Of a stretch of 64,000 nt of DNA, positions 1 through 64,000 are shown one piece after another; within the stretch, counting starts at the first letter, position 1; the number at the start of each line of letters is the position of its first letter. The stretch is taken from the NCBI GenBank assembly GCA_025354985.1, contig JANXLU010000042.1, positions 186,001 to 250,000 on the forward strand, read 5' to 3'. The notes under the pieces are model-generated. The model had not been told where the DNA came from. It did not search any database and was given only the letters and a program-made list of their open reading frames with translations. Position numbers and translations under genes: made by a program. Source of the stretch: Chloroflexota bacterium. GTDB taxonomy: Bacteria > Chloroflexota > Anaerolineae > J036 > Brachytrichaceae.

Positions 1-1
1 C

Positions 2-316
2 AGTGGGATCCCAGCCCTGACTATCTTTGCAAAAAATACCGATACCGGGGATATTTTTACGAGCGAAACGGCAAGGAATCAGTCTGCGTGGTCAATAACG
101 GTTCCGCCCGGGAACTACACGGTTTTTGCCTACCTGCTTGAATCACCCAATAGCACACTCGCCGGCGGCTACAGTGAATTTGTCAAATGCGGCCTAAAAG
201 TGGGTTGCCCAAGCCACAAGTTAATTCCGATAAAGGCGGAATCCGGCAAAACGACATCCGGGATAGACGTCTCCGACTGGTACGCACCGGCCGGCGCGTT
301 TCCGGCACGCCCGTAA
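2..316 (+). CDS. C-terminal end of a beta-sandwich (carboxypeptidase-regulatory-like) protein, 5' end outside window
   Basis: An open frame enters from the left edge and stops with TAA at 314-316, giving 104 residues. The visible part reads like a small beta-sandwich of the carboxypeptidase-regulatory type: an 'IPALTIFAKNT' strand, a 'VPPGNYTVFAYL' strand/turn, then two cysteines ('KCGLKVGC') and an ending 'SGIDVSDWYAP'. Such domains are common in secreted lipoproteins of Chloroflexota-like bacteria, so extracytoplasmic location is likely, but the signal peptide would lie outside the window. Function unknown. The next gene starts 77 bp downstream on the same strand. Confidence 0.6.
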   Translation, partial: SGIPALTIFAKNTDTGDIFTSETARNQSAWSITVPPGNYTVFAYLLESPNSTLAGGYSEFVKCGLKVGCPSHKLIPIKAESGKTTSGIDVSDWYAPAGAFPARP

Positions 317-393
317 GTTGACTGCGTCACACGCGCGGCCCTGATGGTTCGCAAATATGCTGATTCATCATTCAAAAATGTTAAACTGAGACG

Positions 394-3300
394 GTGAAAC
401 CCGCGAATCTCATACGCATGCGCCAGAGGCGCCGCCACAGCGCCAAAAATAGCATCGGCAAGCGTATTTTTCAAGCGCTCACGGCCCTTGGTGCCATCGG
501 ACTGGCTATCGCCATTGCAATCCCGGTCTCAGCCGCGGCGGGTGTGGTCGGAGTCTATAACTACTTCACACGCGACCTGCCGGACCCCACAAAGGTTCAA
601 ACGGCGCGCGATGACTTTCAGACCACGCGTATATATGACCGAAAGGGCACGCTCCTGTATGAAGTCATTGATCCAACAGCGGGGGACCGCCAATGGGTGA
701 CCTTTACCGATATTTCAAAATTTTTAGTATGCGCGACGGTGTCAAACGAAGACAAAACGTTTTACGAAAACCCGGGCTTTGACATCCGTGGCATCGCGCG
801 CGCCTTCGTAAGCAACCTGCAGGGTGGCGCAACTCAGGGTGGAAGCTCGATCACCCAACAGTTGGTCAAGAACGTCATTATCCCCTCCGACGAGCGCGCG
901 CGGCTGGATTACACACGTAAGATCAAGGAAGTGTTGCTGGCGCAGGAAATCACCCGGCGCTACTCCAAAAATCAAATCCTTGAGTGGTACATCAACACAA
1001 ACAACTACGGCAGCCTTGCCTACGGTATCGAGGCGGCTGCGCGCATTTATTTTGCGAAATCAGCGAGCGCGCTGACGCTTGCCGAAAGCGCCATGCTCGC
1101 GGCCATACCGCAATTCCCCACCCAAAATCCGTTTGACCGCCCGGTGGATGCCAAGGCACGACAGGAAACGATCCTGGATGGAATGTCGGCGCGTTTGACC
1201 GAGGGCGGCATACCGGGATGCAACATCACAGAAGAGCAAATCCAGCAGGCCAAAACAGAGAACATGCGCCTGGCCGCCCGCCAGCAGCGCTTAAACATAA
1301 AAAGCCCGCACTTTTCGCTGTATGCGCGTGACCGAGCCGTGGACTTGCTTGCCGATCACCTGAATATAGATCAGCAGCAAGCCTACAACCTGGTGTATCG
1401 CGGTGGGCTAAAAATAACGACCAGTGTTGACACGGTTTTGGAGGAGCAGATTCGCACAATTGTCAGTGATCAAGTCCTAAGCCTGCAACGATCCAATAAG
1501 AACGCAAACAATGGCGCCGCGGTCGTGCTCAAACCGGATACTGGGGAAATTCTGGCCATGGTGGGCAGTCGGGACTACAACAATGATGTCATTGACGGCA
1601 AGTTTAACGTGGCACTCGGGTTGCGCCAACCAGGATCAAGTTTCAAGCCCATTACGTATATCGAGTTGCTGCGCCAGGGGAATGCCTCGCCGGCGACACT
1701 GTTCTGGGATGTGCGCACACCGTTTCCATCCGGAGGTGATGTGCCCTACGCGCCTGAAAACTATGACCGCAAGTATCACGGACCCATTCGCATGCGCGTA
1801 GCCTTGGCGCGCAGTTACAACATCCCGGCCGTGGATGCGATGAACCGCGCCGGCGTCGGCAATGTCATCCGCACCGCCCATAAGCTGGGGATCACAGATC
1901 TGCGGCGCGGCACGGATTTCTACGGCTTGGCCCTGACCCTGGGGGGCGGCGAAGTCAAGTTGTTGGATATGGCCTATGTCTACAGCACGTTTGCGACCGG
2001 GGGCACGATGAATGGCGTTGCCCGGGCAACCAATCAGCGCGAGCCCGGATTTCGCGAACTCGACCCGGTGGCAATTTTGCGGGTTGAAGATCAACAGGGC
2101 CGGGTGCTATATGACTTTCAACCGGCTTCAAACCCCAAACTGCTGGGGCCAAAAAGTGAGCAGTTGACCTATATGTTGGACACCATGCTGGATGACCCGC
2201 AATCTCGCGCTGAGGCCTTTGGGTATCCAAGTCCACTCGATCTGAAAAACGGACGGCATGCGTCGGTCAAGACCGGAACCACCAATGACAACAAGGACAA
2301 CTGGACCGTTGGTTACACGCCCGACTTTGTCACCGCAGTTTGGGTCGGCAATACGGATAACACACCGATGGCACGTGACGTAACCGGAATTTCTGGTGCG
2401 GCGCCAATCTGGAATGACGTGATGGAGTTGTTGCACAAGGGTCGACCCAACAAACAGTTTGCGCGACCAGACGGACTAAAGCAAATTGGTGTGTGCGCCA
2501 TTGACGGATTAAACCCCAACGGTGACTGTCCCACGATCTCCGAACTGGTTTTGCCCGGGACTGAACCAAAGGTCACCAGCTCGATCGTAAAGAAATTGGC
2601 GGTGATCACCTCCACCGGTCAGCTTGCCCCACCAGGCACACCGCCGGAACAAGTGGAAGAAAAGCTGTTTTACGTGTTCCCACCCCAGGCTCGGGACTGG
2701 CTGGATAGTCTGAAGGAAGAAGATCGCAAACGCCTGTATCCGGAACCACCGGTTGGTGCCACAGGGATATCCGTGACGACCTCTTCTGAAGTGGCAATTA
2801 CGTTCCCGGCCAACGGTGGTTACGTGAGCGCCAATATCACCGGCACAAACGGCCAGATTGGTCAGGTTGAGCTACGCGGTAGTGCGCGCGGTGGGTCGTG
2901 GGTTGCTTACCGTCTGGCGGTTGCCAAAGGCTTTGACCCTGCACCCGAGGGCCCCTGGATCGCGATTGGTCCCGATCACAGCAATCAAGTGGATAACGGT
3001 ACACTGGAGACACTGAATTTGCAGGGTTTTGAAGAAGGCCCATATACACTGCGACTGACCCGTGTTGAGCAGGATCACACCACCGACGCCAGTGTGCGGT
3101 TTACGATTGACAACAAGGCGCCCGTCGTAAAAATCTCACAGCCATTTGCGGGAGAAGGGTATACCAACGGCGAGGAATGGGTGGACGTGCAGGCCGATGT
3201 CAAGGATAACGTCAACGTGGCCAGGGTTGAATTCTTTGCGGGTGGCGCGGACAAACCGTTTGCGATCAAAACCGCGGCGCCATTTGTCGTCAAGTGGGTT

Positions 3301-3411
3301 ATTCCACCCGGATATGCCGGTCCGGTGTCGTTTTATGCGGTTGCCACCGATGGCGCCGGCAATCGCGCGCGCAGCCCTGCAGTTTCGGCGTTTGCAGTGT
3401 ACAAGCGATAG
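394..3411 (+). CDS. Bifunctional penicillin-binding protein 1A (GT51 glycosyltransferase + transpeptidase) with C-terminal Ig-like domain
   Basis: Polymerises lipid II and cross-links peptidoglycan outside the cytoplasmic membrane. The 1005-residue product has a basic N-terminus, one membrane anchor (about 27-57), a GT51 domain with the catalytic glutamate E119 in an EDxxFyxxxGFD context and the GSSITQQLVKN motif at 150-160, and a transpeptidase domain with SxxK (S415-K418), SYN (474-476) and KTG (626-628). All catalytic motifs are intact. After about residue 790 come roughly 200 residues of beta-rich sequence ending in a 'PVVKISQP...DGAGNRARSP' Ig-like (Big) module, which is an extension relative to standard class A PBPs. 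The start used is GTG at 394; an ATG eight codons in (418) is possible. The gene stands alone. Confidence 0.93.
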   Translation: MKPANLIRMRQRRRHSAKNSIGKRIFQALTALGAIGLAIAIAIPVSAAAGVVGVYNYFTRDLPDPTKVQTARDDFQTTRIYDRKGTLLYEVIDPTAGDRQWVTFTDISKFLVCATVSNEDKTFYENPGFDIRGIARAFVSNLQGGATQGGSSITQQLVKNVIIPSDERARLDYTRKIKEVLLAQEITRRYSKNQILEWYINTNNYGSLAYGIEAAARIYFAKSASALTLAESAMLAAIPQFPTQNPFDRPVDAKARQETILDGMSARLTEGGIPGCNITEEQIQQAKTENMRLAARQQRLNIKSPHFSLYARDRAVDLLADHLNIDQQQAYNLVYRGGLKITTSVDTVLEEQIRTIVSDQVLSLQRSNKNANNGAAVVLKPDTGEILAMVGSRDYNNDVIDGKFNVALGLRQPGSSFKPITYIELLRQGNASPATLFWDVRTPFPSGGDVPYAPENYDRKYHGPIRMRVALARSYNIPAVDAMNRAGVGNVIRTAHKLGITDLRRGTDFYGLALTLGGGEVKLLDMAYVYSTFATGGTMNGVARATNQREPGFRELDPVAILRVEDQQGRVLYDFQPASNPKLLGPKSEQLTYMLDTMLDDPQSRAEAFGYPSPLDLKNGRHASVKTGTTNDNKDNWTVGYTPDFVTAVWVGNTDNTPMARDVTGISGAAPIWNDVMELLHKGRPNKQFARPDGLKQIGVCAIDGLNPNGDCPTISELVLPGTEPKVTSSIVKKLAVITSTGQLAPPGTPPEQVEEKLFYVFPPQARDWLDSLKEEDRKRLYPEPPVGATGISVTTSSEVAITFPANGGYVSANITGTNGQIGQVELRGSARGGSWVAYRLAVAKGFDPAPEGPWIAIGPDHSNQVDNGTLETLNLQGFEEGPYTLRLTRVEQDHTTDASVRFTIDNKAPVVKISQPFAGEGYTNGEEWVDVQADVKDNVNVARVEFFAGGADKPFAIKTAAPFVVKWVIPPGYAGPVSFYAVATDGAGNRARSPAVSAFAVYKR

Positions 3412-3536
3412 ATTGTCCTTTGGACTATGCCATGGCGGTTCCAACTATCTGCAACCATGGGGGCGTTGAATTAGGATTGCGTGCACTGGTCATCGACAGC
3501 GCACGCAAAACGGCTGGCGAGGCCAGTTGGCCAACC

Positions 3537-3542
3537 TACAAT
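3537..3542 (+). promoter_or_regulatory. -10 box (TACAAT) for the quinone oxidoreductase gene, leaderless geometry
   Basis: TACAAT lies 8 nt before the ATG at 3551 and there is no Shine-Dalgarno sequence, so transcription would begin within a few bases of the start codon. It also supports the ATG at 3551 over the upstream in-frame TTG at 3527, which lies before the box. Confidence 0.45.
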
Positions 3543-3550
3543 TGGCAACC

Positions 3551-4522
3551 ATGAAAGCCATTGTTTTTGACCAGCCGGGTGCCCCGACAGTGATGCACAT
3601 CGGCGATGCGCCCGTGCCAATACCCGGTCCGGATGAATTGCTCATACGCGTTCACGCGACGGCAGTTAATCGGGCCGACACCTTGCAGCGTCGGGGTAAT
3701 TACCCACCACCCACCGATGCCTCTCCAATTCTTGGGCTCGAACTTGCTGGAGAGGTCACCCATGCCGCGGGAGGCTTCCAGGTGGGTGATCGCGTTATGG
3801 CGGTTGTCACCGGTGGTGGCTATGCCGAATTTGCAACAGTGCCCGCGGGTATGGCCATGCACATTCCCGACACCATGACCTATGAAGATGCCGCCGCGAT
3901 ACCCGAAGTATTTCTAACCGCGTATCTAAATTTGTTCACTCTTGGGCGCTTACAACCGGGCGAGACCGCCCTTGTACACGCGGGAGCCAGTGGCGTGGGC
4001 ACGGCGGCAATTCAGCTGATTCGTGCCGCAGGCGGCGTGGCGCTGGCAACCGTTCGCAACACCGATAAAGTGCCGATTTGCAAACACCTGGGCGCGGCGC
4101 ATGTCATCGACAGCACTGTTGAGAACTTTGCCGACGCGGTTCTTGCGCAAACCGGCGGACAGGGGGTGCAGGTGATCCTTGATTTTGTCGGTGCACCATT
4201 CTGGAATGACAACCTGCGTGCGGCAGCCATGGACGGCCGGCTTTTACTGGTCGGTTCGATGGGCGGTACCGTCGGCCAACTTGACCTGGGCGCAATCATG
4301 GGCAAGCGACTAATCATCACCGGGCGCACATTGCGGCGTACGCCTTTGGCGCAAAAGGTGTCGCTCACGCGCACGTTTGAATCATTCGCAATGCCACGCT
4401 TTGCCGATGGCAGGTTGAAGCCGATCATAGACAGCACCTTCGAGCTTGGCGACGCGCCCAGTGCCCATCAGCGTATGGAGGCCAACCTGAACACCGGGAA
4501 GATTATTCTGCGCCTGACGTGA
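3551..4522 (+). CDS. NAD(P)H:quinone oxidoreductase, zinc-independent MDR family (PIG3/QOR-like)
   Basis: A 323-residue medium-chain dehydrogenase/reductase expected to transfer hydride from NADPH to quinones or other electrophilic alkenes in the cytoplasm. It begins 'MKAIVFDQPG', has the GroES-like half in residues 1-125 and a Rossmann nucleotide-binding motif GASGVG at 145-150. The cysteine ligands of structural and catalytic zinc seen in alcohol dehydrogenases are absent, as in the QOR/PIG3 branch ('NRADTLQRRGNYPPP'). The ATG at 3551 is preferred to a TTG at 3527. Its last 20 bp overlap the convergent thiamine pyrophosphokinase gene. Confidence 0.88.
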   Translation: MKAIVFDQPGAPTVMHIGDAPVPIPGPDELLIRVHATAVNRADTLQRRGNYPPPTDASPILGLELAGEVTHAAGGFQVGDRVMAVVTGGGYAEFATVPAGMAMHIPDTMTYEDAAAIPEVFLTAYLNLFTLGRLQPGETALVHAGASGVGTAAIQLIRAAGGVALATVRNTDKVPICKHLGAAHVIDSTVENFADAVLAQTGGQGVQVILDFVGAPFWNDNLRAAAMDGRLLLVGSMGGTVGQLDLGAIMGKRLIITGRTLRRTPLAQKVSLTRTFESFAMPRFADGRLKPIIDSTFELGDAPSAHQRMEANLNTGKIILRLT

Positions 4523-5156
4523 CAGAATGTATGCACAGCAAACGTCCGGATGAATAGCATACGCTGGCCTCGCGTGCCACCAACACGTTGCTCACGCCGC
4601 GTGCCGGGCCAAACCGCAGGGATTCACCGCGCAATGGATATTGCAACCCCTCGGTAGTAATGGCGTCAACGTCGCCACCTATTGGCAACAATGAGATCGT
4701 ATCGCCCACGCTACCGCAAATTATGTTCCGCACGGTTGGCTGCAGCAAGACTAGTCGCTCGCGCTCGGAGACAATTATCACGCTCACGTGTTGCAGTTGA
4801 GGCAATGCCAGCAACATGATGTTTGCCAACATTTGATCGCTGCGTCCACCCACCGCGCCTAGAATAATGATTTCATCGGGACCTTGACTGACCGCCCACA
4901 TAAGGGCGAGTTCAAGATCGGTCTCCTCCTTCTCGCGAGGATGTTGAACCAATTCGGTTCCCAACTGTTTCAACTGCGCGAGCTCGGTGGAACCAAGCGA
5001 ATCAAAATCACCAACCACCATTGTCGGGCGAATGTGCAAGTGGAGCGCAACTCGCGCGCCCCCATCGGCACAACACAAGGTATCACCCGAGCGGAACCAG
5101 TCGGAAACCTCCAAGTCAGTCGGGGGAACGCCATTGGCGATGATCACTATGCGCAT
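4503..5156 (-). CDS. thiN: Thiamine pyrophosphokinase
   Basis: Converts thiamine plus ATP to thiamine diphosphate, the cofactor used among others by the E1 enzyme at 51.5-53.5 kb. The 217-residue protein carries the family's motifs: ADGGA at 30-34, GDFDSLG at 49-55, the acidic KEETDLELAL at 76-85 and GAVGGRSDQML near 100-110; the C-terminal half is the thiamin-binding beta domain. Length is normal. It starts with ATG; a TATAGT box sits 13 nt upstream in the 82-bp divergent spacer shared with the P-type ATPase gene. Its 3' end overlaps the convergent oxidoreductase by 20 bp. Other thiamine genes are not present nearby. Confidence 0.9.
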   Translation of the reverse strand: MRIVIIANGVPPTDLEVSDWFRSGDTLCCADGGARVALHLHIRPTMVVGDFDSLGSTELAQLKQLGTELVQHPREKEETDLELALMWAVSQGPDEIIILGAVGGRSDQMLANIMLLALPQLQHVSVIIVSERERLVLLQPTVRNIICGSVGDTISLLPIGGDVDAITTEGLQYPLRGESLRFGPARGVSNVLVAREASVCYSSGRLLCIHSVTSGAE

Positions 5157-5238
5157 TGTGGTGTCGCGAACTATACCCGCCCGGCCGGCCTAAATCCATT
5201 GAATCTGTCGTTAAACAAAGAGTGACACAATACGTCCC

Positions 5239-7668
5239 GTGGAATTGACAGGACTTTCAGATGCGGATGTGCAACAGCGCATATCGCTAAAACAGACCAA
5301 TGCCGTTGTGCACAAAAGCGCGCGGAGCGGTTGGGAAATTATTCGGGAGAACGTATTCACGATTTTCAACGTGATTCTCTTCTCCACCCTGGTTGCCCTC
5401 ATGTTGCTGACCTTTGTGCCGTTGCCAGACGAGGCCGGCGTGCCCCGAATCGCCTCGCCCGGTGTGCGGATGGCGGTCTTTGGGGATGTGCTTTTTACAG
5501 GCATCAGCGTCTTTCTAAATATGGTCATTGGCATGGTCCAGGAATTCCGCGCCAAGCGCGACCTTGACAAACTTGCCAAACAAAACATTCGCAAGGCCCG
5601 TGTGCTGCGCAACGGGGCGCTTTGTGACGTTCCGGTTGACAACATCGTATTGGATGACCTGATCGAATTAACACCCGGCGACCGAATTCCGGCAGACGGC
5701 ACATTGCTCAACGGCGAAGGTATTGAGGTGGACGAGAGCCTGCTTACCGGGGAAAGCGACAATATTCACAAAGTAAAGGGCGAGACTGTGATCAGCGGAA
5801 GCTTTTGTGTGGTCGGTCGTGGATTGATGAAGGCCGAACAGGTGGGGTTGGCCAGCTACGCAAACCAGCTTACGCAGATTGCAGTGCAGTCCAAGGATCA
5901 CTTGACACCGTTGCAGAAGAAGATCAATGTGGTCGTGCAACTGCTGGTTGCCATCATGGTCGTTGTCGCCGTTTTGGAGTTAATTTCGGCATTCAACCGG
6001 CACACACCCGTGTTGGAGGCGCTTCGTTTTACGACCGTCATTGTGGGCAGCTTTGTACCAAGCGGATTGGTACTTGCCATTACGGTGAGCCTGGCCGCCG
6101 GTGCGGTGCGTATCAGCCGCGAAGGAACGCTTGTGCAACGCGTCAGCGCGGTTGAGAGCATGGGTAACGTTACGGTGCTGTGTGTTGACAAAACGGGCAC
6201 GCTCACTCAAAACAAATTAACCGTGACCGAGGTGGTGCCGCTCTGCGGCGCAATGGAGGCAGAAGCCCGGCACATGCTGGCCTTGTATGCGGGGAATGTG
6301 GCGGCGCAAAATGGAACAGCCCGGGCGATTGCAACCTACGCCGGGTCGGCCACCACCGAGCTAAAACTTGGAGAATTGCCATTTAGCTCGGCGCGCAAAA
6401 CCGGCGTCGTCATGATTCAGCAAGGAGCGGGATCGCTGTGCATCGCGCTTGGCGCACCCGAATACGTCATTCCGCCTGGTCACGCTGAGATTCACGCACA
6501 GGTGCGCTTGTTCCAACGACAAGGTTTACGGGTCGTGGCACTGTCGACTCAGCCCGGGCCCATGCTGGAATCATTCGACCCAGCAAGCGGAAAACCAATC
6601 TGCCTGGTGGTCATAGAGGATCAACTGCGACCGGACATTGTGGAAACCATGCGCATGTTTGACCAGGCGGGCGTGCGGGTAAAGATCATCAGCGGTGACA
6701 ATGCCGACACGGTTCAAGCCATCGCCGTCCGGCTTGGCATGCATGCAGACCGGGTGGTGACGCAAACAGAGCTCGCCTCGATGGACACCGCGGCTTTTGC
6801 CGAAGCCGCCCAACAATCCGAGGTATTTGCCCGAATCACCCCGGAGTATAAAAAACTGTTGGTCGCCTCCCTGACGCAGCAGGGCGAATACGTGGCCATG
6901 GTCGGAGACGGCGTTAATGACGTTCCCGCACTCAAGCAAGCGCGCCTTGGTATAGCCATGAATGATGGCGCGCAAATCACCCGGGATGTGGCGGAGCTTG
7001 TCTTGTTAAATAACAATTTGAGCACGCTTCCACACGCACTGTTTGAAGGGCAGGCCATCACCCAGAAAATTCTGGCCAGCGCCAAACTGTATCTTGCAAA
7101 GAATGCCGTCACCATCCTGGCGATTCTGTTTGCCGGGTTTGTAGGCTTGGAGTTTCCTGCTGCGCCGCGATTGGTGAGTTGGATCGTAACCATCTCAGTC
7201 GGCATCCCATGCTTTTTGTTGGCGCTTGGCGTTGTAAAACCAAATCACACGCGGGACGTAGCCCAGGGCGTGCTGTTGTATAGCATCATCGCGGGGGCCG
7301 TTGGGGCTGTGATTCTCGTTGTATCCTACATTATTGCAAACAGTCTTGCGAATGTGGTCGCCGCCCGCACGGTATTCGGTTTGGCTACCCTGCACTTTGC
7401 CATCCACATTTTCTGGGATGTTTTTGGGGTGAGTATTTTTACTCCAGCCAGCATCCGACATCACCCGCGCGAATTTTTTATCGGACTAATTTTGCTTGCG
7501 GTCGGTATCTTTGTGCCCACAACCGCGCCTCGTGGTTTTGGTGCGCAGACGCTAACTTGGCTTGAATTGCTCAATGCGGCGGTATTGCCGCTGATCGGCG
7601 CCTTTGTCTTTAATCGCTTGTTGTATGGCAGCTTTATGCGGAGTGCCATCAGAACACTGCGAACCTAA
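5239..7668 (+). CDS. HAD-type P-type cation ATPase, CtpE-like, with altered M4 ion motif
   Basis: An 809-residue membrane pump. It has the actuator-domain TGES (170-173), the phosphorylation site DKTGTLT with D317, and the hinge GDGVND (556-561), plus paired transmembrane helices near 40-60, 80-105, 235-290 and six at the C-terminus. The N-terminus ('GLSDADVQQRI...NVFTIFNV') and 'VIGMVQEFRAKRDLDKL' match the CtpE subgroup, characterised in mycobacteria as a calcium uptake pump. The M4 motif is VPSGL (S275) where CtpE and SERCA-type pumps have P-E-G-L, so an acidic ion ligand is missing and the substrate cannot be assumed to be calcium. Start is GTG; the 3' end overlaps lysA by 4 bp. Confidence 0.88.
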   Translation: MELTGLSDADVQQRISLKQTNAVVHKSARSGWEIIRENVFTIFNVILFSTLVALMLLTFVPLPDEAGVPRIASPGVRMAVFGDVLFTGISVFLNMVIGMVQEFRAKRDLDKLAKQNIRKARVLRNGALCDVPVDNIVLDDLIELTPGDRIPADGTLLNGEGIEVDESLLTGESDNIHKVKGETVISGSFCVVGRGLMKAEQVGLASYANQLTQIAVQSKDHLTPLQKKINVVVQLLVAIMVVVAVLELISAFNRHTPVLEALRFTTVIVGSFVPSGLVLAITVSLAAGAVRISREGTLVQRVSAVESMGNVTVLCVDKTGTLTQNKLTVTEVVPLCGAMEAEARHMLALYAGNVAAQNGTARAIATYAGSATTELKLGELPFSSARKTGVVMIQQGAGSLCIALGAPEYVIPPGHAEIHAQVRLFQRQGLRVVALSTQPGPMLESFDPASGKPICLVVIEDQLRPDIVETMRMFDQAGVRVKIISGDNADTVQAIAVRLGMHADRVVTQTELASMDTAAFAEAAQQSEVFARITPEYKKLLVASLTQQGEYVAMVGDGVNDVPALKQARLGIAMNDGAQITRDVAELVLLNNNLSTLPHALFEGQAITQKILASAKLYLAKNAVTILAILFAGFVGLEFPAAPRLVSWIVTISVGIPCFLLALGVVKPNHTRDVAQGVLLYSIIAGAVGAVILVVSYIIANSLANVVAARTVFGLATLHFAIHIFWDVFGVSIFTPASIRHHPREFFIGLILLAVGIFVPTTAPRGFGAQTLTWLELLNAAVLPLIGAFVFNRLLYGSFMRSAIRTLRT

Positions 7669-8870
7669 CCAAATTCAAGCGCCCATAAATCTGCAAGAGG
7701 TTCGCGTTTGCGGATCACGCGCCAGTGTGTGCCCTCGGTCATCACTTCGGCCGCACGGGGTCGGGTGTTGTAGTTGGACGACATGGACATGCCGTATGCG
7801 CCCGCGTGTTCAAAGGCCAGTAAATCTCCGCGTTCCAGGCACGGTAGCACGACGTGATGCGCCAACCAGTCACCACTTTCACAAATTGGTCCAACCACGT
7901 CGTAGGAAACCATGGTTCCGGACCAAACGTGATCCCTAATGGCAGAAACCCCGTGAAAAGCCTGATATAGCGTTGGTCGAATAAGGTCATTCATGGCGGC
8001 GTCAACCACTGCATAGTTCGTTCCACCATTTTCTTTCGTAAACAACACGCGCGTTAGCAACCGACCCGCATCCGCCACGATGTAGCGCCCGGGTTCAAAC
8101 TGCACCTGCACGCCTGCAGATTGTGCCATTGGAAGGATCGCAGCGGCAATTTCCTCGATCGGCGCCAGATTGTTGGCATCGCGATAATCCACGCCAAACC
8201 CGCCCCCCATGTCCACGTGGCCAATTGTCATTCCCATCACTTTGCTGGCAGCAACGAACTCAAGCAGCACGGTCATGGTCTGAACATAGGTTGAAACCTC
8301 AAACAATTGGCTCCCAATATGAGCGTGCACGCCATCGATCACCACACCCGGATATTCCGAGCGGGCGGCCACAAGTGCAAGTGCCTGATCTATGGTGATG
8401 CCAAACTTGCTGCTGCCCTTTCCAGTGGCCAGATATTGGTGCGTATGCGGATCTACCGCCGGGTTTATCCGCAACGCAACCCGGGCCGTCTTGTGGCGGG
8501 CCAGCGCCATATCACTGACCACGCGAAGTTCCTGCGCGCTCTCAATATTTAGCCAGGCGACGCCATGGTCCAGGGCGGCCGCGATTTCGTCATCACGTTT
8601 GCCTACACCGGCAAACACAATTTGGCTTGGCTGGGCGCCAGCCGCCAGAACGCGGGCGGCCTCCCCCCAGCTTACAACGTCGAACCCGGCGCCGAGTTTG
8701 TTCAGGAGTTTTAGCACGGCCAGGTTGCCGTTGGCTTTGACCGCGTAATGTAGTGCACCAGCCCCAAGCGCGTTTTCAAGGCGCTTGAAGTTGGCTGCAA
8801 TGCGATCCGCGTCATACACAAAGCAGGGTGTGCCGATTTCAGCCGCAATACTAATAAGCTGCTGGTTCAT
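7665..8870 (-). CDS. lysA: Diaminopimelate decarboxylase
   Basis: PLP enzyme that decarboxylates meso-diaminopimelate to lysine, the last step of lysine synthesis. The 401-residue sequence is a fold-III decarboxylase: PLP lysine K45 in HYAVKAN, HIGSQ (184-188), the glycine-rich phosphate loop GGGFG (222-226), EPGRY (259-263) and CESGD (330-334), where C330 and D334 are the active-site residues contributed across the dimer. The CESGD and length fit DAP rather than ornithine/arginine decarboxylase. ATG start with a TATCAT box 10 nt upstream and no Shine-Dalgarno site. Monocistronic; convergent with the P-type ATPase. Confidence 0.93.
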   Translation of the reverse strand: MNQQLISIAAEIGTPCFVYDADRIAANFKRLENALGAGALHYAVKANGNLAVLKLLNKLGAGFDVVSWGEAARVLAAGAQPSQIVFAGVGKRDDEIAAALDHGVAWLNIESAQELRVVSDMALARHKTARVALRINPAVDPHTHQYLATGKGSSKFGITIDQALALVAARSEYPGVVIDGVHAHIGSQLFEVSTYVQTMTVLLEFVAASKVMGMTIGHVDMGGGFGVDYRDANNLAPIEEIAAAILPMAQSAGVQVQFEPGRYIVADAGRLLTRVLFTKENGGTNYAVVDAAMNDLIRPTLYQAFHGVSAIRDHVWSGTMVSYDVVGPICESGDWLAHHVVLPCLERGDLLAFEHAGAYGMSMSSNYNTRPRAAEVMTEGTHWRVIRKREPLADLWALEFG

Positions 8871-8880
8871 AAATCGCGCG

Positions 8881-8886
8881 ATGATA
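8881..8886 (-). promoter_or_regulatory. -10 box (TATCAT) for lysA, leaderless geometry
   Basis: On the minus strand TATCAT is followed by 10 nt and then the lysA ATG (8868-8870). No Shine-Dalgarno sequence intervenes and no convincing -35 is visible. Confidence 0.4.
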
Positions 8887-8902
8887 CAGGTGAGCCCGTC
8901 AC

Positions 8903-11848
8903 CTATATGACCGATGTCGACTGCAACCAGTCGAAACCCCGATCCTCATTGGCTTTGGCAACCGCGGAGGTTGAGCCAACTGCCACCACGCGGCCCGTTG
9001 AGCGCATTGCCGTCAGGGCCTCGCCAAACGCACGGAAATGCGCAATGGTTGTGCCCAGCACCTCATCGCGCAACTTCTGCCGGTCTGCATCTGTGTAACG
9101 CGTCAGCCAGCGCCGCAATGCCGTGGAGCCCTTGGCGTCCGGCAATTGATAGGAATCCAGGTCGCCAATGACCCCAATGATGCAGCGCTCCACTTCGGAG
9201 GCAGTGACCTCATGTTCCATCAAAAATTGCGCGGCACCATCGTATACCTCGTCCGTTTTGGCCAGGTTGGGATCACGATAGCTTGAAAACAACATCACAC
9301 CCGTGTCGGCATCATAGCCGCAGCTTCCACCATATGCCCCTCCCTGAACGCGAACGCGTTCCCATAAGTAAACGGTGCGCAGAAAATTTTCGATCACCAA
9401 GGCGCTCCCATGTGGCTGATAGCCCGCCGCGTGCAGGTTTGCCGCTTTGGCCACATAGTTCACCTGGGATGGAACCACCAAGGCCTCGTTTCCCGCGCCC
9501 GTAACGCTGCGACCGGCGTCTGCCATCACAGTGTTAGCGGGGTCTGAGCTTGCAACCGGTAATGAAGCTACAAAGCCGGTTAAGTAACCGGCCACGGCAT
9601 CAAAATTCTCTTGATCAAGCGTAACGTTAAGCAGGGTTGAATTGCGATCCACCAGCGTGCGTCGGATGTGTTCAAGCCGTGCCTGAACGCCCAGCCAATC
9701 CGCGTCAATCTTGCCGACCAATTCACGCAGGAAAAACAACTGGCTTACGCCACCCAACTGCTCATTCATCGATCCGAGCGCGCTAAAGCCCGCGCGCAGG
9801 CGAGAGGCGGCAAAGCTGTTGCCACTGCTGACAATGGCGGCCTCAAAGCGGCTTCGGTTCTCAAGAACCATTTGCCTAAACCGATCCCGGTTGTCCAGTC
9901 TGGTAGTCAGCAACACGTCGCGCATGATGTCCAGCATGGCGGGCAACTGGGCGACTGTGCTCTTGCCGCTCAAAAAGAAGCGCAGCTGGGCCTGATTCGG
10001 GTCACCCCTGTGCAACATGGAACCATTGGTTGAACCGCGCACCCCTCCCGTCTTGCTGCCTATTCTTCGACTAAGCGCGGCAAAATCTTCTCGTTCGGTG
10101 CCCATTTCAAGGAAGACGCGACCCAATAATGCCAGCAATGGAATATCCGCGCGTGGAACATTTGCAAGACTAAATCCCGCTTCAAGATAAACGATGCCAT
10201 TGGTAAACAAATCATGATGCAACCACTGGCTGTGACCCTGAATAATCAACCGATTTGGAATTGTGCTTATACGCTTCTCCAGATCACCCAAATGCAGCGA
10301 AGGGATTTTGGCCAGGTCCTCCGGCTTGTCCGGGGTCACCTGCATCGTTTTCAGGGTTTTCGTGTCCGCAATAACTTGATCCACGTCGGCCTCGGTCATC
10401 GCAGCCCGGGCGGCATCCAGCCGCGCGCGTTCGACGGCTTCGCGCTCCACCTTATAAGTGTCGCTGGGCGTCATCACCAGTGTCACCCGATGTGTATTTT
10501 GAATCAGGTGCTTGGTGATCAAATCCGCGAACACATGCTCGCCGGCGGCCAGGCGCGCCTTCAAGCTACTCAATCCAGTCTCATACATCAGGGGCGGAAA
10601 TGGATCTCCGTCGTGCAACCAACTGTCCAATGAGCCAAGCATGTAAGCAATGCCGCGCGGAAAGCTGCCGAAATTTGCCTCTCGGTAGCGAAACTCGATG
10701 GTGTTCAACGATGCCTCGACCTGATCCATCGTGAAACCCTCGTTGGCGTGATGCCGCAACACGGTCGTGACCAAATCAGCGACCTTGGCGGCATCTTCAA
10801 CGCGCAAACCCTTTAGCCCGGCTGAGAATGCATCCTGCCGCAACCCGCTGCGAAAGCCGGTCCCCGGGCTTAGGTCTTCCCCCAATCCACTGTCAACTAG
10901 CGCTTTGCGCAGTGGCGCGGCCGATGTGCCCGTCAGAAGATGCCCCAGCACCTCCAGCGAGAGCTTGGTGACGTCGTCCTGTGGCTCGGTGATAAGCCAG
11001 TTAACCGCGCACATGGTTTTGCGCGTGGTGTCACCCTCGCCGGCGTCAAAAACCTTCTGGACAGTCACCGGCGACGCCAGCGCTTTTTGCAGGGTTACCG
11101 CGCCAATCGGTGGGCGCGCGTCAAATGCCGACAGCCAGCCATCCAGATAAGCAAGCCGCTTGTCGGCATCATCGTTTCCGTACCACCAAATTCGGGCGTT
11201 ACTCGGGTGATAGTTGGTTTCCCAAAAACGCTTGAATTGGGCGTAGCTGAGATTTGGGATTTCCCGGGGGTCACCACCGCTATCCACGCCATACGTAGTG
11301 TCTGGAAACAGAGCCTGCTGCGTCGAGCGATAGAACATGCTTTCCGCACTTGAATACACACCCTTCATTTCGTTAAACACGACGCCCTTGTAGATCATTG
11401 CGGCATCGGCGCTTTCAAGTTCGTAGTGCCAGCCTTCCTGCTTGTGAGTCCATTCCGAAATGTTCGGGTAAAACAGACAATCAAGGTAGACATCGACCAG
11501 GTTGTATAAATCCTGGATATTAGCGCTGGCCACCGGATACACCGTCTTATCCGGATAGGTCATGGCATTCAAGAAAGTGTTCAGCGAACCCTTCGCGAGT
11601 TCAATAAATGGTTCCTTGACCGGATATTTCCGCGATCCACATAAAACACTGTGCTCCAGTATGTGGGCGACTCCAGTGCCATCTGTCGGCAGTGTTTTGA
11701 AAGCCACGCCAAAGACCTTGTTGTCATCATCATTTATCACGTTGATAAATTGTGCACCGCTCTTGTCGTGGCGATACCAGCGTGCCAGGCTGTTCAACTC
11801 GGCCACTCGTTGTTCTTTAATCAGGGAAAATCCGTGCGTATGATTCAT
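8903..11848 (-). CDS. M16C metallopeptidase (presequence protease/PreP-like, insulinase superfamily)
   Basis: A 981-residue zinc peptidase whose relatives degrade unstructured peptides up to about 65 residues inside a closed two-half chamber. The inverted zinc motif is HILEH (H62, E65, H66), with the distal glutamate expected in 'FNEMKGVYSS' about 80 residues later; the second half is the inactive M16 repeat, giving the full length typical of M16C. No signal peptide, so a cytoplasmic role in peptide clean-up is likely. The frame is open upstream to 11998 but that extension would run through the divergent tricorn gene; the ATG at 11848 fits the family N-terminus ('HGFSLIKEQRVAELNS') and has a TATAAT box 10 nt before it. 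Confidence 0.9.
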   Translation of the reverse strand: MNHTHGFSLIKEQRVAELNSLARWYRHDKSGAQFINVINDDDNKVFGVAFKTLPTDGTGVAHILEHSVLCGSRKYPVKEPFIELAKGSLNTFLNAMTYPDKTVYPVASANIQDLYNLVDVYLDCLFYPNISEWTHKQEGWHYELESADAAMIYKGVVFNEMKGVYSSAESMFYRSTQQALFPDTTYGVDSGGDPREIPNLSYAQFKRFWETNYHPSNARIWWYGNDDADKRLAYLDGWLSAFDARPPIGAVTLQKALASPVTVQKVFDAGEGDTTRKTMCAVNWLITEPQDDVTKLSLEVLGHLLTGTSAAPLRKALVDSGLGEDLSPGTGFRSGLRQDAFSAGLKGLRVEDAAKVADLVTTVLRHHANEGFTMDQVEASLNTIEFRYREANFGSFPRGIAYMLGSLDSWLHDGDPFPPLMYETGLSSLKARLAAGEHVFADLITKHLIQNTHRVTLVMTPSDTYKVEREAVERARLDAARAAMTEADVDQVIADTKTLKTMQVTPDKPEDLAKIPSLHLGDLEKRISTIPNRLIIQGHSQWLHHDLFTNGIVYLEAGFSLANVPRADIPLLALLGRVFLEMGTEREDFAALSRRIGSKTGGVRGSTNGSMLHRGDPNQAQLRFFLSGKSTVAQLPAMLDIMRDVLLTTRLDNRDRFRQMVLENRSRFEAAIVSSGNSFAASRLRAGFSALGSMNEQLGGVSQLFFLRELVGKIDADWLGVQARLEHIRRTLVDRNSTLLNVTLDQENFDAVAGYLTGFVASLPVASSDPANTVMADAGRSVTGAGNEALVVPSQVNYVAKAANLHAAGYQPHGSALVIENFLRTVYLWERVRVQGGAYGGSCGYDADTGVMLFSSYRDPNLAKTDEVYDGAAQFLMEHEVTASEVERCIIGVIGDLDSYQLPDAKGSTALRRWLTRYTDADRQKLRDEVLGTTIAHFRAFGEALTAMRSTGRVVAVGSTSAVAKANEDRGFDWLQSTSVI

Positions 11849-11858
11849 GCCGGCGAGG

Positions 11859-11864
11859 ATTATA
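11859..11864 (-). promoter_or_regulatory. -10 box (TATAAT) for the M16C peptidase gene, leaderless geometry
   Basis: A perfect TATAAT on the minus strand ends 10 nt before the ATG at 11846-11848. It lies in a divergent spacer of only 44 bp, in which the opposing tricorn gene has its own -10 box at the same distance. Confidence 0.5.
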
Positions 11865-11876
11865 GGCAGAGCCCGG

Positions 11877-11882
11877 TATACT
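11877..11882 (+). promoter_or_regulatory. -10 box (TATACT) for the tricorn-type protease gene, leaderless geometry
   Basis: TATACT ends 10 nt before the ATG at 11893. The mirror-image box for the M16C gene is 12 bp away, so the two peptidase promoters overlap and could compete for polymerase. Confidence 0.45.
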
Positions 11883-11892
11883 CCTGCGCCGA

Positions 11893-14800
11893 ATGCCCGC
11901 AGGCTATTACAGACATCCCACCCTTTCAAAAAACACCATCGTATTTGCCAGTGAGGATGACCTTTGGCGGGTATCGTCAAACGGCGGACAACCTTCACGC
12001 CTGACCAGTAACCTGGGCGAATGCACTACGCCGGTCCTTTCGCCGGATGCAAAATGGCTTGCGTTTGCGGGTCGCGAAGAGGGAACACCGGAGGTGTATG
12101 TGATGCCGTCTCGCGGCGGTGAAGCGCGACGCCTGACCTATCTCGATGCCAGCCAGTGCCTGATCCTGGATTGGCGTGCAGACGGGTCCATCCTGTTTGG
12201 TTCAAACGCCGGCGAGCCGTTTTACCCAAGGGTCTGGCTGTATGCCGTGCACCCGGATCGTCCCACTCATATCGAACGATTGCCCGTTGGCCAGGCGCGC
12301 GCGCTTGCCACTGGGCCACGTGGCGGCATGGTGATCGGGCGAAATACGGGTGACCCGGCGCGCTGGAAACGCTATCGCGGTGGCAGCGCGGGTCGGCTAT
12401 GGATTCAGCGGAGGACCGGGAGTGACTGGAGCGAATTGTTGCCGTTGGACGGCAATCTGGCCTCACCCATGTGGCTGCAAAACAACCGCATATATTTTGT
12501 AAGCGATCACGAGGGCATTGGCAATATTTATAGTTGCACACCCGGTGGCAGGCAACTGCGACGGCACACGGATCATGAGGATTTCTATGTGCGAAACGCG
12601 CGCTCGGATGGCACGCGAATCGTATATCAAGCAGGCGCCGACCTGCACGTGTTTGACGCGACCCGCAACCAACGAAAACGAGTCGAAATCGAGTGGCACG
12701 CACCCGGCGTGCAACGACACCGAAAGTTCAGCACCGCCAATGCTCATTGGGATGGATTTGACATTGGCGCCAAGGGCCAACACGTGGTCATAACCAGCCG
12801 CGGTCAGATGTTTGGCATGAGTCCATTTGAAGGACCAGTCGCCCGCTATGGCGAAACTGCGACCAACACCGGCGCGGCGGTTCGCCATCGGCTGCCGATA
12901 TGGATCGGAGACAACGACGATGTCGTGCTGGCCATTGCAGACGGCGAGGGCGAAGAACGCTTTATTGCTTATGCACGAGATCCGCGCATTCCCCTGACGC
13001 CGGAGGCCGCTCAGCACGTGGTCAAGGCAAACAAGGGATTGGCGGGCCTGGACATTGGCCGCGTAACCGAGGTGCGGGCAAACCCAATTGGTAAAAAGAG
13101 CCAGCTGGCGTTTACGAATCATCGCCACGAGCTCAACGTGTTGACCTTTCACGAAGATGATCACGTCACAATCAAGCTGATTGAGCGCGGTCTGGCCCGA
13201 CCAATTGAGGGATTTGACTGGGCTCCCGACGGCGAATGGCTGGCCTATGGCGCCTCGCTTTCGCAACAACGCAGCTGTATAAAACTTTGGCAGGCCACAA
13301 GTGGCGTGGTGCACCAAATTACCGAGCCTGTATTGCGTGACAGCATGCCATCGTTTGATCCCGCGGGCAAGTTTCTATTCTTTATTTCGCACCGCATTTT
13401 TCAGCCGGTTGCCGATAACCTGCGTTTTGATATGGGGTTCCCGCTGGGCATGGTACCGTGTCTGATTCCACTTGGGCGCGACACGCCCTCGCCATTTGGC
13501 ACGCCACCAATCGAGGTGGTGAAAGCAGATGATAAGGACGATAAATCAACTCATCCTCTGCGCAACGACGATGATGAACCCGACACCGATGACACCCCGG
13601 GCACGGGCGAGCATGAGGAACCACCAACTGACGCCGGGCCTGGCGATCACGCAAAACCCGCGGCACAGGATCAAAAAAACGACGAGAAAAAGCCCGACAA
13701 AAAAGGTCAAAAACAAAGCCCGGTGCGCATCGATTTGGAGAATATCCAGCACCGGGTGGTGCCCTTCCCGGTTGCTGAAAGCATCTATGGGCGAATCATG
13801 GCCTCCAAGGATGGTCGCACGGTGTTCTATACCTCCCGCTGGCCAATCAGCCAAGGGGGCGATGGTGAATCATCACGCGGCTACACGCTGGACAGTTACG
13901 ATCTTGAGGATCGCAAGGAAGATTCGCTGCTGCACGGGGTTACGGACTTTGACATGAGTCGCGATCACAGCATGATCGCGGTGCGCAGTAGCAACTGGCT
14001 GCGGGTATTTCGCGCAGGTGACAAGCCCGATGATTCAGGCACACCCCGCAAGCGCGGCTGGATTGACTTTGACCGGGTTAAGATTTCAATCGATCCAGTT
14101 GCCGAATGGCGCCAAATGTTTCGCGAAGCCTGGCGCTTGCAACGGGATAATTTTTGGACCGCGGATTTGAGCGGCGTTGACTGGCAGGCGGTCCATGATC
14201 GCTACCTTCCCCTCGTGGAACGCGTGTCGACCCGGCGGGAATTTAGCGACCTTATGTGGGAGATGCAGGGCGAGCTTGGAACCAGCCATGCGTATGAATA
14301 TGGCGGAGATCACCGCTGGTCACCCCACTTTACGGTGGGCCGGTTGGGTGCGGATTTCGCGTGGGACAAAATCGCCGGCGCCTGGCGCATTACAGACATC
14401 GTTTCTGGTGATATCGGACGGAGCGGACATCACAGCCCACTGCTCAATCCGGGCGCCAACGTAAACACGGGTGACTTCCTATTGGCAGTTAACGGCACGG
14501 CGCTAACCGAGACCCTGTCACCCAGCATGGCGCTGGTCAACCACGCAGGTGCTGATGTGAGCCTGTTAATCCGTAGCGGCTTGACAAGCGAGGCTTCAGG
14601 CACGGCGGCGCCAGCGGACCCAACTGCGCCGGTTGAACCCGAGTCGACCAAAGCAGTTGCACCCAGCCCGCAGTTGAAGGTGGTGACGGTCAAACCCCTG
14701 CACAGCGATACGCATGCCCGGTATCACACATGGGTGACCTCCAACCGTGCCAAAGTGCACGAGGCCACCGGTGGCGCCTGTGGCTACGTTCATGTTCCAG

Positions 14801-15393
14801 ACATGCAGAGCGCTGGTTACGCCGAATTTTTTCGCGGCTTTTTGGCGGAGGTGGAGCGGAATGCATTGATTATTGACGTGCGATACAACACTGGCGGAAA
14901 TATCAGCCAATTGCTGCTCGAGATTCTGTCACGCAAACGCCTGGGGTATGACGTATCACGCTGGTCACAAATACCGGAGTCTTACCCCGCCTACACCATT
15001 GCCGGGCCCATGGCCGTGCTTATCAACGAACATTCTTCCAGCGACGGCGATATGTTCCCGCATGCGTTTAAGCAGCTAAAACTCGGGGACGTCATCGGCA
15101 CGCGCACCTGGGGTGGCGTAATTGGCATCTGGCCGCGCCATCCACTTGTGGACGGCACCACAACCACTCAACCTGAAATGGCCGCCTGGTTTAGCGACGT
15201 GGGCTGGCGCGTAGAGAACCTGGGTGCCGAACCGACCATATCCCAGGACATTACGCCCGACCAATGGGTGGCGGGGATCGACGCCCAACTGGATCGCGGA
15301 ATTACCGAGATCAAACGCAGGCTGCAACGTAAACCCGTCCGAGTGCCAAAATTTGACCGGCGACCCAACCGTGCGCCGCCCCGCTTGAAGTAA
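11893..15393 (+). CDS. Tricorn-type S41 serine protease with beta-propellers and PDZ domain
   Basis: A 1166-residue cytosolic-type protease related to archaeal tricorn, which trims peptides released by larger proteases. Residues 1-540 are WD-like beta-propeller repeats ('HPTLSKNTIVFASEDDLWRV', 'LSPDAKWLAFAG'). Residues about 545-615 are an acidic/lysine-rich low-complexity insert, then a second propeller part, the C1 helical domain (about 740-810), a PDZ-like domain (about 830-900) and the S41 catalytic core. The nucleophile should be S1050 in SSSDGD, followed by D1051, which in tricorn sets the S1 preference for basic residues (established for tricorn; inferred here). A proline/alanine linker interrupts near 900-925. 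Divergent from the M16C peptidase, suggesting a joint peptide-turnover unit. Confidence 0.9.
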   Translation: MPAGYYRHPTLSKNTIVFASEDDLWRVSSNGGQPSRLTSNLGECTTPVLSPDAKWLAFAGREEGTPEVYVMPSRGGEARRLTYLDASQCLILDWRADGSILFGSNAGEPFYPRVWLYAVHPDRPTHIERLPVGQARALATGPRGGMVIGRNTGDPARWKRYRGGSAGRLWIQRRTGSDWSELLPLDGNLASPMWLQNNRIYFVSDHEGIGNIYSCTPGGRQLRRHTDHEDFYVRNARSDGTRIVYQAGADLHVFDATRNQRKRVEIEWHAPGVQRHRKFSTANAHWDGFDIGAKGQHVVITSRGQMFGMSPFEGPVARYGETATNTGAAVRHRLPIWIGDNDDVVLAIADGEGEERFIAYARDPRIPLTPEAAQHVVKANKGLAGLDIGRVTEVRANPIGKKSQLAFTNHRHELNVLTFHEDDHVTIKLIERGLARPIEGFDWAPDGEWLAYGASLSQQRSCIKLWQATSGVVHQITEPVLRDSMPSFDPAGKFLFFISHRIFQPVADNLRFDMGFPLGMVPCLIPLGRDTPSPFGTPPIEVVKADDKDDKSTHPLRNDDDEPDTDDTPGTGEHEEPPTDAGPGDHAKPAAQDQKNDEKKPDKKGQKQSPVRIDLENIQHRVVPFPVAESIYGRIMASKDGRTVFYTSRWPISQGGDGESSRGYTLDSYDLEDRKEDSLLHGVTDFDMSRDHSMIAVRSSNWLRVFRAGDKPDDSGTPRKRGWIDFDRVKISIDPVAEWRQMFREAWRLQRDNFWTADLSGVDWQAVHDRYLPLVERVSTRREFSDLMWEMQGELGTSHAYEYGGDHRWSPHFTVGRLGADFAWDKIAGAWRITDIVSGDIGRSGHHSPLLNPGANVNTGDFLLAVNGTALTETLSPSMALVNHAGADVSLLIRSGLTSEASGTAAPADPTAPVEPESTKAVAPSPQLKVVTVKPLHSDTHARYHTWVTSNRAKVHEATGGACGYVHVPDMQSAGYAEFFRGFLAEVERNALIIDVRYNTGGNISQLLLEILSRKRLGYDVSRWSQIPESYPAYTIAGPMAVLINEHSSSDGDMFPHAFKQLKLGDVIGTRTWGGVIGIWPRHPLVDGTTTTQPEMAAWFSDVGWRVENLGAEPTISQDITPDQWVAGIDAQLDRGITEIKRRLQRKPVRVPKFDRRPNRAPPRLK

Positions 15394-15416
15394 GCGGTAA
15401 ACTGGGATCAACCAAT

Positions 15417-15974
15417 ATGTATTCATCCAGTTCTGATCTCGTCATTGCCCGCGTTGCTGGAAAAGTAATCAACGATTACGTCAACAGTGAGGTACTTTTC
15501 TATCCAGTGGGCAGTGCCATCTCAAGCGCCATCTCGGAATTTACGGTGGGTGCCTGGTTGGAATGCGCGTGGCGTTTACGTGCGGCCAACCTTGCTTCGG
15601 AGCAGGCGGCCGAGTTGGCAATGACCAAGACCGCAGTTGACGCCGCGCGGAGCGCGGCACAACCCATGTATGAGGCCAAGGTTCGTCGTGAATTCAAGAG
15701 CAGACTGGATAGCTTTGGCTGGTATCTGGATGGCGGGCAGGGCGGTCCCGGTAGTTATGCGACACCGGCGCACGGGCGGCTAAAACTGGAGCTGCTCAAG
15801 GCGGACGTAGCTCAACCCGAGCTTGAACTATTGCGGTTGGAAGGAGTGGATGGCAGGCTGCGGTCACGCTTCGCCGGTGGTGCGTTTATCTTCGAGCCCG
15901 AGCTCGCGCCATCCGCACCCAGAGATGTCATGTGGTGGCTGTATGGGACCATCAGGCCAGCGTCAGGCTCATAA
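15417..15974 (+). CDS. Hypothetical protein, 185 aa
   Basis: I do not recognise this protein. It starts with ATG 23 bp after the tricorn stop codon and so is probably in the same transcript. Residues about 40-95 are alanine-rich and helical ('RAANLASEQAAELAMTKTAVDAARSAA'), the second half is mixed with several glycine turns and strand-like segments. There is no signal peptide, membrane segment or cysteine cluster; one cysteine only. The 3' end overlaps the convergent rimI gene by 23 bp. Codon use resembles its neighbours, which supports it as a real gene. Confidence 0.6.
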   Translation: MYSSSSDLVIARVAGKVINDYVNSEVLFYPVGSAISSAISEFTVGAWLECAWRLRAANLASEQAAELAMTKTAVDAARSAAQPMYEAKVRREFKSRLDSFGWYLDGGQGGPGSYATPAHGRLKLELLKADVAQPELELLRLEGVDGRLRSRFAGGAFIFEPELAPSAPRDVMWWLYGTIRPASGS

Positions 15975-16419
15975 TTAGGGCATCCTCCCCATCTTTGTAA
16001 TAACGCTTGCGCCGGTGCACGATTTGGAATCCGTGCCTAAGATAGAGTCTTGAAGCCGGCTCATTACGCTCGCGAACATCCAGCCAGGCGTTGCGCGCAC
16101 CGCGTGCGGCAGCCTCACTTAGTAGCTGGCTGAGCAACCGGGTTCCCATGCCGGTGTGTTGATGATCAGGATGGACCGCGATGATCAGGACCTCGATTTC
16201 GTCGGCCACGATATGCGCACCCGCCATGCCGATGACGACTGACTCTCGTGCGGTATCGGCGCGCTCTGGTTCGCGTGCTCCTTCGGCAACCAGAAAGTAG
16301 GCTGCGGGATTTGCGATTTCGTTGACATAGTTTTGGGCCGACCACTCTGGCAGGTGCACCACCGCCGCCAGACGCATCGCACTCGCGATGTCGTCCACGG
16401 TCATTGAGCGCACGTTCAT
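15952..16419 (-). CDS. rimI: Ribosomal-protein-alanine N-acetyltransferase (GNAT)
   Basis: A 155-residue GNAT acetyltransferase; RimI acetylates the N-terminal alanine of ribosomal protein S18. The acetyl-CoA loop is the segment 'VHPDHQHTGMGTRLL' and the C-terminal 'NEPASRLYLRHGFQ' is the classic RimI signature (N-x-x-A-x-x-L-Y-x-x-x-G-F). Assignment is strengthened by position: it overlaps tsaB by 4 bp (ATGA) at the end of a tsaE-tsaB-rimI run, the usual bacterial arrangement. Confidence 0.88.
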   Translation of the reverse strand: MNVRSMTVDDIASAMRLAAVVHLPEWSAQNYVNEIANPAAYFLVAEGAREPERADTARESVVIGMAGAHIVADEIEVLIIAVHPDHQHTGMGTRLLSQLLSEAAARGARNAWLDVRERNEPASRLYLRHGFQIVHRRKRYYKDGEDALIMSLTLA

Positions 16420-17060
16420 GAGGTTGGCGGATAGATTGGGGACAGCGTGTCCAGATTGTCAAATATGCCGCGTTCATATCGGGCATGGCCAAGATCCGCC
16501 AATATGCCCGCGCGGCGCACATTAAGCGCGGGCGGCGCAAGCCGAAGTAGCAACGTGGGCTGTAACGTGGAGGGTATGTCGCCACAAACATACGCCGGAT
16601 GCCTGAGCGTTGCGCTGAATTCTTCCCAGCTCTGAATGCAAAACTGGTTGGGCTCCAGGGAGGAGCCATCGAACCTATTTACGGCCACGCGTTTTCTTCC
16701 GGCCTCAACCAGCGCATAGATTGGCTGAGCTACCGTCGCCTCAAACGCCTGGGCGGCACGCAGAATTTCAAAAGCGGTCACGCCTATTACGGGAAAACCC
16801 GCGGCCAGCGCCAGCCCCTTGGCAATTGACAAACCACAGCGAACACCCGTAAATGAGCCCGGCCCAAGGGCCACAATTACCGCCGAAAGCTGCGCAGGTG
16901 TTATACCTGCTTCCACGCACATTTGGTTTATGTGCGTGCTGATGGTGGCGGTGTGGTGGCGCTCCACAAGCCAGGTGTGTTCCGAACAAACCCGGTGCTC
17001 ATCGCGCAAGGCAAGGCTGCACATTCTGGTGCAGGTGTCAATGGCAAAAAAATAGGGCAT
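16416..17060 (-). CDS. tsaB: tRNA threonylcarbamoyladenosine biosynthesis protein TsaB
   Basis: An ASKHA-fold protein that pairs with TsaD in making t6A at position 37 of ANN-decoding tRNAs. The 214-residue reading begins 'MPYFFAIDTCTRMCSLAL', the usual N-terminal strand, and carries 'VALGPGSFTGVRCGLSIAKGLALA', the family's best conserved block. The frame also has a TTG at 17075 abutting the tsaE stop codon, but the ATG at 17060 matches homologues. It lies between tsaE and rimI and is translationally coupled to rimI by a 4-bp overlap. TsaD and TsaC are not in this window. Confidence 0.9.
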   Translation of the reverse strand: MPYFFAIDTCTRMCSLALRDEHRVCSEHTWLVERHHTATISTHINQMCVEAGITPAQLSAVIVALGPGSFTGVRCGLSIAKGLALAAGFPVIGVTAFEILRAAQAFEATVAQPIYALVEAGRKRVAVNRFDGSSLEPNQFCIQSWEEFSATLRHPAYVCGDIPSTLQPTLLLRLAPPALNVRRAGILADLGHARYERGIFDNLDTLSPIYPPTS

Positions 17061-17075
17061 GGTTGGGGCGGGCAA

Positions 17076-17621
17076 TTATGCGCCAAACACGAGCTTGCGC
17101 AATCGGAGCAGGATCAGCCAATTCTGTGCATCGATGCTGGCAAACAAAATCTGCCGACGGGTTTCAGACAGCGGATTCATGGTTACCCAAATTGCACCGC
17201 GTGGGATTGCCGACGGGGCACGTTCGGGCCACTCTATCATTACCACCGCGTTCTCATCCTCAATCAATTCATCCAGCCCAAGCGAACGCAAATCCGAGTC
17301 GTTGGATATCCGATATAGATCGATGTGATACAGCCGGTCAAGGCCCCCGGGCCGATTCCGCCGATGTTCCTGAACCATCGTGAATGTCGGGCTGCGCAAT
17401 TCCTGCTGCGCACCCCAACCAAACCCAATGCCGCGCGCAAAGTGGGTTTTACCCGCCCCCAACTGGCCACTCAGGGCGATCACAACGCCGGACGGCAGCA
17501 ACTCACCAAGACGGGCGCCAATTCGCTCTGTTTGTTCTTCGCCATGGCTAAAGCACTCAAAAGACTGGGGCGCGAGAATACTCATGTACAAAAATTGGCC
17601 GAAAGCGACGGGCAAACCCAT
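17076..17621 (-). CDS. tsaE: tRNA threonylcarbamoyladenosine biosynthesis ATPase TsaE
   Basis: P-loop ATPase that drives the TsaB-TsaD cycle. Residues 52-59 are the Walker A motif GQLGAGKT; 'SPTFTMVQEH', 'HIDLYRI' and 'VMIEWPERAP' follow in the standard order. At 181 residues it is slightly long at both ends; an internal ATG at 17585 would give a more typical N-terminus, so the start is uncertain. It begins 18 bp after the VWA-protein gene and is followed directly by tsaB. Confidence 0.9.
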   Translation of the reverse strand: MGLPVAFGQFLYMSILAPQSFECFSHGEEQTERIGARLGELLPSGVVIALSGQLGAGKTHFARGIGFGWGAQQELRSPTFTMVQEHRRNRPGGLDRLYHIDLYRISNDSDLRSLGLDELIEDENAVVMIEWPERAPSAIPRGAIWVTMNPLSETRRQILFASIDAQNWLILLRLRKLVFGA

Positions 17622-17639
17622 GCCCGCGTCGTTCGGGGC

Positions 17640-20633
17640 CTATTCCGCTGGTGCATCGCGCTTGTGCTTCTTCTTGCGTCGCAACAGCTCCGCCGCCGTT
17701 GCCGAGCTTTGTTGAGCGGGTTGAAGAATGGGCGGGCTTTCCTCTTTTGCCGGGCTATCTTCCGGTTTTGCCATTTGATCATTTGCAGCCGGCTTGCCAA
17801 CAGTCGCGCTACTCGCCATAAGATTGGCGCGATTGGATGTGGCGGCTGCGCGAGGTTGCGCGACGCTCCGGGCGGCCTTACTCCCACGGAGCTTGGCGTT
17901 TGACAGGCGGTTCAGCGAGGTCGGGCTTGCCGATGCCATTACAAGCGATTCGCGGGCAACCTGAGGTAAAAGCCTCGCCAATACTTTGCGCAAGCTGACC
18001 GCTATTCGGCGCACACCAATATCGAGTGGCAGTAGCAGTGCGGCAAGCGTCAGAAACAACATGGACAAGTCAGTGCGTGAGGCAGCCGCCGGGACGTTGA
18101 GGTCAAAGGCTTGTGCCGGGCTTGTAAGTACCTCGCCGCCGCCCAGTTTGGCCCAGGCCTTTAGCAAATCTTCACCACCGGCGGTCGGGTTGTATTCGGG
18201 TGAATAAGGTTTTACGTAGGCCACAGTGCTCTCATCACCCGCGGTGCTGGCAACCCGGACAAAATACGACCCGGGCTGATCCAACGGTGCGTCCGCCTCG
18301 AATCGTCCCGGTGCAGTCTGGGCAAGGGGCACCTGGGCGGTTTTGCCATCGCTATCGATAATGGTGGCCGTCAGCCGAAAGTCATCATCGGCCTTGATAC
18401 CCGGAATATCGGCAACGATACTGGTTTGATCGTTTCGCTGCACAACACGCGCCTGCACCTGGCTCTCGTTCCGATCAAGCACCGTCCAGCGAATGGTTTG
18501 CGCCAGAAATTTGGGCAAATCCTTCCAGACCACCCATTCTTTGCCCCACCGACCGGTGACATCACTGGTAAACGAAACCGCGCGACCCAAACCATATTGC
18601 CAGGTGGCAAGTAGTGGATCTTCGTTTTGCGTTTTGAGAATGACTTGGGCACTGGGCTTGGGGACGCTTGCAATGTAACCCAATAATTGCGGCACACTGT
18701 CGATGCCGTTCATAATCGGGCTGGTGGCGCCAAGCTTTGCAAAAAAAGGATCCTCAACGATATAACTGCGCTGCGCTATGGCCGTTTCCTCGGTAAAAAT
18801 TGTGGGCAGGTTGGCGGCGCGATCAGTAAGGTGAAACCGGCCCTCACCAATGCGGGCCATATCCTTTAGAAACGGCACATCAGTACCATCGCCAATGGCG
18901 ACCACGCTCATGACCACACCTTCGTTCCGCATCGCGCGGGCCACTTCGCGTGCGTTCGGCTGGTGCTCGGAGTCATTCCCATCCGCAAGAAGGATGACAA
19001 ACTTGGTGAGCTTGTTGCTCTGACGCATCACCTTCTGGGCCTCGACCAGGCTCTCATAGATGTAAATACCACCGCCACCCGTCGCAATGCTCAAAATTTT
19101 CGGGATTTGCTTGGCGCGATCCCGCCCGGCAAACGGGCCAATCACATCCACGGGTTCGGTGTCAAAGGCGATCACCGTAATTTCATCGTCCTCGTTGGCC
19201 AGCTCAGCCACGCGCGCCGCGGCTTCGTCGGCAATACGCATTTTTTCCACGCCATTCTCTTTGATGCCCATGCTGCCGCTCTTGTCCATCACAATGACGA
19301 TGCTCACGGATGGGAAACGCTTGGGGTCCTTTACCTGGCTTTCGATTGGCAGGGTATCTTCCAGAGGAGTTTTGAAATAACCGCCCACCCCATAACTGTT
19401 GGGGCCTCCGATGGTAATCAACCCTCCGCCGATGTCGCGCACATAGCTTTGCAGCGAGAACATGGTGCGAAGTGAGAGGTCGCGCGCCGGCACATTGGCA
19501 AGGATGACCGCCTGGTAGCCGGCCAGTGACTGAATCTCGCTTGGCATGGCGCGCGGGGTGCTTTCTTCAAAATTAATGCCTGACGCGGTGAGTGCGCCCT
19601 TCAGTGCACCAACCTCATCAACCGTCCTGGCAGACCCGACACCCGTTCCTGGGGATGGCGGACTGGACACAATCAGCACGCGCGGCGGCCCCCCAACAAT
19701 AACGCTTGCGGCAAGCGAATTGTTTTGAACGGTGATGTCGCGCTCGGGCACCAATTGAACGCGAAAGCTGCTAAAGCCCGCCCGAGTTGCGGTTGCGCGA
19801 ATCGTGAAATTGTTAATGCCAACGTTCAGGCTCACCTGCTGCTCGGCCACGGTGTCGGGCCCGGAAAACACTGTGAGCTTGGCGTTTTGCACCACATTAC
19901 TGCGGACGGCAATTTGCAGCGGAATGCTTTGGCCCACGCTGGCGCGTTGCGGCGCATCCACGCGCTCAACCGCGGCATCCGGCCCCTGCGTACTTGGAAT
20001 AGGCACGACATCCAGCCGCGCATTTACGGCGCGCGCCAGCCGCGAGGCGGCGTCGGCGTCACCGGATGTTGGCTTCCCGTCTGACATCAATACCAGGCGT
20101 TTGGCGCTGTCGTTGGGCAACAAACTGATACCCAGGCGAATGGCCTGCTCAATATTGGTGCCGCCGGCGGCAACCGCCGTGCCCAATGGTGCCAGATCCT
20201 TGATCGCGCTCAAGTTGCGTTCAATTTGCGCATCGGCTCCAAACACAACGACCGCGCTCTGGTCATTACCGTCGATGCGCATCGCGCTCATGGCATCCCG
20301 CACCCATTGCGCCGCGGTGTCCTTGCCCGCGGAACCGACGCTGTCGGAAGCATCAATTAAAAAAGCTACCGAGAGCTTGTTGTTAAATTGGACGGACTGA
20401 ATCCCCGCGAGCGCCAAAACGACGCACGTAATGAGCGCGCACCGAACCACCAGCGAGGCAATCGCATTGCGATTGAGCAGGTAGTTGTGAGATGCCAGTT
20501 GCGAATTTGCCTTAAGGCGACCCACATCGGCCCGCTGGCTGCGGATGCGCCGGAATCGCGGCAACGCGATAAAAATGCTGAGCGGAATCAGCACCAGAAG
20601 CGCCAGCAGGTATGGTTGGGCAAAAGCAATCAA
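17640..20633 (-). CDS. Membrane protein with two VWA domains (BatA-like/CoxE-type, glutamine-amidotransferase-like middle)
   Basis: A 997-residue protein. Two N-terminal transmembrane helices (about 5-24 and 58-80, the first in a BatA-like context) precede a first VWA domain with MIDAS D94-x-S96-x-S98, beta-sandwich segments (about 250-330), a class-I GATase-like region ('LAGYQAVILANVPARDLS...GGGLITIGGPNSYG') and a second VWA with D450-x-S452-G-S454. A further helix lies near 865-885 and the protein ends in a basic, low-complexity cytoplasmic tail (KKKHKR). Both metal sites look intact. Such proteins are widespread in Chloroflexota but their role is not established; a metal-dependent adhesion or scaffold role at the membrane is inference. 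Start is TTG with TATAAT 11 nt upstream. Heads the tsaE-tsaB-rimI operon. Confidence 0.85.
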   Translation of the reverse strand: MIAFAQPYLLALLVLIPLSIFIALPRFRRIRSQRADVGRLKANSQLASHNYLLNRNAIASLVVRCALITCVVLALAGIQSVQFNNKLSVAFLIDASDSVGSAGKDTAAQWVRDAMSAMRIDGNDQSAVVVFGADAQIERNLSAIKDLAPLGTAVAAGGTNIEQAIRLGISLLPNDSAKRLVLMSDGKPTSGDADAASRLARAVNARLDVVPIPSTQGPDAAVERVDAPQRASVGQSIPLQIAVRSNVVQNAKLTVFSGPDTVAEQQVSLNVGINNFTIRATATRAGFSSFRVQLVPERDITVQNNSLAASVIVGGPPRVLIVSSPPSPGTGVGSARTVDEVGALKGALTASGINFEESTPRAMPSEIQSLAGYQAVILANVPARDLSLRTMFSLQSYVRDIGGGLITIGGPNSYGVGGYFKTPLEDTLPIESQVKDPKRFPSVSIVIVMDKSGSMGIKENGVEKMRIADEAAARVAELANEDDEITVIAFDTEPVDVIGPFAGRDRAKQIPKILSIATGGGGIYIYESLVEAQKVMRQSNKLTKFVILLADGNDSEHQPNAREVARAMRNEGVVMSVVAIGDGTDVPFLKDMARIGEGRFHLTDRAANLPTIFTEETAIAQRSYIVEDPFFAKLGATSPIMNGIDSVPQLLGYIASVPKPSAQVILKTQNEDPLLATWQYGLGRAVSFTSDVTGRWGKEWVVWKDLPKFLAQTIRWTVLDRNESQVQARVVQRNDQTSIVADIPGIKADDDFRLTATIIDSDGKTAQVPLAQTAPGRFEADAPLDQPGSYFVRVASTAGDESTVAYVKPYSPEYNPTAGGEDLLKAWAKLGGGEVLTSPAQAFDLNVPAAASRTDLSMLFLTLAALLLPLDIGVRRIAVSLRKVLARLLPQVARESLVMASASPTSLNRLSNAKLRGSKAARSVAQPRAAATSNRANLMASSATVGKPAANDQMAKPEDSPAKEESPPILQPAQQSSATAAELLRRKKKHKRDAPAE

Positions 20634-20644
20634 GCGGTCAAAAC

Positions 20645-20650
20645 ATTATA
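20645..20650 (-). promoter_or_regulatory. -10 box (TATAAT) for the VWA-tsaE-tsaB-rimI operon
   Basis: A perfect TATAAT on the minus strand ends 11 nt before the TTG start at 20631-20633. It lies just beyond the hairpin that closes the secA-clpS transcript, so this is probably an independent promoter with a nearly leaderless mRNA. Confidence 0.5.
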
Positions 20651-20662
20651 TGGTGGATAGAT

Positions 20663-20691
20663 AAACAGCCCGCGAACTTCGCGGGCTGTTT
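20663..20691. terminator. Hairpin terminator between clpS and the VWA operon
   Basis: A perfect 12-bp GC-rich stem (20663-20674 with 20680-20691) with a 5-nt AACTT loop and an AAA/TTT base, lying 19 bp after the clpS stop codon. No long T-run follows on the minus strand, so termination may be partial or protein-assisted. Confidence 0.6.
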
Positions 20692-20709
20692 GCTATTCCG
20701 GTGCGAACA

Positions 20710-21039
20710 TCATCCTTCGTCGGGCTCCGCGCTCAGCATCAGCGGGAAGCCCTCCATCCGCGCAGCGAAGATGCCTTTACGCACCAGGCTTTGCGCCTCA
20801 CTCTGCGGGCGCACGCACACCAGGGCCTTGCCCCGGCGATCGGTCTCGGTGGCAATTTGGGCCGCCTCAAATTCACTTTTTTGAAACAGGGTGCGAAGAA
20901 GCTTCTCCACAAACTCGAAGGTCGTTACATGATCATTGTGAATAATGACCTTGTAAGGCGGTTCAATCCATACCTGTTGATGGATGTCGGGGATTACGAC
21001 GACATCCGGGGTTGGATCGGCCGGGGCTATTGTTGGCAT
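20710..21039 (-). CDS. clpS: ATP-dependent Clp protease adaptor ClpS
   Basis: Small adaptor (109 residues) that delivers N-degron substrates to ClpA/ClpC. The core has 'YKVIIHNDHVTTFEFV', the N-x-D-x-x-T-x-x-x-x-V substrate-binding signature with the residues that contact the N-terminal amine, and 'GKALVCV' near the middle, after a flexible N-terminal arm of about 25 residues that in homologues enters the ClpA/C axial channel. It starts only 3 bp after secA, so the two genes are co-transcribed; ClpC itself is not here. Confidence 0.92.
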   Translation of the reverse strand: MPTIAPADPTPDVVVIPDIHQQVWIEPPYKVIIHNDHVTTFEFVEKLLRTLFQKSEFEAAQIATETDRRGKALVCVRPQSEAQSLVRKGIFAARMEGFPLMLSAEPDEG

Positions 21040-21042
21040 GCC

Positions 21043-24000
21043 CTATATCTCGCCTCGAAACCTTCGGGCGCCTTCACAATCGCAGTGCTTGAGTTTTTTG
21101 CCCGTTGTGCAATACGGGCAAACATCATTCCGGCCGAGTTTGCCCGCCGCAATTCTTATACCCGCCGGAACACCATTTGTAATCGGTGATGCGACGGCCT
21201 TGGGTGGCTCGACCTTGGCCACGGTGCTCTTGTCATCCGCGAGCTTGCGGGCTGCAGGCTTAAGGCTGCGTTGCACCGCCGGCTTGGTCGGCGGGCGCAC
21301 CTGACGCTGCGCCGGCGGTGGGTTCGCACCAACGTTCAGCTGCACGTTAAACACACGCGCAGCGATCGTGTTGCGAATCGCGGCGATGAGCGAGTCAAAC
21401 GTCCCGCTGGCCTCGGTGCGATAGGCGACAAGAGGATCACGCTGTCCATAGGCGCGCAAGCCAATGCCTTCGCGGAGTTCTTCAAGATCGGTCAGGTGGC
21501 GCACCCAGAGCTGATCCACGGCCTGAATCATGACCGAGCGGTCACGGACGAGGCGCATCGCATCAAAGAATACAGCCGGGAGCCTGGCCGCAGCCTCCTG
21601 CGGCCAGGCGGCCAGCGGCGTATCCATCAGCATCAGATAGGTTTGGCGATCGATGTGAATGCGCCCCCAGGCGGTGACCGCTTGAGAAAGGATGTCCCGA
21701 CCATTCTCAAAATTTGCAAACGTCATGGCGCCCAACTTGGCCTGGGTCAAAAAGCCCGCGGCGGTGTCTTTGATCCCGGAGCTATAGCGCACATCGGCCA
21801 TGCCCTCAAGTTGCTCGATAATGTCTTCATGCACGCCCTTGCGAAAATTTTCCGGATCAAAATCCCTGGGGAAGTGCACGATGGGCGCCACTTCGTTGGA
21901 GAGACCGATGACATCCCAGTCTTCCGAGTTATCACCCGGTGTATGCGCCTTGACTTGATCCTCGATCTCCTCGCCAACCATATTTAGCACAACCTCTTTG
22001 AGGTCGTCTTTTTCAAGGATGGTGCGGCGCTGGGCATATATGACCTCGCGCTGCTTGTTGATCACATCGTCATATTGAATGACGTGCTTGCGCACGTCAA
22101 AGTTATAGCCTTCGACCTTCTCCTGGGCCTGCTCGATGCTCTTGCTCAGGATGCCATATTCCATGGGCACGTCATCCTCGAGCTTCATGCGTTCCATCAG
22201 ACCCTTGACGCGCTCGCCACCAAAGCGGCGCATTAGTTCATCGTCCAGGCTGACGTAGAACCGCGTGCTTCCCGGGTCGCCCTGACGCGAGCACCGACCG
22301 CGCAACTGATTGTCAATACGCCGGGCCTCATGCCGCTCGGTGCCGATGACGTGCAGACCACCAAGGGTCTGAACCTTAACCTTGTCTTCCCTGCAGGCGC
22401 CCTCGGCCGCGGTCAACGCAACCCCCCACTCGTCGGGAGTTACATCAACCAGCTCCCTGCCTTCACGGCGGAGCTTGTCACGGGCGATCCCTTCGGGGTT
22501 GCCACCCAGCAAAATGTCCACACCACGACCCGCCATATTGGTGGCGATGGTCACCGATCCACTGCGCCCCGCTTGGGCGATGATCGTGGCCTCGCGCTCG
22601 TGCTGCTTGGCATTCAGCACCTCGTGGCGAACACCCTTGTTGTGCAGCATCCGGCTCAGGCGTTCGCTGGCATCTATGGAGATTGTGCCCACCAGCACCG
22701 GTCGCCCACCAGCGCTCACCTGCGCAATTTCTTCCACCACCGCCTTGTATTTTGCGCTTTCATCCTTGTAAACCAGGTCCGGGTAATCCAGCCGCCGGAA
22801 ATACTTCCGCCCGCCACCCTTAGGCTCGACAAAAACCTGCACGGTCGAACCGTCTACAAACTTTTCCTTCTGTTCAATCAGCTTTTTCTGCTGAACTTGA
22901 AATTCAATATTCGTGGGCAGCGGAACAACCTCGCGCTGATAGATCTTGAAGAATTCCTCGGCCTCGGTCATGGCCGTTCCGGTCATGCCGCCGAAGTTGT
23001 CATACATGCGGAAGAAGTTCTGAAACGTGATGGTCGCGTAGGTGAGCGACTCGCGCTGCACCTTGACGCCTTCCTTGGCCTCAATGGCTTGGTGCAGGCC
23101 TTCGCTAAACCGGCGGCCATACATCATGCGACCGGTGAACTCGTCCACGATGATGATTTCGCCCTTCTCGCTGATGACGTAATCACGGTCCTTCTCATAC
23201 ACCACGTGCGCGCGCAAGGCGTTGTCCAGATACGGCAGCATATCGGCGCTCTCGGCATACAGGTTTTCAACGCCGATGAGCTTCTCCATTTTGCGCACAC
23301 CATCCTCGGTCATGGTGACGTTTTTGGTTTTGGCTTCCACGATGTAATCGCCATCGGGTTCCTTGGGGTCATTGTTCGCGGATGGCGTCAGGCGCTTCAC
23401 CAGCTGGGCAAACTGGCCATACATCCCGCTCGGCTCGTCGGCAGGCCCGCTGATGATCAGTGGCGTGCGCGCTTCGTCGATGAGCAGGTTGTCAACCTCG
23501 TCGATGACCGCATACGCCAGCAACGGCTGACCCGAGTCTCGCACGCGCTGCACGCACTCGGCCAGGTCCTGGGTCATGTTGTCGCGCAGATAGTCAAACC
23601 CATATTCATTGTTGGTGCCGTAGGTGATGTCACAGGCATAGGCATCCCGACGACGGACCGGGCGCAGATTCATCAGGCGGTCATCCGTGCTGGGATAGGC
23701 CGGATCAAACACATACGTGCTCTCATCCGGTCGACCATCGCCCGCGCTTTGGATGATCCCGGTCGTCATCCCCAATGCGTGATAGACGCGACCCATCCAC
23801 TGCGCGTCGCGCTTGGCCAGATAATCGTTCTGGGTGACCAGGTGCGCGCCGTCTCCGGCCAGCGCATTCAGGTAAAGAGGGCACGTGGCGACCAGGGTCT
23901 TGCCTTCACCGGTGCGCATCTCGGCGATTTTGCCTTGATGAAGCAGCGCGCCGCCCACCAACTGCACATCGTAATGGCGCATGTTATTGGCGCGCCGGCT

Positions 24001-24222
24001 GGCCTCGCGCACAGCGGCAAACGCCTCGGGCATCAGGTCATCCAGGGTTTCACCCTGTTCCAATCGTGCGCGAAACTCCGCGGTCTTGCCGCGCAGCGCA
24101 TCCTCGCTGAGCGCGGAGTATTCCGGCTCCAATTTGGCGCATTTCTCAACAAGCGGAGCCAGGCGTGCCAGCGCTTTTTCGCTGTCGCTGCCCGCAATTT
24201 TGGTCAGTAAGTTCTTAAACAT
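21043..24222 (-). CDS. secA: Preprotein translocase ATPase SecA
   Basis: Motor of the Sec pathway. 1059 residues with Walker A in MRTGEGKT (102-109), a DEVDNLLIDEAR Walker-B/DEAD region, and 'TNMAGRGVDI' and 'GRCSRQGDPGS' helicase motifs. The protein is about 150-200 residues longer than typical SecA owing to insertions and a Pro/Ala/Lys-rich tail (about 975-1030). It ends with a SEC-C zinc finger in which the usual C-x-C is C-x2-C (CPYC...HC), presumably still able to bind zinc. Start ATG at 24222; a TATAAT lies about 90 nt upstream. Followed 3 bp later by clpS. Confidence 0.96.
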   Translation of the reverse strand: MFKNLLTKIAGSDSEKALARLAPLVEKCAKLEPEYSALSEDALRGKTAEFRARLEQGETLDDLMPEAFAAVREASRRANNMRHYDVQLVGGALLHQGKIAEMRTGEGKTLVATCPLYLNALAGDGAHLVTQNDYLAKRDAQWMGRVYHALGMTTGIIQSAGDGRPDESTYVFDPAYPSTDDRLMNLRPVRRRDAYACDITYGTNNEYGFDYLRDNMTQDLAECVQRVRDSGQPLLAYAVIDEVDNLLIDEARTPLIISGPADEPSGMYGQFAQLVKRLTPSANNDPKEPDGDYIVEAKTKNVTMTEDGVRKMEKLIGVENLYAESADMLPYLDNALRAHVVYEKDRDYVISEKGEIIIVDEFTGRMMYGRRFSEGLHQAIEAKEGVKVQRESLTYATITFQNFFRMYDNFGGMTGTAMTEAEEFFKIYQREVVPLPTNIEFQVQQKKLIEQKEKFVDGSTVQVFVEPKGGGRKYFRRLDYPDLVYKDESAKYKAVVEEIAQVSAGGRPVLVGTISIDASERLSRMLHNKGVRHEVLNAKQHEREATIIAQAGRSGSVTIATNMAGRGVDILLGGNPEGIARDKLRREGRELVDVTPDEWGVALTAAEGACREDKVKVQTLGGLHVIGTERHEARRIDNQLRGRCSRQGDPGSTRFYVSLDDELMRRFGGERVKGLMERMKLEDDVPMEYGILSKSIEQAQEKVEGYNFDVRKHVIQYDDVINKQREVIYAQRRTILEKDDLKEVVLNMVGEEIEDQVKAHTPGDNSEDWDVIGLSNEVAPIVHFPRDFDPENFRKGVHEDIIEQLEGMADVRYSSGIKDTAAGFLTQAKLGAMTFANFENGRDILSQAVTAWGRIHIDRQTYLMLMDTPLAAWPQEAAARLPAVFFDAMRLVRDRSVMIQAVDQLWVRHLTDLEELREGIGLRAYGQRDPLVAYRTEASGTFDSLIAAIRNTIAARVFNVQLNVGANPPPAQRQVRPPTKPAVQRSLKPAARKLADDKSTVAKVEPPKAVASPITNGVPAGIRIAAGKLGRNDVCPYCTTGKKLKHCDCEGARRFRGEI

Positions 24223-24312
24223 AGTCTATCGCGCATGGCCGAGGCACGTGATGCCGCCTGCATGTCCCGAGCTGGGCCGAGTTGCTGTATTCGACCCAAT
24301 TAGGAACGCCGA

Positions 24313-24318
24313 ATTATA
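24313..24318 (-). promoter_or_regulatory. Possible secA -10 box (TATAAT)
   Basis: A perfect TATAAT on the minus strand 90 nt before the secA ATG; the matching -35 (TTATCC-like) is poor. The 257-bp spacer 24223-24479 between secA and the CocE-type hydrolase holds no gene that I can support. Confidence 0.35.
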
Positions 24319-24464
24319 CGGTTTTGGGTGAGCGTTGGATAAACCGTGATGATGGCTCCCGGGGTTGCAGGAAGGGTGAGCGTACTACATAGCCAGATGA
24401 CCTGGAACCGGCGCGCGCAATGGTCAGTGACACCAGGTTAACCCCATCCGGACTGTTCCAGGAT

Positions 24465-24470
24465 CATAAT
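24465..24470 (+). promoter_or_regulatory. -10 box (CATAAT) for the CocE-type hydrolase gene, leaderless geometry
   Basis: CATAAT ends 9 nt before the ATG at 24480, with no Shine-Dalgarno sequence. It argues for that ATG rather than the in-frame ATG at 24420, which precedes the box. Confidence 0.4.
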
Positions 24471-24479
24471 ACACGCTGT

Positions 24480-26345
24480 ATGAGCACCCAACCCGAGCCA
24501 CCTTCCGACATCCCACAACCATTTGTGCTTGATCCCGAAATCCTTGACTTCGTTCAGATCGAGGCCATGGTGCCAATGCGCGATGGGGTGAAGCTGTTTA
24601 CAATCATTGTGGTCAAGAAGGGCGCGCGCGGCCCGGCCCCGATCTTGATGACGCGCACACCCTACGGGGCACGCAAGCGTTCGCTTGAAGTTGGTTATTC
24701 CAGTACGCACCTGGCTTCCATGATGGCCTCCTGGGAGGAGCCCTACCTGGATGCGGGTTACATCCGGGTTCATCAGGATGTTCGCGGCAAATTCGAGAGC
24801 GAAGGCGTGTATGAAATGATGCGCCCGGTCAACGGGCCGCATGCGCAGCGTGCGGTGGATCATGTGACCGATACCTATGACACCATTGCCTGGCTGATCG
24901 TAAACGTGCCAAATAACAATGGAAACGTGGGCATGATCGGCGTTTCCTATGGCGGGTTTCTGTCATTGCTGCCCGTGGTGGGACCGCACCCAGCGCTCAA
25001 GGCAACCGTGCCGATCAATCCAATGGTTGATGCCTGGGTCGGCGATGACTTTTATCATAACGGCGCCTGGCGGTTGAGTGAGCTGGAGTATTACTACACC
25101 CAGACGACCACAAAGGATAACAAGCTCAGCCCGCCCTATGGCAGCTACGACATCTATTCGTTTTACATTGAAGCCGGGTCGGCTGCAGGCGCGGCCAAAC
25201 GCATGCTGGGCGGCCAGGCACTGTCCGCGCTTGATCGCTACGCCGCCCACCCAACCTACGACGACTTTTGGACGTCAAACTCGGTGGACCGGCGACTTGC
25301 CGAACTCATCGAACTGACGGTCCCAACCCTCCATGTGCACAGCTGGTTTGACGCGGAAGACAGCTATGGCGCCGTAACCGCCTACGAGGTGCTCAAGAGC
25401 AAGGATCACCTGGGAACCCTTAACCGATTGGCCGCCGGGCCCTGGACCCATGGTCAAAGCGTGCGCACGGGCGACGCCACGGGCGCGATGAAGTGGGATA
25501 TTGAAACCAGCCTTTGGTTTCGCCGAAATGTGCTCACTCCGTTTCTTGACGAACATTTGTGGGGCCGGGCGCCGGCCACGCCGCAGCCACGGGTGCACAC
25601 CTTCGAGACCGGGACAAACGAATGGCGCATGGGTGAGACCTGGCCACCCGTCGGATCCCAACCACGGCCACTATTTTTGCGTGAATCGGCCGGCTTAAGT
25701 TTTGATCGTCCGGCGACCCAGGAGCCGACGTCATATGACAGCTATGTGTCCGATCCGCACAAGCCCGTCCCGTATCGCATGCGTCCAATTCCGGCACGGG
25801 CCCGTCACCATACCGGCTGGTCGGAATGGCTGCTGGATGATCAGCGCGGGTTCTCAGACCGCCCCGATGTGGTTACCTGGTGCTCGGCGCCACTGACCGA
25901 ACCCCTGACGGTCGCCGGCGAGGTGATCGGTCAGCTCTTTGCCAGCACGACCGGCTCCGATGTCGATTGGATTGTCAAGCTTATTGATTTGTATCCCGAT
26001 GAATACCCGAGACAGCCCGAACTCGGTGGCTATCAATTTATGATTTCTGGAGAGGTGTTGCGCGGTCGCTACCGCGCGGGCTTTGAGGTGGCCACGCCGA
26101 TCCCGCCCGAGGTAGTGTTGGAATATCGGGTGCGCATGCCACATGTACATCACACCTTTCGCCGCGGCCATCGGATCATGGTGCATGTGCAAAGCACCTG
26201 GTTCCCGCTCTATGATCGGAACCCCCAAACCTTCGTGCCAGACATCTATCATGCGCCCGCCGAAGCCTATGCCACCGCCACCCAGCGGATCTATCGCACC
26301 GCGGAGTTCGCCTCCGCGATCAGTCTCCCGATAGTAGGGTCGTAA
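24480..26345 (+). CDS. CocE/NonD (alpha-amino-acid ester hydrolase/X-Pro dipeptidyl-peptidase S15-type) family hydrolase
   Basis: A 621-residue alpha/beta hydrolase of the CocE/NonD class, whose members cleave esters or amides with small acyl donors. The N-terminal part has the classic 'VPMRDGVKL' and 'RTPYG' strands and 'VRGKFESEG' (the oxyanion-side motif after the D-V-R-G turn). The nucleophile is S156 in GVSYGG; an acid lies near 'HSWFD' (about residue 290) and the histidine in 'GPWTHGQ'. The C-terminal 150 residues are the jelly-roll domain ('EVIGQLFASTTGSDVDWIVKL'). No signal peptide, so cytoplasmic. Substrate cannot be predicted. Confidence 0.85.
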   Translation: MSTQPEPPSDIPQPFVLDPEILDFVQIEAMVPMRDGVKLFTIIVVKKGARGPAPILMTRTPYGARKRSLEVGYSSTHLASMMASWEEPYLDAGYIRVHQDVRGKFESEGVYEMMRPVNGPHAQRAVDHVTDTYDTIAWLIVNVPNNNGNVGMIGVSYGGFLSLLPVVGPHPALKATVPINPMVDAWVGDDFYHNGAWRLSELEYYYTQTTTKDNKLSPPYGSYDIYSFYIEAGSAAGAAKRMLGGQALSALDRYAAHPTYDDFWTSNSVDRRLAELIELTVPTLHVHSWFDAEDSYGAVTAYEVLKSKDHLGTLNRLAAGPWTHGQSVRTGDATGAMKWDIETSLWFRRNVLTPFLDEHLWGRAPATPQPRVHTFETGTNEWRMGETWPPVGSQPRPLFLRESAGLSFDRPATQEPTSYDSYVSDPHKPVPYRMRPIPARARHHTGWSEWLLDDQRGFSDRPDVVTWCSAPLTEPLTVAGEVIGQLFASTTGSDVDWIVKLIDLYPDEYPRQPELGGYQFMISGEVLRGRYRAGFEVATPIPPEVVLEYRVRMPHVHHTFRRGHRIMVHVQSTWFPLYDRNPQTFVPDIYHAPAEAYATATQRIYRTAEFASAISLPIVGS

Positions 26346-26366
26346 GCGGATTGAATGGTGCGCGGT

Positions 26367-26383
26367 GTAACAACCGGTGTTAC
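26367..26383. terminator. Weak hairpin between convergent CocE and CorC genes
   Basis: GTAACA and TGTTAC form a 6-bp stem around a 5-nt ACCGG loop, 21 bp after the CocE stop. No T-run follows, so terminator function is uncertain. Confidence 0.25.
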
Positions 26384-26391
26384 GCTCTATC

Positions 26392-26418
26392 TGCCGCTAG
26401 TGCCGCTAGTGCCGCTAG
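26392..26418. repeat. Three tandem copies of a 9-bp repeat (TGCCGCTAG) across the corC-like stop codon
   Basis: Three perfect, uninterrupted 9-bp units. Each contains CTAG, so on the minus strand each provides a TAG; the third copy supplies the stop codon of the CorC-like gene (26415-26417). It looks like a slippage-generated repeat. Confidence 0.75.
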
Positions 26419-27719
26419 CGCACCAACCGCACCCGGTCCACCCGCAGTCCATCCATGGCGTCAACGGTAAGCGTGGGCCCTCCGGCAATCTTCACCACAT
26501 CCCCCACCGCCGGAATCCGCCCAAGCGCGCCCATCACATAGCCGCCCATCGTGTCGTAGTTCTCGTCCTTCAACTCCAGATCAAACGCATCGTTTACCTC
26601 GCCGAGCGTGGTCATCCCGGCGATCGTAATAACGCCGTCAGAGGTGGCCTGAATATCCGCGTTGATGTCGTTCTCGTTCTCGCCAATGTCCCCAACGATC
26701 ACATCCACAAGATCATCCAGCGTGACCAACCCCGCCGTACCCCCATACTCGTCCAGCACAATCGCCATATATTCATGTCGCGCGCGCAATTGCAACAGGA
26801 CTTCGTGCGCCCGCTGGGTATCCGGCACCGTGATCGGATCGGGCCGCATAAGCTGGCTCACCTTGACGTTGCGCGGGCTGGGCCACATCGCCCGCATCAA
26901 ATCCTTCACGTGCAACACGCCCTTGATATGGTCGTTGGTGTCGTCATACACCGGATACCGGTCAAACGGATTGGCTGACACCACATGCACGGCCCGTGCC
27001 AACGGCGCATCCATCTCGATCCCCACGATCTCGGTCCGCGGCGTCATGACCTCGCGCACACTCAAATCCCCAAACCCAATTGCGTTGTCGATAAGCTCGG
27101 CATCGTTGCCGTGAATCGCCCCGCCTTCCTCGCTGGCCTCAAGCAACATTCGTAATTCCTCGCGGCTGTGCAGTGCGCCCTCACTTGCGCCGCTGCGAAT
27201 CCCGAGCAGGCGCAGGACCAGCCGCGTGGCGCCATTCAGCAGCCAGATAAACGGTCGCAAAACCGCCGCGACCACAGACATCGGCGGCACCACCGTAAGC
27301 GCCACCTGTTCGGCCCGGTTAATGGCCACCGCACGCGGCACCAACTCCGCCAGCACAATTTGCACATAGCTGGCCAGCATTAGACCCACCACGGTCCCGA
27401 TCACCCGCACCACGTTGATCGTGAGCGGCATGTCCAACAGCTCCAGCCCACGCTCGATCCAACCACTGATCGCGGGTTCACTTACCACGCCCACCGCCAG
27501 TGAGGCGATGGTCACCCCTATCTGCGTGGCTGCAAAAAAACGGTTTGGGTCCTGCATCACCCGCTGCACCACCTGCGCGCGTGCGTCCCCCTGCTCGGCC
27601 AGCTCGGCAATCCGCGTCTTACGTGATGCCACCAGGCTCACCTCGGCCATTACACAAAACGCGATCACGGCAATCAGCGGCGCCAGCGTGAGCAGTCCTA
27701 TGACAATGTTGTTGGTCAA
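26415..27719 (-). CDS. CNNM/CBS/CorC_HlyC membrane protein (hemolysin C/CorC family, probable Mg2+/Co2+ efflux)
   Basis: 434 residues in the order DUF21/CNNM transmembrane domain (helices about 5-25, 60-80, 95-115, 125-150), a CBS pair (about 210-335, 'VMTPRTEIVGIE...MRPDPITVP') and a C-terminal CorC_HlyC nucleotide-like domain (about 350-434, ending 'DGLRVDRVRLVR'). The CNNM family includes a Na+-coupled Mg2+ exporter; ion specificity here is inference. The start is TTG with a GATAAT box 7 nt upstream in the 162-bp divergent spacer shared with the molybdenum hydroxylase genes. The stop codon lies in a 9-bp tandem repeat. Confidence 0.88.
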   Translation of the reverse strand: MTNNIVIGLLTLAPLIAVIAFCVMAEVSLVASRKTRIAELAEQGDARAQVVQRVMQDPNRFFAATQIGVTIASLAVGVVSEPAISGWIERGLELLDMPLTINVVRVIGTVVGLMLASYVQIVLAELVPRAVAINRAEQVALTVVPPMSVVAAVLRPFIWLLNGATRLVLRLLGIRSGASEGALHSREELRMLLEASEEGGAIHGNDAELIDNAIGFGDLSVREVMTPRTEIVGIEMDAPLARAVHVVSANPFDRYPVYDDTNDHIKGVLHVKDLMRAMWPSPRNVKVSQLMRPDPITVPDTQRAHEVLLQLRARHEYMAIVLDEYGGTAGLVTLDDLVDVIVGDIGENENDINADIQATSDGVITIAGMTTLGEVNDAFDLELKDENYDTMGGYVMGALGRIPAVGDVVKIAGGPTLTVDAMDGLRVDRVRLVR

Positions 27720-27881
27720 GATCCCTATTATCGCGAGCCTCCCAGTGTGATAACACCTTCATACCTTTCTAATGACGAAAGTCACATACTCGGCAAGACT
27801 AAGTATCCAAACTATTACAAACTTGCAGCACGTTCTGCAAACCATGAACAGCAAACCATAACCAGATCCCCGGAGAACTAA

Positions 27882-28343
27882 ATGACAACATTCAATCTAA
27901 ACGGAAAATCAGTCACGGTGAACGCCGATGGCAACACCCCCCTGTTGTGGGTGCTGCGCGACGTGTTGGGCCTCACCGGCACCAAGTATGGCTGCGGCAT
28001 TGAAGTGTGCTGGGCCTGCACCGTGCATATCAACGGCCAGCCGGACAAGTCTTGCAACATCACCCTGTCCGAAATCGCCGGTCGCAATATCACTACGATT
28101 GAAGGTCTGTCCGCCGACAGCAGCCACCCGTTGCAGAAGGCCTGGATCCGCGAGCAGGTTCCCCAGTGCGGCTATTGCCAATCCGGCATGATCATGAACG
28201 CCGCCGGTCTCATGGCGAGCAGCAAGCAAAACACAGCCCAAGGTACCGCGGATGCCATCACCGGCGAAATGCAGAACATCTGCGTATGTGGCACCTACCA
28301 GCGCATCAAGGCTGCCGTCCTCAGCGCCGTGGTTAACGGCTAA
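27882..28343 (+). CDS. (2Fe-2S) subunit of a periplasmic molybdenum hydroxylase (IorA-like)
   Basis: 153-residue electron-transfer subunit with a plant-type 2Fe-2S cluster (C38, C43, C46, C58) and a second cluster (C96, C99, C134, C136). It pairs with the large Tat-exported subunit that starts 43 bp downstream; two-subunit enzymes of this type (isoquinoline 1-oxidoreductase, membrane-bound aldehyde dehydrogenase) pass electrons to a periplasmic cytochrome c. Two positions are unusual: CWAC instead of CGAC in cluster one and CVCGT instead of CRCGT in cluster two. A GGAG Shine-Dalgarno site precedes the ATG. It has no signal of its own and would be exported by hitch-hiking on its partner. Confidence 0.9.
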   Translation: MTTFNLNGKSVTVNADGNTPLLWVLRDVLGLTGTKYGCGIEVCWACTVHINGQPDKSCNITLSEIAGRNITTIEGLSADSSHPLQKAWIREQVPQCGYCQSGMIMNAAGLMASSKQNTAQGTADAITGEMQNICVCGTYQRIKAAVLSAVVNG

Positions 28344-28386
28344 TGTCCACCAGCCACAAAACGCAGCATATCCGCAAGGCAAAACT

Positions 28387-30711
28387 ATGACTAACGAAAA
28401 CATTTCCGAGACCAAGACTATCGGCAGCTCAATCGGCAAGAAAGTTATTTCCCGCCGCAAATTCATCGTCAGCACCGCCGCCGGTGGTGGCATCCTTTTT
28501 GGTTTCACCATCGCCGCCCCCCTCAGCCGCGCCGCGGCGGTTGGTGGCGGTTCGCATTCCGTCTTTCTCCCCACCGTTTCTTATGACCCCGGTCCGGACT
28601 CAATGTTTCTGAGCAGACCGCCCGCTTTTAGGGCCGCGGTCGATGTTGCCGCGGTCAACACCGGTCTGGCACCGATGTCCACCTCGACGTCTGTTCCGGC
28701 TTTTATTCGCATCGAGCCCGATGGATCGATCGCAGTGTTGATCGGGAGCTCAGAGATGGGTCAGGGCGTCATGACTGGTCTGGCCATGATCGTGGCCGAA
28801 GAGCTCATGGTCGATTGGAACCAGGTTCACGCCGAGCATGCACCCTCCAAGCAAGGCTTTGGCAATCCGCTGTTTGGCGGATTCCAGCTCACCGGTGGCA
28901 GCTCAAGCATTCGTGGTTATTACAACACTTTACGGAACGCCGGTGCCACAGTTCGCGAAATGATGATCGCCGCCGGGGCACAAACCATGGGCGTGACCGC
29001 GGCCGAGTGCACCGCCGCCCATGGCACGGTAACCGTCACCGCCTCGGGTGCGTCCAAGACCTATGGTGAGCTGGCCGCTCTGGCCTCCACCCTGACGCCG
29101 CCCGCGTCGGCTCCGCTCACCCCCAGCAGCGCGTTCCGCCTGATCGGCAAGTCCCAGCAGCGCCTGGACATTCCATCCAAAGTGAACGGAAGCGCCATCT
29201 TTGGCCTCGATGTCAAAATCCCGGGCATGGTCTATGCCGCCATCAAGCATTGCCCGTCGCTGGGCGGCACGGTGGTGGGAACCCCCGCCAAACCTGCCGG
29301 CGCCATCGCGGTTGTGCCCCTCGGCAATGCCGTCGCCGTGGTTGCAGACAACACGTGGAAGGCGAATGAATTGGCCCGGTCCTTGCAGGTGAGATGGTCA
29401 GTCCCCGCAACGGCCGCCGATATAGAGACCGGCAAGATCATGACCAAGGCGAAGAGCCTCATGGTAACCGGCACCGTATTGGCCGCCGAACCCCCGGTGG
29501 GTGATGCGGCGACGGCCTTGAGCGTTGCCTCCAAAAAGATCGATGTGACTTATGACCTTCCTTATCTCGCTCATGCCTGCATGGAGGTGCTGAACTGCAC
29601 CGCAAATGTGACGGCAACCAGCGTTGAAGTGTGGGCGCCCACGCAGGGTCAGGGTTCGCTGCCATATACCGCCTCGGCGATCACCGGGCTGCCCCCAACC
29701 GCTGTAACAGTCCACACCACCATGCTGGGTGGCGGTCTCGGTCGCAAGTTCGAAATGGACTTCCACGCCCAGGCCATTACCATCTCCAAGGTGCTTGGAA
29801 AGCCCGTGCACCTGACGTGGTCACGCGAGGAAGACTTTGGTCGTGATCAATACCGCCCAATGGCCTTGGTCAACGTCAAGGCCGGAGTGGACACGGCACA
29901 CAACCTGTCCGCCTTCGCCTATCGCAACGTTTCCCCCTCGATCCTTGGTCAACGTGGCAACCCGCTTGTGACTGCCGATGGCCAGGCAACCGAGGGTTCA
30001 ACCAGCCTGCCCTATGCCATCGCCAACAAGAAGATTGAATGGGTCGCGCATCCGTCGGCTGTGCCGGTCGGTTTCTGGCGCTCAGTGGGTCACTCCATCA
30101 ACGTCTTCGCTGTTGAAAGCGCCATCGACGAGCTTGCGCTCGCCGCCGGGATCGATCCACTTACGTTCCGCCGGAACCTGCTGGCGAACAACCCGCGCTA
30201 CCTAAACGTGCTCAACGCCGCCGCCGCGCTTGGAAATTGGACGAGTGCCTTGCCCGCCGGTCACGCCCGAGGCATCGCCCTGGCCGAGTCCTTCGGCAGC
30301 ATCGTGGCCGAGGTCGCTGAAGTTTCTGCACCAACCTTAGGGGCCATGACCGTGCACAGCGTGGCCGTGGCAATTGATTGCGGTGTCGCCGTCAACCCCC
30401 AGCAGATCGAGGCCCAGATGCAGGGTTGCGTGGTTCACGGACTCTCATCGGCCATGTGGGGCAAGATCAACTTTACCAATGGCACCGCCAACGTGCGCAA
30501 TTTCAACAGTTACCGCATGTTGCGCATGCGCGAAATGCCCAAGGTAAGCGTCCAGATCATCGAGACCGCCGGCGTGCCCATCGGCGGCGTCGGCGAACCC
30601 GGTGTTCCCCCGCTCGCCCCGGCGATCGCAAACGCCTACGCCAGGCTCACCGGCAAGCGCTTGCGATCGCTGCCCCTCTTCCCCGCTGCCGGTTCGCAGG
30701 GTGGTGGCTAG
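28387..30711 (+). CDS. Molybdopterin-binding subunit of a Tat-exported xanthine dehydrogenase-family hydroxylase (IorB-like)
   Basis: 774 residues. The N-terminus has a twin-arginine signal (SRRKFI at 22-27 followed by a hydrophobic stretch to about 48), so the holoenzyme is folded with its molybdenum cofactor before export. The rest is the xanthine dehydrogenase-type large subunit in the IorB branch: 'GSSEMGQGVMTGL', 'LGGGLGRKFEMDF', and the catalytic-glutamate segment 'GGVGEPGVPPLAPAIANAY' at the C-terminus. Substrate (aldehyde or N-heterocycle) cannot be told. The open frame extends back to 28252, but that part overlaps the 2Fe-2S gene. A strong terminator follows 19 bp later. No cytochrome subunit is encoded nearby. 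Confidence 0.9.
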   Translation: MTNENISETKTIGSSIGKKVISRRKFIVSTAAGGGILFGFTIAAPLSRAAAVGGGSHSVFLPTVSYDPGPDSMFLSRPPAFRAAVDVAAVNTGLAPMSTSTSVPAFIRIEPDGSIAVLIGSSEMGQGVMTGLAMIVAEELMVDWNQVHAEHAPSKQGFGNPLFGGFQLTGGSSSIRGYYNTLRNAGATVREMMIAAGAQTMGVTAAECTAAHGTVTVTASGASKTYGELAALASTLTPPASAPLTPSSAFRLIGKSQQRLDIPSKVNGSAIFGLDVKIPGMVYAAIKHCPSLGGTVVGTPAKPAGAIAVVPLGNAVAVVADNTWKANELARSLQVRWSVPATAADIETGKIMTKAKSLMVTGTVLAAEPPVGDAATALSVASKKIDVTYDLPYLAHACMEVLNCTANVTATSVEVWAPTQGQGSLPYTASAITGLPPTAVTVHTTMLGGGLGRKFEMDFHAQAITISKVLGKPVHLTWSREEDFGRDQYRPMALVNVKAGVDTAHNLSAFAYRNVSPSILGQRGNPLVTADGQATEGSTSLPYAIANKKIEWVAHPSAVPVGFWRSVGHSINVFAVESAIDELALAAGIDPLTFRRNLLANNPRYLNVLNAAAALGNWTSALPAGHARGIALAESFGSIVAEVAEVSAPTLGAMTVHSVAVAIDCGVAVNPQQIEAQMQGCVVHGLSSAMWGKINFTNGTANVRNFNSYRMLRMREMPKVSVQIIETAGVPIGGVGEPGVPPLAPAIANAYARLTGKRLRSLPLFPAAGSQGGG

Positions 30712-30730
30712 TACGATTCTGGTTTGATCC

Positions 30731-30773
30731 AAAAGGGGATCGGTCCGCATATGCAGACCGATCCCCTTTTTTT
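30731..30773. terminator. Strong rho-independent terminator after the molybdenum hydroxylase operon
   Basis: A perfect 15-bp stem (30731-30745 with 30756-30770), 10-nt loop containing the palindrome GCATATGC, and T-runs on the plus strand (A-run mirror on the minus). It can serve both this operon and the convergent MFS gene ending at 30831. Confidence 0.85.
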
Positions 30774-30830
30774 GTTTTTGCGCCCGCCAGTCACCTCAAG
30801 CACTGGTTGCACCCGCACGATAATCCCGAA

Positions 30831-32120
30831 CTAGTCCGCGGTCACCGGCTCTGGTGCGACGGGTGGCAAAGGTTCCAAGGCGGCTGGCGGCTCGGCGGCC
30901 CGGGCAGCGGGACGGTTGACCGTCCAGCGCACAAGCTGCGGGCGGGTGAGCACGAGGATGGCGACGCCGATCAGCATGCAGATGCCGTTTACCAGGAAGC
31001 CATTGAGCACGCCAAAGTTGCGGGCGACAAAGCCAACAAACAACACACCCAGTGGTTGCGCGCCAAACGACACCATCTGGGAAACGCTAAGCACCCGGCC
31101 GCGCATATCCGGTGGCGCCATGAATTGGATTAGTCCGGCGGTACCGGCCAGCACCACTGGCAGCGTAACCGATACCATGAACACACACAGCATGGCCCAG
31201 GGCAAGTTGGCGGCCAGGCGCAACGCAATAAGCCAAATGGCCGACCACGCCACCGCGGTCACCATGGCGCGCCCAACCCGGCTGGCCCCGGCCATGCGCG
31301 GCGTCAGGAAGAGCGCGCCGAGGAGTGCGCCGATGCCGCTGGCGGACGACAGGTAACCAAACACCCGCGCGTCACCATTAAGCACCACATCGGCCAGCGG
31401 GGCAAACAGAGTGACGGTGCTAAACACGAAGAGCGTCATGAAAATTGAGCCAACCATCATTTCCACCAGTCGCGGCTGAGTGCGCAACCAGCGCAGCGCC
31501 TGGGCAAAATCGCCCAGCGGGTTGCCGGTGCTTGAGCGGAGCACCTGCTGTTGGGAGCGCACGAGCAACAGGCTGATGATGACCGCGACAAAGCTGATGG
31601 CGTTTAGTGCAAACGCGGGTGCGCTGCCCCAGGCGGCCACAACCGCGCCACCAAGCGAAGGCCCTATCGTGCGCCCCAGCTGAAACATGCTGGCGTTTAG
31701 CGCCACGGCCTGACGAATGTTTGACATGCCCGCCAGGTCACCGATAAAGGCCGACTGGGAGGGGAAGTCCACCGCGCCCACGATACCCAGCAGCAGACCG
31801 ATGCCAAGTACCGGCCACACGGATGCCGCACCCACGCCGGCATAGATGGCCAAAGCCACCGCAAGCAGCCCGGATGCAATTTGGGTGCCGATTAGAATCT
31901 TGCGACGATCGGCCCGATCGGCAAATGAGCCCGTGAATGGCACCAGGAAGAACACCGGGGCGGCGCCCAGTGCGCCGGATAGCGCCACCATGGCCTCGTC
32001 ATGCGTGAGCGTCCACACCAGCCAGGTCAGCGCCGTGATCTGCATAAAGGTGCCGATTAGCGAGATGCTTTGACCGACCATGTATATGCGGAAGTTGGCG
32101 TTTTTGAGGGTGGATAGCAT
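30831..32120 (-). CDS. MFS transporter, EntS-like (MFS_3) drug/siderophore exporter family
   Basis: 429 residues with about 12 hydrophobic helices. 'MLSTLKNANFRIYMVGQSISLIGTFMQ' is the typical first helix of the MFS_3/EntS group, and 'GSFADRADRRKIL' is the motif-A loop between helices 2 and 3. Members export enterobactin or various drugs; no siderophore genes are nearby, so the substrate is open. The final 35 residues are a proline/alanine-rich cytoplasmic tail. A GGGAGG sequence lies immediately before the ATG, rather close for a ribosome binding site. Confidence 0.85.
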   Translation of the reverse strand: MLSTLKNANFRIYMVGQSISLIGTFMQITALTWLVWTLTHDEAMVALSGALGAAPVFFLVPFTGSFADRADRRKILIGTQIASGLLAVALAIYAGVGAASVWPVLGIGLLLGIVGAVDFPSQSAFIGDLAGMSNIRQAVALNASMFQLGRTIGPSLGGAVVAAWGSAPAFALNAISFVAVIISLLLVRSQQQVLRSSTGNPLGDFAQALRWLRTQPRLVEMMVGSIFMTLFVFSTVTLFAPLADVVLNGDARVFGYLSSASGIGALLGALFLTPRMAGASRVGRAMVTAVAWSAIWLIALRLAANLPWAMLCVFMVSVTLPVVLAGTAGLIQFMAPPDMRGRVLSVSQMVSFGAQPLGVLFVGFVARNFGVLNGFLVNGICMLIGVAILVLTRPQLVRWTVNRPAARAAEPPAALEPLPPVAPEPVTAD

Positions 32121-32217
32121 GACCTCCCGATGTTCTCAGGAAATGGTGAGCGGTTGCCAAGAGGTGGCGCAGCTCGCAGCGCCGCGTTTGTATCGTGCAG
32201 CGCGCTCGCATTCTGCG

Positions 32218-32871
32218 CTACGTGGGTTGCGACGGGTCGAAGAACGCCCGCGAATCGCCATGCCACACCCGAAAAGCCTCAATAATGCGCGCGCTGTGCG
32301 CCTGAAGCATGTTGTTGGCGAGCGCGGGCAACGCGGTCTCGTGAACCCACGCGGTCTGCAACACTTCATGAGCGTGGGACGCGGGTTGCGGCGGGCGGGA
32401 TGCATCGGGCGCGCACAAGAATACGAAGTGATAAACGTGGTTGGTGCTTAGTAAACCCGTGTAGCGCGAGTCAAACACGCCCACCAGGCGGGTTGCGGCG
32501 CAGGTGGTTCCGGTCTCTTCCAACACTTCGCGCACCGCGCCCTGGGCCGCGGTCTCGCCCACTTCCAGAGCGCCACCGGGCATGGCCCATTTGCCGTTGT
32601 CGGCGCGCTGGATCAGCAGGATGTTGCCGCGCTCGTCGATCACTGCGCCATCGCCACCGGAGATGGGCGTTGGGCGGGCCAGAACCGACGCGCGTAGCGG
32701 ATCTAAGGTGACCCGGGGCTGCGCGGTTGCCAGCGCCAGCATCTCCACGATCATGATCTGAATCGCCTCATAGCGTTGGCGGTCATATTGGTCCCGGGCG
32801 TAGTGCAGCCCCATTGCGGTCATGTCGCGGAGCTTATCGGCCCACTCGGCAATTTGTTGGGCGGGTTGCAT
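32218..32871 (-). CDS. Nudix hydrolase with N-terminal helical (PF12535-type) domain
   Basis: 217 residues. The first 60 form the helical 'hydrolase of X-linked moieties' N-terminal domain ('IAEWADKLRDMTAMGLHYARDQYDRQRYE'), as in ADP-ribose or CDP-choline-type pyrophosphatases. The Nudix box starts at G100 and is complete: E106, R114-E115 and E118-E119-x-G121, the Mg2+ ligands. Substrate is likely a nucleoside diphosphate derivative. A TAAAAT box lies 7 nt before the ATG without Shine-Dalgarno. The MFS gene downstream is 97 bp away. Confidence 0.88.
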   Translation of the reverse strand: MQPAQQIAEWADKLRDMTAMGLHYARDQYDRQRYEAIQIMIVEMLALATAQPRVTLDPLRASVLARPTPISGGDGAVIDERGNILLIQRADNGKWAMPGGALEVGETAAQGAVREVLEETGTTCAATRLVGVFDSRYTGLLSTNHVYHFVFLCAPDASRPPQPASHAHEVLQTAWVHETALPALANNMLQAHSARIIEAFRVWHGDSRAFFDPSQPT

Positions 32872-32901
32872 TCAGAGCATTTTAGCCAGCGCCAACGTCG
32901 C

Positions 32902-33594
32902 CTAGCGGTAGACCCCGCGCATCTCGGCGGGGAGGATGGCGGCGAGTTGGTGCATTGCGAAGTCGGTCATGGCGGCGAGATTGGGCTTGCCCTCGCCGCG
33001 CGGCAGCACAAACGGCGCGCCAATGGTCATGGTTGCGGCGCCGCGGTTGAAGCGCTTTAAGGCCGGGAACACGCCGTCCGAACCGGTCAGGGCGATCGGC
33101 ACGATGTGCACGGGCGCCTGCGCCCGGCTCACGATATATGCCATGCCATCCTGACCCTTTTGCAAGCCACCTGTGTGGCTGCGGGTGCCCTCGGGTGAGA
33201 TCAGCAGCATCTCGCCGCTGTCCAGAATCTCGGTGGCGGTGCGGATGGCCTCGCGGTCGATGGCGCCGCGGTGAACCGGGATCGCTCCGTAGGGCGATAT
33301 AAAGAACCGCAGCCACGGATTTTCATAGCCTTCCACCTTGGTCATCGGGGTCATGCCGCGTCCAAGCGAGGGCATTACCAACACCGGATCGAGAAACGCA
33401 ATGTGGTTGATCATGATCACTGCCGCTCCGGTCTTGGGCACGTTCTCGATCCCGTTTATGGTGAACTTGATCGCTGTCGCGATGATCCGGCGCAACAAAA
33501 AGTTGTGCACGCCACGCATGGGCATGCGCCGGTTCATTTTCCAGCGGCGGGTAAAGGTGCTAGTTGGGGCGGCTGACTCGGCCATGGTGCTCAT
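32902..33594 (-). CDS. 1-acyl-glycerol-3-phosphate acyltransferase-like protein (PlsC family), copy 1
   Basis: 230 residues from the chosen ATG. The acyltransferase signature H-x4-D is NHIAFLD (H64, D69), and PEGTRS at 134-139 is the phosphate-binding block; 'IPVHRGAIDREAI' lies between. Expected to acylate lysophosphatidate or a related lipid at the membrane. Its N-terminal 'STFTRRWKMNR' is shared word for word with the neighbouring copy 2, as are the ending 'EMRGVY' residues, so the two are tandem duplicates. The frame is open upstream to 33648, but the ATG at 33594 best matches the paralogue. Confidence 0.85.
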   Translation of the reverse strand: MSTMAESAAPTSTFTRRWKMNRRMPMRGVHNFLLRRIIATAIKFTINGIENVPKTGAAVIMINHIAFLDPVLVMPSLGRGMTPMTKVEGYENPWLRFFISPYGAIPVHRGAIDREAIRTATEILDSGEMLLISPEGTRSHTGGLQKGQDGMAYIVSRAQAPVHIVPIALTGSDGVFPALKRFNRGAATMTIGAPFVLPRGEGKPNLAAMTDFAMHQLAAILPAEMRGVYR

Positions 33595-33693
33595 CGGCGA
33601 TTGTAGCGGAAACGACCAGCACGGCATGGTCGAACTCTCTTGCCGCACTCAAGCAAATGATGATTTGGCCGGAATTCGCCCGTATTAAGATCG

Positions 33694-34392
33694 TCATCCA
33701 TAGACGCCCCGCATCTCCGGCGGGAGCAACGCCGCCAGGCGGTGCATGGCAGCGGTCGTGAGCGCATGCAGATCGGGGCGGCCATCCGCACCCGGCTCAC
33801 GCTGAAACAAGAAGGGCTCGCCCACAACCATATGCAAGGTTACGCGCTGCCCGCGACGAAGCGCGGGCTTGATCATGTTGGTATTCAACGCGGCCACGGG
33901 CAAAATCTGCACCGGGCAATGGGCCCGGCTGGCCACAAACATCATGCCATCCTGCGCAGGCAGCAAGGCGGCGTCCTTGCTCCGCGTGCCTTCCGGCATC
34001 AAGACCAGTGCTTCGCCATGCTCCAACAAATCCACCATGGTGCGGATGGCATCCCGGTCAACCGCTCCCCGGTGAATGGGCACGCTGCCGAAGGGCTCAA
34101 GCCACATGCGCGAGTACCACTTTTCCAGCGCCTCTACCTTGGGGGTGGGCGTGACGTCGGTGCGCCCAAGTGTTGTCAGCACCAGTGCCGCGTCAAAGGC
34201 CTCCACATGGTTCATCATGATGATCAATGCGCCGGTCTTGGGCACGTGTTCCAAACCGCGGATTTCGATTTTCTTGATGAACACCTTTAGCAACATGCGC
34301 AAGATCGCTTGATACAGCCCGCGCAGGGGTTTGATCCGATTCATTTTCCACCGCCGTGTAAAGGTGGATTTGGGCACTTCGGGTTCTGGCAT
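33694..34392 (-). CDS. 1-acyl-glycerol-3-phosphate acyltransferase-like protein (PlsC family), copy 2
   Basis: 232 residues from ATG 34392. H-x4-D is NHVEAFD (H62, D67); PEGTRS follows about 75 residues later. It is a diverged paralogue of the downstream copy (shared N-terminal 'STFTRRWKMNR' and C-terminal 'PPEMRGVYG'), with a longer loop near residues 75-95. The TACACT box 8 nt before this ATG supports it over an upstream start; extending to 34584 would overlap the divergent BCD gene. The two copies may differ in acyl-chain preference (inference). Confidence 0.85.
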   Translation of the reverse strand: MPEPEVPKSTFTRRWKMNRIKPLRGLYQAILRMLLKVFIKKIEIRGLEHVPKTGALIIMMNHVEAFDAALVLTTLGRTDVTPTPKVEALEKWYSRMWLEPFGSVPIHRGAVDRDAIRTMVDLLEHGEALVLMPEGTRSKDAALLPAQDGMMFVASRAHCPVQILPVAALNTNMIKPALRRGQRVTLHMVVGEPFLFQREPGADGRPDLHALTTAAMHRLAALLPPEMRGVYG

Positions 34393-34400
34393 GTGCCACC

Positions 34401-34406
34401 AGTGTA
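34401..34406 (-). promoter_or_regulatory. -10 box (TACACT) for PlsC copy 2, leaderless geometry
   Basis: TACACT on the minus strand ends 8 nt before the ATG at 34392. In the same 54-bp divergent spacer GACAAT (34433-34438) ends 8 nt before the BCD-family ATG at 34447. Confidence 0.4.
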
Positions 34407-34446
34407 ACGAGTTTGGACGGATGGCACGTGATGACAATTCGTGACA

Positions 34447-35937
34447 ATGACCAGTGCACCACGGGCATTTCCTTTCCCGTTTACTCATCATCTGCGCGTA
34501 TGCTTGGGCCCCAAACTCATGGCAGCCGTCACTGTTTCCGACAACGCAACGCGATCCGCGCCGACCCAATTTAGCTGGTTGCACTCACTTCGGCTTGGCA
34601 CCTTTCACATTGGGTCTTCGTTTGCCGACATCCTGGGCTCCTCTATTTGGAATTACGTGATGGCCAATGGCATGGCGGCGCTGGGCGGTTTTGTGGCCAC
34701 CCCGGTCACGCTTCTGTTGGCGCTGCGTCAGCTGCTGGTGCCGCTCACGATCTGGGCCGGTCACCTGTCTGATACGCATCCGTTGTTTGGATATCGCCGG
34801 CTGCCCTATATTTGGATGGGTCGGGCGCTGATGCTGGTCTCACTTCCGCTTCTGCCGATTGCGACCACGATTATATTTTCCGGCAACCTGCTCGGTTGGC
34901 TGCTGGCGTTGCTATCGTTTGTGGTGTATGGCATCGGAACGCAGATTTCAGGCAGCCCGTTTGCCGCGTTGGTGCGGGATAGTGCGCCAAAAGAGCGCTC
35001 CGGCCAGGCCTACGCAGTGGTGCAGACCGTGCTAGTGGCCGCGTTTGCCTTTAGCCCGCTGATCTATGCGCAGATTGCCCGGATGGTGCTTCCGGTCTAT
35101 AACCCCGCAAAGAGCGGGCTTGCTCAATACAACCTCGACATCTTTTGGTTGGCCACCGGGGTGGGTTGTGTCATTGCACTTATCACCTGGATATTTTCCG
35201 TGCTTGGCGCCGAGCAACGCAGCCTGGTGCAGCCAGTGGCGGCCCAACATGATGACGCGAAAGAATTTCGCGTTGTACTCCGGGCGATCCTAAAAGACGC
35301 GCGCACACGCAGCTTCTTCTGGCTGTTGGCAACCGGGGCGATGGCGGGCTTTGGTCAGGATGGCATTCTTGAGCCAAGCCTGCGCGCGGTGTTTGGCTAT
35401 AACTTTGGCGCCACCCAGGCCGTGGTCGGGGTGTGGGGCGTGGGTCTGCTGATCAGCCTTATCGGGTGCATTGCACTCACCCGCACCTGGGCCACGGTCG
35501 AGCAGGTCAAGATTGCCCGGTTGGGCCTGGTCATTTCGGCGCTGGCGATGGCATGGATGGCCGCCACCTACGTCACCGTAAATGTTGCGATGCTGTGGCC
35601 ATCGGTGTTCCTGTTTGGCATCGGCTTTGGCATGTATACCGCGGGTGCGTCGCCGCTTTTAATGGTGATGTCGCTGGATGAGCGCGCGGGCGCTTATCTT
35701 GGGCTTTGGAGCATGGCCCAGCTGCTGTTCCGCGGCATCGGCGTGGCGCTGGGCGGGGTGATTTACGACATTGTCTCGCGCGTCACCGGCGTGCTGCCGC
35801 TCGGGTATGCCGCGGTATTTGGTTTGGAGGCGGTTGGCTTTGCGGTGTGCATTTACTTCCTCAACCGCAGCGATGTGCGTGGGTTTGCGCTCGGCACCCA
35901 GGTGCCTTCAACCGCTGCGCTCACGTTGATGGACTAG
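34447..35937 (+). CDS. BCD-family MFS transporter (PucC/LhaA-like)
   Basis: 496 residues with 12 predicted helices. 'LRLGTFHIGSSFADILGSSIWN' followed by 'LRQLLVPLTIWAGHLSDTHPLFGYRRLPYIWMGR' is the signature of the BCD (bacteriochlorophyll delivery) family, whose known members PucC and LhaA assist light-harvesting complex assembly in phototrophs. No bacteriochlorophyll or reaction-centre genes are in this window, so the protein may have another substrate. Start could be ATG 34447 (GACAAT box 8 nt before it) or ATG 34519. It diverges from PlsC copy 2. Confidence 0.82.
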   Translation: MTSAPRAFPFPFTHHLRVCLGPKLMAAVTVSDNATRSAPTQFSWLHSLRLGTFHIGSSFADILGSSIWNYVMANGMAALGGFVATPVTLLLALRQLLVPLTIWAGHLSDTHPLFGYRRLPYIWMGRALMLVSLPLLPIATTIIFSGNLLGWLLALLSFVVYGIGTQISGSPFAALVRDSAPKERSGQAYAVVQTVLVAAFAFSPLIYAQIARMVLPVYNPAKSGLAQYNLDIFWLATGVGCVIALITWIFSVLGAEQRSLVQPVAAQHDDAKEFRVVLRAILKDARTRSFFWLLATGAMAGFGQDGILEPSLRAVFGYNFGATQAVVGVWGVGLLISLIGCIALTRTWATVEQVKIARLGLVISALAMAWMAATYVTVNVAMLWPSVFLFGIGFGMYTAGASPLLMVMSLDERAGAYLGLWSMAQLLFRGIGVALGGVIYDIVSRVTGVLPLGYAAVFGLEAVGFAVCIYFLNRSDVRGFALGTQVPSTAALTLMD

Positions 35938-35981
35938 CCGACTTCGAAAAAAAACGGAATATTTGATCGCGCGGTCATTTT

Positions 35982-36245
35982 CTATCCCCCGCTCATGGCG
36001 GGCACAAAGTGCACCTCGCTGCCGGGATCAAGCACATAGCGCAGACCTTCATTGGAGCTGGCGCCATCAACCACAAGCATCAGCCCGGGGCGCAGGCGAT
36101 TGTCTTGCACCAAGCGCTCGGCGATACCGGGGAACATGAGTTCCAGCTGCGCCACCACCTCGCGCACAGTGCGCGCTTCCACCTGCAGCTCATGTTTGCC
36201 GTGCGTCATGTCGCGCAACAGGGATGGAATCCAGACGGTCACCAT
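35982..36245 (-). CDS. MoaD/ThiS-family small sulfur carrier-like protein
   Basis: 87-residue ubiquitin-like beta-grasp protein ending in Gly-Gly ('VPAMSGG'), the site adenylated and thiocarboxylated by MoeB/ThiF-type enzymes in molybdopterin or thiamine synthesis. The sequence 'VREVVAQLELMFPGIAERL' and 'DGASSNEGLRYVLDPGSEVHFVP' fits the MoaD-like group. Between two molybdenum hydroxylase loci, a link to cofactor synthesis is plausible but unproven; no MoaE or MoeB is adjacent. A TAAAAT box lies 7 nt before the ATG. Confidence 0.8.
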   Translation of the reverse strand: MVTVWIPSLLRDMTHGKHELQVEARTVREVVAQLELMFPGIAERLVQDNRLRPGLMLVVDGASSNEGLRYVLDPGSEVHFVPAMSGG

Positions 36246-36394
36246 TAGGGCAATTTTAGTGCGAGAAAAAGAATTGGAAACGGATATTCAGGATAGTCAT
36301 GATTTCATGGACAAAGATTAGTCGCATCCTGTCCATCCAGAAAATCCTCTAAATCCGCGTTCTATTTTCTTTAGTACCTCATTCGAAATTCGAA

Positions 36395-36400
36395 TATACA
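36395..36400 (+). promoter_or_regulatory. -10 box (TATACA) for the Gfo/Idh/MocA gene, leaderless geometry
   Basis: TATACA ends exactly 10 nt before the ATG at 36411 in an AT-rich stretch; there is no Shine-Dalgarno sequence. Confidence 0.45.
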
Positions 36401-36410
36401 CTCTATCTTC

Positions 36411-37523
36411 ATGACAGAATCCAAAATCGGCATCGCTCTTATCGGCTGCGGGGGCATCGCGCTCGCCAATCACATTCCGGGCGTGACCCTGACCAATTAC
36501 GCAAAGATTGTCGCACTGTGCGATGCGAACGAAGCCGCGCTGCAGCGTGCGAGCGCGCAGACCGGGGTAACGGTCATAAGCACCCACTACAAGGAAGTGA
36601 TCGCCCGGGATGACGTGCACGGCGTGATCATCGCCACGCCCAATTTTTTGCATCGTGAAATCGCGCTGTATGCCATTTCACTGGGCAAGCATGTGATGAG
36701 CGAGAAACCGCTGGGGCTGAACCTTGATGAGACCGTGCAGATGGCCCGAGCTGCCGACGCCGCCAACATCCGGCATATGACTGCGTTCACCTATCGCTTC
36801 GTTCCCGCCATGCGCTACATGGCGCATCTTGTCGGCACCGGGTTTATCGGCACGCCCTATCACTTTCGGGCGCAGCGCCTGCAGGACTGGGGCACCCGGA
36901 ACATCGGCTGGCGTCAGGTGAAGGCCCTGGCGGGCAGCGGTGAAATTGGCGACATGCTCTCGCACCGGATTGATTTTGGTCACATACTGCTGGGTGATCT
37001 CAGCCGGGTGGTCTCGGCCAGCAAGCGCTGGCACGACGTGCGCGATGGCGCACCAAATGACCTTGAGGATTGGGTGGCCCTGCTCGGCGACTTTGCAAAC
37101 GGCGCTACTGGCGTCTGGGAAAGCAGCAAGCAGGTGACCGGGTTTGGAGAGGGTGGCGCCAGCCGAGATATCGCCGAGGTCAACGGTTCCGAGGCCTCGC
37201 TCATCTACGAGCTGGGCACGCCCAACACAGTGCGCATCGGTCGGGCGGGCGCCGCGCACGGCGAGGTCGTCCCCGTTCCCGAAGCGTTTCTCAAGCACCC
37301 GGCCTCACCGCGCAACGTCCACGAAGGCAACCCGGTGCAAACCTTCCGCTGGGATCAGGATGCCGAGTTTGTGGACGCCATTTTGAACGAACGCGCATGT
37401 ACGCCCAGTTTCTGGGACGGCGTGCGCGCCCAAACCATCATCGATGCCGCGCTGGATAGCAATGACGAGCGCGCTTGGGTGCCGGTTGCTTATCCGTCAC
37501 CCGCCCCGGTTCGCCGGGATTAA
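36411..37523 (+). CDS. Gfo/Idh/MocA-family oxidoreductase
   Basis: 370 residues. The N-terminal Rossmann fold starts 'IGIALIGCGGIALANHIPG', and 'EKPLGLNLDE' holds the catalytic lysine that follows the NAD(P)-binding domain. The C-terminal alpha/beta domain has 'GSGEIGDMLSHRIDFGHILLGD', where D and H residues would act in catalysis on a sugar or inositol. These enzymes oxidise or reduce sugar derivatives; substrate unknown. Single gene followed by a very strong hairpin. Confidence 0.87.
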   Translation: MTESKIGIALIGCGGIALANHIPGVTLTNYAKIVALCDANEAALQRASAQTGVTVISTHYKEVIARDDVHGVIIATPNFLHREIALYAISLGKHVMSEKPLGLNLDETVQMARAADAANIRHMTAFTYRFVPAMRYMAHLVGTGFIGTPYHFRAQRLQDWGTRNIGWRQVKALAGSGEIGDMLSHRIDFGHILLGDLSRVVSASKRWHDVRDGAPNDLEDWVALLGDFANGATGVWESSKQVTGFGEGGASRDIAEVNGSEASLIYELGTPNTVRIGRAGAAHGEVVPVPEAFLKHPASPRNVHEGNPVQTFRWDQDAEFVDAILNERACTPSFWDGVRAQTIIDAALDSNDERAWVPVAYPSPAPVRRD

Positions 37524-37609
37524 GTGAAATGGTGCACTTACGTTGATGGGTCCGGCGCTTGAATAATTTCTCGGCTCAGCGCCATGAGGCATGCGGGCGT
37601 GTTTTTCGG

Positions 37610-37648
37610 GGAATGCGGGACGGTTACGTAGTAACCGTCCCGCATTCC
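37610..37648. terminator. 18-bp perfect hairpin between Gfo/Idh/MocA gene and molybdenum hydroxylase operon
   Basis: Perfect 18-bp stem (37610-37627 with 37631-37648) with a GTA loop. It ends 6 bp before the stop of the convergent large-subunit gene, so it can terminate both transcripts; the plus-strand tail is TTGTCCTT. Confidence 0.75.
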
Positions 37649-37654
37649 TTGTCC

Positions 37655-39922
37655 TTAGATCTTCCCCAATGCCCGCAGCACTTCGCCGGGCGACATCGGA
37701 AGGTTGGTGACGCGCACGCCGATGGCGTTGTGAATGGCATTCGCCACGGCCGCGGCGGGCGGCACAATGGGCACCTCACCCACGCCGCGGACGCCATACG
37801 GGTGGTTTGGCGAGGCCACTTCCACCAGAATGGTCTCGATCATGGGTAGGTCCAGCGCCGTGGGCATGCGATAGTCCAACAGGCTGGCATTCAGCAAAAG
37901 CCCCTTGTCATTGTAGAAGTATTCCTCGTGCAGCGCCCAGCCCACGCCCTGGGATACGCCGCCTTGAATCTGACCTTCCACATACGGCGGGTAAATCGCA
38001 TGACCGACATCCTGCACAGCGGTGTAGCGCAGAATCTGCACCTTGCCGGTTTCAGTATCCACGGCCACGTCCACCACATGCGTGCCAAATGCCGGCGCAC
38101 CACCCTTGCCATCGGTGGCCGCGCTTGCCACGACCTGCCCGCCGGTCTCGTCCAGCTTGGCGGCAAGTTCTGCAAACGTCATTTGCTTGCTGTGATTCTT
38201 AAACACGCCGCGCACCAGCGTCACGTCTTTGGCGTCAATCTCCCAAAACTTGGCTGCGCGCTCGATCATGATCTGCTTGATCTTGGTGCCCACCTCAAAC
38301 GCGGCCAAACCGCTTCCAAATGTCGTCCGGCTGCCGCCGGTGGCGTCGTTGTAACCGACGCTGTCGGTGTCCACCACCGCAGGCTTGATGTTCTCCACGC
38401 CAATGCCCAGCACTTCGGCCAGCTGCATGCTGATCGAGGTGCGCGTGCCGCCGATGTCCGCGCTGCCCTCGCTCAGAGTGATGCTGCCATCCGGGTTCAC
38501 GGCCGCGTTGCAGCTGCTCTTGCCGCCCCAGTTAAACCAGAAACCCGAGGCCACACCGCGCCCAACTTTGATGTTGGTTGCCGGCGCCGCGGCCAAGCCG
38601 TCTTCATAATGCGGCGAGTTGATTGCCGCCTGCACGGTTTCAAGGTAACCAACGCGCTGGAAGGTGGGGCCGTCCACGCGACGATCCCCCTCTTTTGCAC
38701 CGTTGAGTTGGCGCAGCCGCAGCGGATCCATCCCAATCTTCTCGGCCAGTTCATCCACCACGCTCTCGCTGGCATAGGCGGCATTAGTGCCACCCGGCGC
38801 GCGATAGGCCATGGTCTTGGGTTTGTTGACGATCACGTCATAGCCGTCAATTTGCACATTTGGCAGGCGATAGGGCCCGAAGATCACCCCCATGCCCGCG
38901 CCAACCGGTGAGCCCGGGAACGCCCCGGCCTCATACTCCATCCACGCCTGGGCCGCGGTGATCTCACCGTTCTTCTTCACGCCCATCTTCACCTTGATCC
39001 AACTACCGCTGGTCGGCCCGGTGGCCATCAGCACATCCGCCCGGCTCATCGCCATCTTCACCGGCTTGTAGCCGGCCTTTTTGCTCAGGATCGCAGCCAC
39101 CGGCTCAAGATACACATCCAGCTTGCCGCCAAAACCGCCACCGATCTCGGTGGGCGTAACCTTGATTTTGCCTTGTGGCACTTGCAACAGCTCGCTCACC
39201 TCGCGGCGCACCCCCCACGGGCTCTGCGTGCTGGCCCAAATGCTGAGCGTGCCATCCTGCTTCCAAAGCACCGTGGTTGCCTGCGGCTCGATGTAGCCCT
39301 GATGCACCATCTTGGTAAAGAACTCGCGTTCCACCACCACGTCTGCTTCGGCGAAGCCCGCATCCATGTCGCCCCGCTTTAGCTGCATGTGTTTGGCCAC
39401 GTTACTGGGTTTGTCACCCAGCTTGCCGGCTTCCTCGGTGCGCATCGCGGCATGAATAATGGGCGCATCGTCCTTCATGGCGTCGCAGGTGCTTAATAGT
39501 GGCGGCAGAATCTCATAGTCCACCTTGATCAGCTTGCACGCCTCTTCAGCGATGCTGGCGCTGGTCGCAGCCACGGCCGCAATGGCGTGCCCGTGATACA
39601 ACACCTTGCCGCGGGCCAGCATGTTCTGGCTCATATATGCCAGACCACCACCTTCACCCTCACCATCGTTGATCACTTCGGTGTTCTTGCTCAAATCGGG
39701 CATGTCGGCACTGGTCACCACTGCCTGCACGCCCGGCAGCTCCCCGGCCGCGCTGGTGTCAATGCTCATGATGCGCGCATGCGCGTGCGCGCTGCGCAGT
39801 ATGTGTGCGTAAAGCGTGCCGGCGAGCTTGACATCATTGCCATACTGCGCGCGTCCGGTAACCTTGTCCACGCCATCATGGCGGATCGGTCGTTTGCCAA
39901 TTGCAACTGTATCTGTAGTCAT
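37655..39922 (-). CDS. Molybdopterin-binding large subunit of a cytoplasmic xanthine dehydrogenase/CO dehydrogenase-family hydroxylase
   Basis: 755-residue catalytic subunit. No Tat or Sec signal, unlike the other large subunit at 28.4 kb. 'GGGFGGKLDVYLEP' and 'AYRAPGGTNAAYASESVVDELA' bind the cofactor; AYRAPGG is not the AYRCSFR loop of genuine aerobic CO dehydrogenase, so CO oxidation is unlikely. The catalytic glutamate lies in 'GVRGVGEVPIVPPAAAVANAI' near the end. Works with the 2Fe-2S and FAD subunits encoded just upstream. The open frame extends to 39973 but 'MTTDTVAIGKRPIRHDG' at 39922 is the family start. Confidence 0.9.
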   Translation of the reverse strand: MTTDTVAIGKRPIRHDGVDKVTGRAQYGNDVKLAGTLYAHILRSAHAHARIMSIDTSAAGELPGVQAVVTSADMPDLSKNTEVINDGEGEGGGLAYMSQNMLARGKVLYHGHAIAAVAATSASIAEEACKLIKVDYEILPPLLSTCDAMKDDAPIIHAAMRTEEAGKLGDKPSNVAKHMQLKRGDMDAGFAEADVVVEREFFTKMVHQGYIEPQATTVLWKQDGTLSIWASTQSPWGVRREVSELLQVPQGKIKVTPTEIGGGFGGKLDVYLEPVAAILSKKAGYKPVKMAMSRADVLMATGPTSGSWIKVKMGVKKNGEITAAQAWMEYEAGAFPGSPVGAGMGVIFGPYRLPNVQIDGYDVIVNKPKTMAYRAPGGTNAAYASESVVDELAEKIGMDPLRLRQLNGAKEGDRRVDGPTFQRVGYLETVQAAINSPHYEDGLAAAPATNIKVGRGVASGFWFNWGGKSSCNAAVNPDGSITLSEGSADIGGTRTSISMQLAEVLGIGVENIKPAVVDTDSVGYNDATGGSRTTFGSGLAAFEVGTKIKQIMIERAAKFWEIDAKDVTLVRGVFKNHSKQMTFAELAAKLDETGGQVVASAATDGKGGAPAFGTHVVDVAVDTETGKVQILRYTAVQDVGHAIYPPYVEGQIQGGVSQGVGWALHEEYFYNDKGLLLNASLLDYRMPTALDLPMIETILVEVASPNHPYGVRGVGEVPIVPPAAAVANAIHNAIGVRVTNLPMSPGEVLRALGKI

Positions 39923-39981
39923 TTTGCTCCGTATGCAACGAAGTGAGGACGGGCGCGTGACGCCCACTCTCACTATCTTAA

Positions 39982-40443
39982 TTAGCCCGCGACTGCGAGC
40001 ACCGCCTTCACAATTTTGTCATAGCCCGTGCACCTGCACAGGTTGCCGGCCAGCCAATATCGAACTTCATGTTCGGTTGGGTGAGGATTCTTGTCCAGCA
40101 AGGCCTTGCTCGCCATAATAAACCCGGGCGTGCAGATGCCACACTGCAGCGCGGCATTTTCCAAAAAGGCCTGCTGAATCGGGTGCAACCCGCCGCTCTT
40201 GGGCGCAATCCCCTCAATGGTGGTCACGCTGGCGCCCTCGGTCTCCACAGCCAGCACACAGCAGCTGTTAACGAGCACGCCATTTAGGATGACACTGCAC
40301 GCGCCACAGTTGCCATTGTTGCAGCCTTCCTTTGCACCGGTCAGGCTGAGCGTGTTGCGCAGAACCTCCAACAAGCTTTCATTTGGCTGGCACAAAAACT
40401 CCACTGGTTCGTTGTTAATCGTTGTTGAAACTTGTGTCTTCAT
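39982..40443 (-). CDS. (2Fe-2S) small subunit of the cytoplasmic molybdenum hydroxylase
   Basis: 153 residues with both clusters complete and canonical: C41-C46-C49-C61 (EGCNNGNCGAC) and C101-C104...C136-C138 (CGICTPG, CRCTG). It carries electrons from the molybdenum site to the FAD subunit. It lies between the FAD (54 bp upstream) and molybdenum (59 bp downstream) subunit genes, the medium-small-large order common for such operons. Confidence 0.92.
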   Translation of the reverse strand: MKTQVSTTINNEPVEFLCQPNESLLEVLRNTLSLTGAKEGCNNGNCGACSVILNGVLVNSCCVLAVETEGASVTTIEGIAPKSGGLHPIQQAFLENAALQCGICTPGFIMASKALLDKNPHPTEHEVRYWLAGNLCRCTGYDKIVKAVLAVAG

Positions 40444-40497
40444 GATTTTGTTGTCACGGCCTCCACCGCGCCGGGCGCGGGGTTGCCATCGATGGAT

Positions 40498-41373
40498 TTA
40501 GTTGGCGCGCGAAATCGCACTTTCAAGCGCGCGTTTGGTCATGATTCCGGCCAGGTGTTTGCGCTGGGCCAGTGTGCCACGCATGTCGCTGATCGGTGTC
40601 GCCGCGGTGGATGCCGCCGCCATGGCCGCCGCCACCGCCTTGGCGTCATCAACCGCCGCGCCGATCAGGGCCTTCTCGGCTTCGATCGCGACAATCGGCG
40701 TGGGGCCAACCGCACCAAGAGCCACCCGGGCCTTTACGATTTTGCCGCCCTCAAGGACCACGCTCACACCCGCGCTGGCCACCGCTATATCCATTTCATT
40801 CCGCGGTATAAAGCGCAAATAGGCCGCCCCAAACTTTTGTGCCCCGGTCGCGTTGGCTGGAATGCGAATTTCCACCAGCAGCTCACCGCGCTGCAATGCA
40901 TTGCGCCCCGGGCTCACGCAGAACTTTTCCACCTCAACCTCGCGCCAGCCCGAGGTGCCCGCAATCACGCACACCGCGTTGTGTGCGATGAGAGCCGGGA
41001 TGGTGTCGCCCGCGGGCGACGCCGTGCACAGGTTGCCACCCAGCGATGCCCGTCCCTGGATGGCGGTTCCTCCGACCAGCGAGAACGCATCCATCAATCC
41101 CGGAAAAGCCGCGGCAATCGGGGCATTGCCATAGATCAGGTGCATGGGTGTTGCCGCGCCGATGGTCAGCGCCCCTCCCGGCGCCCAATCCAAACCGGCC
41201 AATCGCGGAATGTTTTTGACGTTCACCACCACCTTGGCGTTCTTTCGTCCTTCGCGCAGCTGCACAATAATATCCGTGCCGCCCGCAAGTGGCTTGGCCA
41301 TATCGCCCTCGCGATACATGACCGCCACCGCCTGTTCAATCGTCGTTGCGTTTACATAGTCAAAGGCTTGCAT
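40498..41373 (-). CDS. FAD-binding medium subunit of the cytoplasmic molybdenum hydroxylase
   Basis: 291 residues. 'PLAGGTDIIV' (28-37) and 'ASLGGNLCTASPAGDT' (109-124) are the two FAD-binding motifs of CoxM/XdhB-type subunits; the C-terminal part is the CO-dehydrogenase flavoprotein C-terminal domain. First gene of the three-gene operon. The ATG at 41373 ('MQAFDYVNA') is the normal start; an open frame runs on to 41502 through the divergent promoter. TATATT lies 6 nt upstream. Confidence 0.9.
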   Translation of the reverse strand: MQAFDYVNATTIEQAVAVMYREGDMAKPLAGGTDIIVQLREGRKNAKVVVNVKNIPRLAGLDWAPGGALTIGAATPMHLIYGNAPIAAAFPGLMDAFSLVGGTAIQGRASLGGNLCTASPAGDTIPALIAHNAVCVIAGTSGWREVEVEKFCVSPGRNALQRGELLVEIRIPANATGAQKFGAAYLRFIPRNEMDIAVASAGVSVVLEGGKIVKARVALGAVGPTPIVAIEAEKALIGAAVDDAKAVAAAMAAASTAATPISDMRGTLAQRKHLAGIMTKRALESAISRAN

Positions 41374-41485
41374 GAAGGCAATATACATCCGATTCGCGGA
41401 TTTGGTTAAGTCCGCTTTAGCCGCGCTCAACCTTAAAAACTTGCCATTTTTGATCTTCCGGTGTATGGTGGCAGTTGAAATCACT

Positions 41486-42403
41486 ATGACAACGATACAC
41501 AAATCACATACTCTGACCCCTCACAAGCTTGCTCGCCACATTTATTCGGGCATCACCGCCGATGGTTCAAACATCGGGTGCGTGGTCAGCGATGACGGGG
41601 CCATCTGCATTGACCTGCCGCATACCGCCGCCGAAACCCTGGCATGGCGTTCGGAACTTGCACTGCTCACGCTAAAACCCATCAAGAGCGTGATCTTTAC
41701 CTCACCGGATCGGTTCTCAAGCGAGGCACTGGGCGCGCTGGCCACCGGGAAGCTACGCATGCCAACGCTGCTGCAGGATGCCGGTCATCACACGTTGCTG
41801 TCCGCGCTGGAAGCGTCGTATCCGCATCCAACCGAGCTCGGCCTGCCATTTCACGTGCGCGAACAAGCCGGTCTGCCCGAGATCACCTTCTCGGATCACG
41901 CCACCGTGACGCTGGGTGGTTCGGTGGACCCCATCTATGTGGACGTCACCCACGTCGGTGGCTGTGCCCCTGGCGCCTCCTATGTCACCGTGCGCGATTC
42001 TGGAATCCTGTTTGTTGGCGACCACATCGCGGTGGGTGAAGCCCCGCTGTTTAGCGCGGGCGACCTCGACAAGTGGATCAAGGCGCTGACCGGTTTGGCG
42101 CGCTTCAAAAATATAAAGACCGTGGTGCCAGGTCGCGGCGCCATTACAAACGCCAGCGCAGGTGAGGCCATGGTCGAGTTTGTCAAATCGCTCAAATCGG
42201 CGATGACCAAGTTCAACAGGCGGGATCACGCGCGCGAGGATTTGGCCGCATTGGTGCCCGAGCTGGCCGCCCAGTTTGAACCCAAGCGGCGCACCCGCGG
42301 CGACTTGCACGGCGCGGAAGACATCAACACCTCGCGCATTCGCACCGGGCTTGAGGCAATTTTCGACGCCCAGCGCAAGGAAACCCAAGCCATCATCGTC
42401 TAG
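41486..42403 (+). CDS. Metallo-beta-lactamase-fold protein lacking the metal-binding motif
   Basis: 305 residues with the outline of an MBL-fold hydrolase: 'SNIGCVVSDDGAICIDLPH', a strand ending where TH-x-H-x-DH should be, 'ILFVGDHIAVGEAP' and 'IKTVVPGRGA' in place of VPGHG. The first site reads TSPDRFSSEA, so its histidines are missing, and the PGHG histidine is arginine; only the GD aspartate remains. The fold is therefore probably kept without a di-metal centre, and hydrolase activity should not be assumed. It diverges from the molybdenum hydroxylase operon (112 bp). ATG 41465 is an alternative start. Confidence 0.7.
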   Translation: MTTIHKSHTLTPHKLARHIYSGITADGSNIGCVVSDDGAICIDLPHTAAETLAWRSELALLTLKPIKSVIFTSPDRFSSEALGALATGKLRMPTLLQDAGHHTLLSALEASYPHPTELGLPFHVREQAGLPEITFSDHATVTLGGSVDPIYVDVTHVGGCAPGASYVTVRDSGILFVGDHIAVGEAPLFSAGDLDKWIKALTGLARFKNIKTVVPGRGAITNASAGEAMVEFVKSLKSAMTKFNRRDHAREDLAALVPELAAQFEPKRRTRGDLHGAEDINTSRIRTGLEAIFDAQRKETQAIIV

Positions 42404-42466
42404 ACACCCATGCGTCGCCGGTTGAGTGGGCCGGCGACATGCAAAGCACACGTGTGAAACTACACC

Positions 42467-43369
42467 ATGATCACCGTCGTCGGCTCGCTTAACTACGATT
42501 TCATTGTGCATGTGGAGCGCTTCCCGCAGCCCGGCGAAACCCTGCACGGTGGCGATGTGATCGGCGCCTGCGGTGGCAAGGGCGCAAACCAAGCCTACGC
42601 CGCCGCGCGGCTGGGCGGCCAGGTTTCGCTCATCGGCTGCGTGGGCAGGGACGCGCACGGAGACACCATGTTGCAAAACCTGATCCAGGTGGGCGTGAAT
42701 GTTGCCCCGATCATTCGCCGGGCCGGCACGTCGAGCGGACTGGCGATGATCCTGGTGGATGCGCATGGTCAAAACCAAATAATCGTCGCACGCGGCGCCA
42801 ACCTCAAATTGACCGTGGCCGACGTTGAGGCGCAAGCGCACCTGCTGAAATCCTCGCGCATCGTGGTGGCGCAGTTTGAGGTGGCCGTCGCGGTCACCTG
42901 GCGGGCGCTTGAACTGGCGCATGCGGCCGGCGCAACCACCGTGCTCACCCCGGCGCCCTATGAAGCTTTTGACCCGGTGCTATTACGGCACGTTACCTGG
43001 CTGATGGTCAACGAAGTCGAGGCCGGGCAGGTGAGCGGGGTGCCGGTGACCGACATCAGCAGCGCCGAACGCAGTGCGCGGGCCATTGTGGCTCTTGGAG
43101 CGGCCAACACCGTGGTCACGCTCGGCCCGCAGGGCGCATGGGTGGAATCTGAATCATGGCGTGGCCACATGCCGGCGCCGGTGGTCCAAGCGGTCGACAC
43201 TGTTGGCGCAGGGGATTGCTTTACGGGCGCGTTTGTCGCCCGGCTGCATGCCGGCGCTACGGTGCGGGATGCAGCGCGGTTCGCCTGCGGCGCCGCGGCT
43301 ATCTCGGTCACACGCAACGGCGCACAACCCAGTGTGCCGTCACTTGCAGAAATTGACCTGGGCGCATGA
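42467..43369 (+). CDS. rbsK: Ribokinase-like sugar kinase (PfkB family)
   Basis: 300 residues. 'GGKGANQA' (36-43) is the substrate lid signature and 'DTVGAGDCF' near 245-253 holds the catalytic base D250 and anion hole. The GGKGANQA motif and length fit ribokinase, phosphorylating ribose to ribose 5-phosphate; other sugars or nucleosides are possible. It is 63 bp after the MBL-fold gene and may be co-transcribed. Confidence 0.83.
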   Translation: MITVVGSLNYDFIVHVERFPQPGETLHGGDVIGACGGKGANQAYAAARLGGQVSLIGCVGRDAHGDTMLQNLIQVGVNVAPIIRRAGTSSGLAMILVDAHGQNQIIVARGANLKLTVADVEAQAHLLKSSRIVVAQFEVAVAVTWRALELAHAAGATTVLTPAPYEAFDPVLLRHVTWLMVNEVEAGQVSGVPVTDISSAERSARAIVALGAANTVVTLGPQGAWVESESWRGHMPAPVVQAVDTVGAGDCFTGAFVARLHAGATVRDAARFACGAAAISVTRNGAQPSVPSLAEIDLGA

Positions 43370-43395
43370 CCGCGCAGCGCGAATCAGCGCACCCT

Positions 43396-44232
43396 TCATT
43401 GCTCCAACCTAAACAACACGCGCACATACTTCACGTGCTTCTTAAAGGCCGCCGGGTCCACGCGTTCGGCATAGTGATCTATCAGTGCGTCCATGGGCTT
43501 GCGAAATACACGCGCCACAACACCCTTGACCAGGCGTGACGCAAAGCCACCCGTTGAGCTCACATACCGCGTAAACACATCCACACCCGGAACCACATGC
43601 TCCTTCAATACGCGCTGGGCAAACTCCAGAGTTGGCAGCACGTTGTCGGTGATGTCCACCTGGCTGACAACAGTCAACCCGGCGGCGGCCGCCTTCGCCA
43701 AATAATCCGCCTCCACATTCACTACGCTGGCAAAGGCCCGCTCGCTTGAGACCCGCAACATCCCGCTGATAAACAAGTAGCCACCCGGACGCAGCAATCG
43801 GCGCACCTGGGCAAAGCCTACCGTCGCGTCAAAATAATTCTGGCTCTCGCTCATCAAAATCAGATCAAACGGCCCCGCCAGCGTCAGCGCTTCAAATTTA
43901 CTGCGCACAAAGCGCACACCCTCGTGCGGGTGCGCTGCAAAGTACGTCTCATGATTGGCATCCGGCGAGACCGCGGTAACCACGTAGCCGTGATCGGCCA
44001 TGGCCCGGGCGTTGTCACCGATCCCAGACCCTACATCCAGCACGGTTGTCACCTCCGCCGGGAATGAGGTCAGCAGCGTTTCGGTATAACGGGTTTGGGC
44101 TGCCCGGGCGCGGGCCATATCCAACTTTTCCGGCGTGTCCGAATAGCCGTAGTGCAGCGACCCAAGCTTTAGGACGTTGGTGCAAAACAGAAGTTCAAGA
44201 TCCAAGTTTGACTGGTAGACGCGATCAATCAT
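43396..44232 (-). CDS. SAM-dependent methyltransferase, small-molecule type
   Basis: 278 residues. SAM motif I is 'VLDVGSGIGDNA' (about 64-75); motif II region 'FDLILMSESQNYFD' and motif III 'RRLLRPGGYLFISG' follow. The N-terminal ~50 residues ('YQSNLDLELLFCTNVLKLGSLHYGY') resemble lid helices of methyltransferases acting on lipids or sterol-like compounds, so a hydrophobic substrate is conceivable. It is the last gene of a three-gene run, overlapping the previous gene by 4 bp (ATGA). Confidence 0.8.
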   Translation of the reverse strand: MIDRVYQSNLDLELLFCTNVLKLGSLHYGYSDTPEKLDMARARAAQTRYTETLLTSFPAEVTTVLDVGSGIGDNARAMADHGYVVTAVSPDANHETYFAAHPHEGVRFVRSKFEALTLAGPFDLILMSESQNYFDATVGFAQVRRLLRPGGYLFISGMLRVSSERAFASVVNVEADYLAKAAAAGLTVVSQVDITDNVLPTLEFAQRVLKEHVVPGVDVFTRYVSSTGGFASRLVKGVVARVFRKPMDALIDHYAERVDPAAFKKHVKYVRVLFRLEQ

Positions 44233-44966
44233 GTTTTAAGCACGGATTCAAGGTCATTGCCGGCCCGGCTCGGCCATCTGTGCCGTTGGGGGATGCCGTG
44301 TTCATCCACCCACAGCTCGCCCGGCGTATTGTAGTTGTCGCCTGTGTACTTATCGATCTCGCGTGTATAGCGGAAGCGCAGCCCATCCCGCTCAGGCCCA
44401 CCCGGCGCCGCCGGTGGAAGCGTCACAACCTCGACCAGATTGCTGCGCCAGCCTTCAACCCGTGGGCGGAGCAATTGCTCGCCATCACCCGAGACTTCCA
44501 AGGATGGCACAACCACCAACTGCGGCCCGGCCGCCGGCCCGGTCATCAGTGGTCGCATCAGCGCACCCAGCGATATCTGCATCAACGGCCACACCAGCAG
44601 CCCCGCCGGGCGCGCGTGATCCTCGTATTCAGGCGCCCGATCCGCGCGCACGCGCTCGACAAACACCGAGTCCGGCGTGATCAAATAGCTGGCCCGACAG
44701 CGGCTTATCGCGCCCTCGTGGCTGCCAGACCAGTCGAACAGTATTTGCCAGTTTGAGCTCCCGGCTTCATTGGCGCGCTCCACCGCCTCCACCAACAATG
44801 TGCTGCCGTCGGCGGCGTTTGCCAGCTCTGCGCGGGTGATCCGCAGGCCGTCACCGCGGTGATGGATGATCCATTCTTCCGTGCCACCCACACCCCCACG
44901 GACGTCAACAAAGACACCCGTGGCAACCAGCGTCTCGCGTTCGCCTGGCGGCGTAATAAACCGCAT
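44229..44966 (-). CDS. Uncharacterised 245-aa protein between amidohydrolase-CYTH and methyltransferase
   Basis: I do not recognise the family. The sequence is beta-rich with regular alternation ('LRITRAELANAADGSTLLVEAVERAN', 'YLITPDSVFVERVRA') and a hydrophobic stretch near 122-143 that is too short to be a clear membrane helix. The repeated short strands and 'GLRFRYTREIDKY' ending suggest an antiparallel barrel of a lipocalin-like or glycolipid-binding kind, but this is only a guess. It shares one base with the upstream fusion gene's stop codon and 4 bp with the downstream methyltransferase, so all three are translationally coupled. Confidence 0.7.
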   Translation of the reverse strand: MRFITPPGERETLVATGVFVDVRGGVGGTEEWIIHHRGDGLRITRAELANAADGSTLLVEAVERANEAGSSNWQILFDWSGSHEGAISRCRASYLITPDSVFVERVRADRAPEYEDHARPAGLLVWPLMQISLGALMRPLMTGPAAGPQLVVVPSLEVSGDGEQLLRPRVEGWRSNLVEVVTLPPAAPGGPERDGLRFRYTREIDKYTGDNYNTPGELWVDEHGIPQRHRWPSRAGNDLESVLKT

Positions 44967-46963
44967 CAGGTTGCGATCTCGACGTATTCCTGACGCAGTA
45001 ATTGCGCGTCGGTGATGCCAAAGCGCATCAGCAGATCGCCTATGGTGGCGGCCTTGCGCTGGGCGTCCTTCAAGCTCCAGGTGCGCGTCTTGATCTCAAG
45101 GAACATGTCATTACCTGTGGCGGACGGCTCAACCAGGCGATCAATGTTGATAAAGATTTCCTGATCTTCAAATGCCACCTCCCAGCGCAGACGATCCTTC
45201 TCAATAGAAACCTCGCGGGTGGGCTTGAAGTATTCGCGATAGAAGCGCAGGCTGCGGTCCGCCGACGAGAAGAACCGCACCCGTGACAGCAGCACCGAGT
45301 GGTCATATTCGCGCTCGCCGGTGGCCCCGACCAGGGTCAGCCGAGAGCGGCTCCCCAGCACGCCGCCGTTCTCATCCAGGCGCTCGTCTTCGCGGTAGCG
45401 CAGCCGCGAGGGATCATTATCAAAATAGAAGTACGTGTCATATTGGCGGTAGTGCACATGCCGCAGCACCTTCAACCCGTTGGTTTGATTCTGGACCGAG
45501 GCAATAATCGCGGTCGCGTCGCTCAACCGGGCCTTCACCTGCACCTCAAAGCTCTCGCTCTGGGTGACGCCGCCAATCGCGGCCAGCTTTCGCAACACAT
45601 CACCCTCGCGCTCAACCAGGAATTGATCAATCTGGCGGGCGGTCTCATTCGCCTGCGCACGAATGCCGGTCTCATCCAACGTCAAAAGTGCGCGCGCGCG
45701 CATCACTGGTCGACCCTGGATAAATACATCCCGCACATCTCCGGCCTTGCCCGAATACACAATCTGGGTATACAGCGCTTCCGGATCGCGGGCCAGCTTC
45801 CAATAGGCCGGCGTGTTGTGTAAGGTGTCCAGATTCACCACGATTACATCTCCGGCTTTGCCGGGTTCAAGTGAACCCGTCTTGTCGCCAATATGCAGCG
45901 CCCGGGCGCCCTCGATGGTGGCCATGCGCATGGCCTGCCGCGCGGGCACCGCCACCGGGTTCCGGGTGCTGCCCTTGGCCAGCAACGCCGCCAGGCGCAT
46001 CTCCTCAAAGTGATCCAAATCGTTGTTGCTGGCGGGGCCATCCGTGCCGATGCCTACGGTCACGCCCTCATCCAGCATATCGGTGAGCGCGGCGATTCCG
46101 CTGGCCAGCTTCAGATTGGCGGCCGGGTTGTGCGAAATGGTGGCGCCGTGCTTCTTGAGCATGCGCATCTCGTCCCGGTCAATCCACACACAGTGCGCGG
46201 CGATGACCTTGGCCTCCAGCACGCCCCATTTGTGAATCCAATTTACCGACGGCATGTTGTTGATGCGTTTGCAATCGATCACCTCCTGCTCGGTCTCGGA
46301 GATATGTATGTGCAACGGCACATCATGCTTGATCGCGATCTCGGCGCACGCGCGCATCAATTGACCGCTGCACGTGTAGGGTGCGTGTGGCGCCACCACC
46401 GGCACGATCAGCTCGTGATCCTTCCACTTGGTCACAAACGCCTCGCACGCCTCCAGGCTCTCGTCCGCGCTGGCCGCGTCGGGCGTGGGGAACTGCATGA
46501 TGGTCTGACTGCACAGCGCGCGCATCCCGGCGTCGGCCAGCGTTTGAGCGATCGTGTCTTCAAAGTAATACATGTCGTTGACGCACGTCACGCCGCTGCG
46601 GATCATCTCGGCGGCCGCCAGCTGGGCGCCCAGCTTGACAAACGCCGGCGACACAAATTTCTTCTCAACCGGTAGCATGTAGCCATACAGCCAAACGTCC
46701 AGACGCAGGTCATCCGCCAGACCCCTCAACAGCGTCATGGGCACGTGCGTATGGCAATTGACCAGACCGGGCATGATCGCGCAGTCTGTGCAGTCAATCA
46801 CCTCGGTTGCCGTAAATTCCCGCAACACCTCCGCCGCCGGACCTACGGCCACAATTTTGCCCGCGCGCAGCGCCACGGCCCCATCCGCCACCAGGCGGTT
46901 CGCGTCATCCATCGTGGCCACCACCCCGTGGGCCAGAATGACATCGCATTTATTGTTTTCCAT
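44966..46963 (-). CDS. Fusion of an MTA/SAH-deaminase-type amidohydrolase with a C-terminal CYTH (triphosphate-tunnel) domain
   Basis: 665 residues. Residues 1-440 are a complete amidohydrolase of the MtaD/SsnA group: H71-x-H73, H193, HIHISETEQE (H218, H220, E223), H257 and D308, all the metal and catalytic residues, so deamination of 5'-methylthioadenosine/S-adenosylhomocysteine or a similar adenosine analogue is likely. Residues about 470-665 look like CYTH: EVQVKARL (second residue of the ExExK motif is Q), QYDTYF, 'SRLRYREDERL', a basic strand, and 'FINIDRL...FLEIK'. CYTH proteins cleave or cyclise triphosphates. ATG start; TAGTAT 9 nt upstream. Heads an overlapping operon with an unknown protein and a methyltransferase. 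Confidence 0.85.
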   Translation of the reverse strand: MENNKCDVILAHGVVATMDDANRLVADGAVALRAGKIVAVGPAAEVLREFTATEVIDCTDCAIMPGLVNCHTHVPMTLLRGLADDLRLDVWLYGYMLPVEKKFVSPAFVKLGAQLAAAEMIRSGVTCVNDMYYFEDTIAQTLADAGMRALCSQTIMQFPTPDAASADESLEACEAFVTKWKDHELIVPVVAPHAPYTCSGQLMRACAEIAIKHDVPLHIHISETEQEVIDCKRINNMPSVNWIHKWGVLEAKVIAAHCVWIDRDEMRMLKKHGATISHNPAANLKLASGIAALTDMLDEGVTVGIGTDGPASNNDLDHFEEMRLAALLAKGSTRNPVAVPARQAMRMATIEGARALHIGDKTGSLEPGKAGDVIVVNLDTLHNTPAYWKLARDPEALYTQIVYSGKAGDVRDVFIQGRPVMRARALLTLDETGIRAQANETARQIDQFLVEREGDVLRKLAAIGGVTQSESFEVQVKARLSDATAIIASVQNQTNGLKVLRHVHYRQYDTYFYFDNDPSRLRYREDERLDENGGVLGSRSRLTLVGATGEREYDHSVLLSRVRFFSSADRSLRFYREYFKPTREVSIEKDRLRWEVAFEDQEIFINIDRLVEPSATGNDMFLEIKTRTWSLKDAQRKAATIGDLLMRFGITDAQLLRQEYVEIAT

Positions 46964-47137
46964 GGCGAACTTATACTACAGCCACGTTATCCACGCGTTG
47001 GTGGATTTTCAAAATTAGGAATCCTCCCTGTCGCAGTAACTAAACGACTTTATCGCCGCGACCTTTGCATCTGAACACTGCTGCTGACCATAAACGACGG
47101 TATCTGCGTGGGCGCAGTGCGTTATCCTAGCCCTAAT

Positions 47138-47635
47138 ATGCAACTTTACGAAGCTATTCTTACTCGCCGGACGATCAAAGCATTCAAACCCGACCCGGTG
47201 CCCACCGATGTGCTGGCGCACGCCCTGACCGCGGGGTTGTGGGCCCAAAACCATCGCATGACCGAGCCCTGGCGCTTTACCGTGCTGGGTGCACAAACCC
47301 ATCAGGCATTGGCGGCGAGCGACCCCAAACTGTTGTCCAAGCCAAAAATCGTGGCGATCTCTTATCCGCTCAGCAGCGATCAGTTTCAACGCCGTGAAGA
47401 TTACGCCGCGGTGTGCTGCGCCATCCAAAACATCCAGCTGGCCGCCTGGGTGGATGGGCTGGGGATGCAGTGGAGCACCGGTCGCGTCTCACAGCTGCCC
47501 GCAACCTATACGCTGCTCGGTATCGACCCGGCGCAGGAGGAACTCGCCGGTCTGCTTTACTTTGGCTACCCCGAAAGCGTTCCCGAGCCTGCGCCCCGCA
47601 AACCCCTCAGCCAGGTGCTGCGCGAGCTGGCGTAA
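47138..47635 (+). CDS. Nitroreductase-family flavoprotein
   Basis: 165 residues, FMN-dependent NADH/NADPH oxidoreductase fold: 'AILTRRTIKAFKPDPVP' is the N-terminal FMN-phosphate-binding arginine region (R-R-x-x), 'LWAQNHRMTEPWRFTVL' and 'GLGMQWSTG' follow. It is one of the shorter members (HBN/BluB-type length). The ATG 47138 has TATCCT 9 nt upstream; the next gene begins 15 bp after its stop. Confidence 0.83.
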   Translation: MQLYEAILTRRTIKAFKPDPVPTDVLAHALTAGLWAQNHRMTEPWRFTVLGAQTHQALAASDPKLLSKPKIVAISYPLSSDQFQRREDYAAVCCAIQNIQLAAWVDGLGMQWSTGRVSQLPATYTLLGIDPAQEELAGLLYFGYPESVPEPAPRKPLSQVLRELA

Positions 47636-47650
47636 GGAGTGTTACCCATC

Positions 47651-48268
47651 GTGCAGGACACAGCACCCACCTACCTTGCCCGCGCCCGCGCCGAGTGGGA
47701 TGGACAGGCCCCCACCTTCGACCAGGCGCCCGACCATGGCCTCCGAGATCCCGCAGTAAGATCCGCGTGGCGCGAAGCCATGATCCGTTGGCTTCCAAGC
47801 CAGCCGGGTCGCTTGTTGGATGTTGGCTGTGGCACCGGCTCCATGAGCATCGTGGCTGCCAACCTCGGCCATACCGTTACCGGGATCGATGCCTCAACCG
47901 TCATGATCACGCTCGCCCGTAAAAAGGCCGCTGCAGAAAACTTGTCCCTGACCTTCGAGCTCGGTGACGCGGCCAACCCGGCGTTCCTGCCGGTAGCGTT
48001 CGACACGGTGCTATGTCGCCATGTGCTGTGGTCTCTGCCAAATCCAGCAGATGTGCTTGACCGCTGGTCGCGGCTGCTTGCGCCGGGTGGCCGACTGATA
48101 CTCATTGAAGGCTTCTGGTGGACGGGTGGCGGGCTGAAGGCCGCCGATCTGCTGACCATGTTGCCATTGCGGTTTGCCCAGATTCAGCACACAAGCCTGG
48201 CCAACCGGCCCGACCTGTGGGGTGGTGTGGTTACCGACGAACGTTACGTTGTAATCGTCCGTGAATAA
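47651..48268 (+). CDS. Class I SAM-dependent methyltransferase (UbiE/Methyltransf_11 type)
   Basis: 205 residues. Motif I 'LLDVGCGTGSMSI' is canonical, followed by 'GIDAS' and 'LLAPGGRLILIEG'. A GGAG Shine-Dalgarno site at 47636-47639 is 11 nt before GTG 47651, which I prefer over GTG 47639, which overlaps that site. Co-transcribed with the nitroreductase. Substrate unknown. Confidence 0.82.
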   Translation: MQDTAPTYLARARAEWDGQAPTFDQAPDHGLRDPAVRSAWREAMIRWLPSQPGRLLDVGCGTGSMSIVAANLGHTVTGIDASTVMITLARKKAAAENLSLTFELGDAANPAFLPVAFDTVLCRHVLWSLPNPADVLDRWSRLLAPGGRLILIEGFWWTGGGLKAADLLTMLPLRFAQIQHTSLANRPDLWGGVVTDERYVVIVRE

Positions 48269-48393
48269 ATAATAGTCACAAATTGCCACCGGTCGGAGCC
48301 ACCGCTTGACGAATCCGGCTGGCATCCTATACTCAGTAAATATTGTGCGTCCAGGATGTGCCCGGCGCACTTAAAGGAAAACCCGCTTTCACT

Positions 48394-49116
48394 ATGAACC
48401 TCACTGATAAAGTCATTGCCATCATCGGCGGTGCCGCCGGCATAGGCGCCGCCACCGCCGAGTTGTGCGCCCAGCGTGGCGCGCGCGTGATCATTGCCGA
48501 TCTGGACGAGACCGTGGGCGCCAAAACCGCCGCGGCTATCAACGCTCCTTTCTTCAGATTGGACGTGACCAGCGAACCCGATGTTAAACGTGTGTTTGCC
48601 GCAATCGATGCGCAATTTGGCAAGCTCGATGTGCTCATCCCAACCGCCGGTGTGTTGCTCGGACCTTACCTTGAGCTCGAAGACTTCACGGTCGAGATGT
48701 TTCGCAAGAATTATGAAATCAATGTCGTCGGCAGCTTTCTCTGCGCAAAATACGCCGTGCCTTTGATGAAGAAGACTGGCGCCGGGGTCATCATCTATGT
48801 ATCCTCCGCAGCGGCCGGTGGCGTCAGTTCATCCTATGCCTATGGCAGCAGCAAGGGTGGCGTGCTCTCGCTTGGCAACACCTCCGCGGGCAAGTTGGCA
48901 AAATTCAACATCCGGGTGAACACTCTGATCCCCGGCAACATTGCCACGAATATGAAGCTGTCAGTCATTGAGCAGGAGGCTAAGGATAAGGGTCTTAACT
49001 TTGCCGATCTCACCCGGGAATCAAAGCTGGGCGAGCCTGCCGGCATGGCCAAAGTGCTTGCCTGGCTTGCCAGTGAAGATGCGGACTACGTGCGCGGTCA
49101 CATAACCACGCGATGA
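48394..49116 (+). CDS. Short-chain dehydrogenase/reductase
   Basis: 240 residues, classical SDR. The cofactor motif is GGAAGIG near the N-terminus, the catalytic serine lies in 'YVSSAAAGG', and Y-x3-K is YGSSK. 'VDVIAD'-like acidic residue after beta-2 ('VIIADLDE') indicates NAD rather than NADP. The C-terminus stops at 'YVRGHITTR', a few residues shorter than usual. Overlaps the next gene by 4 bp (ATGA), so it probably acts on the same pathway as that isomerase. Confidence 0.85.
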   Translation: MNLTDKVIAIIGGAAGIGAATAELCAQRGARVIIADLDETVGAKTAAAINAPFFRLDVTSEPDVKRVFAAIDAQFGKLDVLIPTAGVLLGPYLELEDFTVEMFRKNYEINVVGSFLCAKYAVPLMKKTGAGVIIYVSSAAAGGVSSSYAYGSSKGGVLSLGNTSAGKLAKFNIRVNTLIPGNIATNMKLSVIEQEAKDKGLNFADLTRESKLGEPAGMAKVLAWLASEDADYVRGHITTR

Positions 49117-49964
49117 AAGTCGGTGTCTCAGGATTCCTCCCGGCCTGGCAACTCATCACGCCCGCCGATCTAAAGCGTGTCCGCGACACCGGGTTGTCTG
49201 GCGCCGTGTTGCGTGTGGATGCCCCATTGCAGACCGCGATTGCCGACGTACACCGCGTCAAACAGTTGTTTGCTGATGCCGGCGTGTCCGTATGTCAAAT
49301 GAACGGCGCCTATGAAAACCTGATCGACCCTGATGATGCGCTGCGCGCCAGTGGAATTGCCGGTCTCCAAGCCTTGATCCGCTTTGGCGTGGCAGTGGGC
49401 GCGCCCAGTACCTACGTCCGCCCGGGCTCGTTAAACCCCGTTGGCCAGTGGTGGCCGCATCGAGATAATCATGCACCACGGACCTTTGATCGTCTCGTAC
49501 AGAGCATGCGCACACTGTGCACCTTCGCCGAACAGGAAGGCGCAATCCTGGCAATTGAAGGCCACGTCGTCAGCACGCTGGACAGCCCACGCCGTGTCAA
49601 AGATCTGTTTGATGCCGTGGCCTCACCCGCGCTGATGTTCAACTTCGACCCGGTCAACTTCATCGGCACGGTGTCCGACGTGCACAACACTGCGCGCGTC
49701 CTTAACGAATTGTGCGATGTGCTTGGCCACCGCTTTGTCGCCGCTCATGCCAAGGACGTGACCATATTGGATGCCCATGTCGTCCAGATCGTTGAGACCC
49801 AGCCGTGCACCGGTACGCTTGATCACTACCTGTTTATGAAGCGCTTCAACAAAATCTACCCGACGGGCTGGTTCATCATCGAGCACCTCCCGGATGACCG
49901 CGTGCCGCCCGCCCGGGCCGCCTGGGGCGTCGTCGCATCCGCGCTCGAGATTTCGCTCGAGTAA
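49113..49964 (+). CDS. Sugar phosphate isomerase/epimerase-like TIM-barrel protein (AP-endonuclease 2 fold)
   Basis: 283 residues. Metal-binding TIM barrel of the IolE/xylose-isomerase-like superfamily: 'LAIEGHVV' and 'LMFNFDPVNF' provide the expected glutamate and aspartate/asparagine ligands, 'VAAHAKDV' the histidine and aspartate, and 'GWFIIEHL' the last glutamate. It starts inside the SDR stop codon, and the pair likely oxidises and isomerises a sugar or cyclitol. The 173-bp spacer after it contains two weak hairpins (around 50020 and 50037-50060). Confidence 0.82.
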   Translation: MKVGVSGFLPAWQLITPADLKRVRDTGLSGAVLRVDAPLQTAIADVHRVKQLFADAGVSVCQMNGAYENLIDPDDALRASGIAGLQALIRFGVAVGAPSTYVRPGSLNPVGQWWPHRDNHAPRTFDRLVQSMRTLCTFAEQEGAILAIEGHVVSTLDSPRRVKDLFDAVASPALMFNFDPVNFIGTVSDVHNTARVLNELCDVLGHRFVAAHAKDVTILDAHVVQIVETQPCTGTLDHYLFMKRFNKIYPTGWFIIEHLPDDRVPPARAAWGVVASALEISLE

Positions 49965-50137
49965 TATCCTGATCAAACATCTTCATACGGTCACGCTAAA
50001 CGCACCTGAAAACTTAACCGGCCAATCAATCCGGCCGCGGGATGAATCATCATCCCCCGCATCCATCTTGCCGGTTGCACCATGCGTTGGTGTGTCGGTT
50101 GTGTTAGGACAGCTTCAAGGTTCCGTCTAATCACACG

Positions 50138-51529
50138 ATGCCCGCCCACATCATAGATTCCGCCATCTTCCGCGAACAGTATGGCACGCCCGAAATGCGC
50201 GCAGTATTCGAGGAACGAGCGTTGATCCAGCGCTGGATGGATATCGAAGTGGCGCTCGCACGTGCCGAGGCCGAGTTGGGCGTCATCCCCCAATCAGCAG
50301 CTGATGCAATTGGCCGCGCTGCACGTGCCGAACACATCGACCTGGACGCGTTGCGTGCGGGCGTCGCCCAGACTGGGCACCCGATCGTCCCATTGATTCG
50401 CGCGCTCCAAAGCTTGTGTGACCATGATCCTGCCGCCCCGGCCGGCTCCGGCGAGTTCGTTCACTTTGGAGCCACCACCCAGGATATTGTGGATACCGCT
50501 GTTGTGCTGCAACTCAAACAGGCTGGCACGTTCATAAAGGCGGACTTGATTACGTTGTCCAACTACCTTCGGGCGCTGTCTGAAGCCCACAAAGACACGC
50601 TGATGGCCGGCCGCACCCATGGGCAACAGGCGCTGCCCATTACGTTTGGTTACAAAACAGCCGTGTGGGTGGCCGAACTGGATCGCCATTTCGATCGCTT
50701 GAAGGATTGTGAGCCTCGCGTGTTTATCGGACAATTTGGCGGCGCATCTGGCACCCTGGCCAGCCTTCCGGTTCATGGCCTGCGGATTCGTGCACGAATG
50801 ATGGAACTGCTGGGCTTACGCGATCCGATCATAACCTGGCATACCGCCCACGACGGTTTCGCTGAATTCGCCAATGTCCTCGTGTTGATCGCCGGCACCT
50901 GCGGCAAGATCGCCCGGGAAATCATCAATCTGCAGCGCAGCGAGATTTGGGAGGTCGAGGAGCCGCACGATGGTGACAAGATCGGCAGCAGCACCATGCC
51001 ACACAAGCGCAACCCCATGGTCTGCGAGGCCATTGTCGCGCTGGCTCGCCTTGCCTTTAGCGCCGCGCGAAATGCCTTCGACGGCCTGATCCAAGATCAT
51101 GAACGTGACTGGACCGTCAACCAAATGGAATGGGCGTGGGTCCCGGAACTGTGCGTCTATACGGCCGGAGCGCTGGCGCACACCAACCATGTGATGCGCG
51201 ATCTGCGCGTTTATCCAGATCGCATGCGCAAAAATGCGGATTCACTTGGCGGTCTAATGCTAAGTGAGGCCGTGATGTTTGAATTGGCCAAACACGTTGG
51301 CAAGCAGACCGCGCACGAGCTTTTGCATGGGTGTTCCATGCTCGCCATGGATACGGGCATCCCATTCCGCGCCGCGCTGTTGCATAATGTTGAGGTCATG
51401 CAGCATCTTAACGAAGCGACCATTGACAGGCTGCTTTCCCCAACCGAATACACCGGATTCGCGCACGAGATGGTCGTGCGCGTGCTAAAACCGGACATGT
51501 CAGTAAGTGATTCAAACGCTACACCTTAG
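50138..51529 (+). CDS. Adenylosuccinate lyase/3-carboxymuconate cycloisomerase-family lyase
   Basis: 463 residues of the fumarase/aspartase superfamily. The signature loop SSTMPHKRNP is at 284-293 (catalytic serine in it), 'EFVHFGATTQDIVDTA' and 'GRTHGQQALPITFG' are the other two conserved regions, and the C-terminal ADSL_C domain is present. The second motif and length resemble the PcaB/CMLE side more than housekeeping PurB, and the neighbours are catabolic, so a role in degrading a dicarboxylate adduct is possible; purine synthesis cannot be excluded. The stop codon touches the ATG of the E1 alpha gene. Confidence 0.8.
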   Translation: MPAHIIDSAIFREQYGTPEMRAVFEERALIQRWMDIEVALARAEAELGVIPQSAADAIGRAARAEHIDLDALRAGVAQTGHPIVPLIRALQSLCDHDPAAPAGSGEFVHFGATTQDIVDTAVVLQLKQAGTFIKADLITLSNYLRALSEAHKDTLMAGRTHGQQALPITFGYKTAVWVAELDRHFDRLKDCEPRVFIGQFGGASGTLASLPVHGLRIRARMMELLGLRDPIITWHTAHDGFAEFANVLVLIAGTCGKIAREIINLQRSEIWEVEEPHDGDKIGSSTMPHKRNPMVCEAIVALARLAFSAARNAFDGLIQDHERDWTVNQMEWAWVPELCVYTAGALAHTNHVMRDLRVYPDRMRKNADSLGGLMLSEAVMFELAKHVGKQTAHELLHGCSMLAMDTGIPFRAALLHNVEVMQHLNEATIDRLLSPTEYTGFAHEMVVRVLKPDMSVSDSNATP

Positions 51530-52504
51530 ATGACACTCTCAACCCCCCAACTCCGTGATGGTTATCGCATGATGCTCCTGGCCCGGGCATTTGATCGCAA
51601 ATGTGAAGAACTGTTCCAACAAGGCATCATCCGCGGCTCGTTGCACATGTGCATCGGCCAGGAGGCGACCGGTGCCGGGGCAGCGCTTGCGCTCCGCGAT
51701 GACGACATTCTGATCACCAACTACCGTGGTCATGGACACGCGCTCAGCAAGGGCATCAGCCCGCGCGCGGCCATGGCCGAAATGCTCGGGCGCGCCACCG
51801 GTTGTTGTAAGGGCAAGGGCGGCAGTATGCACTGGACCGATGTCAAGAAAGGCATTATGCCCGCCAATGCCATCGTCGGTGCCGGATTGCCCACCGTCGT
51901 CGGGTGCGCGCTGGCGGGACAGTTGGATGGGTTGGATCGTGTGGCCGTCACCTTCTTTGGTGATGGCGCTTCCAACCAGGGCACCGCCCACGAAGCCATG
52001 AACTTGGCCAGCATATGGAAGGTGCCGGCCATTTACATCTGCGAAAACAACCTGTATTCCGAGATGACCCCGATCAGCAAGACCGCGCCAAATAAAGACT
52101 TGGCCGAGCGCGCCGCGGCCTATCACATCCCGGCCGAAGTGGTAGATGGCAACGATATCGAAGCCATGTTCGATGCCGTTTGCCGCGCCGTCACCCGTGG
52201 CAGGCAGGGTGGAGGACCTTCCTTTATTGAGGCCAAAACCTACCGCGTGGTCGGCCACATGATCGGTGATTCCCAAATCTACCGCAGCAAGGACGAGGTC
52301 GAGGAATGGCGCACCCAGCGCGACCCGATCATGCGCGCAGGCGCCAAACTGATCGAGCGCGGGCTCACGGCAGCTGAGCTTGAGGCCATCCAGACATCCG
52401 TCGATGCCACCATCACCGATGCCGTCCAGTTTGCCAAGGATTCGCCTTATCCGGATGTGCGTGAGGTCTACGTCGACGTGTTTGCCGAACCCATTCCCGC
52501 CTAA
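51530..52504 (+). CDS. Thiamine-diphosphate-dependent E1 alpha subunit (pyruvate/acetoin dehydrogenase type)
   Basis: 324 residues. TPP motif GDG at 144-146 through NN at 173-174, and 'KGKGGSMHWTD' before it. Length and 'GSLHMCIGQEATGAGAA' match the acetoin/pyruvate dehydrogenase E1 alpha (AcoA/PdhA) group. It heads the E1 alpha-beta pair and is directly adjacent to the lyase gene. E2 and E3 genes are not in the window, so the pair may supply a complex encoded elsewhere or act alone. Confidence 0.88.
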   Translation: MTLSTPQLRDGYRMMLLARAFDRKCEELFQQGIIRGSLHMCIGQEATGAGAALALRDDDILITNYRGHGHALSKGISPRAAMAEMLGRATGCCKGKGGSMHWTDVKKGIMPANAIVGAGLPTVVGCALAGQLDGLDRVAVTFFGDGASNQGTAHEAMNLASIWKVPAIYICENNLYSEMTPISKTAPNKDLAERAAAYHIPAEVVDGNDIEAMFDAVCRAVTRGRQGGGPSFIEAKTYRVVGHMIGDSQIYRSKDEVEEWRTQRDPIMRAGAKLIERGLTAAELEAIQTSVDATITDAVQFAKDSPYPDVREVYVDVFAEPIPA

Positions 52505-52513
52505 CCAACAAAC

Positions 52514-53494
52514 ATGCGAGAACTAACCTATTCCCAGGCGCTCCGCGAGGCGCTGATCGAAGAAATGGATCGCGACCGCAATATTATTCTCATGGGCGAA
52601 GACATCGGCGTCTACGGCGGGCTTTTCAAAGTCACCGATGGGCTGATGGCGCGCTTTGGCGAGGCCCGCGTCCGGGAGACCCCCATCACCGAGAGCGGTT
52701 TTATCGGCGCGGCCGTCGGTCTGGCCATGTGCGGAAAGCACCCCATGGCCGAGCTTATGTTTATGGACTTTGCCTGGGTCGCCGCCGATCAATTGTTTAA
52801 TCAGGCCTGCAAAATGCGCCAGATGAGTGGCGGTCAGGTGCAGGTGCCCTTGGTAGTGCGCACCCAGCAGGGCGGCGGCCGCGGCAATGCCGCTCAGCAT
52901 TCCCAATCGTTGGAGGCTCATTTTGCCCACATCCCGGGAATGAAAATCGTGTTGCCCAGCACGCCGGCCGATGCCAAGGGTCTGCTCAAACAGGCCTTTC
53001 GTGAACAAGACCCGGTGATCTTTATCGAGCATAAATTGCTCTATAACACCAAGGGCGATGTGCCCGAGCACATGGACCCCATTCCCTTTGGTGAGGCCAC
53101 GGTCAAACGGGCCGGCACCAATGTGACCATCGTGAGCTACTCGCGGACCGTGCTTCATGCGCTGGAAGCCGCCGAGACCCTGGCTACGCAGGGCATCAGC
53201 GCGGAGGTCATCGACTTGCGCACCATCTATCCGTTGGACATGGCCACCGTGCTGCGCTCGGTCAAGAAGACCAACCGCGCCGTCGTCGCCCATGAGAGCC
53301 ATCGCAACAGCGGCTTTGGCGCCGAGCTCGCCTCGCGAATCACCGAGCAGGCCTTCACCAGCCTCGATGCCCCGGTCGAGCGCGTCGGCGCCCTTGATGT
53401 GCCCATTCCGTATAGTCAACCACTTGAAAGTGCCACACTCCCGTCTCCCGACTGGATCGTAGCCGCCGCCCGCAAGACGTTATACAAAGCCTAG
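52514..53494 (+). CDS. Thiamine-diphosphate-dependent E1 beta subunit
   Basis: 326 residues starting 9 bp after E1 alpha. 'MGEDIGVYGGLFKVTDGL' and 'TPITESGFIGAAVGLAM' (with the glutamate that activates TPP) are the standard beta-subunit motifs, followed by the transketolase C-terminal domain. Like AcoB/PdhB. Together with E1 alpha it would decarboxylate a 2-oxo acid or cleave acetoin. Confidence 0.9.
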   Translation: MRELTYSQALREALIEEMDRDRNIILMGEDIGVYGGLFKVTDGLMARFGEARVRETPITESGFIGAAVGLAMCGKHPMAELMFMDFAWVAADQLFNQACKMRQMSGGQVQVPLVVRTQQGGGRGNAAQHSQSLEAHFAHIPGMKIVLPSTPADAKGLLKQAFREQDPVIFIEHKLLYNTKGDVPEHMDPIPFGEATVKRAGTNVTIVSYSRTVLHALEAAETLATQGISAEVIDLRTIYPLDMATVLRSVKKTNRAVVAHESHRNSGFGAELASRITEQAFTSLDAPVERVGALDVPIPYSQPLESATLPSPDWIVAAARKTLYKA

Positions 53495-53551
53495 CCAAAA
53501 GTGCCTCCATGGGTGAACCCTGTGGTGGCGCTTTTGCACCGGAGAAAAACC

Positions 53552-54037
53552 ATGGTTCTCGCAGTCTGGCACTTCAGTTTCACCGTAAGCAACATCGAGC
53601 GCTCGGTCGCCTTCTACCGCGATGTGCTGGGAATGACCCTGGTTCATGAACAGGTTCAGCACAATGAATACACCGCGCAGTTGGTGGGTTACCCGGATGC
53701 GCATCTCAAGGTTGCCCAGCTCAAGACCCCGGCCTCGACCGCCAGTCCCTCAACCCACGTGCTCGAGCTTGTGGAATACGTTCACCCCAGGGGCGACCGC
53801 GTCGATCCCAATACGTATCACAGCGGTTCATCGCATATGGCCTTCGTTGTTGATGATATGGCCGCCGAATACGCCCGGTTGAAGTCACTCGGCGTACGCT
53901 TCAAAAACGAACCCGTTCGCATCGCGGCCGGTGTCAACCTCGGCGGTTATGGGGTCTACTTCTGGGACCCGGACCAGATCACCCTCGAACTCATCCAACC
54001 CCCGCCGCACCGCATGGAGGCCTGGCGCAACGTATAG
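53552..54037 (+). CDS. VOC (glyoxalase/dioxygenase) family protein
   Basis: 161 residues, single vicinal-oxygen-chelate module pair: 'WHFSFTVSNIERSVAFYRDVLGM' and 'GSSHMAFVVDDM' give the two histidines, 'HVLELVEY' and 'ITLELIQP' the glutamates, so the H-E-H-E metal site is complete. Could be a glyoxalase, epimerase (methylmalonyl-CoA-like) or dioxygenase. GGAG is 7 nt before the ATG at 53552, which is therefore chosen over an earlier in-frame GTG. Likely in the E1 operon. Confidence 0.83.
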   Translation: MVLAVWHFSFTVSNIERSVAFYRDVLGMTLVHEQVQHNEYTAQLVGYPDAHLKVAQLKTPASTASPSTHVLELVEYVHPRGDRVDPNTYHSGSSHMAFVVDDMAAEYARLKSLGVRFKNEPVRIAAGVNLGGYGVYFWDPDQITLELIQPPPHRMEAWRNV

Positions 54038-54053
54038 GAATGACATCGCCGAC

Positions 54054-54974
54054 TTGATTCTGGAAATTGATGCTCGTTCCTTCCTAACCGCCTACTATTC
54101 CACGTCGCCCCGAGATCTGTCTTTGATTGGGGCCGGGGCATGGTCGCAGTGCTTTGCCTTCACCCATGCAGACCGCGCATTGGTCATTCGATTTGGAAAG
54201 CATGTCGGAGATTTTTACAAGGATCGGCGGGCGCATGCCTATGACGCGCCATCGTTGCCGATCCCGGAAGTGCTCGATATCGGACCGGCCTTTGATGGCT
54301 ACTACTGCATCTCGTCTCGGGTAGTCGGCGCGCCGCTTGAACTCGTTGGCGCAACCCAATGGTGCACATTGGTGCCTGCGCTCGCGCGTGCCATGGAGGC
54401 GCTGCGCACCGCGGATATCTCGATCACTACCGGCATTGGGGGTTGGAACGCCGACGGCCAGGCGGAGTTTGGCTCCTGGTCCGCGTTTCTGCTGAGCTGC
54501 GCCGTCGACAGCCCCACCCACCGGACCCACGGCTGGCGTCAAAAGCTGGATCGTCATGCAGTTGGTGCCGCCACGTTTGATTGGGGCTACGCACTTCTTC
54601 AGACCGTTGCGACCGTCCCGGCGCCGCGTTGCCTGGTCCACTGCGATCTCGCAAACCGTAACGTCCATGTGATCGAAGACACCATTACGGGCGTGTTTGA
54701 CTGGGGTTGTTCCCTATTTGGAGACCATCTCTATGAGCTGGCGTGGTTTGAGTTCTGGGCGCCTTGGACGCCCAGCTTGGACATGGTTTTGTTGCGCAGG
54801 CAATTGGACTACGCGTGGCGCGCGTCAGGTTATCGCCCGGACCATGTCGCGGAACGACTGCGGGCCTGTTACCTGCACATCGGCTTGGGGCACCTGGGTT
54901 ACAACGCGTTTACCGGCAACGTTGAAAGTCTCGAAGGCACCGCACACCGCCTGCGCGCGTTAGTCGCCATCTAA
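54054..54974 (+). CDS. Aminoglycoside phosphotransferase (APH)-like kinase
   Basis: 306 residues with kinase-like APH features: the catalytic loop HCDLANRNV (H-x-D-x4-N, with HCD for the usual HGD) and 'GVFDWGCSLFGDHLYELAW' (D-W, the metal-binding aspartate). These enzymes phosphorylate antibiotics, choline, or other small molecules; hygromycin kinases resemble the second motif. The true start is uncertain: the frame is open to 53931 through the VOC gene, and I place it at TTG 54054 (after AGGA at 54036). Ends before a strong hairpin. Confidence 0.7.
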   Translation: MILEIDARSFLTAYYSTSPRDLSLIGAGAWSQCFAFTHADRALVIRFGKHVGDFYKDRRAHAYDAPSLPIPEVLDIGPAFDGYYCISSRVVGAPLELVGATQWCTLVPALARAMEALRTADISITTGIGGWNADGQAEFGSWSAFLLSCAVDSPTHRTHGWRQKLDRHAVGAATFDWGYALLQTVATVPAPRCLVHCDLANRNVHVIEDTITGVFDWGCSLFGDHLYELAWFEFWAPWTPSLDMVLLRRQLDYAWRASGYRPDHVAERLRACYLHIGLGHLGYNAFTGNVESLEGTAHRLRALVAI

Positions 54975-54986
54975 GTACACTTCCAT

Positions 54987-55022
54987 ACACATGGTGGCTG
55001 CCTCAAGGCGACCACCATGTGT
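54987..55022. terminator. Hairpin between convergent APH-like and Trypco1 genes
   Basis: An 11-bp perfect outer stem (54987-54997 with 55012-55022) extended by an imperfect inner stem. It sits 12 bp after both stop codons and can act on either strand; on the plus strand it is followed by an A-run, not a T-run. Confidence 0.55.
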
Positions 55023-55033
55023 CAAAAAATCAC

Positions 55034-55654
55034 CTATGCACAAGCCCAGTCGCTGTGCCAGGATTCGCTATGGTTGCCATTGCCCAGGTTGATGCGATAG
55101 CGTTTGCGCGCCTCGCTGCCGCCTGAACAAGCGTGGTTAGGCCGGCTTTCCGTATTGGTCTCAATCGCCAGGGTTTCGTGACCAAGCGCCAGCAACTCGG
55201 ACAAAATATGCCCCTCGGTGCCCGCCTTGCTGTTGCGCCGGATCGTCTCGCTGATCTCATCATGCTGGTCCATCGGAGCCTTGATCTGCTTTGGCTGCGC
55301 CGCAGACTTTTCCTTTTCCCAAACCAAAGTCACCACAATATGCGCCTCCGCGCCGGCATCCACCAACCAGGACGCACCGCCACCCGTGCCCGCCGAGAAT
55401 TTGAGCCCGAACTCAACCGTTGCCTGGTCCGGTTGAATGTGCTTTAGGCCATTCAGCACGGCGCCACCAACATCGGCCATCGCCTTCTCAATGACGACGG
55501 GATCAAACGCCGATTCTTCAACTTTGCCTTTCGTCACCGACAATACTTTCAACGTGCTTTGCGGAACTGCAACAACAATTGGCGTGGCCACTACGGTCTT
55601 CGCCTTTGGCTTTGCAACCATGCTTGCTTTTGAACTCGTCTTTGAACTCGCCAT
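55034..55654 (-). CDS. Trypco1 (CU044_2847-type, trypsin-co-occurring domain) protein
   Basis: 206 residues. Residues about 57-114 fit the Trypco1/CU044_2847 domain: a helix, then 'TVEFGLKFSAGTGGG' and the strand 'AEAHIVVTLVWEK'. In the literature this small domain travels with trypsin-like proteases and effector-associated domains in bacterial conflict systems. The first 30 residues are a low-complexity Ser/Lys/Ala leader and the 90-residue C-terminal tail (Gly/Asn/His/Trp-rich at its end) matches nothing I know. No protease domain is fused or adjacent. AAGGAG precedes the ATG. On the same strand as, and 1.3 kb from, the gasdermin gene. Confidence 0.6.
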   Translation of the reverse strand: MASSKTSSKASMVAKPKAKTVVATPIVVAVPQSTLKVLSVTKGKVEESAFDPVVIEKAMADVGGAVLNGLKHIQPDQATVEFGLKFSAGTGGGASWLVDAGAEAHIVVTLVWEKEKSAAQPKQIKAPMDQHDEISETIRRNSKAGTEGHILSELLALGHETLAIETNTESRPNHACSGGSEARKRYRINLGNGNHSESWHSDWACA

Positions 55655-55740
55655 TGAGGGTCTCCTTTACAGTGATCTAGTAAATGACAATTGGTCAGGC
55701 CACGTGGCCTTGCACCAGACAGTAGTATGGCACGGGCGGA

Positions 55741-56088
55741 TTAAAGCCCTTTAATGTTTTCCGCTACGCGGCATCTCACGATTCTCGCGATCAAGTCATA
55801 CGGAATCGGCTCATCCAATGGAAAACGCAACGCGCCTTTCGGCCCTTCATACCGCGCCACCTCTGCGCGCAGCTCGGCGCTTCCCGTCACGGGCGGATAA
55901 AGGCCGATATGCCTTTTGAAGGCCGCAAAGTGCACCAGGTTGCCATTCAGTACAAATGTAGGCATCTGATACATTATGGCCTCTGTTGCGCCGTGTGCGT
56001 TCTCGCGAACCAGCGCTCGAATCTGCTCCAGGATCGGCTTCACCGATTCCGGGCAGCCGGCAATATAGTCATCTATCGTCCTGGTCAT
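55741..56088 (-). CDS. DUF1801 (YdhG/YjhQ-like) protein
   Basis: 115 residues of the DUF1801 family: 'DDYIAGCPESVKPILEQIRALVRENA', 'EAIMYQMPTFVLNGNLVHFAAFKRHIGLYP' and the ending 'EPIPYDLIARIVRCRV' are typical. Relatives include Fra/YdhG-like iron chaperones, but the biochemical role is mostly unknown. Single gene, 86 bp from the divergent VOC gene. Confidence 0.82.
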   Translation of the reverse strand: MTRTIDDYIAGCPESVKPILEQIRALVRENAHGATEAIMYQMPTFVLNGNLVHFAAFKRHIGLYPPVTGSAELRAEVARYEGPKGALRFPLDEPIPYDLIARIVRCRVAENIKGL

Positions 56089-56173
56089 GGGTCACAGTAA
56101 CTCCAATTGTCGCAAGTTTCGAATGCGTTACTCTTAAACAGTCATGGTTATACTTCATCAGGAGTAAAAAATA

Positions 56174-56950
56174 ATGGCAAGACATCATCACGCAAAACCC
56201 GCAGGTGTGCCCACCTGGACCGATCTCATGACCACCGACACTGAAAAGGCGCGCACGTTTTATCACGCCGTGTTTGGTTGGGAATATCACGTGGCCGGCC
56301 CGGAGTTTGGCGGCTACATCAATGCCCACATCAACGAGCACATGGTGGCCGGCATTACCGGACCCATGCCGGGCGCTCCTCCCATGCCCGCAGCCTGGAC
56401 GATCTATTTTGCCTCGCATGACATCGACGCCGATGTCGCAAAGGCTGAAAAGCTGGGCGCCAAGGTTATGGCCCCGGCGATGACTGTTGGCGACCTTGGC
56501 AAAATGGCGATCTTGATCGACCCGACCGGCGCAGTTTTCGGTCTGTGGCAGGCCGGCACGTTTACGGGCGCCATGGTCACCGAGGAACATGGCGCCATGA
56601 ACTGGGTGGAGCTGACCTCGACGGATGCCAAGGCCGCTAACGCGTTCTATGTTGGGCTGCTTGGCACCACGTCTGCGGCCATGCCTGGTGGGTTGGAGTA
56701 CTACACCCTGAGCCATGGCGAGCACCAGCGCGCCGGCATCATGCAGGCCGATCCGGCATGGGGCATCAAGCAATCGTTCTGGGCAAATTACTTCCACACC
56801 GACGATGCGGCTGCCACGGCCGCACTTGCGGTCAAGAACGGTGCAACCATGCGCGGCCCGATTGATGACACTCCGTTTGGTCAACTGGGCGCGCTCGTGG
56901 ACCCGGTCGGCGCAAATTTCAAGATCATTCAGCCACCCAAGCATTCGTAG
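56174..56950 (+). CDS. Two-domain VOC family protein (glyoxalase-like)
   Basis: 258 residues with two tandem VOC domains (about 12-125 and 138-255). The first has 'WTDLMTTDTEKARTFYHAVFGWEY', the second 'NWVELTSTDAKAANAFYVGLLG'; each ends with a strand such as 'VFGLWQ' or 'NFKIIQ'. The usual first histidine is replaced by D or E, so metal binding may differ from classical glyoxalases; Streptomyces and chloroflexus homologues are often annotated as hydroxylases. GGAG lies 9 nt before the ATG. A perfect hairpin follows. Confidence 0.8.
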   Translation: MARHHHAKPAGVPTWTDLMTTDTEKARTFYHAVFGWEYHVAGPEFGGYINAHINEHMVAGITGPMPGAPPMPAAWTIYFASHDIDADVAKAEKLGAKVMAPAMTVGDLGKMAILIDPTGAVFGLWQAGTFTGAMVTEEHGAMNWVELTSTDAKAANAFYVGLLGTTSAAMPGGLEYYTLSHGEHQRAGIMQADPAWGIKQSFWANYFHTDDAAATAALAVKNGATMRGPIDDTPFGQLGALVDPVGANFKIIQPPKHS

Positions 56951-56958
56951 TTGATCGT

Positions 56959-56991
56959 GCATGCCGCGTTGCACACTGCAACGCGGCATGC
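56959..56991. terminator. Perfect 15-bp hairpin between VOC gene and gasdermin gene
   Basis: Stem 56959-56973 pairs perfectly with 56977-56991 around a CAC loop. It starts 9 bp after the VOC stop and ends 5 bp before the stop codon of the convergent gasdermin gene, so it would terminate both. Confidence 0.75.
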
Positions 56992-56995
56992 AGCA

Positions 56996-57802
56996 TCAAT
57001 TAGTATTGAAAGTCACCCAGGCGCCCTTGGTGTGCAATCTGACTGCCGTTTCGGGTGGCTGACCGGTCAACAGGCCGTCGACCGACTTGGCCGCCGAGCT
57101 GCCCGCGGGCAATGGCTCCAGTTTGATGTATTTGCCGTCGGCATAAATCAGGCGATAGGCCTGAAAGCCAAACACAAGGTGGGCGTCTCCCGAAAATGTC
57201 ACCCGTCCGGTGTGTTCTGATTCGCCTGAAACCTTGACGGTTGCCCCAACGATTTGTTGTAGTGCGGGCACCTGAACTTCCACGCCGGCCGAGCCGCTGG
57301 CATTCGTATCCACGGTCACGCTGTCGCTCTTAATCGTGTTAGTGACGACATAAATGTCACTATTGTCAAGCAATTCCCGCACATACCGGACGTCGGCGCT
57401 GATCTGGGTTGCTCCGAGGAATTTGTCGAGCGCGGCCACGGTCACGCCATCGCTCAGCACGTGCGGGAACTCAAACGTGACTCCGCTGGCGTGCTTAAAC
57501 TCCGTCTTCAAGCCAATCTGCCCACCGCCCATCGCGCTGATGATTGTGCCAAGCAAATCCAAACCAAGACCAAGATTAAGCGCATTCGTGTGCTTGCCCG
57601 ACACGCCCGCTGCGGGCACGTTTGCCGCGATGACGGGCAGGGTCGCCCCCACGAAAAGCTCGCTGATGTTGCCAATTCGGCTCAGATCGCGCTCGCCCGA
57701 GTGCGAAAGTAGCGTAAGCGGTGGAAAATCCGCCTTTGGCAGACGAATGACGTTGTAGCCCCGATCCTTGAGAAAGCTGATGTATGGGTCTTCACAGAAC
57801 AT
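56996..57802 (-). CDS. Bacterial gasdermin (bGSDM), pore-forming cell-death effector
   Basis: 268 residues. The N-terminus 'MFCEDPYISFLKDRGYNVIRLP' with Cys3, the 'PLTLL' and 'LSRIGNISELF' blocks match the beginning of bacterial gasdermins, in which the N-terminal cysteine is palmitoylated and the protein forms membrane pores when a protease removes a short C-terminal inhibitory segment (known for the family). Size is right. The rest is beta-rich with amphipathic 'VYVVTNTIKSDSVTVDTNASGSAGVEVQV' strands. The last ~25 residues would be the inhibitory tail. No protease gene is adjacent. A GGAGGTG Shine-Dalgarno site precedes the ATG. The assignment rests on motif resemblance from memory, not on an alignment. 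Confidence 0.75.
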   Translation of the reverse strand: MFCEDPYISFLKDRGYNVIRLPKADFPPLTLLSHSGERDLSRIGNISELFVGATLPVIAANVPAAGVSGKHTNALNLGLGLDLLGTIISAMGGGQIGLKTEFKHASGVTFEFPHVLSDGVTVAALDKFLGATQISADVRYVRELLDNSDIYVVTNTIKSDSVTVDTNASGSAGVEVQVPALQQIVGATVKVSGESEHTGRVTFSGDAHLVFGFQAYRLIYADGKYIKLEPLPAGSSAAKSVDGLLTGQPPETAVRLHTKGAWVTFNTN

Positions 57803-57912
57803 TAAAGCACCTCCGCGTGTTCAGATAGTGTATGCCTGGCGTCCCGCAGCGCCATGGGAACTTAGTCCCAATTAATTCCCAAGAAACACGGAAAACTGTG
57901 GAAGCGGATAAA

Positions 57913-58410
57913 TTAGAACCGTCCGCTTGCAATCACGTTACCTTCAGTTTGATCAACCACCTCAACAGCAATATACACTGCCCATGGCATCGGCGCTGCA
58001 AAGACCACGTGTGCCGTGCCGTCCGAATCAGGAGTAAATGCTTGTATCGAATCGACCAGACCACCGTCCTTGCGGGTGAGGTTGATGAGGTAGGCGCGCT
58101 TGCTATTCGCGGGGAGGCCGGTTAACGCAAGCACACCTTGAAGACGCGCGGCGCCAAGCAGCCGCCCACCGACTCCGTTCGATCCGGTCAATATGACGTT
58201 TGACAGACCTGGTGACGCCAGAACCGCATTTAACGCGACCACCTTGGAACGTTCATTCTCCAACCGCGCCCGTTCCATCACCAGCCGATTGTTCAGAACG
58301 AGGTTCAAAACGCCAAGCCCGAGCGCCAAAACGATTCCCAACGGAAGCAAAATCCGCCCGACCCGCATCACCATGCTCACTTGTTGTGGCGTCTGCTCCT
58401 CCCCAGTCAT
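57913..58410 (-). CDS. RskA-like anti-sigma-factor C-terminal domain membrane protein
   Basis: 165 residues. One transmembrane helix (about 15-40), then a short coiled-coil-like segment ('RLVMERARLENERSKVVALNAVL') and a beta-rich extracytoplasmic domain with 'TGSNGVGGRLLGAARLQGVLALTGLPANSKRAYLINLTRKDGG' and 'FTPDSDGTAHVVF', the pattern of the RskA C-terminal domain of anti-sigma K factors. The cytoplasmic zinc-binding anti-sigma domain is missing, so it is not a complete anti-sigma factor; no sigma factor is adjacent. Upstream of the gasdermin on the same strand (110-bp gap). GTG 58428 is an alternative start. Confidence 0.6.
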   Translation of the reverse strand: MTGEEQTPQQVSMVMRVGRILLPLGIVLALGLGVLNLVLNNRLVMERARLENERSKVVALNAVLASPGLSNVILTGSNGVGGRLLGAARLQGVLALTGLPANSKRAYLINLTRKDGGLVDSIQAFTPDSDGTAHVVFAAPMPWAVYIAVEVVDQTEGNVIASGRF

Positions 58411-58441
58411 CGCCCGCGAGTGTAGCACTGTTCCCCTGCTC

Positions 58442-58447
58442 TACAAT
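58442..58447 (+). promoter_or_regulatory. -10 box (TACAAT) for the Fe-S electron carrier gene, leaderless geometry
   Basis: TACAAT ends 9 nt before the ATG at 58457. It helps to reject the much longer open frame starting at 58193, which runs antisense through the RskA-like gene. Confidence 0.45.
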
Positions 58448-58456
58448 CTGACTGAA

Positions 58457-60490
58457 ATGCTGTCGCTTCCAGAAAAAGTCTTGTTCATCACGCTCGTCGC
58501 CGCATCACTCTACGCCGCCGCATGCACCTTCAAGAAACTCTGGAGCGTAGTCACCCTGGCCCAGGGTGGTGCCCTCCGGTTGGATCAGGCAGGCGCACGA
58601 ATCTGGAAGGCGATCAGCGCACTCTTTACCCAGGGGCGCATCATTCGCAATCGCAAAATTAGCAGCCTGCTTCACTTTGGCGTGGCTTGGGGATTCCTGT
58701 TCTTTCTACTCGTCAACGCACTCGATATTCTGGAAGGCTTCATCACGGGCTTCGCCGTGCCCGGCCCCGCGGGTGCGATCTACCGCCTCCTAAGTGATCT
58801 CTTCAGCATCAGCGTCCTGGTTGGCGTTACATACTTCCTGCTGCGCAGGTTTGTGCGCAAGGATGCATCATTGCGCATCAATGAAAAATCATTGTTGCAC
58901 CCAAAGGCGCGCATGGGAATCGCCCGGGACTCACTGCTCGTCGGTGCGTTTATCCTGTTGCACGTTGGTTTTCGCCTGCTTGGCTCCTCGTTCAAGGTGG
59001 CCTATTTCGGCGGGGATGCCTGGTCGCCTTTTGCAAACCAGATCAGTCTGGCATGGCGCGGTCTCCCACCGTCCACTCTGACCATCGCCGAACACGCGTG
59101 CTGGTGGCTGGCGCTTGGGTTGATCTTTGCTTTTCTGCCCTATTTTCCATATACCAAGCACCTTCACCTGATCGCCGGCCCGCTCAATTTCGCCACCCGA
59201 CCGGACCGGTCTGCGCTTGGCGCGCTTGAGCCCATCAACTTTGAGGATCAATCCATCGAGAAATTTGGCGTTGCCACGTTTAGGGATTTGTCGCAAAAGC
59301 ATGCGGTTGATGCGCTCTCCTGCATCATGTGCAATCGTTGCGCGGAAGTTTGCCCGGCCAGCGTCACTGGCAAGGAGCTGTCTCCCGCCGCGCTCGAGAT
59401 AAACAAGCGCTATATGGTCTGGGACGCATTCAAATCCAGTGGGCCGTTGCAACCACTAAACACCGCCCACGACGTTTTCAATCAACCTCTGGTTGGCTCC
59501 GCCATCAGCGAGAGCGCGGTGTGGGCCTGCACCAGTTGCGGCGCGTGCGTGGATGTGTGCCCGGTGGGCAACGAACCAATGTTTGACATTCTCAATATCC
59601 GCCGCGACCTTGTGCTCACTCAGAGCAAATTCCCGGCCCAACTCAAGGGTGCGTTCACCGGGATGGAGCGCAACGGCAACCCCTGGAAGATGAGCGACGA
59701 TCGCCTGGCCTGGACCAAGCCGCTCGGCTTCACCGTCCCCACCGTTGAGGAAAATCCGGACTATGACGTACTCTACTGGGTGGGCTGTGCGGGTGCGTTT
59801 GACCCGAATGCCCAGCACACCGCCCGCGCGATTGCCACCGTGTTGCACAGCGCCGGCGTAAACTTTGCCGTGCTGGGCAATGCCGAAACCTGCACCGGTG
59901 ACACCGCGCGTCGTGCGGGAAACGAATATCTATTTACCGAGATGGCCAGGGGCGTCATTGAGGCGCTGCACGGCGCCGGCGCCGACAAAAAGCAGATCGT
60001 CACCGGCTGCCCGCATTGTCTGCACACCATCGGCAAGGAATATGCCGACCTTGGCGGACATTTCAAGGTGCAGCATCACACCCAACTGATTAACACGTTG
60101 GTGGGTGATGGGCGCCTGAAGATCAATGCCGGCAAGATGCTTGAGAGCGTCACGTTTCATGACCCATGCTATCTGGGGCGACATAACGGCGAGTTTGAGG
60201 CGCCCCGCGCAGTCCTTGGCGAAGTCAGCCAGGGTGTGATCGAGATGGCGCGTTCACGCAACAATTCGTTTTGTTGCGGTGCCGGTGGTGCGCAGGTGTG
60301 GAAGGAGGAGGAGCATGGCTCCGGTGCGGTCAATATCAACCGCTTCACCGAGGCCGCGGCCACCGGCGCAAAAACGCTGGCCATCGGCTGCCCCTTTTGC
60401 GCCCGCATGCTGAATGACGCCAACGCCGCCGCCGGCAAGCCGATGCACGTCAAGGATGTGGCCGAACTTGTTGTGGAGGCACTTGCCTGA
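58457..60490 (+). CDS. Membrane (Fe-S)-binding electron carrier, HdrD/EtfD-like (heterodisulfide-reductase-related CCG domains)
   Basis: 677 residues. The N-terminal third has about six helices in the nitrate-reductase-gamma style with histidines for b-type hemes (such as H73, H169, H213). Two 4Fe-4S ferredoxin motifs follow (CIMCNRCAEVCP at 289-300, CTSCGACVDVCP at 358-369), then two CCG domains ('GCPHCLHTIG', 'FHDPCYLGRHN', 'CCGAGGAQVW', 'GCPFCARML') that bind a noncubane cluster. This is the EtfD/DsrMK-like arrangement that passes electrons from an electron-transfer flavoprotein or acyl-CoA dehydrogenase to quinone. Etf genes are not nearby. Confidence 0.87.
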   Translation: MLSLPEKVLFITLVAASLYAAACTFKKLWSVVTLAQGGALRLDQAGARIWKAISALFTQGRIIRNRKISSLLHFGVAWGFLFFLLVNALDILEGFITGFAVPGPAGAIYRLLSDLFSISVLVGVTYFLLRRFVRKDASLRINEKSLLHPKARMGIARDSLLVGAFILLHVGFRLLGSSFKVAYFGGDAWSPFANQISLAWRGLPPSTLTIAEHACWWLALGLIFAFLPYFPYTKHLHLIAGPLNFATRPDRSALGALEPINFEDQSIEKFGVATFRDLSQKHAVDALSCIMCNRCAEVCPASVTGKELSPAALEINKRYMVWDAFKSSGPLQPLNTAHDVFNQPLVGSAISESAVWACTSCGACVDVCPVGNEPMFDILNIRRDLVLTQSKFPAQLKGAFTGMERNGNPWKMSDDRLAWTKPLGFTVPTVEENPDYDVLYWVGCAGAFDPNAQHTARAIATVLHSAGVNFAVLGNAETCTGDTARRAGNEYLFTEMARGVIEALHGAGADKKQIVTGCPHCLHTIGKEYADLGGHFKVQHHTQLINTLVGDGRLKINAGKMLESVTFHDPCYLGRHNGEFEAPRAVLGEVSQGVIEMARSRNNSFCCGAGGAQVWKEEEHGSGAVNINRFTEAAATGAKTLAIGCPFCARMLNDANAAAGKPMHVKDVAELVVEALA

Positions 60491-60567
60491 CTTTTTGTCT
60501 CGGTTTTCGTAGATTCATCGTTCTATCAGTAGAATGTTTTTGTATCGTCCCTGTTATCAAGAGAATA

Positions 60568-60601
60568 TATCGGATAACGCAAATTGTGATATCATCCGAT
60601 A
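60568..60601. promoter_or_regulatory. Inverted repeat (TATCGGAT...ATCCGATA) and -10 box just upstream of fic
   Basis: Two 8-bp arms, 60568-60575 and 60594-60601, are perfect inverted copies with an 18-nt centre; the palindrome TGATATCA (60587-60594) lies inside. The right arm overlaps TATCAT (60590-60595), a -10 box 9 nt before the fic ATG. A protein bound here would block the promoter, so it is a good candidate operator, possibly for autoregulation. The 114 bp between the preceding stop codon and fic are clearly AT-richer than neighbouring DNA. Confidence 0.45.
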
Positions 60602-60604
60602 GTC

Positions 60605-61573
60605 ATGATTGAACCACGTCTACTGGAGCGAATAAACACCAAGAAGGAACAATTGGATGCCTTGCGTCCACTAAGTGCAGCCAGCGTAGCCCGGCTGCGT
60701 GATGACATGGTGCTGGAGTGGACCTATAACTCCAATGCGATTGAGGGCAACACCCTCACCTTGAGCGAGACCCATATCGTCCTGCGACATGGCCTGACCG
60801 TGGGTGGCAAGACGCTTGTAGAGCATCTCGAAGTCATCAACCACCGGGACGCCATCGATTTCGCATATGACCTGGTCAAGGGTGATATTCCAATCAGCCC
60901 ATATGTGATCCGCGAGATTCATGCGTTGGTCCTTGCGCGCATCATGCCCATTGAGGCGGGCCGCTATCGGCAGGTGGGCGTGCGCATCAGCCACTCCGCC
61001 CACGTGCCCCCCGAACCGGTGGCCGTGCCCGCTCACATGGATGACTTGGTGCGCTGGTTAAATGGCGAAGCTGTTGACCTCCATCCGGTCATTCGTGCCG
61101 CATTGGCCCATCACAGGTTTGTAGCGATTCACCCATTTGCCGATGGCAACGGACGAACCGGGCGGCTGCTGATGAACGTGCTGCTCATGCGGGATGGCTA
61201 CCCACCCGCCGTGATCGAACGCGTCAATCGCACCCAGTACTACACCGCATTGGCACAGGCGGATGCCGGCAACCAAATCGCATTGGTTAACTATGTGGCG
61301 CGGGCCGTGGAGCGCAGCCTGACGCTGTACATAACGGGTTCCATGCCCTACGGCGAGCCATCAACCCTCCGCGAACCTCGCGCCATCTACGCGATTGTGC
61401 GCGATAGCTGGGTGACGCTGGCAAAAGCGGCCGCGGGAACACCCTATTCGCAGGAATATCTGAGCCTGTTGGCGCGCAAGGGTCAGCTGGACGCCGTAAA
61501 GCGCGGTCGCAACTGGTACACCACGTGTGAGGCCGTCGCGGTGTATCGAGATTCCGTAGCAGGCACTACCTAA
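60605..61573 (+). CDS. Fic-domain protein AMP/nucleotide-transferase
   Basis: 322 residues. The active-site motif HPFADGNGR is at 176-184 (catalytic H176), so AMPylation or a related transfer from ATP to protein hydroxyls is expected. The inhibitory segment SNAIEGN (43-49), the (S/T)xxxE(G/N) element with E47, is N-terminal, making this a class II, self-inhibited Fic protein. The C-terminal ~70 residues hold a winged-helix-like region ('YLSLLARKGQLDAVKRGRNWYTT'), suggesting DNA binding and autoregulation through the inverted repeat just upstream. Target unknown; no separate antitoxin is present. Confidence 0.9.
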   Translation: MIEPRLLERINTKKEQLDALRPLSAASVARLRDDMVLEWTYNSNAIEGNTLTLSETHIVLRHGLTVGGKTLVEHLEVINHRDAIDFAYDLVKGDIPISPYVIREIHALVLARIMPIEAGRYRQVGVRISHSAHVPPEPVAVPAHMDDLVRWLNGEAVDLHPVIRAALAHHRFVAIHPFADGNGRTGRLLMNVLLMRDGYPPAVIERVNRTQYYTALAQADAGNQIALVNYVARAVERSLTLYITGSMPYGEPSTLREPRAIYAIVRDSWVTLAKAAAGTPYSQEYLSLLARKGQLDAVKRGRNWYTTCEAVAVYRDSVAGTT

Positions 61574-61732
61574 CTTTGGATAGTTTGGCTGTCCAACTGC
61601 TGAACCAACCCAACCGGTACTAACGACCGCATCGCCCGCGGCCCGCTTGGCACCAACGCCTGATGCGCCAACAAGTGCACCCAGATCCGTTTGGCGACAT
61701 AGCGCTGACAGCGGGCAACGCGGCACTGAGCC

Positions 61733-62110
61733 GTGGTCAGGCCGTGGCCGCCCCACCGGGCGGTGTCCCGAGCCTGGCCCATTGCCGCGCTCAGCCGACA
61801 GGAAATCATCTGGGACGTTACGATAACGCCGGTAGCTGTGCCCACACTCGACGCCACAGTGGAACAGCTGCGAAACTATGATGACTCATCCAAGGCCCGC
61901 CGGGTATATGCCCCGGAGCAGCTGTGGAAATACCTTGGCCGCGTGACCTACGCCCGGGCCGCGCATAGCAAGCGCCAACTGTATGAGGTTATGGTTGACT
62001 TTTGGGGCGATCACTTCAATGTAGATTTCCGCGGCCAATGGCTCCGCTACTGGGAGGATGCCAACGTCATTCGCCCCTATGCGCTACTCTTCCATACTGA
62101 CGCAGCAGCG
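61733..62110 (+). pseudogene. Truncated DUF1800-family gene remnant
   Basis: The recognisable part (about 61900-62100) reads 'AAHSKRQLYEVMVDFWGDHFNVD' and 'WLRYWEDANVIRPYALL', the conserved block of DUF1800 proteins, which are normally 450-700 residues. Here it starts without the family N-terminus and breaks off after about 100 residues, then the frame runs into unrelated antisense sequence. This is a gene fragment. Between 61574 and 61900 I see no intact gene; the minus-strand frame 61570-61710 ('QRYVAKRIWVHLLAH') is possibly another DUF1800 scrap, but too short to call. Confidence 0.55.
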
Positions 62111-62131
62111 ACAGGGTGCCTCCAGTGCACA

Positions 62132-62284
62132 TCATGCATCCAGAATGTCAAGGTTGCGGTCTTTTGGTGCGCCCTGTTCGAGTAGTGTTTGGGTAATGCG
62201 CGCCATGCCCTGATACCACCACAGCCGTTGCTCCGCTTGAAACATTAGGTCATATTCGACCGGATCGGCGGCTGGTTCACTCAC
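62132..62284 (-). pseudogene. 5' remnant of a SAM methyltransferase gene, cut at motif I
   Basis: From a GTG at 62284 the frame reads 'VSEPAADPVEYDLMFQAEQRLWWYQGMARITQTLL', a typical N-terminus of class I methyltransferases, and continues to 'LDILDA' followed by a stop codon where 'GCGTG' of the SAM motif should come. The gene is therefore broken just before its cofactor-binding loop, abutting the DUF1800 remnant (+). The junction near 62110-62135 is a deletion or recombination scar. Confidence 0.6.
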
Positions 62285-62324
62285 GGAAATTGATTGTAAG
62301 ACAGGCACTGTTACACTTTGGCCA

Positions 62325-63050
62325 ATGAAGGTTATCAAGCGAATTTTCATTGGTTTGGGTTTGTTGCTCGTGCTGGCTGCACTTGGATTTTTCGCCTGGA
62401 CGCGCGTTTCGCGCTACCCAGCGACCGACCCGGCCCAACGCGTTGCAGCAACCGCGACGATGACCAGCCAGCGATGGCTCACCTTTACACCCCGCGATGC
62501 ATCATCGCCAAGCTCCGGGCTAATAATCTATCCGGGCGGTCTCGTGGACTATGCGGCATATGCGCCGCTCGCTGACGCCATCGCCCAGCGCGGCTTTTTT
62601 GTTGTGCTGCTGTCCATGCCGCTTGACCTGGCTATTCTGGACAGCAATGCCGCGGCTCCGGTTTTTGCGGCTTATCCCAATATCAAAACGTGGGCGCTGG
62701 CCGGGCATTCACTGGGTGGCACGGCAGCTGCGCAATTCGTGGTTGCAAACCCGGGCATGCTGGCCGGGCTGGTGTTCTGGGCCAGCTACCCTACCAGCTC
62801 GACGGGATTTGCCGCCACCCGGATTCTCTCAATTTACGGTTCCGACGATGGTGTGCTCCGCCGCAAGGATCAGGCGCTGGCTGACACCCTGCCAACAGGC
62901 ACGAGCTTTGTCAAAATTCCCGGTGGCAACCACGCCATGTTTGGCAGTTACGGTGCGCAAAAAGGCGACAATCCACTTGGTATATCCGAGGATGACGCCC
63001 GCCTGGCAATAACCAATGCCACGGCAGGATTTATGAGCGGGCTAAGATAG
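62325..63050 (+). CDS. Membrane-anchored alpha/beta hydrolase (abhydrolase_5/chlorophyllase-like)
   Basis: 241 residues. A hydrophobic N-terminal segment (about 5-26) is a signal anchor, so the enzyme faces outside the cytoplasmic membrane. The nucleophile is S129 in GHSLGG; 'IYGSDDGV' gives the acid and 'GGNHAMFG' the histidine. It fits the abhydrolase_5 family (esterase or lipase-like, substrate unknown). A TACACT box ends 7 nt before the ATG, with no Shine-Dalgarno site. The 3' end overlaps the convergent thioesterase gene by 9 bp. Confidence 0.82.
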   Translation: MKVIKRIFIGLGLLLVLAALGFFAWTRVSRYPATDPAQRVAATATMTSQRWLTFTPRDASSPSSGLIIYPGGLVDYAAYAPLADAIAQRGFFVVLLSMPLDLAILDSNAAAPVFAAYPNIKTWALAGHSLGGTAAAQFVVANPGMLAGLVFWASYPTSSTGFAATRILSIYGSDDGVLRRKDQALADTLPTGTSFVKIPGGNHAMFGSYGAQKGDNPLGISEDDARLAITNATAGFMSGLR

Positions 63051-64000
63051 CACGGGAATTGGTCCATCGTTGACGCCGCTTTTGATGGCGCGCGCCAGGG
63101 CGCCCACAAACGGAGCAGAATACATCGATGCGTGCGATGACGGAATAATAACGATCCGTAAATTGTGAAGGTTTGATGCCCAGCCCATGTCTGGCCCCTG
63201 ACCTTCATAATGAATTGCAACTTGGCTCCACGCGCCTTTTATGAGAACCACTGGCAGTGTGGTGCTGCGCACCTGGTGTGCCCTGGCCATGTCTTCCAAT
63301 TGATGTTTGATGCGCTGTTGGCGCTGGGTCAGCCTGGTGCGTACCGGCACGCTAAGTCGCCTTACAACCAATTTGGCAGCGGCAAGAACCGCCCTTGGCG
63401 CAAACAATATTCCTTCGTGTGTCGACTCCTTGATCAAACTGACCATGGCTTGTCGCCCCCACCGAACTGCACCATTCACAGAGGTGCGGGGACGCTCGAA
63501 TGTAAAGTGGGCCGGGGCGTCAACAAGATAAATGGCGCGAATCGTTCGGCCTTGCAGCGCCAGCTGCAACCCCATTTCCAACGCCAGTCTGCCCATGATG
63601 CAGGAGCCGATTAGTATCACGGGCCCGGTTGGTTGAACGATCTGAACCTGGGGCACCAACGCAGCGGCAAGCTCACCGATTGACTTGTGCTCGACTTCAT
63701 CATCAGAGCGCATGGGCAGCGTGAAGCCATACATTCGAAGTGACGGTAGTAAGTGCGCGACCAGACGCCAGATATCATTTGATCCGGAGGACGACGGCAG
63801 GCACAAGACTGGCGTGTCCGCGTCATTCATCAGAATTGGTGAAATACTTTGCTGCTGTGCCGGCACCGCTGATGGCGTGGTCGTCTGTGCGGCAATGTGA
63901 GCAGCCTGCTGAGCAATGGTCGGCAATCGTGACACGTCCATGTAATTGAGAATCGGACCAAAGCGCTTGGAGAGACTGGCTTCAAGCTGGGTTGCGGCAA
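63042..64000 (-). CDS. C-terminal carrier-domain end plus thioesterase domain of an NRPS/PKS-like or acyl-ligase enzyme, 5' end outside window
   Basis: The frame remains open to the right edge: residues before Met at 63941 read 'ATQLEASLSKRFGPILNY', which with the following 'LPTIAQQAAHIAAQ' is the last half of an acyl/peptidyl carrier domain; the phosphopantetheine serine would lie just beyond the window. The remaining ~280 residues are an alpha/beta-hydrolase thioesterase domain: 'LPSSSGSNDIWRLVAHLL', the nucleophile elbow GSCIMG with cysteine in place of serine, and 'IIPSSHASMYSAP' with the histidine. GxCxxG elbows occur in some releasing thioesterases. Product unknown. A gene starting only at 63941 would be a mis-call. 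Confidence 0.78.
   Translation of the reverse strand, partial: AATQLEASLSKRFGPILNYMDVSRLPTIAQQAAHIAAQTTTPSAVPAQQQSISPILMNDADTPVLCLPSSSGSNDIWRLVAHLLPSLRMYGFTLPMRSDDEVEHKSIGELAAALVPQVQIVQPTGPVILIGSCIMGRLALEMGLQLALQGRTIRAIYLVDAPAHFTFERPRTSVNGAVRWGRQAMVSLIKESTHEGILFAPRAVLAAAKLVVRRLSVPVRTRLTQRQQRIKHQLEDMARAHQVRSTTLPVVLIKGAWSQVAIHYEGQGPDMGWASNLHNLRIVIIPSSHASMYSAPFVGALARAIKSGVNDGPIPVLS

Follow-up and report, generated by a model that had tools for sequence, protein, structure and literature searches.

A 665-residue protein encoded in the analysed window, a stretch of 64,000 nucleotides from a Chloroflexota genome, joins an adenine-nucleoside deaminase of the MtaD type to a CYTH (triphosphate tunnel) domain within a single complete gene (44966..46963, minus strand). 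The protein is best explained as a single-origin, vertically kept Chloroflexota enzyme in which an active deaminase would carry an attached tunnel for a polyphosphate ligand, binding this ligand without cutting it and so tuning or placing the deaminase. This reading is held with about even confidence.

The open reading frame begins with ATG and comprises 665 codons with no internal stops, and full-length homologues support its extent. The initial annotation had given its coordinates and quoted the motifs EVQVK, QYDTYF, LRYRED, and EIK, all of them exactly, and the deaminase and CYTH architecture that it described is borne out by Pfam and by the predicted folds. All features of the gene lie on the minus strand. 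The metal-dependent deaminase domain, an amidohydrolase, covers residues 5-445 (45629..46951), as supported by VIA and by a Pfam Amidohydro_1 match at residues 63-420 with an E-value of 7.7e-73. Both domains are joined by a helical linker at residues 446-470 (45554..45628), where the model has helices at 431-453 and 456-464 and where F448, E453, and K459 are invariant in the alignment. The CYTH domain follows at residues 471-665 (44969..45553), its extent being also given as 471-640. The search with PF01928 proposed for this part returned a match at residues 473-638, which scores 23.3 bits in the full protein, above the cut-off of 23.2, and 27.4 bits, clearly above it, when the C domain is isolated. 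PF01928 is also matched by 16 of 28 homologous C domains (best E-value 4.5e-9), and other fusions that exceed the cut-off include those of G206, G427, G053, and G092.

The whole fusion protein is modeled by AlphaFold with a mean pLDDT of 92 and a pTM of 0.86 (46 homologues). In VIA comparisons, the predicted N-terminal half superimposes on 4dzh with a Z of 57.0 (rmsd 1.3, 438 residues), on 4f0s with a Z of 56.1, and on 4gbd with a Z of 55.9; some of the matched MtaD structures hold inosine or methylthio-coformycin. For the C domain, a search of PDB sequences with its profile gave nothing up to an E-value of 10, so fold prediction was needed, and a hand-made consensus of the domain gave a chance match only. 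Modeled in isolation, the domain reaches a pLDDT of 93.7 and matches the class IV cyclase 3n0z in Foldseek with an E-value of 6.5e-8. Its best-matching structures in VIA comprise 2een (Z 19.1, rmsd 2.0 over 166 residues), 3n0z (Z 17.7), the archaeal SaTTM 7ns9 (Z 17.2), and the plant TTM1 7z67 (Z 15.9), and Mediator subunits match with Z values of 10-15. The C-terminal domain is thus predicted to be an eight-stranded CYTH tunnel, as had been claimed from the sequence, and not some other fold.

Profile-profile alignment with hhalign places the C domain of the fusions on 21 canonical Chloroflexota CYTH proteins (E-value 1.2e-7), with EVQVK corresponding to EIELK, LRYRE to LRLRQ, TLV to TLK, and EIK to the canonical ExE. 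Conservation was read from an alignment of 90 fusion proteins and from a second comparison of 36 sequences, composed of 13 distant ones from other Chloroflexota families and 23 others. In the former, E473, Q475, K477, D509, R522, and R524 are invariant, and K589, R591, R593, D608, E623, and K625 are present in every ungapped row; the same tunnel residues are kept in both subgroups of the latter. On strand 1, the ExExK motif of catalytic TTM proteins is replaced by ExQxK (E473-V-Q475-V-K477, 45533..45547) in 90/90 rows and in both subgroups. On strand 8, ExE is replaced by ExK (E623-I-K625, 45089..45097) in 89 rows, the remaining one having a gap, and again in both subgroups. The change of one acidic residue in each motif, noticed by the initial annotation in a single protein, is therefore a property of the whole family. 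A third catalytic residue is lost besides these two glutamates, namely the lysine of TLK (T543-L-V545, 45329..45337): position 545 is Lys in canonical CYTH proteins, V, T, I, or L in the 90 rows, and T, I, V, M, or L in the 36 sequences. The residues that are kept include the DxY motif (D509-T-Y511, 45431..45439; D509 in 90/90 and Y511 in 89/90), the putative phosphate-binding arginines of R520-L-R522-Y-R524 (45392..45406; R522 and R524 in 90/90), and the basic tunnel residues K589-D-R591-L-R593 (45185..45199; 89 rows, a gap in the other, and both subgroups).

In SaTTM, according to the accessible text of the CYTH survey (PMC8233210), which also covers the role of the DxY motif, two metals are coordinated by E5, E7, and E137 together with PPPi. 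There, E135 is central for metal 1, and hydrolysis depends on E137, the second Glu of ExE, as the ligand of metal 2. Mapped onto this protein, the fusion family keeps the metal-1 glutamates, most of the phosphate-binding basic residues, and DxY.

With strand positions assigned as tunnel-facing or outward by the parity that the canonical motifs set, 17 of 42 tunnel-facing positions are invariant, mostly charged ones, versus only 2 of 45 outward positions, and the mean entropy is 1.17 versus 1.59 (permutation p 0.027). Conservation is thus concentrated inside the tunnel, which indicates selection on it rather than decay, and this pattern argues for a working binding tunnel.

The published motif rules place this tunnel in none of three known classes: by its residues, it does not appear to be a class IV cyclase, a thiamine triphosphatase, or a standard triphosphatase. 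Class IV adenylyl cyclases (CyaB) are described in the accessible part of the survey as carrying HFxxxxExExK, a small residue instead of the first Arg of RxR, and Ala instead of the second Glu of ExE (PMC8233210). Throughout the 90 rows, HFxxxxExExK is absent, with no HF preceding E473, R522 is invariant, and K625 stands where cyclases have Ala. The link to cyclic-nucleotide chemistry that had been suggested for the fusion loses its support on the first two of these grounds, the missing motif and the retained arginine. The W/YxRxR pattern of thiamine triphosphatases is not found either, position 520 being Arg in 84 of the 90 rows and Trp in 3.

The mechanism that we propose starts from an N-terminal barrel which would hydrolytically deaminate an adenine-containing nucleoside with the help of one divalent metal. 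The CYTH tunnel, in turn, would bind a ligand that resembles triphosphate or carries another polyphosphate group, with K477, R522, R524, K589, and R591 as its contacts, together with a single metal site formed by E473 and E623. This ligand would escape hydrolysis for want of the second metal site, the one that activates water, whose glutamates are replaced by Q475 and K625, and, once bound, it would tune or position the deaminase. The substitution of the catalytic residues, together with the invariance of the other phosphate-binding residues, favors a ligand-binding, non-hydrolysing tunnel, and it lends support to the earlier suggestion that the CYTH part binds rather than catalyses. The combination of kept binding residues and a lost second metal site suggests a phosphate sensor built into the enzyme. 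A broader claim, that the fusions form a Chloroflexota-wide class of nucleoside deaminases under the control of an integral sensor for triphosphate or polyphosphate, derived from a CYTH tunnel whose metal site 2 has turned into Gln and Lys, is made more tentatively, at clearly less than even confidence.

The main rival to this mechanism is a tunnel with altered rather than abolished catalysis. The protein would then be bifunctional, with a tunnel still acting as a phosphohydrolase on, for instance, pyrophosphate or a nucleotide, K625 replacing metal 2, and both activities serving one pathway. The number of invariant, mostly charged tunnel-facing positions is higher than plain binding might need, which fits this idea. 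The plant kinase-CYTH fusions TTM1 and TTM2 (the 7z67 match above) lack ExExK and ExE and are yet reported to act on pyrophosphate in the accessible survey text (PMC8233210), so that motif loss is no proof of inactivity. However, the metal-2 Glu that both TTM and ThTPase catalysis need is Lys in every ungapped row of the fusion alignment, the second Glu of ExExK is Gln in every row, and many of the genomes that bear the fusion encode, in addition, canonical CYTH proteins able to hydrolyse. Altered catalysis is therefore considered unlikely, although it stands ahead of the other alternatives. Next comes a purely structural role, also unlikely, in which the tunnel domain would stabilize a deaminase oligomer or cover a neighboring active site with no small-molecule ligand involved. 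Non-catalytic CYTH-like folds do occur in other complexes, as in the Mediator subunits retrieved by the structural comparison, and the linker of the fusion is helical and well predicted, but conservation falls on the mostly charged, tunnel-facing residues and not on the outer surface.

Turning to the deaminase half, the initial annotation had recognized every catalytic residue of MtaD/SsnA-type enzymes in this part, and they are indeed conserved throughout: the metal ligands H71, H73, H220, H257, and D308, and the catalytic E223. The first metal-binding pair, H71-T-H73 (46745..46753), is found in 88 of the 90 rows, the other two having gaps, and in all groups of the second comparison. The stretch from H220 to D308 (46040..46306) contains H220, E223, H257, and D308, which are invariant in both alignments. 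The invariance of every metal ligand and catalytic residue leads us to expect an active deaminase half. Its substrate would be some adenine-containing nucleoside.

Curated models do not assign this half to a named activity. The NCBIfam model for MTA/SAH deaminase (NF012037) reaches 292.7 of 779 bits and that for 5'-deoxyadenosine deaminase (NF005557) 348 of 522 bits, both well below cut-off, and the other curated NCBIfam deaminase models likewise fall short. At several positions, the fusion clade departs from the MtaD structures, with D89 (Met in those structures), E135 (Asn/Ala/Pro), P161, and D162 (Tyr/Trp), and with mostly K or R at position 157, where the window protein has Gln and the MtaD structures have Glu or Asp. 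Judging from neighboring motifs, positions 89, 135, 157, 161, and 162 probably line the 5' pocket.

Several routes that could have called for such a deaminase are already served in the genomes that encode it. All 28 fusion-bearing genomes examined encode an SAH hydrolase marked by HxTxE as adenosine-type, and the HxExK motif expected of an SIH hydrolase (PMC10978960) occurs in none of them. An obligatory pathway from SAH to SIH is thereby rejected for these genomes. A deaminase that makes S-inosylhomocysteine for an SIH-specific hydrolase, as in Methanocaldococcus, is accordingly improbable, even though the N domain has its relatives among the deaminases of MTA/SAH and of 5'-deoxyadenosine and its fusion-specific pocket holds extra charged residues (D89, E135, K/R/Q157, and D162). 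Adenosine deaminase (PF00962) occurs in 31 of 44 fusion-bearing genomes, so that the fusion could at best be a partial substitute for it, and this role was rejected. A route from MTA to methylthioinosine was rejected too, as MTA phosphorylase is found in 41 of the 44 fusion-bearing genomes searched and all 23 of the phosphorylases read carry TDYD, which we take to be the adenine-type motif of this enzyme. Given these three activities in the genomes concerned, the fusion fills no obvious gap. As a separate observation, eight Chloroflexota genomes (G064, G184, G201, G216, G285, G350, G353, and G376) have a full-scoring type of SAH hydrolase, with HxTxQ in the four read, and none of the eight is fusion-bearing; most other Chloroflexota have a lower-scoring HxTxE type.

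The genetic neighborhood is too little conserved to name a pathway, and no constant operon was found among 114 fusion loci. In the window, the fusion gene is followed on the same strand by a 245-codon open reading frame (44229-44966, minus) and this, in turn, by a SAM-dependent methyltransferase gene (43396-44232, minus), each with ends overlapping those of the gene before it. The 245-residue protein has no Pfam or NCBIfam match and only weak relatives (31% identity), present in two of three genomes of the same genus. An operon logic involving these three genes was discarded because the arrangement is not conserved elsewhere. The commonest nucleoside gene nearby, named by eye as are those that follow in this sentence, encodes a pyrimidine-nucleoside phosphorylase and lies upstream on the opposite strand in 22 of the 114 loci, and genes for an M14 peptidase and CinA adjoin the fusion in other loci. 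At one locus (L149, genome G042), a gene for MTA phosphorylase is the direct convergent neighbor of the fusion gene (5568-6437 and 6696-8696, respectively). In eight loci, including L146, a CoaE-like dephospho-CoA kinase gene (by eye) lies directly downstream on the same strand. Open reading frames resembling the [2Fe-2S] and FAD subunits of a xanthine dehydrogenase-type enzyme (by eye) are found in the window at 39982-41502 (minus), about 3.5 kb from the fusion.

A sequencing or assembly error that fused two separate genes has nothing in its favor and next to no credence. The full-length fusion, extending at least to residue 651, is encoded by 43 of 60 relatives taken from independent assemblies (2 more being cut by contig ends), and the complete genome of Pelolinea submarina (L105, NZ_AP018437) has it as well. 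This recurrence excludes chance and assembly error as the source of the fusion, and relatives carry the fusion rather than two separate genes.

When the C domain alone was used as query against 84,980 species genomes, 428 relatives were obtained, and all 80 loci kept, the best 80 of the 428, carry the fusion. Of 400 Chloroflexota genomes searched with a profile of just the tunnel, 89 contain the C domain. Two of the matches fall in short frames that run up to the end of a contig, and all the remaining ones in open frames that could accommodate the whole fusion. No free-standing C-domain gene was seen in these 400 genomes or among those best 80 relatives, and plasmid records gave no match. In a maximum-likelihood tree of the deaminase half, all 36 fusions and one row cut by a contig end form one clade with 99/99 support, outside which fall the stand-alone Chloroflexota deaminases and three MtaD sequences from the PDB. 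The joining therefore probably happened once, before the sampled lineages split, and no fission was seen among these. One of the best 80 loci (L091) lies on an 8-kb contig titled Calditrichia and nests among Anaerolineae in the tree; the contig is probably misbinned, or possibly reflects gene transfer. Two stand-alone MtaD-like deaminases (L253 in G050 and L254 in G054) are 41-44% identical to the N domain of the fusion, and one of these two genomes has the fusion too.

Both halves belong to known families, and what is new, within the accessible evidence, is their combination and the family-wide ExQxK/ExK tunnel. The accessible text of the CYTH survey makes no mention of an amidohydrolase partner (PMC8233210), and no relevant paper on a deaminase-CYTH fusion was found in the accessible full-text literature. 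A link between nucleotide and phosphate metabolism has long been suspected for CYTH proteins, whose cellular roles are mostly unknown according to that same text (PMC8233210). In the present lineage, a tunnel that lacks the residues of metal site 2 has become permanently attached to a nucleoside deaminase and has been retained through much of a phylum, and with both in one protein this link becomes directly testable. If the sensor reading is true, the fusion would be a bacterial case of a tunnel fold turned from enzyme into receptor. It also carries a warning for annotation, as such genes can be named hydrolase or adenylate cyclase from half the protein.

Among known systems, the closest to the N-terminal half are the MtaD-type deaminases of Chromobacterium violaceum (4f0r/4f0s), Xanthomonas campestris (4dzh), Pseudomonas aeruginosa (4gbd), and Thermotoga maritima (TM0936, 1p1m), which have the same fold, metal residues, and catalytic residues and are 32-40% identical to it over about 400-438 residues. 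These enzymes end near residue 440, whereas the fusion continues into the CYTH domain; the fusion clade is separate from the MtaD structures in the tree and differs from three of them at pocket positions 89, 135, 157, 161, and 162. The archaeal CYTH proteins SaTTM (Saci_0718) and PH1819 share the tunnel fold (Z 17.2 and 19.1). Equivalents of SaTTM E5, K9, R56, R58, K110, R112, E135, and DxY are kept in the fusion, in which, contrary to SaTTM, E7 is replaced by Gln, E137 by Lys, and K69 by uncharged residues throughout, and a deaminase is attached. Plant TTM1 and TTM2 are alike in that their CYTH domain lacks the standard ExExK and ExE motifs and is joined to another enzyme, but their partner is a P-loop kinase, they occur in plants and Amoebozoa, and they carry W/YxRxR instead of RxRxR, as far as the accessible survey text describes them (PMC8233210). 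Documented partners of CYTH domains in that text include HD hydrolase, exopolyphosphatase, nucleotidyl kinase, CHAD, and phosphoribulokinase-type domains (PMC8233210). In YgiF (CYTH-CHAD) and other such fusions, CYTH serves as a module of a multidomain protein, as it does in the deaminase fusion, and the tunnel of YgiF hydrolyses PPPi (PMC3440374), unlike what is proposed here for the tunnel of the Chloroflexota protein.
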